Positions 1-44,165 of a stretch of 44,165 nucleotides of DNA are shown piece after piece. Numbering within the stretch: position 1 is the stretch's first letter; each line of letters starts with the position of its first letter. Source of the DNA: Spirochaetota bacterium. Its GTDB lineage: Bacteria > Spirochaetota > UBA4802 > UBA5550. The DNA is taken from the NCBI GenBank assembly GCA_017999915.1, contig JAGNKX010000027.1, forward strand, positions 1-44,165. The letters run 5' to 3'. Under the pieces are notes generated by a model. That model did not search any database and was not told where the DNA came from. It worked only from the letters and a program-made list of their open reading frames with translations. A program made the position numbers and the translations under genes.

Positions 1-127
1 CGTCATCGCCGGCCTTGTTGATCCGCATGCCCGATGAGAGCTTTTCGATGTCCTTGGTGATGTTCCAGTCGTGAAACTTGAGGGTGCGGTGGGAAAAAAT
101 GGCCGCAACGTTGTGGTTTATAATCAT
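1..127 (-). CDS. Flagellin (FlaB-type core filament protein), N-terminal fragment
   Basis: Only the first 42 codons lie in the window; the gene runs off the left edge. On the minus strand an ATG at 127 opens a frame beginning [18 protein letters not shown] and continuing to [13 protein letters not shown]. The MIINHN start and the SSGxRINxAxDD motif are diagnostic of the flagellin D0/D1 helix, and the MIINHN form is typical of spirochaetal FlaB proteins, which build the core of the periplasmic flagellar filament. A strong ribosome-binding site (AAGGAGG) sits 6 nt before the ATG. The gene is divergent from the penicillin-binding protein at 305. Which flagellin paralogue it is cannot be told from this fragment. 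Confidence 0.88.
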
Positions 128-151
128 ATTTTTCCTCCTTGAAATTCGTCA

Positions 152-167
152 CCATCATCCGTGATGG
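152..167. other. Perfect hexamer inverted repeat in the flagellin leader
   Basis: CCATCA (152-157) and TGATGG (162-167) are exact complements around a 4-nt loop. The hairpin lies 25-40 nt upstream of the flagellin ATG, just before its ribosome-binding site, so it would be in the 5' leader of the flagellin mRNA. It could be an operator or an RNA hairpin affecting translation or stability. No convincing sigma-28 promoter was found in 128-304; the stretch is otherwise AT-rich with no gene. Confidence 0.4.
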
Positions 168-304
168 CGCTATATTTATGATTTCCTTCTTTGATGTTCG
201 TCATAATGCACTATTTGCTTAATATATTATTTTATGAAAATGTTCATTTTTATTCTTGAAATTATATAACGGCGGAATGATTTTAACCTGGAAACGAGGA
301 TACC

Positions 305-3055
305 ATGGCTAAATACGAGGGAAAGGGGACACGGCTGTCGAAGGACGGCATAGGCAATGCCTCTCAGGCAAAGCCTCCCGTGTCTGAAAAAGTTAAAGGC
401 GCCATCGCTCCGGCCGTCACCCTGTTTCGCAGGGGCGCGGCAACCATCGGCGGCGCCGCAATGGCCCTGTTCGGCGCAATAAGGGGAAAGATCCCGGAGA
501 AAGCCACGGTGAAAGCGGGGGCGATCCTGAGGTCGGTGCAGGTGAAGAACGCCAAGCGCTACGCCCTGTCCGCCTATTCCATTACCGGCACCCTTGACCG
601 GGCCGTAGGCGCGGCCGTTGACCTGGTCCGCTCTTTCGTCGGGGCTCTGCGCCGCTCTCCGGCCCTGGTGGCTGGCATTGCGGCAGGCGTCATTCTCGCC
701 TTCGGCATCATCCTTGCCATCGATTTCAGCAGGGTGAAGTCCCTGGCCACCTTCCAGCCCAGCGCGACGACGAAAATTTACGACCGCAACGGCGTACTGG
801 TGTCGGAGCTCTTCACCCAGAAGCGCGACGTGGTCCCCCTGAAAAAGATACCCAAAGACCTGGCCAACGCCTTTATCGCCATAGAGGACAACGAATATTA
901 CGAACACTGGGGGGTCAATCCCAAGGGGATCGTGCGCGCCTTTCTGGTAAACATCTTCTCCGGCAGGATCAGGCAGGGGGGGAGCACCATCACCCAGCAG
1001 CTGGCCAAGGTCCTCATGACCTCTCAGGAACGCAGCTATTACCGTAAAATAAAGGAAGCCTTGATAGCGGTGATGATGGAGGCCACCTATTCCAAGGACG
1101 AGATACTGAGCCTCTACCTGAACCAGATTTTTCTGGGCCACGGGAGCTATGGCGTCGAGGCGGCCGCCCGTCTCTATTACGACAAGCACGTGTGGCAGCT
1201 GAACCTGGCCGAATGCGCCCTCCTGGCGTCTCTCGCATCAGCCCCAAACCAGTTTTCGCCGATACGCCACCCGAAACGGTCCATGCAGCGCCAGAAGATC
1301 GTTCTCGCCAAGATGGTGGAGACGGGCGCAATCTCGGTCAGGCAGGCGGAACAGGCCTATCTGGATTTCTGGCCCGACTATCTTGATTACCTGAGCGGCC
1401 TGTCGCCTTCCATGACCGCCATGAGCTCCCGGACCAACAAGGCCCCATGGTTCACCGAGTATGTGCGGCGGGAGCTGGTGAAGAGATACGGCGCCGAGAT
1501 GGTCTACGAGAAGGGGCTGCAGGTCTACACCACCATGGACCTGAAAAAGCAGGTCGCGGCGCAGGAGACTCTGAAAAAGAGCCTTGACCGGCAGAGCGTG
1601 ACTTCCGCGAAGCTGGCTTTCCGGAAGGAGGACTATATCGTAGAGAACTACTCCGACATGATAGAGCTTTTCTCGGTCCTCTTTGACATGCCCTCCTTCA
1701 AGAAGAAGGGATCGCGGCAGAGGGAAAAGATCAACGGCTTCATCCGCGATGAAATCGTCGAGGAGCTGGACGCGCTCAATTTCCTGGTCGGCATGGACAG
1801 CGTGAGCAAGTTCCTCGAAAAATACAAGGAAACCTACCTGGAAGACAAGAACCTCCAGAGGGTGGAGGGGTGCGTCATTTCCATAGACCACCGGAACGGC
1901 TTCATCGAGGCCATCGTCGGGGGGAGCGAGTTCACCTCCATCAATCAGCTGAACCGGGCCATGCAGGCGAAGCGCCAGCCGGGATCGTCCATCAAGCCCC
2001 TCATATACGCCGCAGCCATCGAAAGCGGCGAATTCACTCCCGCAACCACCGTCCTCGATTCGCCGGTGGTGTTCCTCGATAACGAGGGAGGCGACTGGAT
2101 ACCGGAGAATTACGAGGGGGATTACTCCGGGTTTGTCCGCCTCCGCAAGGCCCTGGCCCTGTCCGTCAACGTGGTGTCCATACGGATATCCCAGCAGCTG
2201 GGCATTGAATACATCATGAAGTATCTGGCGAAGCTCCTCAAGTTCGACAGGACCGAGGCGAAGGAGCGCATCCAGCGCAATTTTTCCATCGCCCTGGGGT
2301 CCATGGAAGTGAGCCCCTTTGAGCTCACCAGGGCCTACAGCATCATCGCCAACGGCGGCAGGGACGTCATTCCCTTCGCCATCCGGTACGTCAAGGACCG
2401 GGAGGGGAACATACTGGAAAACCGCGAGGAAGAGGTGCAGAAGCTCCTGGCCGACGAGGAAAAGGACGGCGACATCCAGATCATAAAGCCCGAGACGGCC
2501 CAGGTCCTGATCAGCATGATGCAGAGCGTCATCACCTCCGGGACGGGCGGCGCCGCGTCACCGGGCCGGCCGGCCGGCGGCAAGACCGGCACCACCAACA
2601 GCTGGAAGGACGCGTGGTTCGTCGGGTTCACGCCCCAGGTCACCACCGGCGTCTGGGTCGGGTACGACAAGATGGGGCTCTCCCTCGGCATCGGCCAGGC
2701 GGGGGGCGCCGTGGCCGCCCCCATATGGGGCGATTACATGCGTGAAGCCCTGAAGGACGAGCCGGTCCTGGATTTCCCGCAGTTTGCATCGCTTCAGACC
2801 CATGAGGTATGCGACAAGTCTGGGCTTCTTCCCTCGTCGGACTGTCATGACACCGTGGAGGAGATCTTCGTTCCCGGCACGGTGCCGGAAAAAACGTGCA
2901 ATGTCTGCGCCGGCGTCATCGGCGGCGTCAGGGTCCCCAAGAAAGGGCCCGCAAATAACATTTCGAGAGACCAGAAGCAAACCATCATTCAACAGATGGA
3001 AAAGAAGAAGGACGAGTCGATCATCGACCATATCGGAGACGACCTGCTGGAATAG
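305..3055 (+). CDS. Class A penicillin-binding protein 1A (bifunctional transglycosylase/transpeptidase)
   Basis: This 916-residue enzyme polymerises glycan strands and cross-links peptidoglycan in the periplasm. A basic, alanine-rich cytoplasmic region of about 120 residues precedes one membrane anchor (about 119-143). The GT51 transglycosylase domain follows, with catalytic Glu194 in the EDNEYYEHWG motif and the GGSTITQQLAK motif. The transpeptidase domain has the active serine S561 in SSIK and the KTGT box at K760. The long N-terminal tail is unusual, since most PBP1A proteins have only a short cytoplasmic segment. The ATG at 305 follows GGAAACGAGG; no later ATG falls before the anchor in a better context. 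LpoB-like and COG3014-like lipoproteins, possible activators, lie at 12076-14008. Confidence 0.95.
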   Translation: MAKYEGKGTRLSKDGIGNASQAKPPVSEKVKGAIAPAVTLFRRGAATIGGAAMALFGAIRGKIPEKATVKAGAILRSVQVKNAKRYALSAYSITGTLDRAVGAAVDLVRSFVGALRRSPALVAGIAAGVILAFGIILAIDFSRVKSLATFQPSATTKIYDRNGVLVSELFTQKRDVVPLKKIPKDLANAFIAIEDNEYYEHWGVNPKGIVRAFLVNIFSGRIRQGGSTITQQLAKVLMTSQERSYYRKIKEALIAVMMEATYSKDEILSLYLNQIFLGHGSYGVEAAARLYYDKHVWQLNLAECALLASLASAPNQFSPIRHPKRSMQRQKIVLAKMVETGAISVRQAEQAYLDFWPDYLDYLSGLSPSMTAMSSRTNKAPWFTEYVRRELVKRYGAEMVYEKGLQVYTTMDLKKQVAAQETLKKSLDRQSVTSAKLAFRKEDYIVENYSDMIELFSVLFDMPSFKKKGSRQREKINGFIRDEIVEELDALNFLVGMDSVSKFLEKYKETYLEDKNLQRVEGCVISIDHRNGFIEAIVGGSEFTSINQLNRAMQAKRQPGSSIKPLIYAAAIESGEFTPATTVLDSPVVFLDNEGGDWIPENYEGDYSGFVRLRKALALSVNVVSIRISQQLGIEYIMKYLAKLLKFDRTEAKERIQRNFSIALGSMEVSPFELTRAYSIIANGGRDVIPFAIRYVKDREGNILENREEEVQKLLADEEKDGDIQIIKPETAQVLISMMQSVITSGTGGAASPGRPAGGKTGTTNSWKDAWFVGFTPQVTTGVWVGYDKMGLSLGIGQAGGAVAAPIWGDYMREALKDEPVLDFPQFASLQTHEVCDKSGLLPSSDCHDTVEEIFVPGTVPEKTCNVCAGVIGGVRVPKKGPANNISRDQKQTIIQQMEKKKDESIIDHIGDDLLE

Positions 3056-3096
3056 CGGGCGCCGGGATGAACGGGCGCGGGGGCATTGTGCAATCC

Positions 3097-4050
3097 ATGA
3101 AGAGAACAGTTCGTATCTGCGCGGCCGCGATGGCGGCCGTCATCGCCGCATCGGCCGCCTATGCCGGTCCCATTTCCGCGCGGATCGGCATCAGCGGGCA
3201 GGTCTGGTACAGCTGGTGGCAGCCGCCGTGGAAAAACGGCGACCGCCTCACCGTTCCCCAGGCGGATATCCTCGCCTCCTTCCCCTACAGGATCAAAGGT
3301 TATGAGACCTCGCCGGCTCCGCTTTTCGGGTTCGGTGTTTTCGCCGAAATCCTCAAGACATGGTATTTTTCTTCTTCGTTAATGTTCGGCAGTTACCTGT
3401 CCCGGTCCGCCTCGGCCGGCCCCAATCCTCCCTACGCCCTGTCGAAGCTCTCATTCCACCGCGAGATAAACAAATACGATTTCGACGCGAACATCGGCTA
3501 CCGGGTGAACCGCTATTTCAGCGTCTTTCTCTGCGTCAAGACCAGGGCCTACGATTATACCGAGCGTATCAATAACGCCATCGTTACCGCGGCCGAGTCC
3601 ATGGTCTACAAGGCCTCGGCCCGGGGCGAGCATGTCGACGTGGGCCCGGGCCTGGGCGTGAGCGTCATCGTGCCGATGCCGAAGTACGAAAATATTTTTT
3701 TCCAGTTCCATGGCTCCGGCATGGTGCTGGCAACGTCCGCTTCCTACACCAACGACTACCAGTACCGGATGCTGAACGGCGCCCTCTCGCTGCCCGTGGG
3801 GCAGTATGAGAAAGAAAGCTTTTATTCATGGTGCGGCCAGGGAGACCTCTCCCTGGGCTACACCCTTCAGTCCGCCGGCGTGACCTTCATGGCCGGCGGC
3901 AGATACGAGGTCACCTATTACCGGCACCACCGCCTCATCAAGGGGTTTCTCCGCTACAACGGGCGCTATGACCACTCCTACGGCATGACGGTGTCCATTG
4001 CCTATGCCGTGACGCTGTTCGGCCCGGACCCGGTGAAGATGTACGAATAA
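3097..4050 (+). CDS. Exported protein of unknown function, possibly an outer-membrane beta-barrel
   Basis: The 317-residue product begins MKRTVRICAAAMAAVIAA and has a classical signal peptide ending near AYA, so it should be exported. An earlier in-frame ATG at 3067 would add ten residues ahead of the signal peptide and has no better ribosome-binding site, so 3097 is preferred. The mature part is rich in aromatic residues in alternating patterns (for example VWYSWWQPP and YRVNRYFSVFLCVKT) and ends with an amphipathic stretch, which fits a small outer-membrane barrel. No family is recognised. It lies 42 nt after the penicillin-binding protein in the same direction and may be cotranscribed. Confidence 0.75.
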   Translation: MKRTVRICAAAMAAVIAASAAYAGPISARIGISGQVWYSWWQPPWKNGDRLTVPQADILASFPYRIKGYETSPAPLFGFGVFAEILKTWYFSSSLMFGSYLSRSASAGPNPPYALSKLSFHREINKYDFDANIGYRVNRYFSVFLCVKTRAYDYTERINNAIVTAAESMVYKASARGEHVDVGPGLGVSVIVPMPKYENIFFQFHGSGMVLATSASYTNDYQYRMLNGALSLPVGQYEKESFYSWCGQGDLSLGYTLQSAGVTFMAGGRYEVTYYRHHRLIKGFLRYNGRYDHSYGMTVSIAYAVTLFGPDPVKMYE

Positions 4051-4075
4051 ACAATATAACCAAGGAGAACGAATC

Positions 4076-4639
4076 ATGGACGCCAATGCTTTTTTGCTGA
4101 AGCGCGACGATACCGCGTTGATCGTGATCGACATGCAGGAGAGGCTCGCCGCGGCGATGAATGAAGCGGTCATGGCGCAGGCGGTAAAGAATACCGCCAT
4201 TCTCATCGAGACGGCCAGGACCTTCGGGATGCCCGTCGTAGTTTCGGAGCAATACCGGAAGGGGCTGGGCCCCACGCTTCCCCTGCTGCAGGAGAAGCTC
4301 GCCGGCTGCGACGTGCTGGAGAAGCTGCATTTCGACTGTACGAGGGACGACGGCCTTGACAGGAAGATCGCATCCGTCGGAAGAAAGACCTTTGTCGTCA
4401 CCGGGATCGAGACGCACGTGTGCGTGTTCCAGACGGCGCTGAGCCTGTTGGCGAGGGGATACCGGGTGGTGGTGGCGAGCGATGCCGTCGCCTCGCGGAG
4501 GAAGCACGACTGGAAATACAGCCTGCGGGCCCTGGACCGGGCCGGGGCGATAATCTATCCCACGGAGACCATATCGTTCATGCTGCTGGAGAAGGCGGGC
4601 ACGCCGGAGTTCAAGAAGCTATCGCCTCTCTTCAAGTGA
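4076..4639 (+). CDS. Isochorismatase-family cysteine hydrolase
   Basis: The 187-residue product matches the single-domain cysteine hydrolase (isochorismatase/nicotinamidase) fold. The catalytic triad can be placed: Asp19 in VIDMQ, Lys83 in LEKLHFD, and the nucleophile Cys116 in GIETHVCVFQTAL, with the preceding Ile-Glu where the family usually has a cis peptide. Length is typical. The substrate is not predictable; the sequence resembles the YcaC/hydrolase branch rather than nicotinamidase, since nicotinamidase zinc ligands are not evident. The ATG at 4076 has a good AAGGAG site and lies 25 nt after the exported protein, so it probably closes that operon. It converges with the gene ending at 4653. 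Confidence 0.9.
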   Translation: MDANAFLLKRDDTALIVIDMQERLAAAMNEAVMAQAVKNTAILIETARTFGMPVVVSEQYRKGLGPTLPLLQEKLAGCDVLEKLHFDCTRDDGLDRKIASVGRKTFVVTGIETHVCVFQTALSLLARGYRVVVASDAVASRRKHDWKYSLRALDRAGAIIYPTETISFMLLEKAGTPEFKKLSPLFK

Positions 4640-4652
4640 GGGGCGCGCCGTC

Positions 4653-5633
4653 CTACAGGAGGTGCTTCATGCGGAAGATCTTCCTCCCCTCGTATTCGCC
4701 GGCCGGTATGTAATAATCCAGCAGGCTCTTGGGGAGCATGGCGAAGATATCGTCGGTAAGGAAGAAGCTGTTCGGTTCCGCGTACTTCTGGCCCAGGTGG
4801 AACACGGAGTTGATCGAGTCCGACACGATTTCGCCGGTCTCACCCTTGCTCTTGTACACGGTGTTCCCGACGTGCATGGCGATCCGGTAGGAGAGGTTCA
4901 TGTCGTACTGGATGTTCTCGGCGCTCATGAGCTTTCGGTTCACCATCAGCCGCAACGCCGCCTCGACAATATCGCATTCCTTGCCGTTGTAGGGGAACAG
5001 CACCAGCCCGCCGTAATGCATCCACATCCATATCCGCCCGTTCATCGGCGCCACCGAATCCTCGACGTACTGCCTGAAGGTCTCGGTGATATCGTTGAAG
5101 AGCTCCGGTGACAGTTCCTTGAGGGCGTTTTTATTGTCCAGCTCGATGAGCATGAAGTAAAAGGTGTAATCCTGGCCCTGCTTGATGTTTTTCCAGTCCG
5201 GGCCGGAAATGATGTAGTTCTTTTTCTGCGCCGCGGGCTTTCCCGGTTTCTCTTCGGCGGCGGCTTCATACTGCTTGAATTTCATGATCAGGTCGAGGCG
5301 CTTCTGGTCGACGCCCTTTTTCAGGGAAGCCGCCCCTAGGTAGTCGGAGGCGCCGCCGTGAAACAGCTCGGCGATATCGGTAACGGCACCCTTCGGGTCT
5401 ATAACGCCGTACAGGGACCCCTGGAGCTTGGCCAGGAGCTTCATGGCCTGGGGAACCTCGGTCTTTTTGAGGGACGAGATGTCCACGTAGACAAGGGTCC
5501 CGGCGGAAAGGCCTTTGGCGCTTTTTTTCAGATCGGACGCCGGAGAGACCCGGAGGCTGTGCTTCTTTCCCTTCACCGCCGCGGCGAAGCTCTTTTCGAT
5601 GTTCTTCGTGTTGGAAAAAACCTCTATCTTCAT
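4653..5633 (-). CDS. Pseudo-receiver plus degenerate class III nucleotide-cyclase-like protein
   Basis: This 326-residue protein has an N-terminal receiver-like fold (about 1-120; LVYVDIS and a GASDYLG stretch) and a C-terminal domain resembling the class III cyclase catalytic domain (about 150-320). Alignment by eye with its upstream neighbour gives FMLIELDNKN for the first metal site, so Asp appears to be Glu. It gives WMHYGGLVLF for the GDG loop, so the second metal Asp is missing. An Asn survives in the NxxxR region (INSVFHLGQKY) but the Arg is His. It is unlikely to be an active cyclase alone and may be a regulatory or C2-like partner. Its ATG directly follows the stop codon of the upstream gene, which implies translational coupling. 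Confidence 0.65.
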   Translation of the reverse strand: MKIEVFSNTKNIEKSFAAAVKGKKHSLRVSPASDLKKSAKGLSAGTLVYVDISSLKKTEVPQAMKLLAKLQGSLYGVIDPKGAVTDIAELFHGGASDYLGAASLKKGVDQKRLDLIMKFKQYEAAAEEKPGKPAAQKKNYIISGPDWKNIKQGQDYTFYFMLIELDNKNALKELSPELFNDITETFRQYVEDSVAPMNGRIWMWMHYGGLVLFPYNGKECDIVEAALRLMVNRKLMSAENIQYDMNLSYRIAMHVGNTVYKSKGETGEIVSDSINSVFHLGQKYAEPNSFFLTDDIFAMLPKSLLDYYIPAGEYEGRKIFRMKHLL

Positions 5634-6566
5634 TTACTGCTCCAATGACACGCTGTACGCGTAGAATTTCATTCGATTGTCGATCAGGATGGTCTCAAAG
5701 CCCTCGAGAATCGACGCGTCGAGCTTTGAGCTGACCGTGGGGCCGATGGTCATGGAATCCGGCTTGGTGTATTTCGACTCGATCTGCACCGTCTCCTTGA
5801 TGACGTCGTTTTTCAGGAGATCCGTTACGCTCTGGGTGTACTGGCACATGCCGGTATTCACCGCGGCCCTGATCTTCACCGGCTCGTCCAGGCGGCAGTG
5901 AAGGGCGTTGTACACGAAGAGCTCGTTGATGATCTCCATGCCGCTCATGGTCGCCAGGTGGCTCTTGTTGGCGAAATAAAACGCTATCAGGCCGCCGTCA
6001 CCCTCCCAGTTCCATATGCGGCCGTTCCTCTTGTCGATGGCCCGGTCGACGATTTTTCTGAGGTCCGCGTAGGTGGCCTGGATAAGGTTGTCCGGATACT
6101 TCCGGACCAGCTGCGAGTTGCCGACGATGTCAAGACGGAGGAATGACAGGATGTAATCGTGGCCTTCGAGGAGGGCTCCCCAGTTCCTGGTGCGCCGCTT
6201 CGCCGGGTCCTCCACGAAAAGATTGTTCTCCATGTCATATATGAAGCCGCATTCCTCGTTGATCATTCTCACGATGTCTTTCAGGTACTTGATGGGGTAG
6301 ATCCGCCCCTTGTACCCGGTGGTGTGCAGCTGGATGAGAAGCGAGATAAAGTAGAAGAACTTCCCTGATTTAGCCATGTCCCTGACGATCTGGTTTGCGG
6401 CGTCTTTCTGGGGGACGACCATGCTTTCGCGGAACCCGGTCCGCTTAAAAAGATCATACCCGTCGATGATGTCCTTGGCTACGTGGGTCATCACGTTGGT
6501 GTCCATTGATTCGGAAACCGCCCGGGAGGTGAGGGAGATGAGGCTGCTGGGAATCTGCATTGTCAT
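5634..6566 (-). CDS. Class III adenylate/guanylate cyclase-like protein
   Basis: The 310-residue product has a helical N-terminal region of about 130 residues and a C-terminal cyclase-homology domain. Both metal-binding aspartates seem present: Asp146 in LRLDIVGNSQL and Asp190 in WEGDGGLIAF. The purine-selecting Lys position reads Asn in IWNWEGD. The transition-state Asn/Arg region (ETVQIESKY) has Gln and Lys instead, so the monomer lacks a full active site. The downstream gene is immediately adjacent (TAA then ATG) and has complementary gaps, suggesting a heterodimer. The ATG at 6566 lies 3-4 nt after AAGGA; the second Met at 6560 has better spacing and may be the real start. Activity is inferred, not shown. 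Confidence 0.65.
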   Translation of the reverse strand: MTMQIPSSLISLTSRAVSESMDTNVMTHVAKDIIDGYDLFKRTGFRESMVVPQKDAANQIVRDMAKSGKFFYFISLLIQLHTTGYKGRIYPIKYLKDIVRMINEECGFIYDMENNLFVEDPAKRRTRNWGALLEGHDYILSFLRLDIVGNSQLVRKYPDNLIQATYADLRKIVDRAIDKRNGRIWNWEGDGGLIAFYFANKSHLATMSGMEIINELFVYNALHCRLDEPVKIRAAVNTGMCQYTQSVTDLLKNDVIKETVQIESKYTKPDSMTIGPTVSSKLDASILEGFETILIDNRMKFYAYSVSLEQ

Positions 6567-6627
6567 GGTCCTTGGGTTGTCGTTTGATTCCTACATTTTT
6601 AACATTGTATACATATATGGTCAAGTA

Positions 6628-7380
6628 TTAATCTGGCATTTCGCTCCAGTTGATCGCGGCGCCGTTGAATACCGGCCCGTCAACGCAGGCGCGCTTCCGG
6701 CCGCCGGTCGTTTCAATGACGCACCCGGAGCAGAGGCCGATGCCGCAGCCGAAGTAGTTTTCCACCGATACCTCGATCGGCGTGGTCCCGGCGAGGGCTG
6801 TCAGGGCCTTCATCATGGGCCCGGGACCGCAGGTATAGACCATGTCGTAGCGTTCCTTCCTGAAAAGAGAGGCGGCGATGTCGGTCACGAGCCCCCGTTC
6901 TCCCTCGGACCCGTCGTCTGTCGCGACAATGAAGCGGCCCACCGTGTCCCGGAAACGGTCCGGCAGGTAGATGTACTCCCGGGACCGGGCGCCGTATATG
7001 AAGGTGATGTCGCAGCGGGATGCCGCCAGCTTCCTGGCCAGATAGTAGAGGGGGGCGTTGCCCACGCCGCCGCCGGCGATGAGGACCCTGCTGCCGGACA
7101 CCAGGGTGAACCCTGTGCCGAGGGGGCCCAGCAGATCCATCTTTCCCGGATCGCGGCGGGCAAGGATCTCCGTCCCCTTTCCCACGGTGCGAATGACGCA
7201 GGAGATGATGTCCCGCTCATGGTTGAATATGGAAAAGGGCCGCCTGAGGAGCGGGTCTATCCGGTCTGATACGCGGATGTTGAGGAATTGGCCGGGCAGG
7301 GACGTCTCCACGCAGCCTTCAAATTCAAGAAGATAATGGTCTTGTGACACGGGACGGGGTTTTTCTTTCATCCGGATCAT
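6628..7380 (-). CDS. pyrK: Dihydroorotate dehydrogenase B electron-transfer subunit (PyrK-like)
   Basis: This 250-residue flavoprotein would pass electrons between dihydroorotate dehydrogenase and NAD+ in pyrimidine synthesis. Domains in order are the FAD-binding barrel with RRPFSIF, the NAD-binding motif GGGVGNAPLYYLA, and the C-terminal [2Fe-2S] cluster loop with cysteines in YFGCGIGLCSGC followed by the RACVDGPVF cysteine. All of these are standard for PyrK. No pyrD lies next to it in this window, which is unusual because pyrK is normally paired with pyrD. A sulfide dehydrogenase or ferredoxin-NADP reductase subunit is the alternative. Start is either 7380 or the ATG at 7371; neither has a clear ribosome-binding site. 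Confidence 0.85.
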   Translation of the reverse strand: MIRMKEKPRPVSQDHYLLEFEGCVETSLPGQFLNIRVSDRIDPLLRRPFSIFNHERDIISCVIRTVGKGTEILARRDPGKMDLLGPLGTGFTLVSGSRVLIAGGGVGNAPLYYLARKLAASRCDITFIYGARSREYIYLPDRFRDTVGRFIVATDDGSEGERGLVTDIAASLFRKERYDMVYTCGPGPMMKALTALAGTTPIEVSVENYFGCGIGLCSGCVIETTGGRKRACVDGPVFNGAAINWSEMPD

Positions 7381-7454
7381 ACAACCTATCCATCTTTCAG
7401 ATTGGGCCCCATGGTCAAGTAGAAATTTAATGTTTTTCCCGAAGGCTTGGTTCC

Positions 7455-7504
7455 GCTCCTGAAGGCGGGGTCATGTGATCCCGCCTTCAGGAGCCGTGTT
7501 TTTT
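7455..7504 (+). terminator. Strong intrinsic terminator without an obvious upstream gene
   Basis: A 15-bp perfect stem (7455-7469 with 7480-7494) closes a 10-nt loop and is followed by CGTG and a run of six T (7499-7504) on the plus strand. The minus-strand side has no T run, so it works in the plus direction. All genes immediately to the left (4653-7380) are on the minus strand, so it either insulates the tRNA from antisense transcription or ends a short plus-strand RNA. Confidence 0.8.
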
Positions 7505-7516
7505 AAAATTAATTCA

Positions 7517-7549
7517 TTGACAATGGTGCCGTGTTTATTTCTTTTTAAC
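7517..7549 (+). promoter_or_regulatory. Candidate sigma-70-type promoter for tRNA-Arg
   Basis: A perfect -35 hexamer TTGACA sits at 7517-7522, in an AT-rich stretch directly after the terminator and about 45 nt before the tRNA. The -10 box is weak: TTTAAC at 7544-7549 is the best match but the spacing (21 nt) is long. The call rests mainly on the -35 box and position. Confidence 0.4.
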
Positions 7550-7566
7550 ATTCAAGCCGAACGAGC

Positions 7567-7638
7567 GCCCCCGTAGCTCAGTGGATAGAGCAGTGGCCTC
7601 CGGAGCCATGTGCGTACGTTCGATTCGTACCGGGGGTA
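7567..7638 (+). tRNA. tRNA-Arg (anticodon CCG)
   Basis: The cloverleaf folds fully. Acceptor stem is 7567-7573 with 7631-7637 (first pair G-U), D stem 7576-7579 with 7588-7591, and anticodon stem 7593-7597 with 7605-7609. The loop CTCCGGA gives anticodon CCG at 7600-7602, and the T stem is 7614-7618 with 7626-7630 around TTCGATT. The discriminator base is A7638 and the 3' CCA is not encoded. The anticodon reads the Arg codon CGG, which suits this GC-rich genome. The G-U at the end of the acceptor stem is slightly unusual. Confidence 0.93.
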
Positions 7639-7641
7639 ATG

Positions 7642-7673
7642 GCCAAGGCGAGGATGCGCATCCTCGCCTTGGC
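7642..7673. terminator. 32-nt perfect palindrome between tRNA-Arg and the convergent thpR gene
   Basis: The segment 7642-7673 is fully self-complementary (half-site GCCAAGGCGAGGATGC). It lies 4 nt after the tRNA and 4 nt beyond the end of the minus-strand gene at 7677. It can form a very stable hairpin for transcripts from either side and probably ends or processes both. Neither side has a strong T run, so factor-independent termination is uncertain. Confidence 0.6.
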
Positions 7674-7676
7674 TGT

Positions 7677-8237
7677 CTATGATAATACCTTTTCTTCCAG
7701 AACCGTGTAGAGGGGCCCCTCCTTTCTCAGCTCCGATTTGAACAGGACAATCCGGTCAAACGCCGATTTCCCGAAAACCGTGTCTTTCCGCGCCGTCACG
7801 AATTCCGCGCACTCCGGCGGGAGTCTCATTTCCTTTTTTACGCGGGCCAGGGTGAGGTGCGGTTGAAAGGGCCTGGCTTCCTTCCGAAAGCCGTGTTTAT
7901 CGGCAAGGTTCTCGATGAGAAGCCGCACCCGTTCCACGACCGCCCTGTCCAGGTCAAGGCCGCACCAGACCACGCGGGCCCTCCTGACGTCGGGAAACGC
8001 CCCGAGGCCATGGAGCGTGAAAGGTATGGCCCGGACGCCGGGATCAAGGGCCCTGAAGTCATCGCGCAGGCGCGCAAGGGCGCTCTCACCCGTAACGCCC
8101 AGGAACTTCAGGGTTATGTGATAGTTCTCGGGCTCGACCGTTTTAAGGGCGCGGCTGAACCTGTTCAGGTCCCCGTAAACCGGGCCGAGGGCTTCCTGAA
8201 CGCCGTGGGCCGGCAGCGCGAAGAAACACCGTGTCAT
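7677..8237 (-). CDS. thpR: RNA 2',3'-cyclic phosphodiesterase (LigT/ThpR family)
   Basis: The product has the two HxTx motifs that define the 2H phosphoesterase superfamily: HITLKFLG near the N-terminus and HLTLARVK about 80 residues later. It also opens with the family's typical RCFFALP strand. It would hydrolyse 2',3'-cyclic phosphate ends on RNA. The ATG at 8237 gives 186 residues, the usual length, and lies 7 nt after the TAA of the upstream lipoprotein gene with an AGAG site. In-frame starts up to 8273 would overlap that gene and add residues before the conserved strand. The two minus-strand genes form an operon ending at the palindrome at 7642-7673. Confidence 0.92.
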   Translation of the reverse strand: MTRCFFALPAHGVQEALGPVYGDLNRFSRALKTVEPENYHITLKFLGVTGESALARLRDDFRALDPGVRAIPFTLHGLGAFPDVRRARVVWCGLDLDRAVVERVRLLIENLADKHGFRKEARPFQPHLTLARVKKEMRLPPECAEFVTARKDTVFGKSAFDRIVLFKSELRKEGPLYTVLEEKVLS

Positions 8238-8244
8238 GTGCTCT

Positions 8245-8973
8245 TTATTCGTCATCGTCCGGAACCCGCTCATTTTTCCCGGTATCCGCCGCCCGGTATT
8301 CGCGGCGGGTGAAATCGATAAGGACCTCCCTGGTCCCTCCCAGGGCCGCTATGGAGAAGCGGAGTTTGAATCTCCTGATGCCAGGCGGTATTTTTTCAAA
8401 GGCCATGACCGCAAGGACCGTGTCACGGGGAGGAATGAAATCCAGCCGTGTTTCGATGGTGTCCCTGTCAATGTCGATTTTATACAGCGCTTCCTGCTCT
8501 CCCGTCATGCGGCGGATGGAGAGCAGCCTGTCGAAATCGCACCACCCGTAGGCCGGGGACCTGAATCGCGCGCCGAGACCGTCCGCCCGCAGGGCCTCCA
8601 TGACGGCGTCGCCTGCCACGATCTGCGCCTTCTCGATGCGGAGCGGGGCATTGAGGGTGTTTTTCAGCAGCACCAGGAACGCCGACAGGGTGGGCGTGCG
8701 CTGAAGCGCCATTTGCGGCCCCGGTTTGCGATACGCCGCCGCCTTCATCAGGTCCTTCCACCGCGCTTCGTCGACCGGTTCCACCGTTATCTCGCAGTAG
8801 ATGCTGCGGACCCTGGCGGCCCGGGCCTGGAGGATGTCGACGGCGATGTTTTCCGTGGGCAGTATCTCCCGCACCAGGGAGCTTCGCTGTCCGCACGACA
8901 GTGTGAGCGGGAGGACCAAGATGAGGGCAGCGGCCGCTGCGGAATGGATCCATTGCATGGGTGATGATTTCAT
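8245..8973 (-). CDS. Lipoprotein of unknown function
   Basis: Starting at the ATG at 8973, the 242-residue product opens MKSSPMQWIH, followed by a hydrophobic stretch and the lipobox LTLSC, so it should be a lipoprotein. Longer in-frame starts up to 9135 run through the divergent channel gene's promoter and into its coding region and lack a signal sequence at the end, so they are unlikely. The mature part looks like a beta-rich single domain; no family is recognised. It is immediately followed by thpR. The ribosome-binding site is weak and the ATG at 8958 is an alternative start. Confidence 0.7.
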   Translation of the reverse strand: MKSSPMQWIHSAAAAALILVLPLTLSCGQRSSLVREILPTENIAVDILQARAARVRSIYCEITVEPVDEARWKDLMKAAAYRKPGPQMALQRTPTLSAFLVLLKNTLNAPLRIEKAQIVAGDAVMEALRADGLGARFRSPAYGWCDFDRLLSIRRMTGEQEALYKIDIDRDTIETRLDFIPPRDTVLAVMAFEKIPPGIRRFKLRFSIAALGGTREVLIDFTRREYRAADTGKNERVPDDDE

Positions 8974-9113
8974 TGGGACCGGACCGGCGCGCGTGATGCG
9001 CTTCTGGCGACAGGGTACCGCGGGGAACGGCGCCATGTCAATGATAAAGCGCTGTCCGGCCCCGGGAAAAATATATTGACGTGTGAAAAGATCGGCGGTT
9101 ATAAGTAGGGGTA

Positions 9114-10109
9114 ATGAAAAACCTCGGAAAATCATTCACCCTGCTTTTCATCATCATCGCCGTCGGCGTTTCCGGCTATTATGTCATCGAGGGCATGACC
9201 CTTTTCGAGGCCTTTTACATGACCATGATCACCATCTCCACGGTCGGCTTCCAGGAAGTGCAGCCCCTGTCGACCGCCGGACGGGCCCTCACCATCGTCA
9301 TCATCAGCGGGGGGATCACCACCGCGGCGTACACCATCGGGACCCTCGTGAGGACGTTTGTCGAAGGAGAAATGAAAAAAACCCTCGGGAGAAGGAAAGT
9401 GGAAAAGAAGATATCCCATCTGAACAATCATTATATCATCTGCGGGTACGGCCGCATCGGGAGCCTCATCTGCAAGGAGCTTTCAGAACACGGCCAGAAC
9501 TTCGTGGTGATCGAGAACGACCCCTCGGCGATCGAGCGCATGGAGGCCGACCGGGTTCTCTACCTGCCCCTGGACGCCACCGTTGACGGATCGCTCATCG
9601 AGGCGGGCATCATGAACGCCCGGGGGATCGTGACCGCCGTCGGGTCGGACGCGGACAACGTCTTCATAGCCCTGACCGCGAAGGGGCTCAGGCCCGATAT
9701 CTTTATCCTGGCCCGGGCGTCGGACGAGGTCAACGAGATCAAGCTGAAGCGCGCCGGCGCCTCGCGGGTGGTGTCGCCCTACCTCATCGGCGGCAAGAGG
9801 ATGGCCCACGTGCTGCTTCGACCCACGGTGGTCGACTTCATGGACATCGCCGCCGCCGAGAGGGACCTGGGGCTTCAGATGGAGGAGTTCCACGTCATGG
9901 CGGGCTCCCACCTGGTGGGGAAAAACCTGGTGGAGAGCAACCTCCGCAAGGAATACGGGGTCATTATCGTGCTTATCAAGAAGCACGGCGGCGAGCTCAT
10001 ATTCAATCCCCAGCCCGCCGAGGTTCTCGAGGCCGACGATACGCTGGTCGTGCTCGGTACGATCGATGACATGAAGCGGATGGGGAGTGAAATACTGGGC
10101 TCCCGGTGA
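9114..10109 (+). CDS. Two-transmembrane potassium channel with RCK (TrkA-N/TrkA-C) domains
   Basis: The 331-residue protein has TM1 (about 6-27), a pore loop with filter sequence ISTVGFQEV, and TM2 (about 58-80). A cytoplasmic RCK module follows: a Rossmann fold with GYGRIG (about 109-114) and a TrkA-C domain (about 245-330). This is the MthK-like architecture of ligand-gated K+ channels. The filter reads TVGFQ rather than the canonical TVGYG; the Phe for Tyr change is known in K+ channels, and the Gln replaces the second filter Gly. The ATG at 9114 follows AGTAGGGGTA. It is divergent from the lipoprotein at 8973 and converges with the gene ending at 10138. Confidence 0.9.
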   Translation: MKNLGKSFTLLFIIIAVGVSGYYVIEGMTLFEAFYMTMITISTVGFQEVQPLSTAGRALTIVIISGGITTAAYTIGTLVRTFVEGEMKKTLGRRKVEKKISHLNNHYIICGYGRIGSLICKELSEHGQNFVVIENDPSAIERMEADRVLYLPLDATVDGSLIEAGIMNARGIVTAVGSDADNVFIALTAKGLRPDIFILARASDEVNEIKLKRAGASRVVSPYLIGGKRMAHVLLRPTVVDFMDIAAAERDLGLQMEEFHVMAGSHLVGKNLVESNLRKEYGVIIVLIKKHGGELIFNPQPAEVLEADDTLVVLGTIDDMKRMGSEILGSR

Positions 10110-10137
10110 GAGAATAGGGAATCGCGCCGGCGGCTCC

Positions 10138-12015
10138 TCAGGAGCCCCGCTTCTCGCCCAGGATCCTGGATATTTTCTTCAGCAGGTCGTCCAGCTTGAA
10201 GGGCTTCGGAAGGAAAAGGTCAACGACGTTTTTGTACCCCTTGATGTTGTCGAGCATCCACCCCGACAGGAGAACCGTTATGGTGTCCTCCTTGATCTCC
10301 TTGATGCGGGCCGAGAGCTCTATGCCGGTGATGCCGGGGATGCCGTAATCGGTGATCACCACGTCATAGGGTTTCCGCCTGAATTCTTCGATCGCCTTCC
10401 TGCCGTCGTCGCAGATGAACACGCGGTTGCCCATCTTGTCAAACAGCTCGAACAGTATTTTCTGGAGCGGCACCTCGTCCTCCACCACGATGATGTCGAG
10501 GTCGCGGAGCCGGTACGCGCTCTCCTTCGCTTCCTGCTTTTCCCGGTTGATGAGGATGCGCGACGGGATGATCGCCTTGATGGCGTATATCTCGGGGGAC
10601 TCTTCCTCGATGATTTTCATGTTGATGACTTCGGCGACCTGCCGGATATCGATGCCGGAGAATATGTTGACGAAGGCGGGCGGTGGAGTCTGAGCCGCGG
10701 CCCCGGTGTCCTTCTCGGCTTCGACGGAGAGGTGCAGGTCGTGGTTCTGGCGCAGGGTGATGCCGATGGTGCCGGTCTTCTGTATCGTGTTGGAGACCTT
10801 CAGGATGATGGACGTGATGATCTCCCGCAGCAGCCGGGTGTTGGTGTTGATGTACACGTTGGAAAAGTATTTTTTGTCCACCCGGATCGTTTTCATGTTG
10901 TCGATATTGTAGACCTTGAACTGCATCTTCGAGAATTCGATGGCGTCCTCTATGACGTCAACGAGGGGCTCGGTGACGCTATCCCCCGTTTCCTGGGCGC
11001 TGCCGATGAAGTTCTGGATCCGCTTCACCTGGCCGGCGATCTCCAGGGCCGATTCCTCCATCATCTGGATGCCCTCGATGACGGAGTCCTTTTCCGTGAT
11101 CTGCATCAGGAGCTGGGTTTTGTTCAGGATGACGTTTACCGTGTTGTTGAGGGAATGGAGGAATCCCTTGGTTATATCGGTGAAGAGCCGTATGCGGTTC
11201 GCGGCGTTGATCTGGTCCTTCAGTTCCTTGACCTTGGTGATGTCTTCCATGATGATCTCGATCGCGGTTATCTCCTTGTCTTCCACGATGGGATAGAGGG
11301 TGAGATTCGCGATCTTTTTTTCTTCTTCCCTGGCCGTCACCCGCGCCTCGCCGATGCGCTGGAACGTGGTCTGCCCCGAGACCAGGCCGGTTATCGCTTT
11401 CCTTACCTTGTCAGCGTCCGGACCGAATAGGATGTCGAAGGTGACGGTCTTTTCGTTCAGCAGTTCTTCGGCGCTGTAGCCGGTGAAGCCCTCGATGGAG
11501 TGGCTGCATTTTATGATCTGCATGTCCTCGTTGACGCGCACGATCGGCATCGGTGAAAATTCAAAGTGGAGGTTGTCGTACCGGAAGTTTTCCTCGGAGA
11601 TGATCGACAGTGTCGACCGGTCGAAGGAAAGGAGACGGTCGTCGACAATGATCATGAGGGCCAGGATCGAGGCGACGGAGTCTCCCGCGAACATCGGAAA
11701 GAGGTATATTTCCACCGGGAGATGGTTTCCGCTGGGGGAATTGACGATGGCAAAGCAGCGTTTTTCGGTTCCATGCAGCGCCGCAAGGTACGACTGGGCG
11801 ATGCGCTTGCGGTATTCCGGGAAAAACGGGTGCTCCCAGTCGAGGCGGATCTCGCCGTTGCCGGCGTCAAAAAAATCGTGGTACGCCCTGTTGCCATAGA
11901 TGATCAACCCCTCCTTGCCGATGATCGAAACAGGGTGCTTCAACGCCTCAAAAATGGCATACTCGGAAGAAACGGACAGTTTCTCTTCCGTCTTGTTTTC
12001 GAAATCAACACTCAT
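10138..12015 (-). CDS. PAS-domain sensor with degenerate histidine-kinase core and C-terminal receiver
   Basis: The 625-residue protein carries two PAS-like domains (about 20-140 and 150-270), a helical region with GFLHSLNNTVNVILN resembling an H-box with its His, and then an ATPase-like region. In that region the N-box (EIITSIILKVSNTI) lacks the usual Asn/Asp and the glycine-rich G boxes are not visible. A receiver domain closes the protein (about 505-625), with phospho-acceptor Asp in VITDYGIPG and the conserved Lys in LPKPF. No membrane segment is seen, so it is cytosolic. It may no longer autophosphorylate and might relay or accept phosphate instead. A hairpin GGCTCCT-C-AGGAGCC overlaps the stop codon. 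Confidence 0.8.
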   Translation of the reverse strand: MSVDFENKTEEKLSVSSEYAIFEALKHPVSIIGKEGLIIYGNRAYHDFFDAGNGEIRLDWEHPFFPEYRKRIAQSYLAALHGTEKRCFAIVNSPSGNHLPVEIYLFPMFAGDSVASILALMIIVDDRLLSFDRSTLSIISEENFRYDNLHFEFSPMPIVRVNEDMQIIKCSHSIEGFTGYSAEELLNEKTVTFDILFGPDADKVRKAITGLVSGQTTFQRIGEARVTAREEEKKIANLTLYPIVEDKEITAIEIIMEDITKVKELKDQINAANRIRLFTDITKGFLHSLNNTVNVILNKTQLLMQITEKDSVIEGIQMMEESALEIAGQVKRIQNFIGSAQETGDSVTEPLVDVIEDAIEFSKMQFKVYNIDNMKTIRVDKKYFSNVYINTNTRLLREIITSIILKVSNTIQKTGTIGITLRQNHDLHLSVEAEKDTGAAAQTPPPAFVNIFSGIDIRQVAEVINMKIIEEESPEIYAIKAIIPSRILINREKQEAKESAYRLRDLDIIVVEDEVPLQKILFELFDKMGNRVFICDDGRKAIEEFRRKPYDVVITDYGIPGITGIELSARIKEIKEDTITVLLSGWMLDNIKGYKNVVDLFLPKPFKLDDLLKKISRILGEKRGS

Positions 12016-12021
12016 CTGAAA

Positions 12022-12068
12022 AATAAATCCTCTGCCGCCGTCATGGCTCCCGGGGCGGCCATGACGGC
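12022..12068 (-). terminator. Intrinsic terminator after the COG3014-like lipoprotein gene
   Basis: An 11-bp perfect stem (12037-12047 with 12058-12068) with a 10-nt loop lies 8 nt beyond the end of the minus-strand gene at 12076. In the minus direction it is followed, after a short AGAGG, by TTTATTTTT. The T run also overlaps the leader of the next minus-strand gene. Confidence 0.65.
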
Positions 12069-12075
12069 CGGTGTA

Positions 12076-13422
12076 TTATTCTACGGTGCGAATATTGATG
12101 AAATGCTTTTCTCTGCTTTTTATTTCAAAATTAATCATCTTGGTGTCCAGCACGCCGCCGTTGTAGCCGATATACTGGACCCTGGCCGTGTACTTGCCCG
12201 GCCCGAGGCGCATCCTTCCCAGCTGGAGGTTTGCGGGAAGGGTGTGCCAGCAGCGCAGGTCCGGCCTGATGGTGGCGAAGAGGGCCGTCCCTGTGCCGGC
12301 GCCGACCAGGAGGCCCACCAGCGCCGAGAGACCGCTGTTGCCGTCGGAGAGGTGCCGGGTCGCTTCACTGGCCGCGACGCCCGCGGCTGCTGCGATGACC
12401 GCTTTCACGATGATCGATCCGGCGACCTTTGCCTGGAGACGCCCGTAATTGTCCTCCATGTTCTTCATGGCCGTGTACTCGATATTTTCAAGGGAATCCG
12501 TGGTGATCTGCTGGCCCAGAACGGCCACCCTCAGGTTCTTGACCTTGTTGGAGCGGATTTTAAACTTCGGTATGGGGTTTTCCGCCAGGCCCACGGTGGT
12601 CAGGATCGATGAGGCGGTTACGCCCGCGGCCAGGCTCTGCGCGCTCAGGGCGACGTTCACCGCCGAGTTCATGCCGGGATCTTCCAGGAGCTTGCCCCGG
12701 GATACCTTGATGGGGCTGCGGCCCGCCTGGAATATCACCACCAGCTCGCCGGTGTTGCCGGAAGTGTTCTGCTTGAGCAGGGCCAGGCCGTCACGGGCCA
12801 TTGCCAGATCCGGTTTGAGCTGCAGGATCTGCTTGTATTCCACCTCCGCGTATTCCCGGTCATCTTCGCTGTTGCCCGCTACGAAGCGCTGCTCATGGGC
12901 GAGGGCGGTGAGGTACTTGGCCATGATGTTCTGCTTGTACCGCGCCTGGCCGTTCTCCGTCTTGATCTTCTGCAGCTCGTTATTGACGGCCTTGAATTCC
13001 ACCGCCGCGTCGTCATACTGCTTCAGCATAAGAAAGTTGATCCCCAGGAACATGTGGACGAGGACCTTTTCGAAGTCCTCGCCGCGGTAGTTCGTCACGG
13101 TCTGGTCCGTTATGAGCGCTCCGACCTCCTGGGAAACGCTGATCGGTTTAATCTTGGCGATGCTCGCGGCCTTTAATAACACCTTATTGCTGTCCTCGTA
13201 TTTGCCGGCCATGTGGAGAAGATAGCCTGCTTCCATCATGAACAGGAGTTGGTCCTTTCCCGACTTGTTCACATAGGGAAGGAGCATTTTCGCCGCTTCA
13301 TACTCCTGTCCCTTGTAGAACGCTTCTTCCGGCGCGTTGATCACCTGGCGGTAATCCTTGGCGCAGGATGCCGTGATCACGATGACGAACAATACGGCAA
13401 GTGTGGTTAATGTTCGTTTCAT
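12076..13422 (-). CDS. COG3014-like TPR lipoprotein
   Basis: The 448-residue product starts MKRTLTTLAVLFVIVI and has a lipobox (ITASC), so it is a lipoprotein. The first half contains helical repeats of TPR type (for example KGQEYEAAKMLLPYV and LKQYDDAAVEFKAV). Glycine/alanine-rich, membrane-like stretches come later (about 330-390), followed by a beta-rich C-terminus. The layout matches the uncharacterised COG3014 family, often encoded next to LpoB. Here it starts 16 nt after the LpoB-like gene, so the two form an operon. A role in cell-envelope or peptidoglycan synthesis is inferred from this pairing only. Confidence 0.75.
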   Translation of the reverse strand: MKRTLTTLAVLFVIVITASCAKDYRQVINAPEEAFYKGQEYEAAKMLLPYVNKSGKDQLLFMMEAGYLLHMAGKYEDSNKVLLKAASIAKIKPISVSQEVGALITDQTVTNYRGEDFEKVLVHMFLGINFLMLKQYDDAAVEFKAVNNELQKIKTENGQARYKQNIMAKYLTALAHEQRFVAGNSEDDREYAEVEYKQILQLKPDLAMARDGLALLKQNTSGNTGELVVIFQAGRSPIKVSRGKLLEDPGMNSAVNVALSAQSLAAGVTASSILTTVGLAENPIPKFKIRSNKVKNLRVAVLGQQITTDSLENIEYTAMKNMEDNYGRLQAKVAGSIIVKAVIAAAAGVAASEATRHLSDGNSGLSALVGLLVGAGTGTALFATIRPDLRCWHTLPANLQLGRMRLGPGKYTARVQYIGYNGGVLDTKMINFEIKSREKHFINIRTVE

Positions 13423-13438
13423 TGGTATGTCTCTTGTC

Positions 13439-14008
13439 TTAAAAGTCGATCCGGTCGGTTGTCGTGGCTTTTAGGAATTCCTGCCTGTCCTGCCACCGCG
13501 TGAGCCCCGTTTTCAGCTCCTTCATGGAAAGGGTCACCGTCAGGTACTGGACTTTTTTGCCGTTGACATAGCGGACATTTTCATTGATATTGCCGAAGAG
13601 GAAAAAGTTGGGCGATCTGAGGTTGCCCGCCGGTATGGCGCTGTCGGGATCGATGAGGCCGGTCATCCCTTTCTCCATCTCGCTGATGGATTCTTTCGTG
13701 TATGATTCCTCGATGAACTGGATCCTCATCTGGATGAGGCTGGTGACCATTTCGTCCGCAAGCATCTTCGTGTCGATATGGTCCGCCGTGTCGTTCTTTA
13801 TCCGCTGTACTTTGATCAGCGCCGGCTGTTTCCAATCGGCTTTCAGGTAGTTGTACAGTGAGCCGACCATCTTGTTGACCGTGGTCTTTATTTCCCGCGG
13901 ACCCCACTCCATGGAGCCTTTGTCTTTTGACGCATCCCGGTACTGGGTGCTGCCGCAGCCAATCAGCAGAATGGATATCGCTATGATCGACAATGACACT
14001 TTCTTCAT
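13439..14008 (-). CDS. Penicillin-binding-protein activator LpoB-like lipoprotein
   Basis: From the ATG at 14008 the 189-residue product reads MKKVSLSIIAISILLIGCGS, a lipoprotein signal with Cys at 18. The mature N-terminus has the family hallmark of an MEWGPREI-like segment followed by KMVGSL, and later a FFLFGNINENVRY strand and the closing SLMELKTG-like strands. LpoB in Enterobacteria is an outer-membrane lipoprotein that stimulates PBP1B. A GAGGAG site lies 9 nt before this ATG. Earlier in-frame starts up to 14185 cross AT-rich intergenic DNA and would bury the signal peptide. It leads the operon with the COG3014-like gene. Confidence 0.85.
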   Translation of the reverse strand: MKKVSLSIIAISILLIGCGSTQYRDASKDKGSMEWGPREIKTTVNKMVGSLYNYLKADWKQPALIKVQRIKNDTADHIDTKMLADEMVTSLIQMRIQFIEESYTKESISEMEKGMTGLIDPDSAIPAGNLRSPNFFLFGNINENVRYVNGKKVQYLTVTLSMKELKTGLTRWQDRQEFLKATTTDRIDF

Positions 14009-14295
14009 ATCACAATCTCCTCGGAGTAATTTTTGCTTATACATCCAATGTATAATAAATTTGACATAAGTAAACCATTTTCCAGTTAAAATGGTTTTTT
14101 TTGAAGTTGCAACACCCCGCCGGGTGAACATATTGTGTATGTGGATCAATTGATAATTAATGGAAAGGGCCTCTGTAATTGTCAATTAAGTAAAATATTT
14201 TTTTATTTTATGGCACGCGCTCCGTCATGGAACTGACGGAGTGTCATTATGTCCCTCCTTGTGATACCGGAAGAACGGCTCTGCGGCAGGGGGAT
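14009..14295. other. AT-rich intergenic region with a hairpin
   Basis: No gene is seen in these 287 nt, which separate selU from the LpoB-like operon on the same strand. It should hold the operon promoter, but no clear -35/-10 pair was found. An 8-bp perfect stem (14220-14227 with 14234-14241) with a 6-nt loop may end the selU transcript, although no T run follows on the minus strand. Confidence 0.45.
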
Positions 14296-15330
14296 TTACA
14301 GGTGGGCCGGGTCCTTGTGCTGCGAACAATAGGCCGCCATGCGCTCCTTCAGCTCATCGATTGCGCCGGCCGTTGATGTATTGTGAACCGTTGCGATGAA
14401 TTCTTTGCGCTGGAGCGAATGACGGTAGAGGGGATCGTAATACTTTTCGAGCATGATCCGTATGAACTCCCTGATGTGGCCCGCCCTGTACAGTTCCAGC
14501 AGGTGATCGACGGTGCCGCGGCCCAGTTTCGGAAAGAGGCTTTCCACGATGGCCGGAATGTTCCTGTCGTCGCAGTGGGGATGATACTCGTCGAAGATGA
14601 TGTCCACGCGCCGCTCCATGGGCGTGTCAAGATAGATCACCGGCGATACCGCCATCAGCCCGTAGAGCGTTTCCGGGATGTGCAGGTCCCCGATCTTACG
14701 CGACTCCCCTTCGATGAGACAATAAGGGGCGCCCTGAAGGTCGCGCAAACGGTCCAGGAGGAGGCTCTCGAAGCGCTTCTGGCTCTTCTGCACGATACCG
14801 ATGCTTCCGAACACGGAGCTGCGATGGCCGGCCATCTCTTCCAAATCGATGGACCAGGGGAAGTTCCTGATGATATCGGTCTTGCCGGATCCGGTGAGTC
14901 CTTGCAGGACGAAAAGGGTCGCCGGCGCGGTTATGATTTTCAGCCGCTCCAGGACATGGCGCCGGTAGCCCTTGTACCCGTGGTCCAGCTTGAATACGCG
15001 CAGGCCCAGTGAATCAAGGAGGGATCCCAGCGATCGGGAGCGCATGCCGCCGCGGGCGCACAGGAGCACGATGCTCCTTTCACGGTACGGCAGAAACGAC
15101 TTCACCAGTTCCCGGAGCTTTTCCCCGACGATCTCGGTGCCGCGCTCGATGGCGGTGTCCCTGCCGGCCATGCGGTAGATGGTGCCCACCTCCTTCCGCT
15201 CGTCGTCGCCGAAGAGGGGGATGTTGATCGAGCCGCTGATGTGATCTTCCGCAAACTCCAGGGGGGATCGCACGTCGATATAGACGCGGTCGTCAATGGA
15301 TAATGATTCGTGGTACGTTATTTCTTTCAT
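14296..15330 (-). CDS. selU: tRNA 2-selenouridine synthase (SelU/MnmH)
   Basis: The 344-residue product has an N-terminal rhodanese domain with LLCARGGMRSRS carrying the catalytic Cys (the family usually has CWRGGMRS). A P-loop domain follows with GLTGSGKT and EGESRKIG. This is the SelU/MnmH layout; the enzyme converts 2-thiouridine at tRNA position 34 to 2-selenouridine through a geranylated intermediate. The ATG at 15330 (MKEITYHESLSIDD) starts at the rhodanese domain; a longer open frame to 15714 runs through the upstream Nudix gene and is rejected. The selenium donor needs SelD, which is not in the window. It lies 35 nt after the Nudix gene. Confidence 0.93.
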   Translation of the reverse strand: MKEITYHESLSIDDRVYIDVRSPLEFAEDHISGSINIPLFGDDERKEVGTIYRMAGRDTAIERGTEIVGEKLRELVKSFLPYRERSIVLLCARGGMRSRSLGSLLDSLGLRVFKLDHGYKGYRRHVLERLKIITAPATLFVLQGLTGSGKTDIIRNFPWSIDLEEMAGHRSSVFGSIGIVQKSQKRFESLLLDRLRDLQGAPYCLIEGESRKIGDLHIPETLYGLMAVSPVIYLDTPMERRVDIIFDEYHPHCDDRNIPAIVESLFPKLGRGTVDHLLELYRAGHIREFIRIMLEKYYDPLYRHSLQRKEFIATVHNTSTAGAIDELKERMAAYCSQHKDPAHL

Positions 15331-15365
15331 GGTCTGGTACGCCGCCCCCGGCCGGGGCCCCGGTA

Positions 15366-16043
15366 TTACAGCTCGGGCATTTTCACGGTCACCGTGACTC
15401 CGGCGGCCAGCTCCTCCGCCGCGCCGATTATGACCCGCATGTAGGGCGCCATCGAGATGTGGAAGAGCTGGGGATGGAAATCGGCCCGGCCGACTTTTTT
15501 CCTCACCGGCTCCCTGCCGTTGAAGCCGAGCACCTCGATGGCGCTGTCGCCGGCCAGTATCGTCTTCAGGTCGCCGAGGCCCACCGCGAAAATACCCGTC
15601 ACCTCGCCGTCGGGAAAACGGTACTGGAAGAGATCGCGGTCGTCGCGGAGGATGTAGACGTGCTGCAGCTCCCTCTGGAAGAGAGGGCCGGTCCGCTCCT
15701 CGTAGCGGTACCATCCGAGGTCGGTCAGGTTTTTTTTGTCGGGGGTGATCCCCACCTCCTCCCGCGCTTCCTTGACGATCTTGTTGCCGGCGAAGCCGTA
15801 GGGGACATGGCCGCCCACCGTGATGTCCAGGCAGTTGGGATAGTTTTCCTTGTGAGGGGCCCGGAGCTGGAAGAGCATTTCCGGCTGCATGTGGACGTCG
15901 CGGAGGATCCAGAGGTGGACCGCTTCGTGGGGAACGCCGTCACGGTGGGCGACGTCGCGGGCGACTGAGTCTCCCGTGGGCAGGCCCGTTTCCCAGTCCC
16001 AGACTTCAAGAAGCTCCATGGTGGTGATTGAATTATTCTGCAT
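15366..16043 (-). CDS. Nudix-family hydrolase, isopentenyl-diphosphate-isomerase-like branch
   Basis: The 225-residue product resembles Nudix proteins of the IDI/YfcD type: an opening strand with DWETGLPTG, then PHEAVHLWIL, then GGHVPYGFAGNKIVKEAREEVGI in the Nudix-box position (given here in part: KEAREEVGI). The EExG end is intact. The first glutamate of the GX5E part is replaced and Lys stands where Arg is expected, so catalysis may be altered. The protein has a C-terminal extension beyond the Nudix fold. The start at 16043 lacks a strong ribosome-binding site; the ATG at 16019 is an alternative. It leads a short operon with selU. Confidence 0.78.
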   Translation of the reverse strand: MQNNSITTMELLEVWDWETGLPTGDSVARDVAHRDGVPHEAVHLWILRDVHMQPEMLFQLRAPHKENYPNCLDITVGGHVPYGFAGNKIVKEAREEVGITPDKKNLTDLGWYRYEERTGPLFQRELQHVYILRDDRDLFQYRFPDGEVTGIFAVGLGDLKTILAGDSAIEVLGFNGREPVRKKVGRADFHPQLFHISMAPYMRVIIGAAEELAAGVTVTVKMPEL

Positions 16044-16222
16044 ACTGTTACACTGCCAGCGCCCCGGTGCGGTTCTAATCCGCCGGTCCCCGGCGCCATT
16101 GGCGGCTCTCCTGCACTGACAGGTTGAAATGATTAAACCTGACGCGATCTTGACAAGCTTTTTTTATTGAAAAATAGCCCCTGAGACTCCGATATATAAA
16201 AAGTATAAACAGGTTGAAGAAT

Positions 16223-17233
16223 ATGACGGAAAAAGATATCCACGAGGGAGGAAGCCGTTCCGCTTCTCCACTCGTTATAAAAAAGCCGGCTAAAATGATT
16301 TTTCCGGTGGGCATTTTTATCATGCTTTTCATCGTGGAGGCAATCATTGCGGCCGGGACGAGCCTCGCCTATTTTTATTACATCGGCAGGAGCAGCATTG
16401 CCACGATCGAAACGAACACCCGCTCCTATGCCATGCCCGTTGCCGAGGCCTTCGGCACCATGGCTGAAATGTGCTACCGGACCAAGAAGTTCGATCGCCT
16501 GCAGTTCCTATTCCAGGAAAAGATCGGGCAGCGGTCGATCAAGGAGGCGTTTTTCGTCCTCAGGGACGGCAGGGTGATAGCCCATTCCGACCCGGCCACG
16601 ATGGAACGCCTGAAAGGGAACCTGGCCGGCGACGAGCTGGCGTACAACATGGACCTGATCCTGTTTCCCGTTATCCAGAAAAGCAGAAACGTTTTTTTTA
16701 CCGATTATAACATCGTAACGAAGCGGGCGCCCTTCGAGCGCCAGTACCGCATGCTCCTGAAGCGCTATTTTTATCCCAACATCGATTCTACCGGGTGGCT
16801 CGCGAGCAGGGCAGTGTACGGCAGGAAGAAACCGGTGGGGGCTGTATGCTTCATCATCGGAAAGGACAGGGTCTTTACCTTTCTCGCCGCCCATGCCGAG
16901 CGGAGCGTGGGGATCCTGCTCATATCCCTGTCGGTGGCCTTCGCCGTTTCACTCCTGGTGACGCTGGTCGTCATGGTCCGTTACCGGAGCATCCAGAAGC
17001 GGGCCCTGGCCGGGGGGGCCGTCGAGACCCCGCACGCTTTCGGTCAGGAGAGCGGTTTTTACGACATGTCTGTCCCGCCGGCCGAGCAGGAGAGGGCCGG
17101 GGATGAGGAGCCAGTCGTCGTCGAGCTTATGAGCATCCCCGAGGAATCTTCCGGCGGAGACGCCGTGGCCGCAACGCCCTTTCACCAGCGGCGTGAGATA
17201 AAGGATCCGATCCCTGCCGATGACAAGGAGTGA
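16223..17233 (+). CDS. Membrane protein with two transmembrane helices and an extracytoplasmic sensor-like domain
   Basis: The 336-residue product has a short cytoplasmic N-terminus, TM1 (about 28-52), an extracytoplasmic region of about 170 residues, and TM2 (about 222-245). A charged cytoplasmic tail ends at the stop overlapping the next ORF. The outer part (FFVLRDGRVIAHSDP and GAVCFIIGKD) looks like a Cache-type ligand sensor. No kinase, GGDEF or methyl-accepting module follows, so the signal must pass to a partner. The ATG at 16223 has AGG 9 nt upstream; a TTG at 16214 is an alternative. The STAS/zinc-ribbon gene begins 4 nt later and is the likely partner. Confidence 0.72.
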   Translation: MTEKDIHEGGSRSASPLVIKKPAKMIFPVGIFIMLFIVEAIIAAGTSLAYFYYIGRSSIATIETNTRSYAMPVAEAFGTMAEMCYRTKKFDRLQFLFQEKIGQRSIKEAFFVLRDGRVIAHSDPATMERLKGNLAGDELAYNMDLILFPVIQKSRNVFFTDYNIVTKRAPFERQYRMLLKRYFYPNIDSTGWLASRAVYGRKKPVGAVCFIIGKDRVFTFLAAHAERSVGILLISLSVAFAVSLLVTLVVMVRYRSIQKRALAGGAVETPHAFGQESGFYDMSVPPAEQERAGDEEPVVVELMSIPEESSGGDAVAATPFHQRREIKDPIPADDKE

Positions 17234-17237
17234 CAAC

Positions 17238-18053
17238 GTGGTTATCAATCATACGGAAATGTTCAACGGCCGAGGGGCGATAGTTGAGATAGACGGGCCC
17301 CTGGACAGCGTTTCCAGCCCCGGCTTTGAGGATTACATCAACAAGCTCCTGGCGCGGAACATAGTCTTCATCCTTTTCGATTCGGGCAAGCTTGAATATG
17401 TCAGCTCCGAGGGGATCGGGCTGCTTCTCTTTTTGCAGAGGAAGATTTACGAGACGAACGGCTTTTTCGTCATCTTCAACATGCCCGATGAGATCATGTC
17501 GCTCTATACCCTTCTCGGTTTTGACAAGGTCTTTCGTATCGCAAAGGACCGCGCCGAGGCGGTCCAGGTGATGGACCGCCAGATGGAGCTGCGGAAAAAA
17601 GGACTGAAGGAAGAGCCGCCCGCGGCGCCGGCGGAAGAGGTCACGATCGGGCCCGTTGATTCCATGGAGCCCCTGGAGGAACCGGCCCCGCCGCCGAAGC
17701 CCGAGGAGAAGCCGGAGATCGGGCCCGAAACCGACGCCCCGGGACCGGAGCCTGCGCCGCCGGGGATACAGCAGCGGGCGCGGATCGTGGAATGCGCCAA
17801 CTGCAAGTCCCTGATGCGCGTGAGCCGCGACGGGGACTATCTCTGCCCCCACTGCAACAGGGAGTTCACCGTGAAGAGCCAGGAGCCGGCGAAGCGGCCG
17901 GTGGAGCCCGCCGCGGGCTCGGCCTTCGGCTCCATCATCGTCGAATGTAAAAAATGCAAGTCCCTGATCCGCATCAAGAAGCCGGGCTCCTACCGGTGCC
18001 CCGACTGCAAGACGGCCTTTAAGGTCGCCGAAGACCAGACGGTGAAGTTCTGA
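17238..18053 (+). CDS. STAS-domain protein with two C-terminal zinc ribbons
   Basis: The 271-residue product begins with a STAS domain (about 1-105), as in anti-sigma-factor antagonists, with the core strand FILFDSGKLEYVSSEGIGLL around the usual phospho-Ser site. A proline/glutamate-rich linker of about 75 residues follows, then two CxxC...CxxC units (CANCKSL...CPHCNREF and CKKCKSL...CPDCKTAF). The two units resemble each other and look like small zinc ribbons. Start choice: AAGGAG at 17224-17229 is 8 nt before GTG at 17238; the ATG at 17220 would put that site inside the gene. The fusion is unusual. The ribbons could bind nucleic acid or a protein partner. Confidence 0.75.
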   Translation: MVINHTEMFNGRGAIVEIDGPLDSVSSPGFEDYINKLLARNIVFILFDSGKLEYVSSEGIGLLLFLQRKIYETNGFFVIFNMPDEIMSLYTLLGFDKVFRIAKDRAEAVQVMDRQMELRKKGLKEEPPAAPAEEVTIGPVDSMEPLEEPAPPPKPEEKPEIGPETDAPGPEPAPPGIQQRARIVECANCKSLMRVSRDGDYLCPHCNREFTVKSQEPAKRPVEPAAGSAFGSIIVECKKCKSLIRIKKPGSYRCPDCKTAFKVAEDQTVKF

Positions 18054-18457
18054 CCTCACCGGCCCTTGGCCCATATTTCGGATGACGGTTGTTTTCGGAG
18101 GAAGAGGGCCCCGAGTTTTTTTCGATCACTATTTTCCATAATTCATTTTTTTTAGTTGATAATATTGCCGATCGCTGTTTAATTATTCATCGAGCATGGT
18201 TCTTTGCACAATAATCGAAATAATTCTCAATTTCGGCCCGCCGCGCGACCTAGCGGCGGATTCAGGGCAAGAATTATAAGTTCACTGTCCGGTCTTTTCC
18301 TTTAATCATGGCCTTGAGTTGCTTCATGTTAACTGCCACCTGTCTCATCCGGCGGTACCGGTGATGCTGTATTTTCCTTTATAGTGTTTAGTCGTGTCCC
18401 TGGGTATATGTCTGGGACAACAGTGATTGATAAACAATAAAACACAGGAGGCAGTTC
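18054..18457. other. Intergenic region with small inverted repeats
   Basis: About 400 nt without a gene. Near its start, GGCCCT and AGGGCC flank a loop and are followed by CCGAG and a seven-T run (around 18114-18121), a possible weak terminator for the STAS gene. GTCCC/GGGAC half-sites around 18394-18419 form a small inverted repeat just before the acyl-CoA synthetase ribosome-binding site and could be an operator. No clear promoter hexamers were found. Confidence 0.35.
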
Positions 18458-20284
18458 ATGAGCAACTATCCGGAAACTTCTATTGCCGGGATATTCCAGA
18501 ACCAGGCGGAGAAGCTGGGAGATAAGGCTTACGCCGCCTATAAAAAAGGCGGCGCCTATGTCGATATTTCCTGGAAAGAAATGAACGCAATGGTGCGCAA
18601 TCTGGCGTACTATCTTCTTTCGAAAGGCATCGAAAAGGGCGACAAGGTGGCTCTTTTCTCGCCGAACCGTTATGAATGGCACATGGCCGCCCATGCCATC
18701 ACGTCAATCGGCGCGGCGGACGCCGACATTTACGCCACCAATTCCGCGGAGGAAGCGGAATACATCATTGAAAATTCCGATTCGAAGATCTGCCTGGTGG
18801 GCGGCAAGAGCCACATGGACAAGGTGTTAAGCGTCAGGGATAAACTGCCCCTTCTCAGGGAGATAATCGTTTTTGATGACGTGAGCGACAAACCGGAGGG
18901 AGTGACCCTTCTTTCCGAAGCACTGAAGGCGGGCGAGGCCCAGGCGAATCCCTCCCTCTTCGACGACAGGATCAAGAGCATCCAGCCCAATGATCTATCC
19001 ACCCTGATCTATACATCGGGAACGACCGGCAATCCCAAGGGGGTAATGCTAACTCACAGCAACTTCGTCTCCAATGTAAAGAACACGCTCTATGGGATGA
19101 GAGACAGGAAAACCGGCAAGGACCTTCTCGGTCCCGATGATGTGTATCTTTCCTTTCTTCCGCTTTCGCATTCACTCGAAAGGACCGCGGGTTTCCACGG
19201 GGCGATTATCATGGGCGCCAAGACCGCCTTTGCCGTGGATATTTCCACCATCATGGAAAACTTCACGGAAGTGCGTCCCACCCTTATCATCTGCGTACCG
19301 AGGATATACGAAAAAATTCACGCCGGGATTCTGGCAAAAGTTTCCAATGCTCCCGCGTCAAAACAGAAGATATTCAACTTCGCCGTCAATCAGGCGAGAA
19401 AGAACCTTCCCAATGTGTGCCGCGACATTCCCGGGAGAAGCTTCAAATACAAAATTGCCGACAAGCTTGTCTTTTCCAAGCTGAAGGCAACTCTTGGCAT
19501 GGACCGCCTGCGTTTCGCCATTTCCGGCGGCGCCCCCCTTTCCGTCGCCGACTGTGAATTCTTCATCGGAATGGGTCTGAAAATCCTTGAGGGTTTCGGT
19601 CTTACGGAAACGACCCCGGTCACCAACTTCAACAGGCCCTGGCTAATTAAACCCGGCACCACGGGACAGGCCATCAAGGACACCATCGTTAAGATCGCCG
19701 ATGACGGTGAAATCCTCATCAAGGGGCCCCAGGTCATGGCGGGGTATTACAAGAACGAAGCGGCGACCAGGGAAGTTATGACCAGCGACGGTTTCTTCAG
19801 AACGGGCGACATCGGCGCCATAGATGAGGACGGATGCCTGAAAATTACGGGCCGCATCAAGGACATCATCATCACCGCCGGCGGAAAGAACATATCGCCC
19901 CAGAATATCGAGAACAGCCTCAAGACCTCGCGCTTTATCGAGCAGGTCGGGATTATCGGCGACAAGCGGAAATTCCTGTCCGCCCTCGTGGTCCCGGCTT
20001 TCGTCGAGCTCGAGGCATGGGCAAAACAGCAGGGCATCGACTACAAGGATTCAGCCGAGCTGCTGACGAATCCCCGGGTGCTTGATATGATGCGCAAGGA
20101 AATTGATGAGAACACGAAGCAGTTTTCCCGCGTCGAGCAGATCCGAAAGTTCACCCTTATCAAGGCCGAATGGACCCAGCAGACAGGGGAGCTTACTCCC
20201 ACCCAGAAGGTGAAGAGGAAGGCCATTTCCGAAAAGTACGCCAAGGAAATCGAAGAGATGTATGCCGGGGACACGGGGGATTGA
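18458..20284 (+). CDS. Long-chain fatty-acid-CoA ligase (AMP-forming acyl-CoA synthetase)
   Basis: The 608-residue enzyme activates fatty acids to acyl-CoA through an acyl-adenylate. The P-loop motif YTSGTTGNPKGVMLTH (about 183-198), the A5 motif GFGLTETTP, the A7 motif FFRTGDIG and the A8 hinge GRIKDIIITAGGKNISP with the catalytic Lys region are all clear. Length and a C-terminus of LTPTQKVKRK match the bacterial AMP-binding (COG1022-type) synthetases also found in spirochaetes. GGAGG lies 8 nt before the ATG. It ends at a pair of strong terminators. It may feed the fatty-acid oxidation genes at 23243-26235. Confidence 0.95.
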   Translation: MSNYPETSIAGIFQNQAEKLGDKAYAAYKKGGAYVDISWKEMNAMVRNLAYYLLSKGIEKGDKVALFSPNRYEWHMAAHAITSIGAADADIYATNSAEEAEYIIENSDSKICLVGGKSHMDKVLSVRDKLPLLREIIVFDDVSDKPEGVTLLSEALKAGEAQANPSLFDDRIKSIQPNDLSTLIYTSGTTGNPKGVMLTHSNFVSNVKNTLYGMRDRKTGKDLLGPDDVYLSFLPLSHSLERTAGFHGAIIMGAKTAFAVDISTIMENFTEVRPTLIICVPRIYEKIHAGILAKVSNAPASKQKIFNFAVNQARKNLPNVCRDIPGRSFKYKIADKLVFSKLKATLGMDRLRFAISGGAPLSVADCEFFIGMGLKILEGFGLTETTPVTNFNRPWLIKPGTTGQAIKDTIVKIADDGEILIKGPQVMAGYYKNEAATREVMTSDGFFRTGDIGAIDEDGCLKITGRIKDIIITAGGKNISPQNIENSLKTSRFIEQVGIIGDKRKFLSALVVPAFVELEAWAKQQGIDYKDSAELLTNPRVLDMMRKEIDENTKQFSRVEQIRKFTLIKAEWTQQTGELTPTQKVKRKAISEKYAKEIEEMYAGDTGD

Positions 20285-20300
20285 TCGCAGCGCGCGCAAA

Positions 20301-20330
20301 CCCCGGAGCTCTGCTCCGGGGTATTTTATA
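20301..20330 (+). terminator. First terminator after the acyl-CoA synthetase
   Basis: CCCCGGAG (20301-20308) pairs exactly with CTCCGGGG (20314-20321) around a 5-nt loop, followed by TATTTTATAATT. It lies 17 nt after the synthetase stop codon. Confidence 0.7.
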
Positions 20331-20355
20331 ATTCCTCACAAAACGAATTCAGAAG

Positions 20356-20387
20356 CTCGGCATGACGGAAGGCATGCCGAGTTTTTT
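20356..20387 (+). terminator. Second intrinsic terminator after the acyl-CoA synthetase
   Basis: CTCGGCATG (20356-20364) pairs with CATGCCGAG (20373-20381) around an 8-nt loop and is followed by six T (20382-20387). It is a textbook rho-independent terminator backing up the one at 20301. The remaining 220 nt to the next gene hold no recognisable feature. Confidence 0.85.
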
Positions 20388-20614
20388 GTGGAAGCGCCCT
20401 GCAGGGCCCATGCTCCTGTGGGTGAGGGCCCATCCTGTTGAGGAGCCGTTACGAGTCAGCTAATAGATAGATGGTAACACCGCCGGTGGGGAGCTTTTTC
20501 TGTTGAAAAAACCTGTTCCCTGTGCCACGCTGGATTAAACGGGGGCCATCATAATGCCCGGATCGGTGCGTGGTGCGACGCCTTTTCTTGGAATATAGTT
20601 GAGGAGAAAACAAC

Positions 20615-21691
20615 ATGTATAGAATTCCCATGATTATATGCGCCCTCTGCTTCGCGTTTCAGACCGCGGCGCTTCCCTGTACAAATTTCATCCTGAAAGC
20701 AAAAGACAATACTGTTGTGAACGGCCGGTCGATGGAATTTCCGGTTGCCCTTAAATCGGAAATCGTCGTCGTGCCAGCCGGCGTATATGTGGAAAACAAA
20801 GACGCCGGAGGCGTCCCGGGGATACGCTTTACGACACGATACGGGTTTCTGGGCATAAACGCCTTCGGCATGAAAGACGCTTTCGTGGACGGTTTCAACG
20901 AAAAGGGCCTCTCGCTGAGCGCGCTCATGTACACCGGAGCCGAGTATCAGCGGGCCGTGCCGGGAAAATTCATCAACCTGGATAATTTCAGCACGTGGGT
21001 GCTTGGATGCTTTTCGACTGTTGACGAGGTAAAGGCCGCCATGACCACGGTGAATGTTTACGCCGGCACTAGTAAGAAGATAAAAGACATGGGCCTGCAT
21101 GTGGCGATAAGCGATATCTCCGGAAAAAGCATCGTCATAGAATTCATCAGGGGAAACGCGAATATCTATGACAACCCCATCGGCGTCATGACCAACCGCC
21201 CGAGCTTTGACTGGCAGATGACCAACCTGAGGAACTACGTGCACCTGGACCGCAACGACAGGAGGCCCAAAAATCTATCCGGAGTGAAAATCGAGTCTAC
21301 CGGCGTGGGCAGCGGCATGCTGGGGCTTCCGGGCGACTGGACCCCCCCGTCGCGGTTCGTCAGAATAGCCATTGCCAAGGACGCCGCGCTTGCGCCGAAG
21401 AACGCGGAAGAAGCGGTGAACCTTTCGGAGCACCTTCTCAATATAGTGGATATACCGAAAGGCGTTATAAAGGAAAACCCTGTGCCCCTCGTCACCATTT
21501 ATGGTTACGCGCAGTGGGTCATAACCAAGGATATGACCAACAGGGTGCTTTATTTCAAGACATATGAGAATACGGCCTGGAAGGCCGTTGATCTTAAAAA
21601 GTTCGACTTAAAGCCAGGAGCGCCGAGAAAAATGATGGCCATCGATGTAGTGAGGATACCCGCCCCGGACGTGAGCGGGATGCTCAAATAA
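20615..21691 (+). CDS. Choloylglycine-hydrolase-family (linear amide C-N hydrolase) exported enzyme
   Basis: The 358-residue product has a signal peptide ending LP just before Cys22 in CTNFILKAKDNTVVNGRSMEF. In this Ntn-hydrolase family (bile-salt hydrolase, penicillin V acylase) the Cys exposed by processing is the N-terminal nucleophile, and the downstream NGRSMEF motif is typical. Conserved pieces such as VMTNRPSFDWQ also fit. It would act in the periplasm on an amide substrate; in free-living Gram-negatives relatives cleave penicillin V or acyl-homoserine lactones, but the real substrate is unknown. A GAGGAG site lies 8 nt before the ATG. A near-perfect palindrome at 21778-21796 follows the gene. 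Confidence 0.9.
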   Translation: MYRIPMIICALCFAFQTAALPCTNFILKAKDNTVVNGRSMEFPVALKSEIVVVPAGVYVENKDAGGVPGIRFTTRYGFLGINAFGMKDAFVDGFNEKGLSLSALMYTGAEYQRAVPGKFINLDNFSTWVLGCFSTVDEVKAAMTTVNVYAGTSKKIKDMGLHVAISDISGKSIVIEFIRGNANIYDNPIGVMTNRPSFDWQMTNLRNYVHLDRNDRRPKNLSGVKIESTGVGSGMLGLPGDWTPPSRFVRIAIAKDAALAPKNAEEAVNLSEHLLNIVDIPKGVIKENPVPLVTIYGYAQWVITKDMTNRVLYFKTYENTAWKAVDLKKFDLKPGAPRKMMAIDVVRIPAPDVSGMLK

Positions 21692-21777
21692 ACATCCGCT
21701 TTTTCAGTTGAAATAATGCGTACCCTCTTCCACTCTGGTTTGGATAAACCCGTTGCGTCTCATTGGTTGACGCCCTA

Positions 21778-21796
21778 TCCGGAAAAATTTTCCGGA
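21778..21796. other. Palindrome after the choloylglycine-hydrolase gene
   Basis: TCCGGAAAA and TTTTCCGGA meet around a single A. It lies 87 nt beyond the stop codon and is followed by AATTATTATT. It could be a bidirectional weak terminator or an operator for the diguanylate cyclase gene at 21873. Confidence 0.45.
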
Positions 21797-21872
21797 AATT
21801 ATTATTGGCAATCCACCCCGCCCGCAGGGGCAGGGTGAAAACCTGTTCTGACTTGGGATATTCGGTGAAGTG

Positions 21873-23030
21873 ATGCTAGACCATGTGATGAACATGTTTT
21901 TTATAACCAGAACCGTATTCCTGGTTGTAAATATCATATTACTCTATATTTTTTTAACACCCGGAAGGTCATACGGGTTCCAGATCCTGGTTTTTGTCCT
22001 TACGTGGATCGCAACCTATGTGCTGCGTCCGCTGCTATACCTGCTGAACCTTGATCCTCTGCTGGCCAGCTACCTTGTGGGCTTATTATATCTGCTCCCA
22101 TGCGTGCTGATTTTTAAAGAATCCTTTCACGCTAAATTTTTTATTTTTTTCATGATATTTTCTTTAACCCAGCTTACATTCCTCGTATTCACTTATATAG
22201 ACCATTTTTTATCGCCGGCGATACCACAGACTTTTATTTTGGCCGGTCTGCTGCTGGAGGCGATGGCTCTGCCGTTGATAAGGCGATACATGAGGTCGCC
22301 TGTTAAGGATGCCATCGAAATCTTAACACAGCAAAATTTAAGCTTCACGCTTTTCCCGGTGTTGTCGTTCGTATTGCTGACCTGTTATGCCTTGCAGAAA
22401 GAATATCTGCTTTCGGATTTCATAACGCTGGTGCTGTCAACCATCTTGATTTTCTTTGCCTATTACCTGATCGCAAGCACCATATCCAAAACCAGGCGGC
22501 ACAGGGAGCTGGAGCTGATATCGATGACCGACAGCCTCACGGGTCTTTACAACCGGCGATACATGGAGAAAAAAATCGAGCAGGAGTACGAGCAGTACAA
22601 GAGAACCGGCCTTGAATTTGCCATAGTCAGCGCTGATATCGATTTTTTTAAAAATATCAATGACATATACGGGCATGACTGCGGCGACTACCTGCTGAAG
22701 TCGGTAACGGAAGACCTGCGCAAATCCGTCAGGACCTATGATACCGTCGCCAGGTGGGGGGGAGAGGAATTTCTGCTGTTATTGCCCGGGACAAGCATGG
22801 AATCCGCGTTGATACTGACCGAACGCATACGAAAGACCGTGGAAGCCCGCAGCTACGAATATGAAGGCGTTCACGAGCCGATAAAGGTGACATTGACATT
22901 TGGCGTGTCTGTGGCGGGCGCAGGGGATAGCGTTGACAAGATAATAAAGAGAGCCGACATGGCGCTGTACCACGGTAAAAGGAAAAGCCGCAACTGCGTT
23001 ATCTCGTTTGATGAAATTAATACGCCATAG
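21873..23030 (+). CDS. Membrane-bound diguanylate cyclase (GGDEF domain)
   Basis: The N-terminal half (about 1-205) holds roughly six or seven hydrophobic helices with no recognised sensor family. The C-terminal GGDEF domain makes cyclic di-GMP: active-site motif GGEEF in VARWGGEEFLLLLP, and the metal-binding region SADIDFFKNINDIYGHDCGD. RTYD sits five residues before GGEEF, the position of the inhibitory RxxD site, so product feedback is likely. The 385-residue frame begins at the ATG at 21873; a GTG at 21870 and an ATG at 21891 are alternatives, and no site stands out. It is monocistronic as far as can be seen. Confidence 0.92.
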   Translation: MLDHVMNMFFITRTVFLVVNIILLYIFLTPGRSYGFQILVFVLTWIATYVLRPLLYLLNLDPLLASYLVGLLYLLPCVLIFKESFHAKFFIFFMIFSLTQLTFLVFTYIDHFLSPAIPQTFILAGLLLEAMALPLIRRYMRSPVKDAIEILTQQNLSFTLFPVLSFVLLTCYALQKEYLLSDFITLVLSTILIFFAYYLIASTISKTRRHRELELISMTDSLTGLYNRRYMEKKIEQEYEQYKRTGLEFAIVSADIDFFKNINDIYGHDCGDYLLKSVTEDLRKSVRTYDTVARWGGEEFLLLLPGTSMESALILTERIRKTVEARSYEYEGVHEPIKVTLTFGVSVAGAGDSVDKIIKRADMALYHGKRKSRNCVISFDEINTP

Positions 23031-23153
23031 GCTGTTTTTCCGGCTTAAGCGCCTTCCATTCCCAAGCCGGTTCAGATAGTGGCGGCTTTCTGTATTGCCG
23101 GGTTTAAACCCGATACTACAGGGAGCCGCTGCATTCAATGAGATTGCCAGGTT

Positions 23154-23190
23154 CCCCCTCTCCTTGTTAAGGAGAGGGGGGTGGGGGGTG
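23154..23190. repeat. GC-rich dispersed palindromic repeat, copy 1
   Basis: A 12-bp perfect stem (23154-23165 with 23169-23180) with a GTT loop is followed by GTGGGGGGTGAGG. The same plan (C-rich arm, TTG-type loop, G-rich arm, then GTGGGGGTGA) recurs at 26265-26296 and 27670-27706. It sits between the convergent diguanylate cyclase and SDR genes and could terminate either transcript. Confidence 0.65.
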
Positions 23191-23242
23191 AGGTCGTAAG
23201 GACAGGGGGAAATCGTGAATGGGTTAGTGGTGAGGATCTAAC

Positions 23243-24007
23243 TTACGCCAGCGCGCCGCCATCCACCACGATGGTCGCCCCGGTCGTGAAGGACGACGCG
23301 TCCGATACGAGGTACAGGACCGCCCCGGCCATCTCCTCCGGTTCGCCGGCCCGGCGCATCGGGATCATCGGTAGCAGCACCTTGTCCATCAGCTCCTCGT
23401 TCTCCGTCATGACTGAGGAAAATTTCGTCCTGGTAAGGCCCGGCAGGAGGGCGTTGACCCGCACCTTGAAGGGGGCGAGCTCCTTGGCGAAGGACTTGGT
23501 CATGGCTATGACCCCGGCCTTGGTGATGGAATAGACGCCCTGCATGAGGGCAGGCCTGATCCCGTTGATGGACCCCACGTTCACGATAGCTCCGCCGCCG
23601 GACTTCACCATCAGCTTCGCCGCGAACTGGCTCATGAAGAAGTATCCCTTCAGGTTTACCTCCATGGTCTTGTCCCAGGCAGCCTCGTTGGCGTTCAGAA
23701 CGTCGCCGAAATAGAAGTTCGTGGCGGCGTTGTTCACCAGGATGTCCAGCCTGCCATAGCGGCTCTCTATCTCCTTGAAGAGGTTCGCGATCTCGTCCAT
23801 CTTCCCGTTGTGGCAGGCGATGGAAATTGCCTTGCCTCCGGCAGCGATAATTTCCTTTTCCACCGCGGTAAGTCCTTCGATCTTGCGGCTTGTGAGGATT
23901 ACCTCCGCGCCGTGGGCCGCCAGGGTCTTCGCTATCGATTCGCCGATGCCGCGGCTCGCGCCGGACACCAGGGCTGTTTTACCGGTCAGGTTGAAATCGA
24001 TTTTCAT
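23243..24007 (-). CDS. Short-chain dehydrogenase/reductase (3-oxoacyl reductase-like)
   Basis: The 254-residue enzyme shows the classical SDR signatures: cofactor motif SGASRGIGE, NNAA, the catalytic Ser in VGSINGI, and YSITK with the Tyr and Lys. The VDGGALA C-terminus is typical of FabG-like oxidoreductases. Ser-Arg after the second strand (LTSRK) suggests NADP(H). It ends the minus-strand fatty-acid cluster and probably handles a 3-oxo/3-hydroxyacyl or similar alcohol step; the substrate is not determined. The ATG at 24007 is chosen; a GTG at 24019 is possible. It starts 21 nt after the hydroxyacyl-CoA dehydrogenase stop. Confidence 0.9.
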   Translation of the reverse strand: MKIDFNLTGKTALVSGASRGIGESIAKTLAAHGAEVILTSRKIEGLTAVEKEIIAAGGKAISIACHNGKMDEIANLFKEIESRYGRLDILVNNAATNFYFGDVLNANEAAWDKTMEVNLKGYFFMSQFAAKLMVKSGGGAIVNVGSINGIRPALMQGVYSITKAGVIAMTKSFAKELAPFKVRVNALLPGLTRTKFSSVMTENEELMDKVLLPMIPMRRAGEPEEMAGAVLYLVSDASSFTTGATIVVDGGALA

Positions 24008-24028
24008 TGCAATACACACTCCATGTTA

Positions 24029-24937
24029 TTATTTGCTGCCCTTGAGAAAATCGGGCTTGCTGAAGGCCGGGTTGGGATAATCGTAGAACCCCTTCTTGAC
24101 CTTCTGGCCCAGTCGCCCTTCGTCCACGACTTTTTTCATGAACTCCGCGTTCCTGACGGACTGCTTGTCCTTCGTGCGCTGTGCCCAGTAGTTGGTGATG
24201 TGGTAGACCGTGTCCGTGCCGATGCTGTCCATGATGGCGAAGGGCCCCATCAGCATGTGGGTGACGCCCATCCAGGCCCGGTCGATGTCCTCCACCGACG
24301 CGACCTCCCGCGAGGCCAGGGTCTGGGCCGCGAAGAAGAGGGCGGAGATCATGGCGTTGAACACGTAGCCGTGGTTCTCCTTGGTGAGCATGATGGGGAG
24401 CTGCCCGGTCTTCTCCGCGAAGGCCCTGACCAGGGCCACGGTCTCCGGCGCCGTGCCCGGGTGGGGCATGATGTCCACCACGTTGGTCATGCGTATGTCG
24501 TGGAAGTGGTAGGCCAGGAACTTCCCCGGCCTGCCGGTGGCCTCCGCGATCATGGAGGGAAGGAGCGTCGACGTGTTGGTGGTGAAGATCGTCCGCTCCG
24601 GGCAGAGCGTGTTGAGCTGGGCGAAGATCTTCTTCTTGAGCTCCGGGTCTTCCGGCACCGATTCGCTCACGATGTCCGCGTCCCTGGCCGCTTCCTCGAG
24701 ATTGGTGGAGGTGCTGATGCGGGCCACGGCAGCGTCGGCCTCTTCCTGGGTTATCTTTTTGAAGGCCACGAAGCCGGCCAGGAATTTCGGAATTGTCCGG
24801 AGGGATTTCTGCAGCACCTCCTCCTTGATGTCGTAGATGACGACGGCGTATCCGCTCAGGGCGCAGGGGATGCTGATCTGCGTTCCCATGGTGCCGCCGC
24901 CGATGATGAGTACCTTCTTGATGTCGTTGATGTCCAT
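24029..24937 (-). CDS. 3-hydroxyacyl-CoA (3-hydroxybutyryl-CoA) dehydrogenase
   Basis: This 302-residue enzyme oxidises 3-hydroxyacyl-CoA to 3-oxoacyl-CoA with NAD+. It has the Rossmann motif IIGGGTMGTQI, the SVPEDPELKKKIF segment, NTSTLL, and the His-containing HFHD stretch (usually HFFNP) that carries the catalytic His. The C-terminal helical domain ends with LGQKVKKGFYDYP, a family hallmark. The HFHDIR form differs from the common HFFNP and may point to a different acyl chain. It lies between the acyl-CoA dehydrogenase and the SDR in one cluster. Confidence 0.92.
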   Translation of the reverse strand: MDINDIKKVLIIGGGTMGTQISIPCALSGYAVVIYDIKEEVLQKSLRTIPKFLAGFVAFKKITQEEADAAVARISTSTNLEEAARDADIVSESVPEDPELKKKIFAQLNTLCPERTIFTTNTSTLLPSMIAEATGRPGKFLAYHFHDIRMTNVVDIMPHPGTAPETVALVRAFAEKTGQLPIMLTKENHGYVFNAMISALFFAAQTLASREVASVEDIDRAWMGVTHMLMGPFAIMDSIGTDTVYHITNYWAQRTKDKQSVRNAEFMKKVVDEGRLGQKVKKGFYDYPNPAFSKPDFLKGSK

Positions 24938-25032
24938 TGTCCGCTCCTGTTCTGTTCTATGATTGCCCTATGGTTCCGGTGCGCCATTATGCCGGCGCTG
25001 CTTTTAGCCACCCTTTGTCATTCTATGTAATG

Positions 25033-26235
25033 TCATCGCGGCTTTTCGTATTTCCTGAGATAGCGCTTGGCAAAAGAGGACTTGTGCACCTCGTCGGCGC
25101 CGTCGTAGATCCGCGCGGCCCGCTCGTGGCGGAAGAAGTAGGCCAGGATCGTGTCGTCGGTCATGCCGAGGCCGCCGTGGACCTGGAGGGCCCGGTCGAT
25201 GACGTGCTGCATGGTGTTGGCCACCACGAACTTGATCAGGGCTATGTCGTCCCGGGCCTCCTTGGCGCCCAGGTTGTCGATGCGCCACGCCGCGTTCAGG
25301 GTCATGAGGCGGGCGGCCTGGATCTCGGCGGCGGACTCGGACACCCAGTTCTGCACGGTCTGCCGGGTGGCCAGGGTCTTGCCGTCGGCCGTGATCTTCC
25401 GCTCCGACGCGCGGCGGCACATCAGGTCGAAGGAGCGGTTGCAGATGCCGATCCAGCGCATGCAGTGGTGGATCCTGCCCGGGCCCAGGCGGTCCTGGGC
25501 GATAACGAAGCCCATCCCCTCTTTCCCGAGGAGGTTCTTCTGCGGCACCCGGCAGTTCTGGTAGAGGATCTCGCCGTGGCTCGCGTAGTCGCTGCCGCTG
25601 TGGCCCATGACCGGTATGTTCCGCACCAGGTTGTAGCCGGGGGCGTCGGTGGGCACGATGATCATGCTCGCCTGCTGGTAGGCTGGTGCGTCAGGATTCG
25701 TAACCGCCATGACGATGGCGAACTTCGATCCGTCGGCGCTGGAGGTGTACCACTTGTGGCCGTTGATGACGTAGTCGCCGCCGTCCTTCACCGCCGTGGT
25801 CTCCAGCATGACCGGGTTCGAACCGGGCATGTCCACCTCGGTCATGGAAAAGCAGCTCCGGATATCGCCCGCGGCCAGGGGCTTCAGGTACTGCTCCTTC
25901 TGCTCTTTGGTGCCATGGAGGTGGAGGATCTCGATGTTCCCCGCGTCCGGGGCCTGGCACCCGAACACGTAGTGTCCCAGGGGAGAGCGCCCCAGCGATT
26001 CCGACACCAGGCCGTGCTCGACCAGGGTGAGTCCCATGCCGCCCAGGTCCCTGGGGATCTGGGGGCCCCAGAGCTCCATCTGCTTAACCATTTTTCTTTT
26101 TTCCGCCAGGGCGGGGACCATGTCGCGGAACTCCGCGGTAAGGTACTCCTGCTCCAGGGGGATAAGCTCCTTGTCGACGAATTCATCAATCATCGCGAGA
26201 ATGGTTTTCATTTTGTCTGATATTCCGAAATCCAT
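25033..26235 (-). CDS. Acyl-CoA dehydrogenase
   Basis: This 400-residue flavoprotein catalyses the first beta-oxidation step, introducing an alpha,beta double bond. Typical features are CFSMTEVDMPGSNP (FAD/substrate loop), INGHKWYTSSAD, and the C-terminal QVHGGLGMTDD segment followed by RIYDGADEVHKSSFAKRYL, which resembles the ACAD10/11-like subgroup. In that subgroup the catalytic base is an Asp in YDGADEVH rather than the common Glu; I infer the same here. GGAGG lies 6 nt before the ATG. It leads the minus-strand cluster and is preceded by a good promoter at 26458-26486. Confidence 0.93.
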   Translation of the reverse strand: MDFGISDKMKTILAMIDEFVDKELIPLEQEYLTAEFRDMVPALAEKRKMVKQMELWGPQIPRDLGGMGLTLVEHGLVSESLGRSPLGHYVFGCQAPDAGNIEILHLHGTKEQKEQYLKPLAAGDIRSCFSMTEVDMPGSNPVMLETTAVKDGGDYVINGHKWYTSSADGSKFAIVMAVTNPDAPAYQQASMIIVPTDAPGYNLVRNIPVMGHSGSDYASHGEILYQNCRVPQKNLLGKEGMGFVIAQDRLGPGRIHHCMRWIGICNRSFDLMCRRASERKITADGKTLATRQTVQNWVSESAAEIQAARLMTLNAAWRIDNLGAKEARDDIALIKFVVANTMQHVIDRALQVHGGLGMTDDTILAYFFRHERAARIYDGADEVHKSSFAKRYLRKYEKPR

Positions 26236-26264
26236 AATTGCCTCCGGGGTGTTTCCTGATTATT

Positions 26265-26296
26265 CCTCCCCCTTGATGGGGGAGGTCAGGTGGGGG
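26265..26296. repeat. GC-rich dispersed palindromic repeat, copy 2
   Basis: CCTCCCCC (26265-26272) pairs with GGGGGAGG (26278-26285) around a 5-nt loop, followed by TCAGGTGGGGGTGA. It belongs to the family of copies at 23154 and 27670. In the minus direction it lies in the 5' leader of the acyl-CoA dehydrogenase mRNA, about 30 nt before the start codon, so it may affect that operon. Confidence 0.6.
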
Positions 26297-26426
26297 TGAA
26301 TTACTGCTGATTGTGTCAGGCGGTTGAATCACCCTCCCCTGTACCGCGTTCCCGGGATGGGGTTGATGCCAGCGCAGGCACAGTAGGTGTCGAATGCGTT
26401 GGTATCCCATCGAGGGAAGGGGCTGT

Positions 26427-26449
26427 AGAATAACCTAATGAGCTATTCT
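26427..26449. promoter_or_regulatory. Inverted repeat over the start region of the fatty-acid operon
   Basis: AGAATA (26427-26432) and TATTCT (26444-26449) are exact complements 11 nt apart, located just downstream of the -10 box of the minus-strand promoter at 26458-26486. It covers the likely transcription start, so it could be an operator or an early RNA hairpin. Confidence 0.35.
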
Positions 26450-26457
26450 ATAAAACT

Positions 26458-26486
26458 AATATATGGGTGAGGGTATAATTAGTCAA
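26458..26486 (-). promoter_or_regulatory. Sigma-70-type promoter of the fatty-acid oxidation cluster
   Basis: On the minus strand TTGACT (-35, plus positions 26481-26486) and TATATT (-10, 26458-26463) are separated by exactly 17 nt. It points at the acyl-CoA dehydrogenase gene, leaving a leader of roughly 215 nt. Confidence 0.7.
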
Positions 26487-26497
26487 GAAAAAAAGAG

Positions 26498-26507
26498 CGA
26501 ACGTTCG
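26498..26507. promoter_or_regulatory. Palindromic operator candidate CGAACGTTCG
   Basis: A perfect 10-bp palindrome is centred at 26502/26503, flanked by A- and T-rich arms that extend the symmetry. It lies 11 nt upstream of the -35 box of the fatty-acid promoter and about 155 nt before queF. The form resembles operators of TetR-type regulators, a class that often controls fatty-acid degradation, but no regulator gene is in the window. Confidence 0.45.
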
Positions 26508-26662
26508 TTATTTTTTATTTATGGATATCAGCTCCGCAGGGGGATATTTTTTCCTTGATTTCCCAGCTTCGGACCGATATCAATACTAAAAGCAGGATAG
26601 GGATGGGCTGAGGGTCCGACGCGCCGTCCCGGTGGCACAAACAATCGCGCGGGGTACCAACC

Positions 26663-27058
26663 ATGGCCGTTGCCGAAGGCAAAATATTCGAATTTGAAGA
26701 TGAAACCGGCATCCGGGCGGATTTCCTGGAAACCATCGATTATGGGGGAAATCCCCAGGAGATCACCTACGAAACAGACGAGTTCAGCGCGGTCTGCCCC
26801 TTTTCAGGGCTTCCCGATATCGGCAGGATCATTGTCGTTTATATTCCCGGTACCAAGCTCGTTGAATTGAAATCCCTAAAATACTATTTCGTATCCTTTC
26901 GTAACGTCGGCATCTACCAGGAAGCCGCGACCAACAGGATCTACAACGACCTGTACCGCTGCCTGGAGCCGAAGTATCTCATGGTCAGGACCGTGTACAA
27001 CGTCAGGGGAGGGATCCTCTCCACCTGCGTGATGGATTCGGAGAAGATGAAGCGCTGA
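26663..27058 (+). CDS. queF: NADPH-dependent 7-cyano-7-deazaguanine reductase (QueF)
   Basis: The 131-residue unimodular enzyme reduces the nitrile preQ0 to preQ1 in queuosine synthesis. Visible motifs are the catalytic Cys in [11 protein letters not shown], the QueF signature ELKSLKYYF, and the later [15 protein letters not shown] with the conserved Glu. Length fits the short (type I) family. The ATG at 26663 has only a weak GGGG upstream, yet the start is well placed for the family. No preQ1 riboswitch was recognised in 26508-26662. It is followed 33 nt later by the DUF2937 gene. Confidence 0.93.
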
Positions 27059-27091
27059 TGGATTTACGCGGAACAACAAGGGGGTTGGATC

Positions 27092-27661
27092 ATGCTTGAT
27101 AGAAACGCGATACTCCTCGCCCCGGTCAGGTTCGTCGATTCCCTCCTGGACCGGATCTGCGCGGCCCTGGGGGCCGTGGCCCTGGCCCAGTTTCCCCAGT
27201 TCTGCGCCCAGTACATCCAGCGCCTCGGCGGCCACGCGGACGAGGCGGCGCGCAACATCGAGAAGTACCGGGAGATCGCGAAGGAGACCGGGAAGAGCCT
27301 CTACCAGTACAGCCAGCACCTCCTGAATTCGAAGGACCCGGCGGTGTTCAAGACGGGCCAGAAGATAGCCGGCGACCTGGAGCGGTACAACCAGCTCGCC
27401 GCGGCCCTGAAAGAGCTGCAGAACGCGCCCTCGTATAAAAAGTTTATCGTGTTCATCCAGAATGTCGATCTCGACATCGCCCGGTCCACGCTGAGCAATT
27501 TTATCCCCGGCCTGCCGGTCACCGTGGAGGGGGCCGCCTATGCCGCGGCCGGTATCATCATAGGCATGATAGTCTATTTCTGCGTGAGCAGGCTCGTCAT
27601 CGTGGCGGTGAAAAAGATCGGGGGGAAGAAGAAGCCGGTGATGAACCCGATGGCACGATGA
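27092..27661 (+). CDS. DUF2937-family membrane protein
   Basis: The 189-residue product resembles the DUF2937 family: RFVDSLLDRICAALGAVALA followed by AQFPQFCAQYIQRLGGHADEA near the N-terminus, both family signatures (shown in part). A helical middle region and one hydrophobic helix near the C-terminus (about 150-172) follow, with a basic tail. Function is unknown. AAGGGGG lies 7 nt before the ATG. It follows queF in the same direction and precedes the AAA ATPase, from which it is separated by a GC-rich repeat pair at 27670-27766. Confidence 0.75.
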   Translation: MLDRNAILLAPVRFVDSLLDRICAALGAVALAQFPQFCAQYIQRLGGHADEAARNIEKYREIAKETGKSLYQYSQHLLNSKDPAVFKTGQKIAGDLERYNQLAAALKELQNAPSYKKFIVFIQNVDLDIARSTLSNFIPGLPVTVEGAAYAAAGIIIGMIVYFCVSRLVIVAVKKIGGKKKPVMNPMAR

Positions 27662-27669
27662 TGCTAAAT

Positions 27670-27766
27670 TCCCTCCCCCTTGAGGGGGGAGGGTGGGGTG
27701 GGGGTGACTAGATGAAAGGACACCCTCCCCCGGCCCCTCCCATCAAGGGAGGGGGGAATGCAGGGA
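27670..27766. repeat. GC-rich dispersed palindromic repeat, copies 3 and 4 in inverted orientation
   Basis: 27670-27706 reads as in copies 1 and 2 (C-rich arm, TTGA loop, G-rich arm, then GTGGGGGTGA). 27721-27766 carries a second, inverted copy starting CACCCTCCCCCGG. Together they form a composite imperfect palindrome of about 95 nt between the DUF2937 and AAA ATPase genes. It is probably a small mobile or REP-like sequence; no gene is in it. Confidence 0.65.
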
Positions 27767-27788
27767 ATAATTACACCCGAGGAAACCA

Positions 27789-29048
27789 TTGAACAAACCT
27801 GAAGAGATTCTCATACCCTATGACAAGATGAAGGAGCAGATCGAGAAGGAGCTCCTCTCCTATTACGACAAGGGGGACGCCGGGGACCTGGCCCCGCCCC
27901 GGATATCCTTCGAGAAGGGCGCCACCCTTATCGCCTTCGGGACCCATCCCATAACCTCCCCCGTGCTGGTGGACTTCCTCCTGGTGGTGAAGAAGTATCT
28001 CACCCACGTGCGGGTCCACTCCTTCGACAGCGGCTACTACGCCTTCCAGGCCCTTAACAGGAACATCTTCAAGACCGAGAACATACTGGACAATATCAAG
28101 GTGGAGTTCTTCGTGCTTTCCACGTCTTCCAAGGTGGAGATAACCAAGAAGGGGAACCTCTCCCAGGAAGAGGTGAACATGGTCATCGAGCTCTTCCAGC
28201 ACGCCCGCGCCGCGGTCCGGCAGGACCCGGCGCACCGCCTGCGGATGCTGGGGGCCTCCATCGTGGAGCCGGACAAGGACCTGGGCTGGGACTACATCGC
28301 CGGGTACGACGAGGTGAAGCGGAAGATACGGGAGTCGATCATCCTTCCCCTGAAGAATCCCGACATGTACGATTCCATCGCCCGGATGACGCGGAAAATC
28401 TTCGAGTCGAACCGCCCCCGGGCCATCCTCTTCGACGGCGCTCCCGGCGTGGGCAAGACCACGGCGGCGCGGATCATCGCCGGGGAGTCTGAGCTCCCCC
28501 TGGTCTACGTGCCCGTGGAATCGATCATGTCGAAGTGGTACGGCCAGTCCTCCCAGAACCTGTCCCAGGTCTTCGACGCCTGCGAGGACATGGGGGGCGC
28601 CATCATCTTCCTGGACGAGATCGATTCCCTGGCCGGCTCCCGGGACCAGAACATGTTCGAGGCCACGCGCCAGGTCCTGTCGGTGCTCCTGCGGCGTCTC
28701 GACGGCATCGATTCGGCCGCGACGACCATCACCATCGGGGCCACCAACCGGAAGGACGACCTGGACCACGCACTGATAAGCCGCTTCGACCAGACGATCC
28801 TTTTTCCCCTGCCGAACGCGGCTGAACGGTCCGCCATATTCGGGAACTACGCCAAGCACCTGGACGGGGATGAGTGCTCCCACCTGGGCGAGCGTAGCGA
28901 GGGCCTCTCCGGCCGCAACGTGAAGGATATCTGCGAATTCACGGAGCGGCGATGGGCCCGGAAGATCCTCATCAAGAAGAGCGAGCCGACGCCGCCTCCC
29001 TTCGATTTCTACCGGCAGTCGCTGCGGATCTGGAAGGAGACGAAGTGA
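27789..29048 (+). CDS. AAA-family ATPase with unrecognised N-terminal domain
   Basis: The 419-residue product starts at a TTG (27789) with GAGG 6 nt upstream. Residues 1-165 form an N-terminal domain I do not recognise. The C-terminal classical AAA module has Walker A GAPGVGKT (Lys223), pore-loop-like SKWYGQSSQNL, Walker B IIFLDEID (near 275), and sensor GATN. An arginine-finger region with RFDQTILFPLP follows. It is closer to the spastin/VPS4/FtsH type than to AAA+ helicase loaders. It probably forms a hexamer that remodels proteins; its partner is unknown, and the DUF2937 membrane protein just before it is a candidate. Confidence 0.88.
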   Translation: MNKPEEILIPYDKMKEQIEKELLSYYDKGDAGDLAPPRISFEKGATLIAFGTHPITSPVLVDFLLVVKKYLTHVRVHSFDSGYYAFQALNRNIFKTENILDNIKVEFFVLSTSSKVEITKKGNLSQEEVNMVIELFQHARAAVRQDPAHRLRMLGASIVEPDKDLGWDYIAGYDEVKRKIRESIILPLKNPDMYDSIARMTRKIFESNRPRAILFDGAPGVGKTTAARIIAGESELPLVYVPVESIMSKWYGQSSQNLSQVFDACEDMGGAIIFLDEIDSLAGSRDQNMFEATRQVLSVLLRRLDGIDSAATTITIGATNRKDDLDHALISRFDQTILFPLPNAAERSAIFGNYAKHLDGDECSHLGERSEGLSGRNVKDICEFTERRWARKILIKKSEPTPPPFDFYRQSLRIWKETK

Positions 29049-29137
29049 TCGATCGGGGAAAAGGTTCCTGCAGACCTTGGGGCATGTGGGTTTATATCTG
29101 ATTGCGGAATTATAATAACACCATAGGAGAAAAATCA

Positions 29138-29437
29138 ATGAAATCATCCTTGCTGATGACCGGCATAGCCATCGCCGGGTTTCTGGCCATGTCAGTGTTT
29201 ACCTTCGCTGATCAAAAGCTCTCGGAGCATGAGGAGAACTTCGTTAAAAAATGCACGGCCGAATGCGGAAAACTGAAGAGAGCGGACTGCGGGGATATCC
29301 GCGGGCAGCTCGTGAAATTCGTCACCGCCACTTCGCTCATGGGCGAAAATAATCCCCTGGCCTTTGAGGACATGAATTCGGCCGGGAACAGGCTGGCTGA
29401 TATGTGTCCCCAGGCCATGGCCAATCGGAGTTTCTAG
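29138..29437 (+). CDS. Small secreted protein with four cysteines
   Basis: The 99-residue product starts MKSSLLMTGIAIAGFLAM and has a signal peptide ending near TFA; the mature part is about 75 residues with four Cys (KKCTAECGKL, ADCG and DMCPQ), which suggests disulfides in the periplasm. An AGGAG site lies about 8 nt upstream. An in-frame ATG-type start at 29102 is rejected because it would precede the signal peptide. A perfect -10-like TATAAT at 29111-29116 lies shortly upstream, but no matching -35 was found. Function unknown. Confidence 0.72.
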   Translation: MKSSLLMTGIAIAGFLAMSVFTFADQKLSEHEENFVKKCTAECGKLKRADCGDIRGQLVKFVTATSLMGENNPLAFEDMNSAGNRLADMCPQAMANRSF

Positions 29438-29446
29438 TGCGACGGG

Positions 29447-30259
29447 ATGATGGGAGATCCCATTACGTCGATCGATGACTCCCGCCTGGACGTTTTCCGC
29501 AACGTGCGGGACCGTGATTTAAGATCCGAGGGGATCATGATCGTCGAGGGACATCACTGCGTGGAGCGGTGCGTCGCCGCCGGTTTTGATGTCCTGTCCG
29601 TCCTCTGTGAAAACGGCCGCCATGCGGGGCCCCTGGCGGACCAAGTCCGCATTCCGGTCTACGGCGTCGGCCGCGATGTCATGGAGCGGGTCGCCGGGTA
29701 CGGGTTCCACCGGGGCATCATGGCCGCGGCCCGCAGGCCCGCGGCTCTTGCCGCCAATGAATTCATTTCAACGTTATCCGTGGAGTGTCCCCTCGGCATC
29801 GTCTGTGTCGACCGCTGCGCCTCAGGGGAAAACCTCGGCAGCATCGTGAGGAGCGCCCATGCCTTCGGGTACGGCGCGGTCATTGCATCGGCCTCGGCCG
29901 ATCCCTTCAGCAGGCGCGTGATCCGCGTATCCGCGGGGAGCGTCTTCTCGGTTCCGGTCATCGAGGCTGAGGACATGGGGGAAGTCGTCCAGGCGCTAAA
30001 GCGCGTCGCCCGGTGCCGGGTCTATGCGGCGGTCACGGACCCTTCAAGCGCCGCCTTTGACGCGTGCCCCGTGGCGCGGCGCCGGGCCGTGCTCCTGGGC
30101 AGCGAAGGGTCCGGCCTCTCCGGGGACCTCGCCGCCCTGTGCGACGAGGCGGTCCATGTGCCGATGAGCGGCGCCATCGACTCGCTCAACCTCGCCGTGG
30201 CCGCGGGGATCATATTGCAGAGATTCGGCATTAATTCCCCTGGTTCTCCGAGATGGTGA
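29447..30259 (+). CDS. SpoU-family (TrmH-type) RNA 2'-O-methyltransferase
   Basis: The 270-residue product has the three SpoU motifs: ENLGSIVRSAHAFG (motif 1), VLLGSEGSGLS (motif 2) and MSGAIDSLNLAVAAGIIL (motif 3). These build the knotted SAM site. An N-terminal domain of about 110 residues resembles the substrate-binding domain of TrmH/RlmB relatives. The rRNA or tRNA target is not predictable. The first two codons are both ATG (29447 and 29450). Its 3' end overlaps the convergent WG-repeat gene by 29 nt. Confidence 0.92.
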   Translation: MMGDPITSIDDSRLDVFRNVRDRDLRSEGIMIVEGHHCVERCVAAGFDVLSVLCENGRHAGPLADQVRIPVYGVGRDVMERVAGYGFHRGIMAAARRPAALAANEFISTLSVECPLGIVCVDRCASGENLGSIVRSAHAFGYGAVIASASADPFSRRVIRVSAGSVFSVPVIEAEDMGEVVQALKRVARCRVYAAVTDPSSAAFDACPVARRRAVLLGSEGSGLSGDLAALCDEAVHVPMSGAIDSLNLAVAAGIILQRFGINSPGSPRW

Positions 30260-32702
30260 ATTCCTTGGTGAAGACACCGTCGGTTGAGAACTGCTCATGG
30301 TTGCGGCAGCGGGCATAGACGCGGAATTTGAGCTTGTCCCCGGGCTTGTAGCGCAGGCCCGCCGTGCCGCAGTTCGATTTCGGGTTCCATTTCACCGTGT
30401 TCCCCTCCCGGGGGAAGTTGCTCCCTTTCTGCACGTTGTTCAGGAAGGGCTGGAACATCCAGAGCTCTCCCTCGCCGCTGGAACAGCGGCCTCCCCTGGC
30501 GCGGATCGTCACCGTGTCGTCGAGGTTGCAGGGGATTTCGTCGTCCCTCGGATCATAATCGAAGCCGGTGATCTTCTCTATGTAGGGATCCGGGTCCTTG
30601 ACCGTTACGTAGGTTATTTTTTCGGGACCGTCGGCGGAGACCTGTCCTGTCCTCGAGTTGCGCGCCATGACGAAGACAGTGGTTTTCACATTGTCGCCCT
30701 TCATGAATTTTTGCACCGGGTACTCGAATTCGTTGCTTCCGAGCCACTCGGTCTCCCGGGGGGCGTGGCCCTCGAATTCGAAGCGGAACCTGTACTGGGC
30801 CGGGAAGTCGACCTTTGACGCCGTGAGCTTCGCAGTGGCGCTCGCCGGCACGGGTTTCGACGTGTCTATGTTGATTTTCAGGTGGTCCGGCGGATAGCAT
30901 TTCTTGGCGCTGCCGCAGTCCTCCTGTGGATTGACCCAGAAGCCGGTCAATCCCACGGGGCCGCCGAATATGATCTGGGCCCAGGTCCAGGTGAGTTTCA
31001 CGCCGCATCCCCGGTTTTCAGCCTTCACGCGGGCGTTCTGCAACACGATGATGGCGGCCATGACATAGCAGATCGGTTCCAGGATCTCCGACATGAACCC
31101 GATAAAGTGCACCATGTGCTCGGTCAGTTCCAGCACGGTCTCGAGGATCCACATGTAATCCTCGCCGACGAAAAGGTAGAGGAACCATATGGAGGAATCC
31201 CACTTTGACTCGCCGTGGTCGCTTCCCCCGGAGCGCGGCTGTTTTTTCCGGCCCTCCGGGAGCAGCGTCTTTCCCTTCAGGGAGATGAGCACCCTCAGGT
31301 CGCCGCTTTTCACATAGGTGTCGAAGACGCCGGATTTTTCCACGAAGAACCAGAAGTCCCGGTCGTTCATGGCGGCGACGCCCCGCGAGAGCGCCTCGGT
31401 GAGGTGTCCATTGACAGTGGCTCCGGGTCCCTTCCGGGCAGCCGTCACCAGTGCCCGCATCATGCTCTCCTCGCCGGTGTTCGGGTGGCGGCCGGCGTAT
31501 TCGTCTGTTACGGCCATGGCGCCGTCAAAGTCACCGAGGCCGCAGAGGACCTGGGCCTTGAACAGGTAGGCCCTCCTGCCGTGGCTTTTGCCGATTTCAT
31601 CATCGAGAAGGTTCACTGCCTTTCGCAGATATTCCCGCGCCTGGTCAGCCTTACCCTGGTGCCTCAGCACCCCTGCCATGAGGATGTTCAGCTTTATCTC
31701 GTCGATACCCGACGGTCCCGATGTTGTGGGCCCTTTCGGCCGGACCGGGTCGTTCGTGTTTCTCACCGCGGTCCTGAGGTCGCGCAGGGCCCCTGTCCGC
31801 TTTCCGTCCCTATCGATGAAGCCGCCCCGGCCGTCCTCCACCACGAGGACCAGGTCGTCGTGAAAATCATCGGCGAAGGAGAACCGGTTCTGTACGGCAA
31901 AGCCGCCCTTGTGATCAAGGTAGCCCCACAGCCCGTCCTTCTTCACGGCCGCGCGGCCGCGGTAGAACGGGTCCGCCGCCTGGAACTGTGGATTGATCGC
32001 GTTTTTGCCGTTCTTGCCGATGTAGCCCCAGAGGGTGTCGATCTTCACCGGCGCCAGGCCCGTGTCCCTGTCGAAGTTGCCCGCTCCGTCGAATTGAGGC
32101 TGTATGATCATAGCGTTCCGCTGGTTGATATATCCCCAGGCATCGTCGCTCTTATCGGTCCGCACCGGCGCGAGACCTGCGCAGAAGTCCCCGGTATCGC
32201 GGTAGGTCGGGTTTATTTCTATCTTTCCCTTCTTTTGTATGAAGCCCCATCTGCCGCCGATCATCACGGCGGCGCGGCCCTCGGAAAAGGACCGGGCCCC
32301 TTCGAATTGCGGCGCAATGGCGAAGTCCCCGCGCCGGTTGATGAAGCCCCAGGATCCCTTCACCCGCACCGCTGCCAGGTCCTCGGAAAAGTCCCGGGCT
32401 TCGTCGAACCGGGGATTGATCTCCATGCGGCCGCTCCGGCTGATATATCCCCACATGGCGACAAGCTTCACCGCAGCCAGGCCCTGGGAAAAGGGGGATA
32501 CCAGGGCGAACTGCGGGGGCACCGCCACCCTGCCGTGACGGTCCGCGAATCCCCATTTTCCCTTAATTTCGTATCCAGCCAGTCCCTCGGAAAAGGTCAT
32601 GGCGTCCTGGATGTCATCGGTGGTGACTCTGGCCTGCCGGACGCATCCGGCTGCGATGATCAGAAAGAGAATGCCTGCATTACCGATCCATTTAATTATC
32701 AT
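30231..32702 (-). CDS. WG-repeat lipoprotein
   Basis: From the ATG at 32702 the 823-residue product has a lipoprotein signal (IIAAGC) and, over about 35-330, a run of seven or more WG (KWG) repeats of the form GxWGFIxxxGxxxIxPQFxxA. This repeat is common in spirochaetal surface proteins. A short TPR-like region follows (about 340-400; HQGKADQAREYLRKAVNLL). A hydrophobic segment near 530-590 contains predicted membrane helices, and the C-terminal part is beta-rich. GGAGG lies 8 nt before the ATG; a longer start at 32798 is rejected because it buries the signal. Probably cell-surface or periplasmic; function unknown. Confidence 0.82.
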   Translation of the reverse strand: MIIKWIGNAGILFLIIAAGCVRQARVTTDDIQDAMTFSEGLAGYEIKGKWGFADRHGRVAVPPQFALVSPFSQGLAAVKLVAMWGYISRSGRMEINPRFDEARDFSEDLAAVRVKGSWGFINRRGDFAIAPQFEGARSFSEGRAAVMIGGRWGFIQKKGKIEINPTYRDTGDFCAGLAPVRTDKSDDAWGYINQRNAMIIQPQFDGAGNFDRDTGLAPVKIDTLWGYIGKNGKNAINPQFQAADPFYRGRAAVKKDGLWGYLDHKGGFAVQNRFSFADDFHDDLVLVVEDGRGGFIDRDGKRTGALRDLRTAVRNTNDPVRPKGPTTSGPSGIDEIKLNILMAGVLRHQGKADQAREYLRKAVNLLDDEIGKSHGRRAYLFKAQVLCGLGDFDGAMAVTDEYAGRHPNTGEESMMRALVTAARKGPGATVNGHLTEALSRGVAAMNDRDFWFFVEKSGVFDTYVKSGDLRVLISLKGKTLLPEGRKKQPRSGGSDHGESKWDSSIWFLYLFVGEDYMWILETVLELTEHMVHFIGFMSEILEPICYVMAAIIVLQNARVKAENRGCGVKLTWTWAQIIFGGPVGLTGFWVNPQEDCGSAKKCYPPDHLKINIDTSKPVPASATAKLTASKVDFPAQYRFRFEFEGHAPRETEWLGSNEFEYPVQKFMKGDNVKTTVFVMARNSRTGQVSADGPEKITYVTVKDPDPYIEKITGFDYDPRDDEIPCNLDDTVTIRARGGRCSSGEGELWMFQPFLNNVQKGSNFPREGNTVKWNPKSNCGTAGLRYKPGDKLKFRVYARCRNHEQFSTDGVFTKEFTISENQGN

Positions 32703-33037
32703 CGAAAAACCTCCCTGGGTATCGCGGCTGCGGCACGGGCGTATATGATATAGTCGATGGACAGATCTTTCCATCGACTGATACTCAATGGCTGTCATGG
32801 TCGCCCGTAACAGTATACATAACGTACCATACCCCGGCGGAATGGTAAAGTGGAGGGAGTCCTTTATTGTGGTAGGATTGGAAACGAATCACCTGTCGGG
32901 TTTTGTCTTACATGAGGAAGCTGACTCTCACCGCTGAATCATTTTTTGTATTGACGGGCGGTTCGATGGCACTACAATGAAGACGAGGATTCGAGACAGC
33001 GCTTTCATTGCGACATATTCCTTCGAGGTATCGATAC

Positions 33038-36000
33038 GTGGAACCAGTCATCGCCAGCAGCCTCTGCCGCTTCCGCATCACCGACGAGCACCTTATTACC
33101 GACAAAATAGTCAAGGAGCATATAGCCAGGGCCTTTGCGGAAAACCGCTGCTACGAGTTTTACCTCGACCGCGACGTGGTGGGGAGCATCCGCGCCGGGG
33201 AGCCCGTGGAGCTGTACCGGGAGCGCTTCATCGACATGCGCAACAGCGCCTTCGATATCGTCTCGAAGGGGGACCAGACCGTGCGCGGACGGCTCATGAG
33301 CGACATCCGTCTCTCATCGCGGCTCATCACTTCCTTCGTCTTCGCGCACCGGGCGACGGCCGAGGCGGACTTTGATACCATCATGGCGCGGCGCTTCGTC
33401 ATCGTGAAGGAATTGCCGGGCGTTCCCACCATATTCCATATCTCCCCCGAGACCACGGTGATATCCCACGTGGGGCAGGGGCCGCCCTGGACCGAAATCC
33501 CAACCATTTACCTGGGCCTGAAAATCTTCGACGCCCTCACGGCGGAGCAGAAGCGCGGCGCCGGAGTGAAGCTCTTCGGCGCCTTCAAGCTCCTCCTCAT
33601 GATCGAGGAGCGGGCCATCCAGACCGGTTACAACCACTCGGTGGTATATCCGCCGGCGGTGTCCCGCTCCCTGAATTTCCTGGTGGACGAGACCCTGCGG
33701 AATGCCCAGCAGTTCGAGATCGAGGAGGCCCCGGGGGAGGTCGTCGAGAAGCGGGTCCGGAAGTTCAGCGAGGCGAGCCGGGCCAAGTACCTGCGCGAGC
33801 TGGACGCCCGGGTTCACGGCGACATATTGAACTTCCACTACGAGCGGAACCTGGAGGCGGTGAAGTCCCTGGAGCGCCTGGCCCGCCGATACAAGATGGC
33901 CGGAGATGCCGCCTCCCTCCGCGAGATCGTGCGGCTCCTGGTGGCGGCGTCGGGCCACGACATCCACGAAATCAGGAACAGGGCGAACATCGTCCTGGAG
34001 AGGATATTCGCGCCCAAGGAGTTCGACGCGCCCCTGGCCACGCGCTTTGCCAATGTCCCGGTGGGACAGGCCTACCGCTTCACCTTTGAAATACCGGGCG
34101 CCCCGGTCATGTACCACCTGCGGATCTACCGGAACAGCACCGGCGAGAATATCTTCCTCGAGAAGGACATCGATTGTATCGAGATACCCCTGGTCCACGA
34201 GGGCGGGGAGCAGTACGCGGCGGAATACATCTTTGACCGGTACGGTCATTATGATTTTACCGTGATTTTGAAGAAGAGAAAGAACGCCGCCTGGGTGACC
34301 CTGCCGGGCCTGTCGGGAAGGATCAACGCCATGCCGGACATCAGGGGCGAGATCATCCTCGAAATTTTTGCGGATATCCACGGCCATACCAGGACCTACT
34401 GGACCGACGGGAACGGCCACCCGGGCCTGGTCTACAACGAGAACGGCGAGGTGATACGCCTGGGCAGGTTCGCCGACGTCACGGCGCACCTGGAGGACAT
34501 CAAGAAGACGTACAGCGTGACCACGATCTACCTTCTGGGTGTGCAGAAGCGGGGGCGCAACCACGATGACTGGGCCCCGAACGCCACATCGCCGTCGCCC
34601 TTCTCGCCCATGAGCCTGGTCGACATCGAGCCGGCCCTGGGCGGTGAAGAGGAGCTGAAGGAGCTCATCGGGAAATGCCACCGCATGGATATCAAGGTCA
34701 TCGTGGATATCATCCCCCACATCAATCGCTCCAGCGATCACCTGTCCGACGCCTTCGCGGTCAGGACCTACGACGACGGCGGGAACCTGGTGGTGCGCGC
34801 CTCCACGGACGGGCGCTACGGCTCCTGGAACGACGGCAAGCTGCTGAATTACCGCATGTTCGAGGTGTGGGAGTGGCTCTCGGATTCCATCACCTCCCTT
34901 GTCGAGCGGTTCGATATAGACGGGATACGGTTCGACTCGGCCCACGCCGTCCCCATCATGATGAAGAAGAACAACTTCCCCTTCGTGTTCGAGCGGAAGC
35001 GGGAGCTCGCGGAGATGGTGGAGGGGACCATCATCGTCAACGACCGCGAGGACGACCATTACGTCACGACCGGGTACTACGACTCCGCCTGCCGGGACCT
35101 CATCGCCGTGCCGCTCCATTTCTTCCTCATGCTGAACGTGGAGAAGAAGATGAGGCAGCTGAAGAAAGAGTTCTTCATCAACGTGGCGGAATGCTACTGG
35201 GGCCACGAGCGCTTCCTCACCCGCACGGGCCTCATTCCGTACAACTCCTCGCTCTTCAAGATCTGCGAGAACATCATCCACGGGAAGACGGACGTGCGCG
35301 AGATATACCATATCTACGACAGCTACTTCCCATCCGCCCTCCCGGAGGGGACTGAGATGCTGGGTATCCTGGGAAACCACGACGAGCGCAGGGCCCTCAA
35401 CACCTTCGGGCACCGGGGCCTCCGCGCCGCCGTGGGACTCACCTGCTTCATGAGCAGCGCCATCATGGACTACGAGGGGAGCGCCGAGGGCGAGGGATGG
35501 AAGGTCTACCTGGACAACATCTACGTCAACTGGAACCAGTTCGAGTACGCGGCGCACCGGAGCCTGCAGCCCTTCTACGGCGAGTGGTACAGGTTCCACC
35601 GCGAGGAGCGGGGAAAGGGATATCTCATCTGGGCCAACAACACCATGGTGGCGGCCGCGGCGAAGTTCGTGGGAGAGGAGATCTGGCTCGGTGTGTTCAA
35701 TTTCGCCGACGCGAACCAGAACGCATCCCTCCAGTTCGACAGCCCGGTCCTGCCGATACCGCGGGACCGGTGCTACCGCCTGAGCGATCCCCTCTACTCG
35801 AACCTGACGGGCCATTATAACTACTACACGGGACGGGAGCTCGCCATATCACACGTTAACACCGTGGTCTCCTTCACCGAGCGGGTGAAGCTCCTGAGGC
35901 TGGAACCGGTTGACCCGGCCGAATACTACCACGACTTCCTGAGGGATTCCTTCTTCAGGCTCTGCCAGATGTCCAATGTGCAGCAGATACAGAGCAATTT

Positions 36001-37900
36001 CGCCTATGAGGAAATGGCGAAGAATTGCGGGACCTACGAGGCAATCACCGCCTTCATCAAGGAGCACCTGGTGCCGGTGTTTTTCAAAGAACACCGCGAT
36101 ATGATCGACCTGGGCCTGAAAAGAGGGGCCTTCTACCTGGTGAGGAGCGGCATCCTCAACGGCCGTACCGCCCTTGAGTACGCCCGGAAGATGTCCCTGG
36201 ACACGGACCTGGCCCTGGCCGCCATCGGCAGGGACCTGATCGAGCACAACCGGCGGGGCGCCCTGGTCTTCATGTCCGCCGAGGCGGAGCCCTTCTCCAA
36301 GAGCGGCGGCCTCGCAAACGTCGTGTACGAATTGCCCCGGGAGCTGGTGAAGCTCGGCGAGGAGGTCTTCGTCATATCGGGCTACTACAGGCACGGCGAC
36401 GACAAGTCGGTGCGGAAGATGCAGGATGCCGCGAAAAAGTACAACCTGACCTACACCGGCGTTAACGTCTCCTTCAAGATCATGGGGGACGATTACCAGG
36501 TGGGCGTGCACCACGCCGATGTGGAGGGGATCCACTACTACCTCCTGGACCATCACGAGTTTTTCGACGGCCTCTACTGGGGGGTCACGTCGGTCGAGAA
36601 GATCAGGCGCCGGGTGGCCTTCTCCCGGGCCTGTGTCGAGGTGATCACCGCCTTCAACCTGAACCCGAGCTATACCTTCACCAACGACGCCTACGCCGGG
36701 ATCTTCAACGGCATCGTCAAGTGCGACCACTTTTACCTGAACAGTCCGGCCTTCGGGAGAAACACCTTCCTGCATATCGTCCACAACGGGGGGTGGCAGT
36801 ACTTCGACGCCTACCACCGGATGGAGAACGGCTTTGACCTGTTCAACCTCTTCAACCTTCCCACGTGGAACGCCGGGGACTTCTGCGATCCCGTGTACCC
36901 GGAGCGGCTCAACTGCATGGCCGCGGGAATACGCTTCGCGGACCGCGTCATCACCGTGAGCCCGTCGTACGCGCGGCAGATCGAGTACGCCTGCGACGGC
37001 CTGGAGCGGATTTTAAAAAACGTCATCGGCATCAGCAACGCCATCGGCAGCGACTTCAAGGTCAACCTGATCAAGAGATTCGAGGCTTCGCGCTTCGTTG
37101 CCGGGGCGTACCCGCTCTTCGCGGAGCATGTCAAGTCGGACGACGCCCTCCGCGCCAAGCTCGAGGAGAGGTATCCGGAGCTCCTCGGGGGCCAGAACGG
37201 CGTCGAGGCGGTCGCCGACAAATCGCGGCAAGCCATGCTGATGCGCCTGCGCAACAAGCTCTACCTCCAGTGCGCCCGGGGGCTGAAGGTGGACCCGGAC
37301 ATTGTGCTCTTTTCCTATATACACCGCGTATCGGAGCAGAAAGGGTACCAGCTCCTCCTTGAGGCATCAGAGGGGATATTCAAGAACCTGAAGTTCCAGG
37401 GCGTCATCGGCGGCGCTGTGTCTTCCGGCGACCGGCGGGGCGAGGAGATAGCCCACGGTCTCTACCTCCTGGGGCAGTATTATCCCGACATGGTGAACGT
37501 CTCCCTCGGCTTCCAGGATATAACGGCGCCCCTGCTGGCGTCGGACCTCTTCCTCATGCCGTCGATGCACGAGCCGGGGGGAATATCGCAGCTCGAGGCC
37601 TTTGCCGCGGGAAACCTGGTGGTGGCCCGGGCCACCGGCGGTCTCCGGGACACGGTCTTCCCCGTCCAGGTGCAGGGCAACGAGATCAAGGGGAACGGCT
37701 TTCTCTTTACCGACTTCAATTCATGGGCCTTTTACGACGCCATGGACCGGGCACTCCAGTTCTTCAGGCAGAACAGCGAAGATGTGATCCACCGGGTCCG
37801 AACGAACGCGGAAAGGTCCGTCTACTACTGGGACCGGCCGGCCAGGGAATACGTTGAAACCATATACACGGTCACGGAAACCATCAGGGTGCTTGAATGA
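33038..37900 (+). CDS. Fusion of GH13 alpha-amylase-type domain and GT5 glycogen-synthase-type domain
   Basis: The 1620-residue product has four parts: an unrecognised helical region (about 1-300), a beta-sandwich-like region (about 330-430), a GH13 domain (about 440-960) and a GT5 domain (about 1075-1610). GH13 motifs: VDIIPHIN (region I), GIRFDSAH with nucleophile Asp633 (II), NDRED with Glu671 as possible acid/base (III), and GNHDERR with Asp782 (IV). GT5 motifs: SKSGGLANV with Lys1088 (ADP-glucose site) and MHEPGGISQLEAF with Glu1512. The same order of activities occurs in fungal alpha-1,3-glucan synthases. Start: GTG at 33038 with GAGG 9 nt upstream; TTG at 33008 is an alternative. No signal peptide, so cytoplasmic. 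Confidence 0.88.
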   Translation: MEPVIASSLCRFRITDEHLITDKIVKEHIARAFAENRCYEFYLDRDVVGSIRAGEPVELYRERFIDMRNSAFDIVSKGDQTVRGRLMSDIRLSSRLITSFVFAHRATAEADFDTIMARRFVIVKELPGVPTIFHISPETTVISHVGQGPPWTEIPTIYLGLKIFDALTAEQKRGAGVKLFGAFKLLLMIEERAIQTGYNHSVVYPPAVSRSLNFLVDETLRNAQQFEIEEAPGEVVEKRVRKFSEASRAKYLRELDARVHGDILNFHYERNLEAVKSLERLARRYKMAGDAASLREIVRLLVAASGHDIHEIRNRANIVLERIFAPKEFDAPLATRFANVPVGQAYRFTFEIPGAPVMYHLRIYRNSTGENIFLEKDIDCIEIPLVHEGGEQYAAEYIFDRYGHYDFTVILKKRKNAAWVTLPGLSGRINAMPDIRGEIILEIFADIHGHTRTYWTDGNGHPGLVYNENGEVIRLGRFADVTAHLEDIKKTYSVTTIYLLGVQKRGRNHDDWAPNATSPSPFSPMSLVDIEPALGGEEELKELIGKCHRMDIKVIVDIIPHINRSSDHLSDAFAVRTYDDGGNLVVRASTDGRYGSWNDGKLLNYRMFEVWEWLSDSITSLVERFDIDGIRFDSAHAVPIMMKKNNFPFVFERKRELAEMVEGTIIVNDREDDHYVTTGYYDSACRDLIAVPLHFFLMLNVEKKMRQLKKEFFINVAECYWGHERFLTRTGLIPYNSSLFKICENIIHGKTDVREIYHIYDSYFPSALPEGTEMLGILGNHDERRALNTFGHRGLRAAVGLTCFMSSAIMDYEGSAEGEGWKVYLDNIYVNWNQFEYAAHRSLQPFYGEWYRFHREERGKGYLIWANNTMVAAAAKFVGEEIWLGVFNFADANQNASLQFDSPVLPIPRDRCYRLSDPLYSNLTGHYNYYTGRELAISHVNTVVSFTERVKLLRLEPVDPAEYYHDFLRDSFFRLCQMSNVQQIQSNFAYEEMAKNCGTYEAITAFIKEHLVPVFFKEHRDMIDLGLKRGAFYLVRSGILNGRTALEYARKMSLDTDLALAAIGRDLIEHNRRGALVFMSAEAEPFSKSGGLANVVYELPRELVKLGEEVFVISGYYRHGDDKSVRKMQDAAKKYNLTYTGVNVSFKIMGDDYQVGVHHADVEGIHYYLLDHHEFFDGLYWGVTSVEKIRRRVAFSRACVEVITAFNLNPSYTFTNDAYAGIFNGIVKCDHFYLNSPAFGRNTFLHIVHNGGWQYFDAYHRMENGFDLFNLFNLPTWNAGDFCDPVYPERLNCMAAGIRFADRVITVSPSYARQIEYACDGLERILKNVIGISNAIGSDFKVNLIKRFEASRFVAGAYPLFAEHVKSDDALRAKLEERYPELLGGQNGVEAVADKSRQAMLMRLRNKLYLQCARGLKVDPDIVLFSYIHRVSEQKGYQLLLEASEGIFKNLKFQGVIGGAVSSGDRRGEEIAHGLYLLGQYYPDMVNVSLGFQDITAPLLASDLFLMPSMHEPGGISQLEAFAAGNLVVARATGGLRDTVFPVQVQGNEIKGNGFLFTDFNSWAFYDAMDRALQFFRQNSEDVIHRVRTNAERSVYYWDRPAREYVETIYTVTETIRVLE

Positions 37901-37934
37901 GCGCCCGGGGATTGCATATTCAGCGAAACATAAA

Positions 37935-37961
37935 AAATGGGATAGTATTACTATCCCATTT
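37935..37961 (+). terminator. Intrinsic terminator after the GH13-GT5 gene
   Basis: A 12-bp perfect stem (37935-37946 with 37950-37961) closes a 3-nt ATT loop, and the second arm ends in CATTT. It lies 34 nt after the stop codon. The T run is short, so efficiency is uncertain. Confidence 0.6.
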
Positions 37962-38143
37962 GTTGCGAAAGGTCTTCTAATGACCGCCCTAAATGTATCA
38001 ATGGAAGACCATAAGAGTGTAAAATGATTAATATTATATTCGGCAGCGACCGTGGAAAAGTTTAGCGGTTTTTTAAAAAAAATAAAAAATAAGGATAGTA
38101 TTCCTCCCCTGACCGTTCTAATCAGGTGAAAGCTATTAAAATA

Positions 38144-38770
38144 ATGAAGAAAATGAAGGGCTGGCTTCTGTTGCTCATGATGGCCGCCGTCGCAGGATGT
38201 ACCGCCGAGGTACGCGACGATGAGACTATGACCGGGAAGATTATCTCCAGTTTTGAGGGCGAACCGGTGGTGCCGCGCAGCGCGAACCGCCTCTTTGTCA
38301 TGGCCCCGGTGAACGGCACCGGCGTTGACGCACTTTCGTCCCGACTCCTGAACAGGATCAAGGCCGCTGTAAGCCTTGACGGAAGACTCGGCATCGATCC
38401 CGATGACGCGCAGGCCGACCTGCGCCTGGAAGTGCTCATCACGAAATACATGATACAGAATGTTTCCTTTGACGCCATCGGCCGGGCCGTGCGCAAGCGG
38501 ATATGGATGACCGCCGACGTGCGCCTGGTGAACCTCAAACGTAACAGGGTCATCTTTTCCGAGCCGGCGATCCAGGCCTTCAGGGTCTATTCGGACCTGG
38601 AACAGCCTATCGAAAGGGAATCCCGGGTGTCGGAATACGTTCTGGACGAGATGGCGAAGCGGATCACCTCCAAGACAGTCACCGGATGGTACACCGACCA
38701 GATGACCGAGATCGAAAAGGGAAAGCCCGGTGACACGATAAAGATACGCGGCGAGGGAAAACAGCCATGA
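38144..38770 (+). CDS. LptE-like outer-membrane lipoprotein
   Basis: The 208-residue product opens with a basic start, a hydrophobic stretch and lipobox AVAGC, so it is a lipoprotein. The mature domain (DLRLEVLITKYMIQNVSFDA, in part, then RKRIWMTADVRLVN) alternates beta strands and helices like LptE. LptE forms the LPS-translocon plug with LptD. The main support is synteny: holA follows with a 4-nt ATGA overlap, the same order as lptE-holA in Enterobacteria. Sequence likeness alone is weak. Start candidates are GTG 38126, ATG 38144 and ATG 38153; none has a strong site. Confidence 0.6.
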   Translation: MKKMKGWLLLLMMAAVAGCTAEVRDDETMTGKIISSFEGEPVVPRSANRLFVMAPVNGTGVDALSSRLLNRIKAAVSLDGRLGIDPDDAQADLRLEVLITKYMIQNVSFDAIGRAVRKRIWMTADVRLVNLKRNRVIFSEPAIQAFRVYSDLEQPIERESRVSEYVLDEMAKRITSKTVTGWYTDQMTEIEKGKPGDTIKIRGEGKQP

Positions 38771-39783
38771 CCACCAAGTATCCGAACGCGAAACAATTCA
38801 AGCGGGAGCTCGACGGCGACCGGCTGGAGCAGCGCTATCTTTTCCTCGGCGAGGAAGAGGGGGACAAGGACAAGATCATCAACCGCATCATGGTGATGGC
38901 CTTTGACGATCCCGTTGAGCGGTCCCATGCCGCCGGCAGGTTCCATGTCGAAAACGATGAATTCCTTGCCGGTGCCGAGTTCATCCTGTCGACGCCGCTT
39001 TTTTCCTCCAAGCGGGTGTGCGTCATGTATAACATCGACAGCCTGTCTGCCGCCCGGCACGGGAGCGTGTTCCAGGAGATGGTCCGGGAAATACCGGGGC
39101 AATCGATCCTGATCCTGACGACGCGGGAAGTCAGGCCGCCGGCCTTCATGGCCCCGGTGCTGGATCGGTTCAAGGTGGTGCAGTTCTGGCGCTATTTCGA
39201 CAGCGATATCCACGCCTACATCACGGCGGCCATACGGAAGCTCGGCCTCGAGATAGACGACCGGGCGGCGGAGCTTCTCGTGGAGCGTACCGGCAACGAC
39301 ATCAAGAAGATCGACGACGCCATCGACATGATAAGGTACTCCGGGAAGACGGGGCTGGTCGATGCCGACCTGGTGAAGAACTGCGTTGACGACGTGAAGG
39401 ACGCCTCGGTGTTCGATTTTGTCGACGCCCTGTTCCGGAAGGACCCGAAGGCCCTCGGTCTGTGCAAGAAGGTCAAGGAGGACGAGACGCCGGACCTCAG
39501 GATCCTCTACCTGATCACGCGCCAGGCCGAAATGATCGAGACGTATTACGCGCTGGTAGGGAGCGGGGTGCCGCCCGAGGAAGCGATGACCAGGGCCGGC
39601 GTGTACAGCAAGAACAGGGAGAAGTTCTGGCGCTATACGGAAACCTTCCCCCGGGAGCGGCTCAGGCGCGTTTTCGCACTGATCAGCGGCACCGACTATT
39701 CGCTGAAAAGCGGATCAGCCTCGAAGGATCTGATTGCCAGCCCGGTATTCAACCTGGTGTCTGACATTCTCTTTACCATGTAA
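38767..39783 (+). CDS. holA: DNA polymerase III delta subunit (HolA)
   Basis: The 338-residue product resembles the clamp-loader delta subunit: an N-terminal P-loop-like fold without a Walker A motif, with YLFLGEEEGDKDKII. SKRVCVMYNID follows, and then the helical lid with VERTGNDIKKIDDAIDMI and the collar domain (FVDALFRKDPKAL). Delta opens the beta clamp during loading. Length is typical. It overlaps the LptE-like gene by 4 nt (ATGA), so translation is coupled, and is followed 15 nt later by a membrane protein. Confidence 0.87.
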   Translation: MTTKYPNAKQFKRELDGDRLEQRYLFLGEEEGDKDKIINRIMVMAFDDPVERSHAAGRFHVENDEFLAGAEFILSTPLFSSKRVCVMYNIDSLSAARHGSVFQEMVREIPGQSILILTTREVRPPAFMAPVLDRFKVVQFWRYFDSDIHAYITAAIRKLGLEIDDRAAELLVERTGNDIKKIDDAIDMIRYSGKTGLVDADLVKNCVDDVKDASVFDFVDALFRKDPKALGLCKKVKEDETPDLRILYLITRQAEMIETYYALVGSGVPPEEAMTRAGVYSKNREKFWRYTETFPRERLRRVFALISGTDYSLKSGSASKDLIASPVFNLVSDILFTM

Positions 39784-39798
39784 CTGGAGGGTGTGACC

Positions 39799-40542
39799 AT
39801 GAAATCAGAAAAACTATCCACCGGCAGAGTGAAAGCGGCGCGGCCCCACCTGCTCCGCCTAGTGTATTGCCTTTTTATCTTTTCGTTTGTTCTTCCCTAT
39901 GTCGACGTGGTGGGATGTTCCACGAAAAAACTCTCCACCTACCGGGGCTTCGACCTGATCACCGGGACTCCTGCAGTCTTTTACCTGATCGCCATGGCCC
40001 TGTTCATCGCCATGATCGCGTTCTCGTTTTTTCGGAAGGAGCCCTCGCGGTCCCTCGGGGCATTCGGGTCGGCCTGGCGGGCCATGGCCTCCGCGGCAGC
40101 CGGCTTCATCATCGGATTTCTACCGGGCATCCAGTTTCTCTTCGATAATGTGTATATGCTTGCGGGCCAGCTCCTGGGAATCGCCTGCACGGCCATCGTG
40201 TTTATGGACGGCACGGCGGTATCGATCGGGAATTACGTCGCACTCAGGAAGGAGACGCCGCGCGTCCCGGGCGCCACGGCGCTTCCGATGGTCCTGTCGA
40301 AGGTGCATTGGGTCGCCCTTATTTTTTCCCTGGCACTGGTCCCCCTCTACGGGTATTCTCTCCGCGGCGAGGCCATGATCGCCGTTATGTATTTCATCTT
40401 CCTGTCCATTCCCTTCGTGCTCTCCCAGCTCATCGTTCTCCAAGGGGTGAAGCGGGGCGAGCGGTGGACCCTCCGGTGGGCTCCTGCGGTATGGCTCTTC
40501 CTGGCGGGTGTGGCGGTCCTAACGGTGATAAGCCTGTTTTGA
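39799..40542 (+). CDS. Polytopic membrane protein of unknown function
   Basis: The 247-residue product has about six hydrophobic helices (roughly 18-40, 58-80, 92-118, 122-140, 168-190, 195-245) and no recognised domain. GGAGG (39786-39790) is 8 nt before the ATG at 39799; a GTG at 39793 is too close to it to be the start. It follows holA by 15 nt in the same direction and probably belongs to that operon. It is the last GC-rich core gene before the accessory tract. Confidence 0.65.
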   Translation: MKSEKLSTGRVKAARPHLLRLVYCLFIFSFVLPYVDVVGCSTKKLSTYRGFDLITGTPAVFYLIAMALFIAMIAFSFFRKEPSRSLGAFGSAWRAMASAAAGFIIGFLPGIQFLFDNVYMLAGQLLGIACTAIVFMDGTAVSIGNYVALRKETPRVPGATALPMVLSKVHWVALIFSLALVPLYGYSLRGEAMIAVMYFIFLSIPFVLSQLIVLQGVKRGERWTLRWAPAVWLFLAGVAVLTVISLF

Positions 40543-40642
40543 CTATTCGGCATTGTCGGGCGCTCCGCAGGTTCCGCACAAATCTTGACATGCTGTCGAC
40601 GGGCGGAACTAAAATCCCGATGCCAATCCATGATTGAATGTA

Positions 40643-40755
40643 GGGGTTTTGGCACTGCAAAACCGGGCCGCAGCCGGAGGGATAAGCGCGAGTGCGGAGC
40701 ATCGCAGGCCTGTCTAAGCCGGCCCGGGGAGCGGAGCGGCTATGCCGCGTTATTT
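40643..40755. repeat. Partial attC-like repeat (right half), copy 0
   Basis: The segment shares GATAAGCGCGAGTGC, GAGCATCGCAG-like and GGAGCGGAGCGG stretches with the full repeats at 42136 and 43042. It ends in GTTATTT (40749-40755), where they end in GTTATAC or GTTAAGT. The left half with an RYYYAAC box is not visible. It marks the left border of the AT-rich accessory tract. Confidence 0.55.
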
Positions 40756-40825
40756 AAGGTTAGGCAGCCCCTCGCAATAAATTAGTATTTATCTTCACTG
40801 TTTACAAAAAACAAGCGGCAATAAT

Positions 40826-41446
40826 TCAATTACGAATCGGGCGAAAATTAATTCTCTGCCCAAGATCATACATAAATTTGCCCTTATCCAAAATCACTTT
40901 GACCATATCGTTGTTTTTAACATCAGGGCTATCATTGACGATACCTCCTTCTTGAATACGAATGACTTTATCTTTATAGAAATAATACCGCATCTCTTTC
41001 TCCCATTTGTAATTTGACTTTTTAAAAATATTGCCATCACTTTCCTTTGCATAATAAAAAAGAACCTTCCCATCTGTCGAATAAAAGAATTCTTCATAAT
41101 ATACTCGTGATTTTTCTGATAATTTTCCTCCAAATTGGTAATAACATATAGATTTGCGAAGACGCTGATTTTCATTAACGTCATTATCCGGTTTTGTCGG
41201 GTCTATAATGTAAAGCTCCCGGTAAAAAGTTACCTTGTTGTACACGAGAAACGTTATGGGCATTGCACTCTGGCGTATTTCACAAGTCGATATATTCGGA
41301 TCGCTTTCTTTATCTGATTTTAAAAATATATTAGTAATTGTATTATACTCGGCCTTGATGTTGGTAATTTGAGAGCTATCAGCCGAATAGGCTATTGAGT
41401 GGAAAAACAAAAAAATAGCTATTAAAGTGTAAAATGTGGGTTTCAT
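40826..41446 (-). CDS. Secreted protein of unknown function in the accessory tract
   Basis: From the ATG at 41446 the 206-residue product begins MKPTFYTLIAIFLFFHSI with a signal peptide ending near YSA. A GAGG site lies 6 nt upstream; an in-frame start at 41506 lacks one and precedes the signal. The mature part is rich in Lys, Asn and Tyr with alternating beta-type patterns (VYYEEFFYSTDGKVLFYY), as in small periplasmic carrier-like proteins. Codon use is AT-rich, unlike the core genes. No family is recognised. It lies between the partial repeat at 40643 and the small gene at 41744. Confidence 0.62.
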   Translation of the reverse strand: MKPTFYTLIAIFLFFHSIAYSADSSQITNIKAEYNTITNIFLKSDKESDPNISTCEIRQSAMPITFLVYNKVTFYRELYIIDPTKPDNDVNENQRLRKSICYYQFGGKLSEKSRVYYEEFFYSTDGKVLFYYAKESDGNIFKKSNYKWEKEMRYYFYKDKVIRIQEGGIVNDSPDVKNNDMVKVILDKGKFMYDLGQRINFRPIRN

Positions 41447-41743
41447 AGCAACCTCAAAAGTTTTATAATCAGTTTGTCCGATTCTAATACAATAATCTCT
41501 CCGCACAATGTATTGTAAACGAAAGCGGGCAAATTAAAAATATACGAATACTGTACTGATCTTTTCTGTTCTAATTGATTTCGCATGATCATCAAGAAAG
41601 TTGCAGTAATTTCAATAAATTTCTAGGCCAATGTCCAGGACTTTTCCTGTTGACATGTCCCTTTTTTATAATTTACATGAGAGGGAGCAGGTGCTGATTA
41701 TAGTTGGCCAAGATTCCTTGATTTTTAATATGAGGTAATAGAA

Positions 41744-42028
41744 GTGAAAAAATTATTTATTCTGACATTCTTCATCTCGGCAATAATAATTTTTCTGGCT
41801 ATTTTCATTGTAACCGACAATGCATTTGCCGTATACAAGTTTAGAGAATATTCAGTATATTCAATACATTGTATTGGTGCAGGACCCAGACATGAAGGTA
41901 AGGGAGATACCTCTGTAGTAGTACCTCTCCATAGCGCTGAAGATACCGAGAAGCATGCATTGCATGTTGCTCACAGCAGGAGTTTAAAAAATTGCAAAGC
42001 AGAAAAAAATGTAGTATCATTTAAATAG
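41744..42028 (+). CDS. Small secreted protein of unknown function in the accessory tract
   Basis: The 94-residue product starts at a GTG (41744) with GAGG 8 nt upstream. It reads MKKLFILTFFISAIIIFLA followed by a signal-peptide end near AFA; the mature part is about 65 residues with two Cys. It is AT-rich like its neighbours. No family is recognised. It is the only plus-strand gene in the tract and lies directly before the attC-like repeat at 42136. Confidence 0.58.
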   Translation: MKKLFILTFFISAIIIFLAIFIVTDNAFAVYKFREYSVYSIHCIGAGPRHEGKGDTSVVVPLHSAEDTEKHALHVAHSRSLKNCKAEKNVVSFK

Positions 42029-42135
42029 CGGAATAGACATAAAAAATATATTCAAAAAAGGCTTTTCTTAGTGTACAGGCCGGCAGGACGCCGGAACCCA
42101 CCGAAAAGAAAAACATTAAGGCTGTGCCGTATGTC

Positions 42136-42313
42136 GCTTAACATCTCAGGCGTAGCCGAACCTGGCGAAGCCAGGTTGCCGAAGCGCCCCGCCAGCAAGG
42201 CGCGTTTTAACTTCCCCAAAACCGCGCCGTAGCTGGCGGGCAAAGCGCGAGGCCGAGCAGCACCGCAGCGAGCCTTAGCGAGCGAGGAGCGGAGCGGTTA
42301 TGCTTTGTTATAC
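42136..42313. repeat. attC-like structured repeat, copy 1
   Basis: The 178-nt element starts GCTTAAC (42136-42142, fits RYYYAAC) and ends GTTATAC (42307-42313, one step from GTTRRRY). Inside, AACCTGGC (42159-42166) pairs with GCCAGGTT (42170-42177) around GAA. CCCGCCAGC (42188-42196) pairs with GCTGGCGGG (42232-42240), enclosing a third stem (42199-42208 with 42218-42228, one bulge). A 38-nt block (42260-42297) is identical in copy 2. The whole can fold into a long hairpin, as integron attC sites do. Confidence 0.75.
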
Positions 42314-42331
42314 GCACGTTTTGCCCCGCTC

Positions 42332-42736
42332 TTATTCAGGTTTATAATACTTTTCAATAAATTGACGTGGAGATATGATCTTTATTTTTAAATATTCTTT
42401 TAATGATAATAAATCATTATCACCTGTAATAATGATGTTAGCTTTTACATATTGGGCCAATAATAAGATATTATTATCATCTTTATCCCGACATAACCCA
42501 GGTAAATCACCTTGGGGAATAATTTTATTAAATATATTATCAAGAAATAAACTTACACGTTCAGTTTCTGGTTTGGAAACATGCATTTTGACATCTAATT
42601 TTGATAAAACCTCATTGATTATCCAAGGAGATATAAATAATTGATGCTTATCAATACATATATTCAAGACTCGTGAAGATAGACCCTGAGTAATTAAAGC
42701 AGATAAAATGACATTAGTATCAAAAACAATTTTCAT
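42332..42736 (-). CDS. PIN-domain toxin of a type II toxin-antitoxin pair
   Basis: The 134-residue product is a PIN-fold ribonuclease of the COG1569-like family. It has conserved acidic residues in FDTNVILSAL (Asp6), a Glu in IINEVLSKL, Asp in CRDKDDNNILLLA and Asp in ITGDNDLLSL, enough for the metal site. PIN toxins cleave RNA and are held in check by a DNA-binding antitoxin. Its ATG (42736) overlaps the antitoxin stop by 4 nt (ATGA), so the pair is translationally coupled with the antitoxin first. It is AT-rich and lies within cassette A. Confidence 0.9.
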   Translation of the reverse strand: MKIVFDTNVILSALITQGLSSRVLNICIDKHQLFISPWIINEVLSKLDVKMHVSKPETERVSLFLDNIFNKIIPQGDLPGLCRDKDDNNILLLAQYVKANIIITGDNDLLSLKEYLKIKIISPRQFIEKYYKPE

Positions 42737-42951
42737 GAAATATCTTTAAATACATCTTCATCGGTAAAATAGCCGGCTTTTTCTGCATATGGTATGAGAA
42801 GATTTCTTAATTCATCAAATTCTTCTTTCACTATATATTTTTCAATAGCCTTTTTTACTAATTCACTTTTTGAAACTCGCAACCGCTTTGCGGCTCTTTC
42901 GACCTTGTTTTTAAGTGCTTTATCGACACTAATTGTTAATATTTCTCTCAT
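42733..42951 (-). CDS. Ribbon-helix-helix antitoxin
   Basis: The 72-residue product opens MREILTISVDKALKNKVE, with the beta strand and helices of a CopG/RHH DNA-binding domain. A C-terminal part (FDELRNLLIPYAEKAGYFT) probably wraps the PIN toxin. AGGT lies 8 nt before the ATG at 42951; an in-frame TTG at 42966 is rejected. It overlaps the toxin start by 4 nt. It should repress its own promoter through the palindrome at 42967-42979. Confidence 0.85.
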   Translation of the reverse strand: MREILTISVDKALKNKVERAAKRLRVSKSELVKKAIEKYIVKEEFDELRNLLIPYAEKAGYFTDEDVFKDIS

Positions 42952-42966
42952 GATATTTACCTGCAA

Positions 42967-42979
42967 TATTACTGTAATA
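42967..42979. promoter_or_regulatory. Operator candidate for the RHH antitoxin
   Basis: TATTAC and GTAATA meet around one T, a perfect 13-bp palindrome; a further GTAATAC lies at 42984-42990. It sits between the -10 box and the start codon of the toxin-antitoxin operon, the usual position of an autoregulatory RHH operator. Confidence 0.55.
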
Positions 42980-42980
42980 A

Positions 42981-43009
42981 TATGTAATACAGCTATAAGA
43001 ATTTGTCAA
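42981..43009 (-). promoter_or_regulatory. Promoter of the PIN/RHH operon
   Basis: On the minus strand TTGACA (-35, plus positions 43004-43009) is perfect and lies 17 nt from TACATA (-10, 42981-42986), which is a weak match. It directs transcription into the antitoxin gene. Confidence 0.6.
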
Positions 43010-43041
43010 GAATAATTATAATAATAACGGGGCAAAATGGC

Positions 43042-43215
43042 GTATAACATTTCAAACATGGCCGAACCCGCGAAGCGGGTTCCCGAGCGCCTCGCCGGTG
43101 AAGCGTGTTTTAACCTCCCCAAAACCGCGCTGAAACCGGCGAGATAAGCGCGAGTGCCGAGCACCGCAGCGAGCCTTAGCGAGCGAGGAGCGGAGCGGCT
43201 TACGTCTTGTTAAGT
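43042..43215. repeat. attC-like structured repeat, copy 2
   Basis: The 174-nt element starts GTATAAC (43042-43048) and ends GTTAAGT (43209-43215, fits GTTRRRY). The stems seen in copy 1 recur with different bases: AACCCGC/GCGGGTT (43065-43071 with 43075-43081) and CTCGCCGGT/ACCGGCGAG (43091-43099 with 43135-43143), each perfectly paired. The block 43161-43198 is identical to copy 1. Paired changes support a conserved fold. Confidence 0.75.
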
Positions 43216-43276
43216 GAAGCGGCCGAATAGAGTAAAGTTTATTCGCTTTGAGGCACGGATGCCGAAAAGCGAGTTT

Positions 43277-43582
43277 TTATAACCCTGTCTTTCTTTTTAA
43301 ATGTATTACTGGAACAGCGTCCAGAGCTTTAGCAACTCTTCGTAAAAATGATAAAGAGATATTTTTATAATTACCAGATTCGATTCTTGCTATTGCCGGC
43401 TGGGAAGTTCCAACTTTATCCGCTAATTGCTTTTGCGTCAACTTATAGCTTTTTCGTAAATTAATAATTTCTTTTGCCAGGCTAAATTCTTCTTCAAGAG
43501 AAGTATATTCTTTCTTAAATTCTTTGTTTTTTAATTCATTTTTTAGAAGATCATTATAGTTATATGATTTAATCTTTTTCAT
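43277..43582 (-). CDS. HigA-type antitoxin with XRE-family HTH domain
   Basis: The 101-residue product has a helix-turn-helix in its second half: LRKSYKLTQKQLADKVGTSQ followed by PAIARIESGNYKNISLSFLRRV, the XRE/Cro fold. It should bind the HigB-like toxin and repress the operon. The ATG at 43582 lies 1 nt after the toxin's TAA, with AGG just upstream; an in-frame TTG at 43594 is rejected. Toxin before antitoxin is the usual higBA order. Confidence 0.88.
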   Translation of the reverse strand: MKKIKSYNYNDLLKNELKNKEFKKEYTSLEEEFSLAKEIINLRKSYKLTQKQLADKVGTSQPAIARIESGNYKNISLSFLRRVAKALDAVPVIHLKRKTGL

Positions 43583-43583
43583 A

Positions 43584-43913
43584 TTATGCCTCAATATAAA
43601 GTTTCATAAGTTTTAAGGCCTTATCAATTTCAGATTTATTTAATTTTTGCTCTTTTTTGATATAGCCAGAAGTTATAACATAAATATACTGTTCATGATG
43701 GAAATAAAACAATCGACATATATTATTGCCAAATTTAATTCTTAATTCAAAAAGATTCTTTGTTCCAGTTACTTTTTTCGTATGTGGCTCTTTCAAAACT
43801 GGTCCAAATTCTTGTAATAGTTCAATAGTTCTAAATGCCTTTGCTCGTAATTTAACTTCTAGATTTATTAAGAAATCCTTTGCTGTTTCTAATATAATTA
43901 CAGAATATTTCAT
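43584..43913 (-). CDS. HigB/RelE-type toxin (phage Gp49-like family)
   Basis: The 109-residue product resembles the Gp49-like (PF05973-type) HigB toxins: LKEPHTKKVTGTKNLFELRI, then FGNNICRLFYFHHEQYIYVI and TSGYIKKEQKLNKSEI. Members are ribosome-dependent mRNA interferases. It lies 1 nt before the antitoxin gene. No ribosome-binding site precedes its ATG. The promoter at 43920-43948 would start transcription at or near the A of the ATG, so its mRNA may be leaderless. Confidence 0.88.
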   Translation of the reverse strand: MKYSVIILETAKDFLINLEVKLRAKAFRTIELLQEFGPVLKEPHTKKVTGTKNLFELRIKFGNNICRLFYFHHEQYIYVITSGYIKKEQKLNKSEIDKALKLMKLYIEA

Positions 43914-43919
43914 TTAAGT

Positions 43920-43948
43920 AATATATCAAATATGGTATAATTTGTCAA
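43920..43948 (-). promoter_or_regulatory. Promoter of the HigB/HigA operon
   Basis: On the minus strand TTGACA (-35, plus positions 43943-43948) and TATATT (-10, 43920-43925) are 17 nt apart, near consensus. Only 6 nt separate the -10 box from the ATG at 43913. Confidence 0.75.
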
Positions 43949-43970
43949 ATAGAATTTATTGATCAAATAA

Positions 43971-43989
43971 GCCCGCCAGGAAGGCGGGC
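43971..43989. other. Perfect 7-bp hairpin near the end of cassette B
   Basis: GCCCGCC (43971-43977) pairs with GGCGGGC (43983-43989) around AGGAA. It is followed on the plus strand by six A and lies behind the HigB/HigA promoter, just before the cassette end. It may be a terminator for transcripts entering from the right, but the T run on the minus strand is short. Confidence 0.4.
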
Positions 43990-44012
43990 AAAAAATATCC
44001 TGAGGCCGTTTC

Positions 44013-44042
44013 ACTTAACATCTCAGGCGTAGCCGAACCCGG
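44013..44042. repeat. Truncated attC-like repeat, copy 3
   Basis: ACTTAAC (44013-44019) is followed by 20 nt (44020-44039) identical to copy 1 at 42143-42162, then CGG. After 44042 the sequence no longer matches, so the repeat has lost its right half, probably by insertion or deletion. Confidence 0.65.
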
Positions 44043-44144
44043 ATAACGTATAGTATCTTTCGCACATTTTTCATGCAATAAAAAAGTCCTCTAACTGACG
44101 AAAATTAAATTACCACATTTAAAACAGTCAGGAGGAGGACTTTT

Positions 44145-44165
44145 ATGAAAGCTGATAAGATTATC
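44145..44165 (+). CDS. Start of an unidentified gene, possibly a transposase
   Basis: An ATG at 44145 opens MKADKII and runs off the window. GGAGGAGG lies 6-13 nt upstream, inside the 3' arm of a long hairpin (44082-44099 with 44127-44144). A hairpin that hides the ribosome-binding site near the end of an element is common in insertion sequences. The gene lies beside a truncated repeat, so a mobile element is plausible. Seven residues are too few for identification. Confidence 0.35.

Follow-up and report, generated by a model that had tools for sequence, protein, structure and literature searches.

A conserved GH13–GT5 fusion protein of spirochaetes, a candidate two-activity alpha-glucan synthase

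A single bacterial protein joins a GH13 (alpha-amylase-type) domain to a GT5 (glycogen-synthase-type) domain, an architecture that is real, conserved and apparently undescribed, drawn from known enzyme families. Its gene lies in the window, by which we mean the whole stretch of DNA analysed (44,165 nucleotides, contig JAGNKX010000027.1 of a Spirochaetota bacterium). The original prediction, that the protein may both synthesise an alpha-glucan and trim or transfer it within a single polypeptide, remains the best reading; in the form that we favour, and to which we give an even chance, the fusion is a soluble cytoplasmic alpha-glucan synthase with two activities, its GH13 domain branching or transferring the chain.

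Results

Architecture of the fusion protein

The gene occupies one plus-strand frame spanning 33008/33038–37900, with a GAGG about 9 bases upstream of the GTG start at 33038 and a stop codon at 37898–37900 (Table 1). Pfam recognised both enzyme domains in this single frame (Alpha-amylase, 2.2e-9; Glyco_transf_5, 2.7e-36, over residues 1087–1337 as numbered from a TTG at 33008; Glycos_transf_1, 4e-13), bearing out the predicted fusion in one 1620-residue protein, and the order is N-terminal region, beta-sandwich, GH13 barrel, helical linker and GT5, the last forming the C-terminal end. Structure prediction had been proposed earlier as a check, and an AlphaFold model with 23 homologues as input gave a GH13 barrel behind the beta-sandwich and a GT-B fold for GT5, several barrel loops having pLDDT below 50. 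The long N-terminal part had been called unrecognised, and residues 1–330 indeed returned no convincing Pfam or PDB match at the sequence level. Nor was a membrane helix indicated, again as predicted, the maximum Kyte–Doolittle value over 19 residues being just 1.29.

Table 1. Features of the fusion gene and its product (positions are those of the window).
Feature	Position	Strand	Basis or remarks
Complete fusion gene	33038..37900	+	GTG start, 1620 aa; open frame, conserved full-length homologues, GAGG upstream
N-terminal region, residues 1–330, without recognised family	33038..34027	+	AlphaFold mostly confident; found only in the fusion
Beta-sandwich, residues 331–432, abutting the barrel	34028..34333	+	AlphaFold strands; within range 335–957 aligned to solved amylases
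GH13 barrel and C-terminal beta domain, residues 433–960	34334..35917	+	Pfam PF00128, PDB profile, fold match Z 24
Region I Asp557 (DIIPHIN; N-H pair of DxxxNH missing)	34706..34708	+	Invariant, 31 sequences
Region II predicted nucleophile Asp633 (GIRFD)	34934..34936	+	Invariant, 31 sequences
Region III predicted acid/base Glu718 (AECYW)	35189..35191	+	Invariant, 31 sequences
Region IV predicted transition-state Asp782 (NHD)	35381..35383	+	Invariant, 31 sequences
Helical linker, residues 961–1070	35918..36247	+	AlphaFold helices
GT5 glycogen-synthase-type domain, residues 1071–1620	36248..37897	+	Pfam, NCBIfam glgA 213 bits (below cut-off), PDB profile, fold
Donor-site Lys1088 (KSGG)	36299..36301	+	Invariant, 31 sequences
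Glu1512 of EPGG, first Glu of E-x7-E	37571..37573	+	Invariant, 31 sequences

Conservation and distribution

With its first 434 residues as query, the fusion was found in 43 of the 46 genomes of the order, more than chance could account for by a wide margin, and in 48 of the 393 genomes sampled from the phylum, throughout which the N-terminal region was confined to the fusion; that close relatives might carry the domains separately, a possibility raised earlier, was thus not borne out. A scan of 84,980 species yielded 34 fusion loci, all titled as spirochaetes bar one ‘uncultured bacterium’ and one contig labelled Candidatus Stahlbacteria. The last (L041; SOIB01000142.1) is 5.7 kb long and carries a 62% identical fusion, and it is likelier to be a misbinned spirochaete contig than a case of transfer. 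Identity to the window protein is 50–88% among the 31 full-length copies, and the Marispirochaeta copy (L063) is 51% identical. Frames in relatives run to ~1610–1740 residues, save at contig ends or where the frame is split, and an origin by artefact or frameshift was ruled out by full-length frames (~1614–1738 residues) in dozens of independent assemblies. Moreover, dN/dS was ~0.1 for most pairs in each of the N-terminal region, GH13 and GT5, and 0.2–0.3 for L066, the most divergent of the pairs compared, values that point to purifying selection on every part of the fusion.

A profile of the GH13 part, searched across the phylum, scored 970–1067 bits with uncut fused copies and 47 with the best unfused protein, and revealed no separate relatives of this part. 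That the parts are found only together, and that the GT5 lies far from the order's separate GlgA, suggests that the fusion forms a long-established lineage of its own rather than a recent join of local genes. Downstream of the fusion gene, lptE and holA occur in 20 of the 34 loci; these are housekeeping neighbours and say little about function. The divergent neighbour in the window (30231–32798, minus strand) encodes 855 residues that include seven or more WG repeats and matches to TPR, and it is not conserved beside the fusion at other loci.

The GT5 domain

Six GT5 residues, K1088 (KSGG), H1249, R1430, K1435, E1512 and E1520, are invariant across 31 sequences, and this retention of all catalytic residues makes it very likely that the domain elongates an alpha-1,4 chain. 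The lysine and the EPGG motif of the original prediction accordingly stand; the ADP-glucose donor that it attached to the lysine is weakened by the lack of a GlgC over cut-off. The fusion scored 125.9 bits with Glyco_transf_5 (Pfam cut-off 22.7) and 213.5 bits with NCBIfam GlgA (TIGR02095; cut-off 328.45), falling below every NCBIfam GlgA cut-off, so that we do not file it as GlgA itself. Foldseek matched the domain to cyanobacterial granule-bound starch synthase (E 8e-25) and E. coli glycogen synthase (1e-24), and the GT-B fold and the KxGG, HN, RxxxQKG and EPGG motifs are common to it and to the GT5 glycogen and starch synthases (GlgA, GBSS, SSIV). Identity to the order's own separate GlgA is, however, 24–28%, and these proteins have EPCG-x4-Y/I at the acceptor side where the fusion, which is additionally joined to GH13, has EPGG-x4-E.

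The GH13 domain

Membership of GH13 follows from the barrel fold and the three catalytic carboxylates (D633, E718, D782), which like R631 show no variation in 31 full-length homologues. The misalignment of catalytic residues envisaged beforehand was therefore not encountered, and the domain is very likely to be catalytically competent. Of the four conserved regions originally claimed, II–IV are present, but region I departs from the canonical DxxxNH, retaining only its Asp.

VIA aligned the domain with solved amylases, with a top Z of 24 (rmsd 3.5 over 399 residues), and the fold searches (Foldseek, VIA), taken together, lean to amylase, neopullulanase and GlgE types. A PDB profile search instead placed branching enzymes first, weakly and with similarity over ~110 residues, while GlgB and GlgX tied in profile–profile comparison. 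Because PDB profile, Foldseek, VIA-align and profile–profile results disagree or tie, no single closest subfamily was assigned, and neither sequence nor fold suffices to assign the specificity of GH13. The branching enzymes GlgB (GH13_9) and the eukaryotic type (GH13_8), the best PDB profile hits, share with the fusion the barrel and an NYxxxEVxxxL-like stretch, but regions I and IV differ, there is no CBM48 match and no match at subfamily level, and the GlgB profile TIGR01515 gave 27 bits (cut-off 463.95). GlgE maltosyltransferase (GH13_3) is among the best Foldseek matches but not among the profile matches listed.

Glucan enzymes in the genome and the order

The window's genome encodes no GT5 besides that of the fusion; its assembly comprises 29 contigs at 99% completeness, and in a draft a missing gene counts for less as evidence than one that is present. 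Neither GT3 nor GH57 was found there, nor GlgC over cut-off, and its GH13 complement, apart from the fusion, comprises TreS, two GlgX and a protein resembling alpha-glucosidases, so that the genome is without GlgB and GlgE. It has glycogen phosphorylase at full score (1223 bits), accompanied by another alpha-glucan phosphorylase.

Loss of separate glgA and glgB had been put forward for survey. The glgB half held, as no genome of the 46 in the order has GlgB over cut-off, an observation new here; separate GlgA, by contrast, is present in 24 of these genomes, and most of its absences fall within the window's own family, where 2 of 20 genomes have it. Few genomes anywhere in the phylum have GlgB (25 of 393), so its absence is only weakly tied to the fusion (anticorrelation across the phylum, Fisher P = 0.057), and we place no weight on this association. 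The fusion occurs without separate GlgA in 19 genomes and without both GH57 and GlgB in 26. Within the order, strong GH57 matches are restricted to families f2, f3, f5 and f7, in agreement with a survey (PMC6686919) in which some spirochaetes are reported to have a branching enzyme of family GH57, and GlgC to families f2, f3, f6 and f7.

No GalU over cut-off was found in the order (the GalU type alone being covered among UDP-glucose pyrophosphorylases), and with neither GlgC nor GalU over cut-off no source of a nucleotide sugar for GT5 was pinpointed. Most genomes of the order, those lacking GlgC included, encode proteins of ~400 residues that resemble GlgC or GlgD. The window's genome encodes one such GlgD-like protein on contig C1 (L128:221–1492, plus strand; 424 residues, 91 bits to glgD, below cut-off), and since the usual nucleotide-binding loop is missing from this order-wide kind of protein, it was rejected as a replacement for GlgC.

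Two genomes of a genus in the window's family (G180 and G201, genus g9) are without the fusion and without any GT5, though G180 still has a full-score glycogen phosphorylase. Another relative lacking the GH13–GT5 fusion (G127) has a different fusion of 1429 residues (L131:1128–5414, minus strand), which combines GT3-type Glycogen_syn (341 bits), DUF3417 and an alpha-glucan phosphorylase domain, and lies beside one GH57 and another glycosyltransferase.

Discussion

In the preferred reading, the GT5 domain would extend alpha-1,4 chains with glucose drawn from a nucleotide sugar, its GH13 partner in the same polypeptide would cut and transfer segments of the growing chain, by branching or chain transfer, and the product would be degraded by GlgP and GlgX; in the window's family, the fusion would replace the missing GlgA and GlgB. 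By elimination, it is the sole known candidate for glucan elongation and branching in the window's genome, and branching or transfer is the simplest assignment for GH13, since that genome has two GlgX debranching enzymes and no recognisable branching enzyme. We infer that both domains are active and that GH13 transfers rather than hydrolyses and forms alpha-1,6 branches, and any identity given to the donor has the same footing. A bolder version, which we consider unlikely, makes the soluble protein a self-contained glycogen factory that would start, elongate and branch an alpha-glucan, with the N-terminal region acting as a scaffold or as the site of priming and with a donor not made by GlgC, as the sole route in a family mostly without GlgA and wholly without GlgB and GlgC. 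That the fusion simply replaces GlgA and GlgB is called into question chiefly by families f2, f3 and f7, which have it alongside separate GlgA, GH57 and usually GlgC, and the fusion's product may for this reason differ from ordinary glycogen.

The GH13 domain could alternatively be a trimming hydrolase or a disproportionating enzyme that supplies primers or sets chain length beside a true GT5 synthase, branching being absent or due to an unrecognised enzyme. This is possible, if somewhat doubtful: the fold neighbours with top Z are hydrolases, regions III and IV (AECYW, NHDE) are amylase-like, and sequence and fold leave the specificity of GH13 free; yet the two GlgX of the same genome suggest a branched glucan, and a hydrolase joined to a synthase would undo part of the latter's work unless kept under tight control. 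The coexistence of the fusion with a canonical GlgA–GlgC–GH57 set in f2, f3 and f7, together with lptE as downstream neighbour, might instead speak for a different polymer or for a regulatory or envelope role; we find this improbable, because the GT5 residues match alpha-1,4-glucan synthases, lptE–holA is housekeeping, and GlgP and GlgX are retained in the window's genome. Very improbable, in our judgement, is a GlgE-like scheme in which GT5 makes maltosyl-phosphate or a short oligosaccharide that GH13 polymerises, as GlgE does with maltose 1-phosphate. GlgE structures do take Foldseek ranks 2, 3, 7 and 8, and the missing N-H pair of region I and the H-x-x-P that follows region II are reminiscent of GlgE, but GlgE is missing from the sequence-profile matches listed and from the VIA top 50.

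Should the synthase reading with a branching or chain-transferring GH13 be right, storage-glucan elongation and branching or chain transfer would be coupled in one polypeptide, where described bacterial pathways use separate enzymes. It would explain glucan synthesis in bacteria that have glycogen-degrading enzymes but lack GlgA, GlgB and GlgC, would bring to the field a GH13 group not yet assigned and a domain not yet characterised, and might serve engineering as a one-gene glucan synthase. We found no published description of a spirochaete GH13–GT5 fusion in the open-access literature, most subscription journals being outside the scope of the search.

The original prediction likened the protein to fungal alpha-1,3-glucan synthases. 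Ags1 has its GH13-like domain outside the cell and its synthase inside, and includes a signal peptide, a membrane span and a multipass domain (PMC5753165). The likeness survives in the shared order of GH13 then GT5 and fails in the membrane layout (maximum hydropathy as above), as the fusion lacks the fungal hallmarks (a signal peptide, a transmembrane span, a multipass part at the C-terminus), ends with GT5 and carries an extra N-terminal region. It is scarcely credible that the protein is a bacterial relative of the fungal enzyme making alpha-1,3-glucan: the identical domain order would fit, but there is no membrane segment or multipass domain, some 330 residues are added at the N-terminus, and homologues are essentially limited to spirochaetes. 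The likeness is limited to domain order, and nothing in this analysis, which compared the fungal enzyme by its described layout, establishes shared descent. Nearer in kind are the bacterial glucan-enzyme fusions covered in a 2024 review, TreS with maltokinase and GlgB with MalQ (PMC11046441), each of which, as here, places two alpha-glucan enzymes in one polypeptide; neither, however, couples a nucleotide-sugar glucan synthase to GH13, as the spirochaete fusion does.
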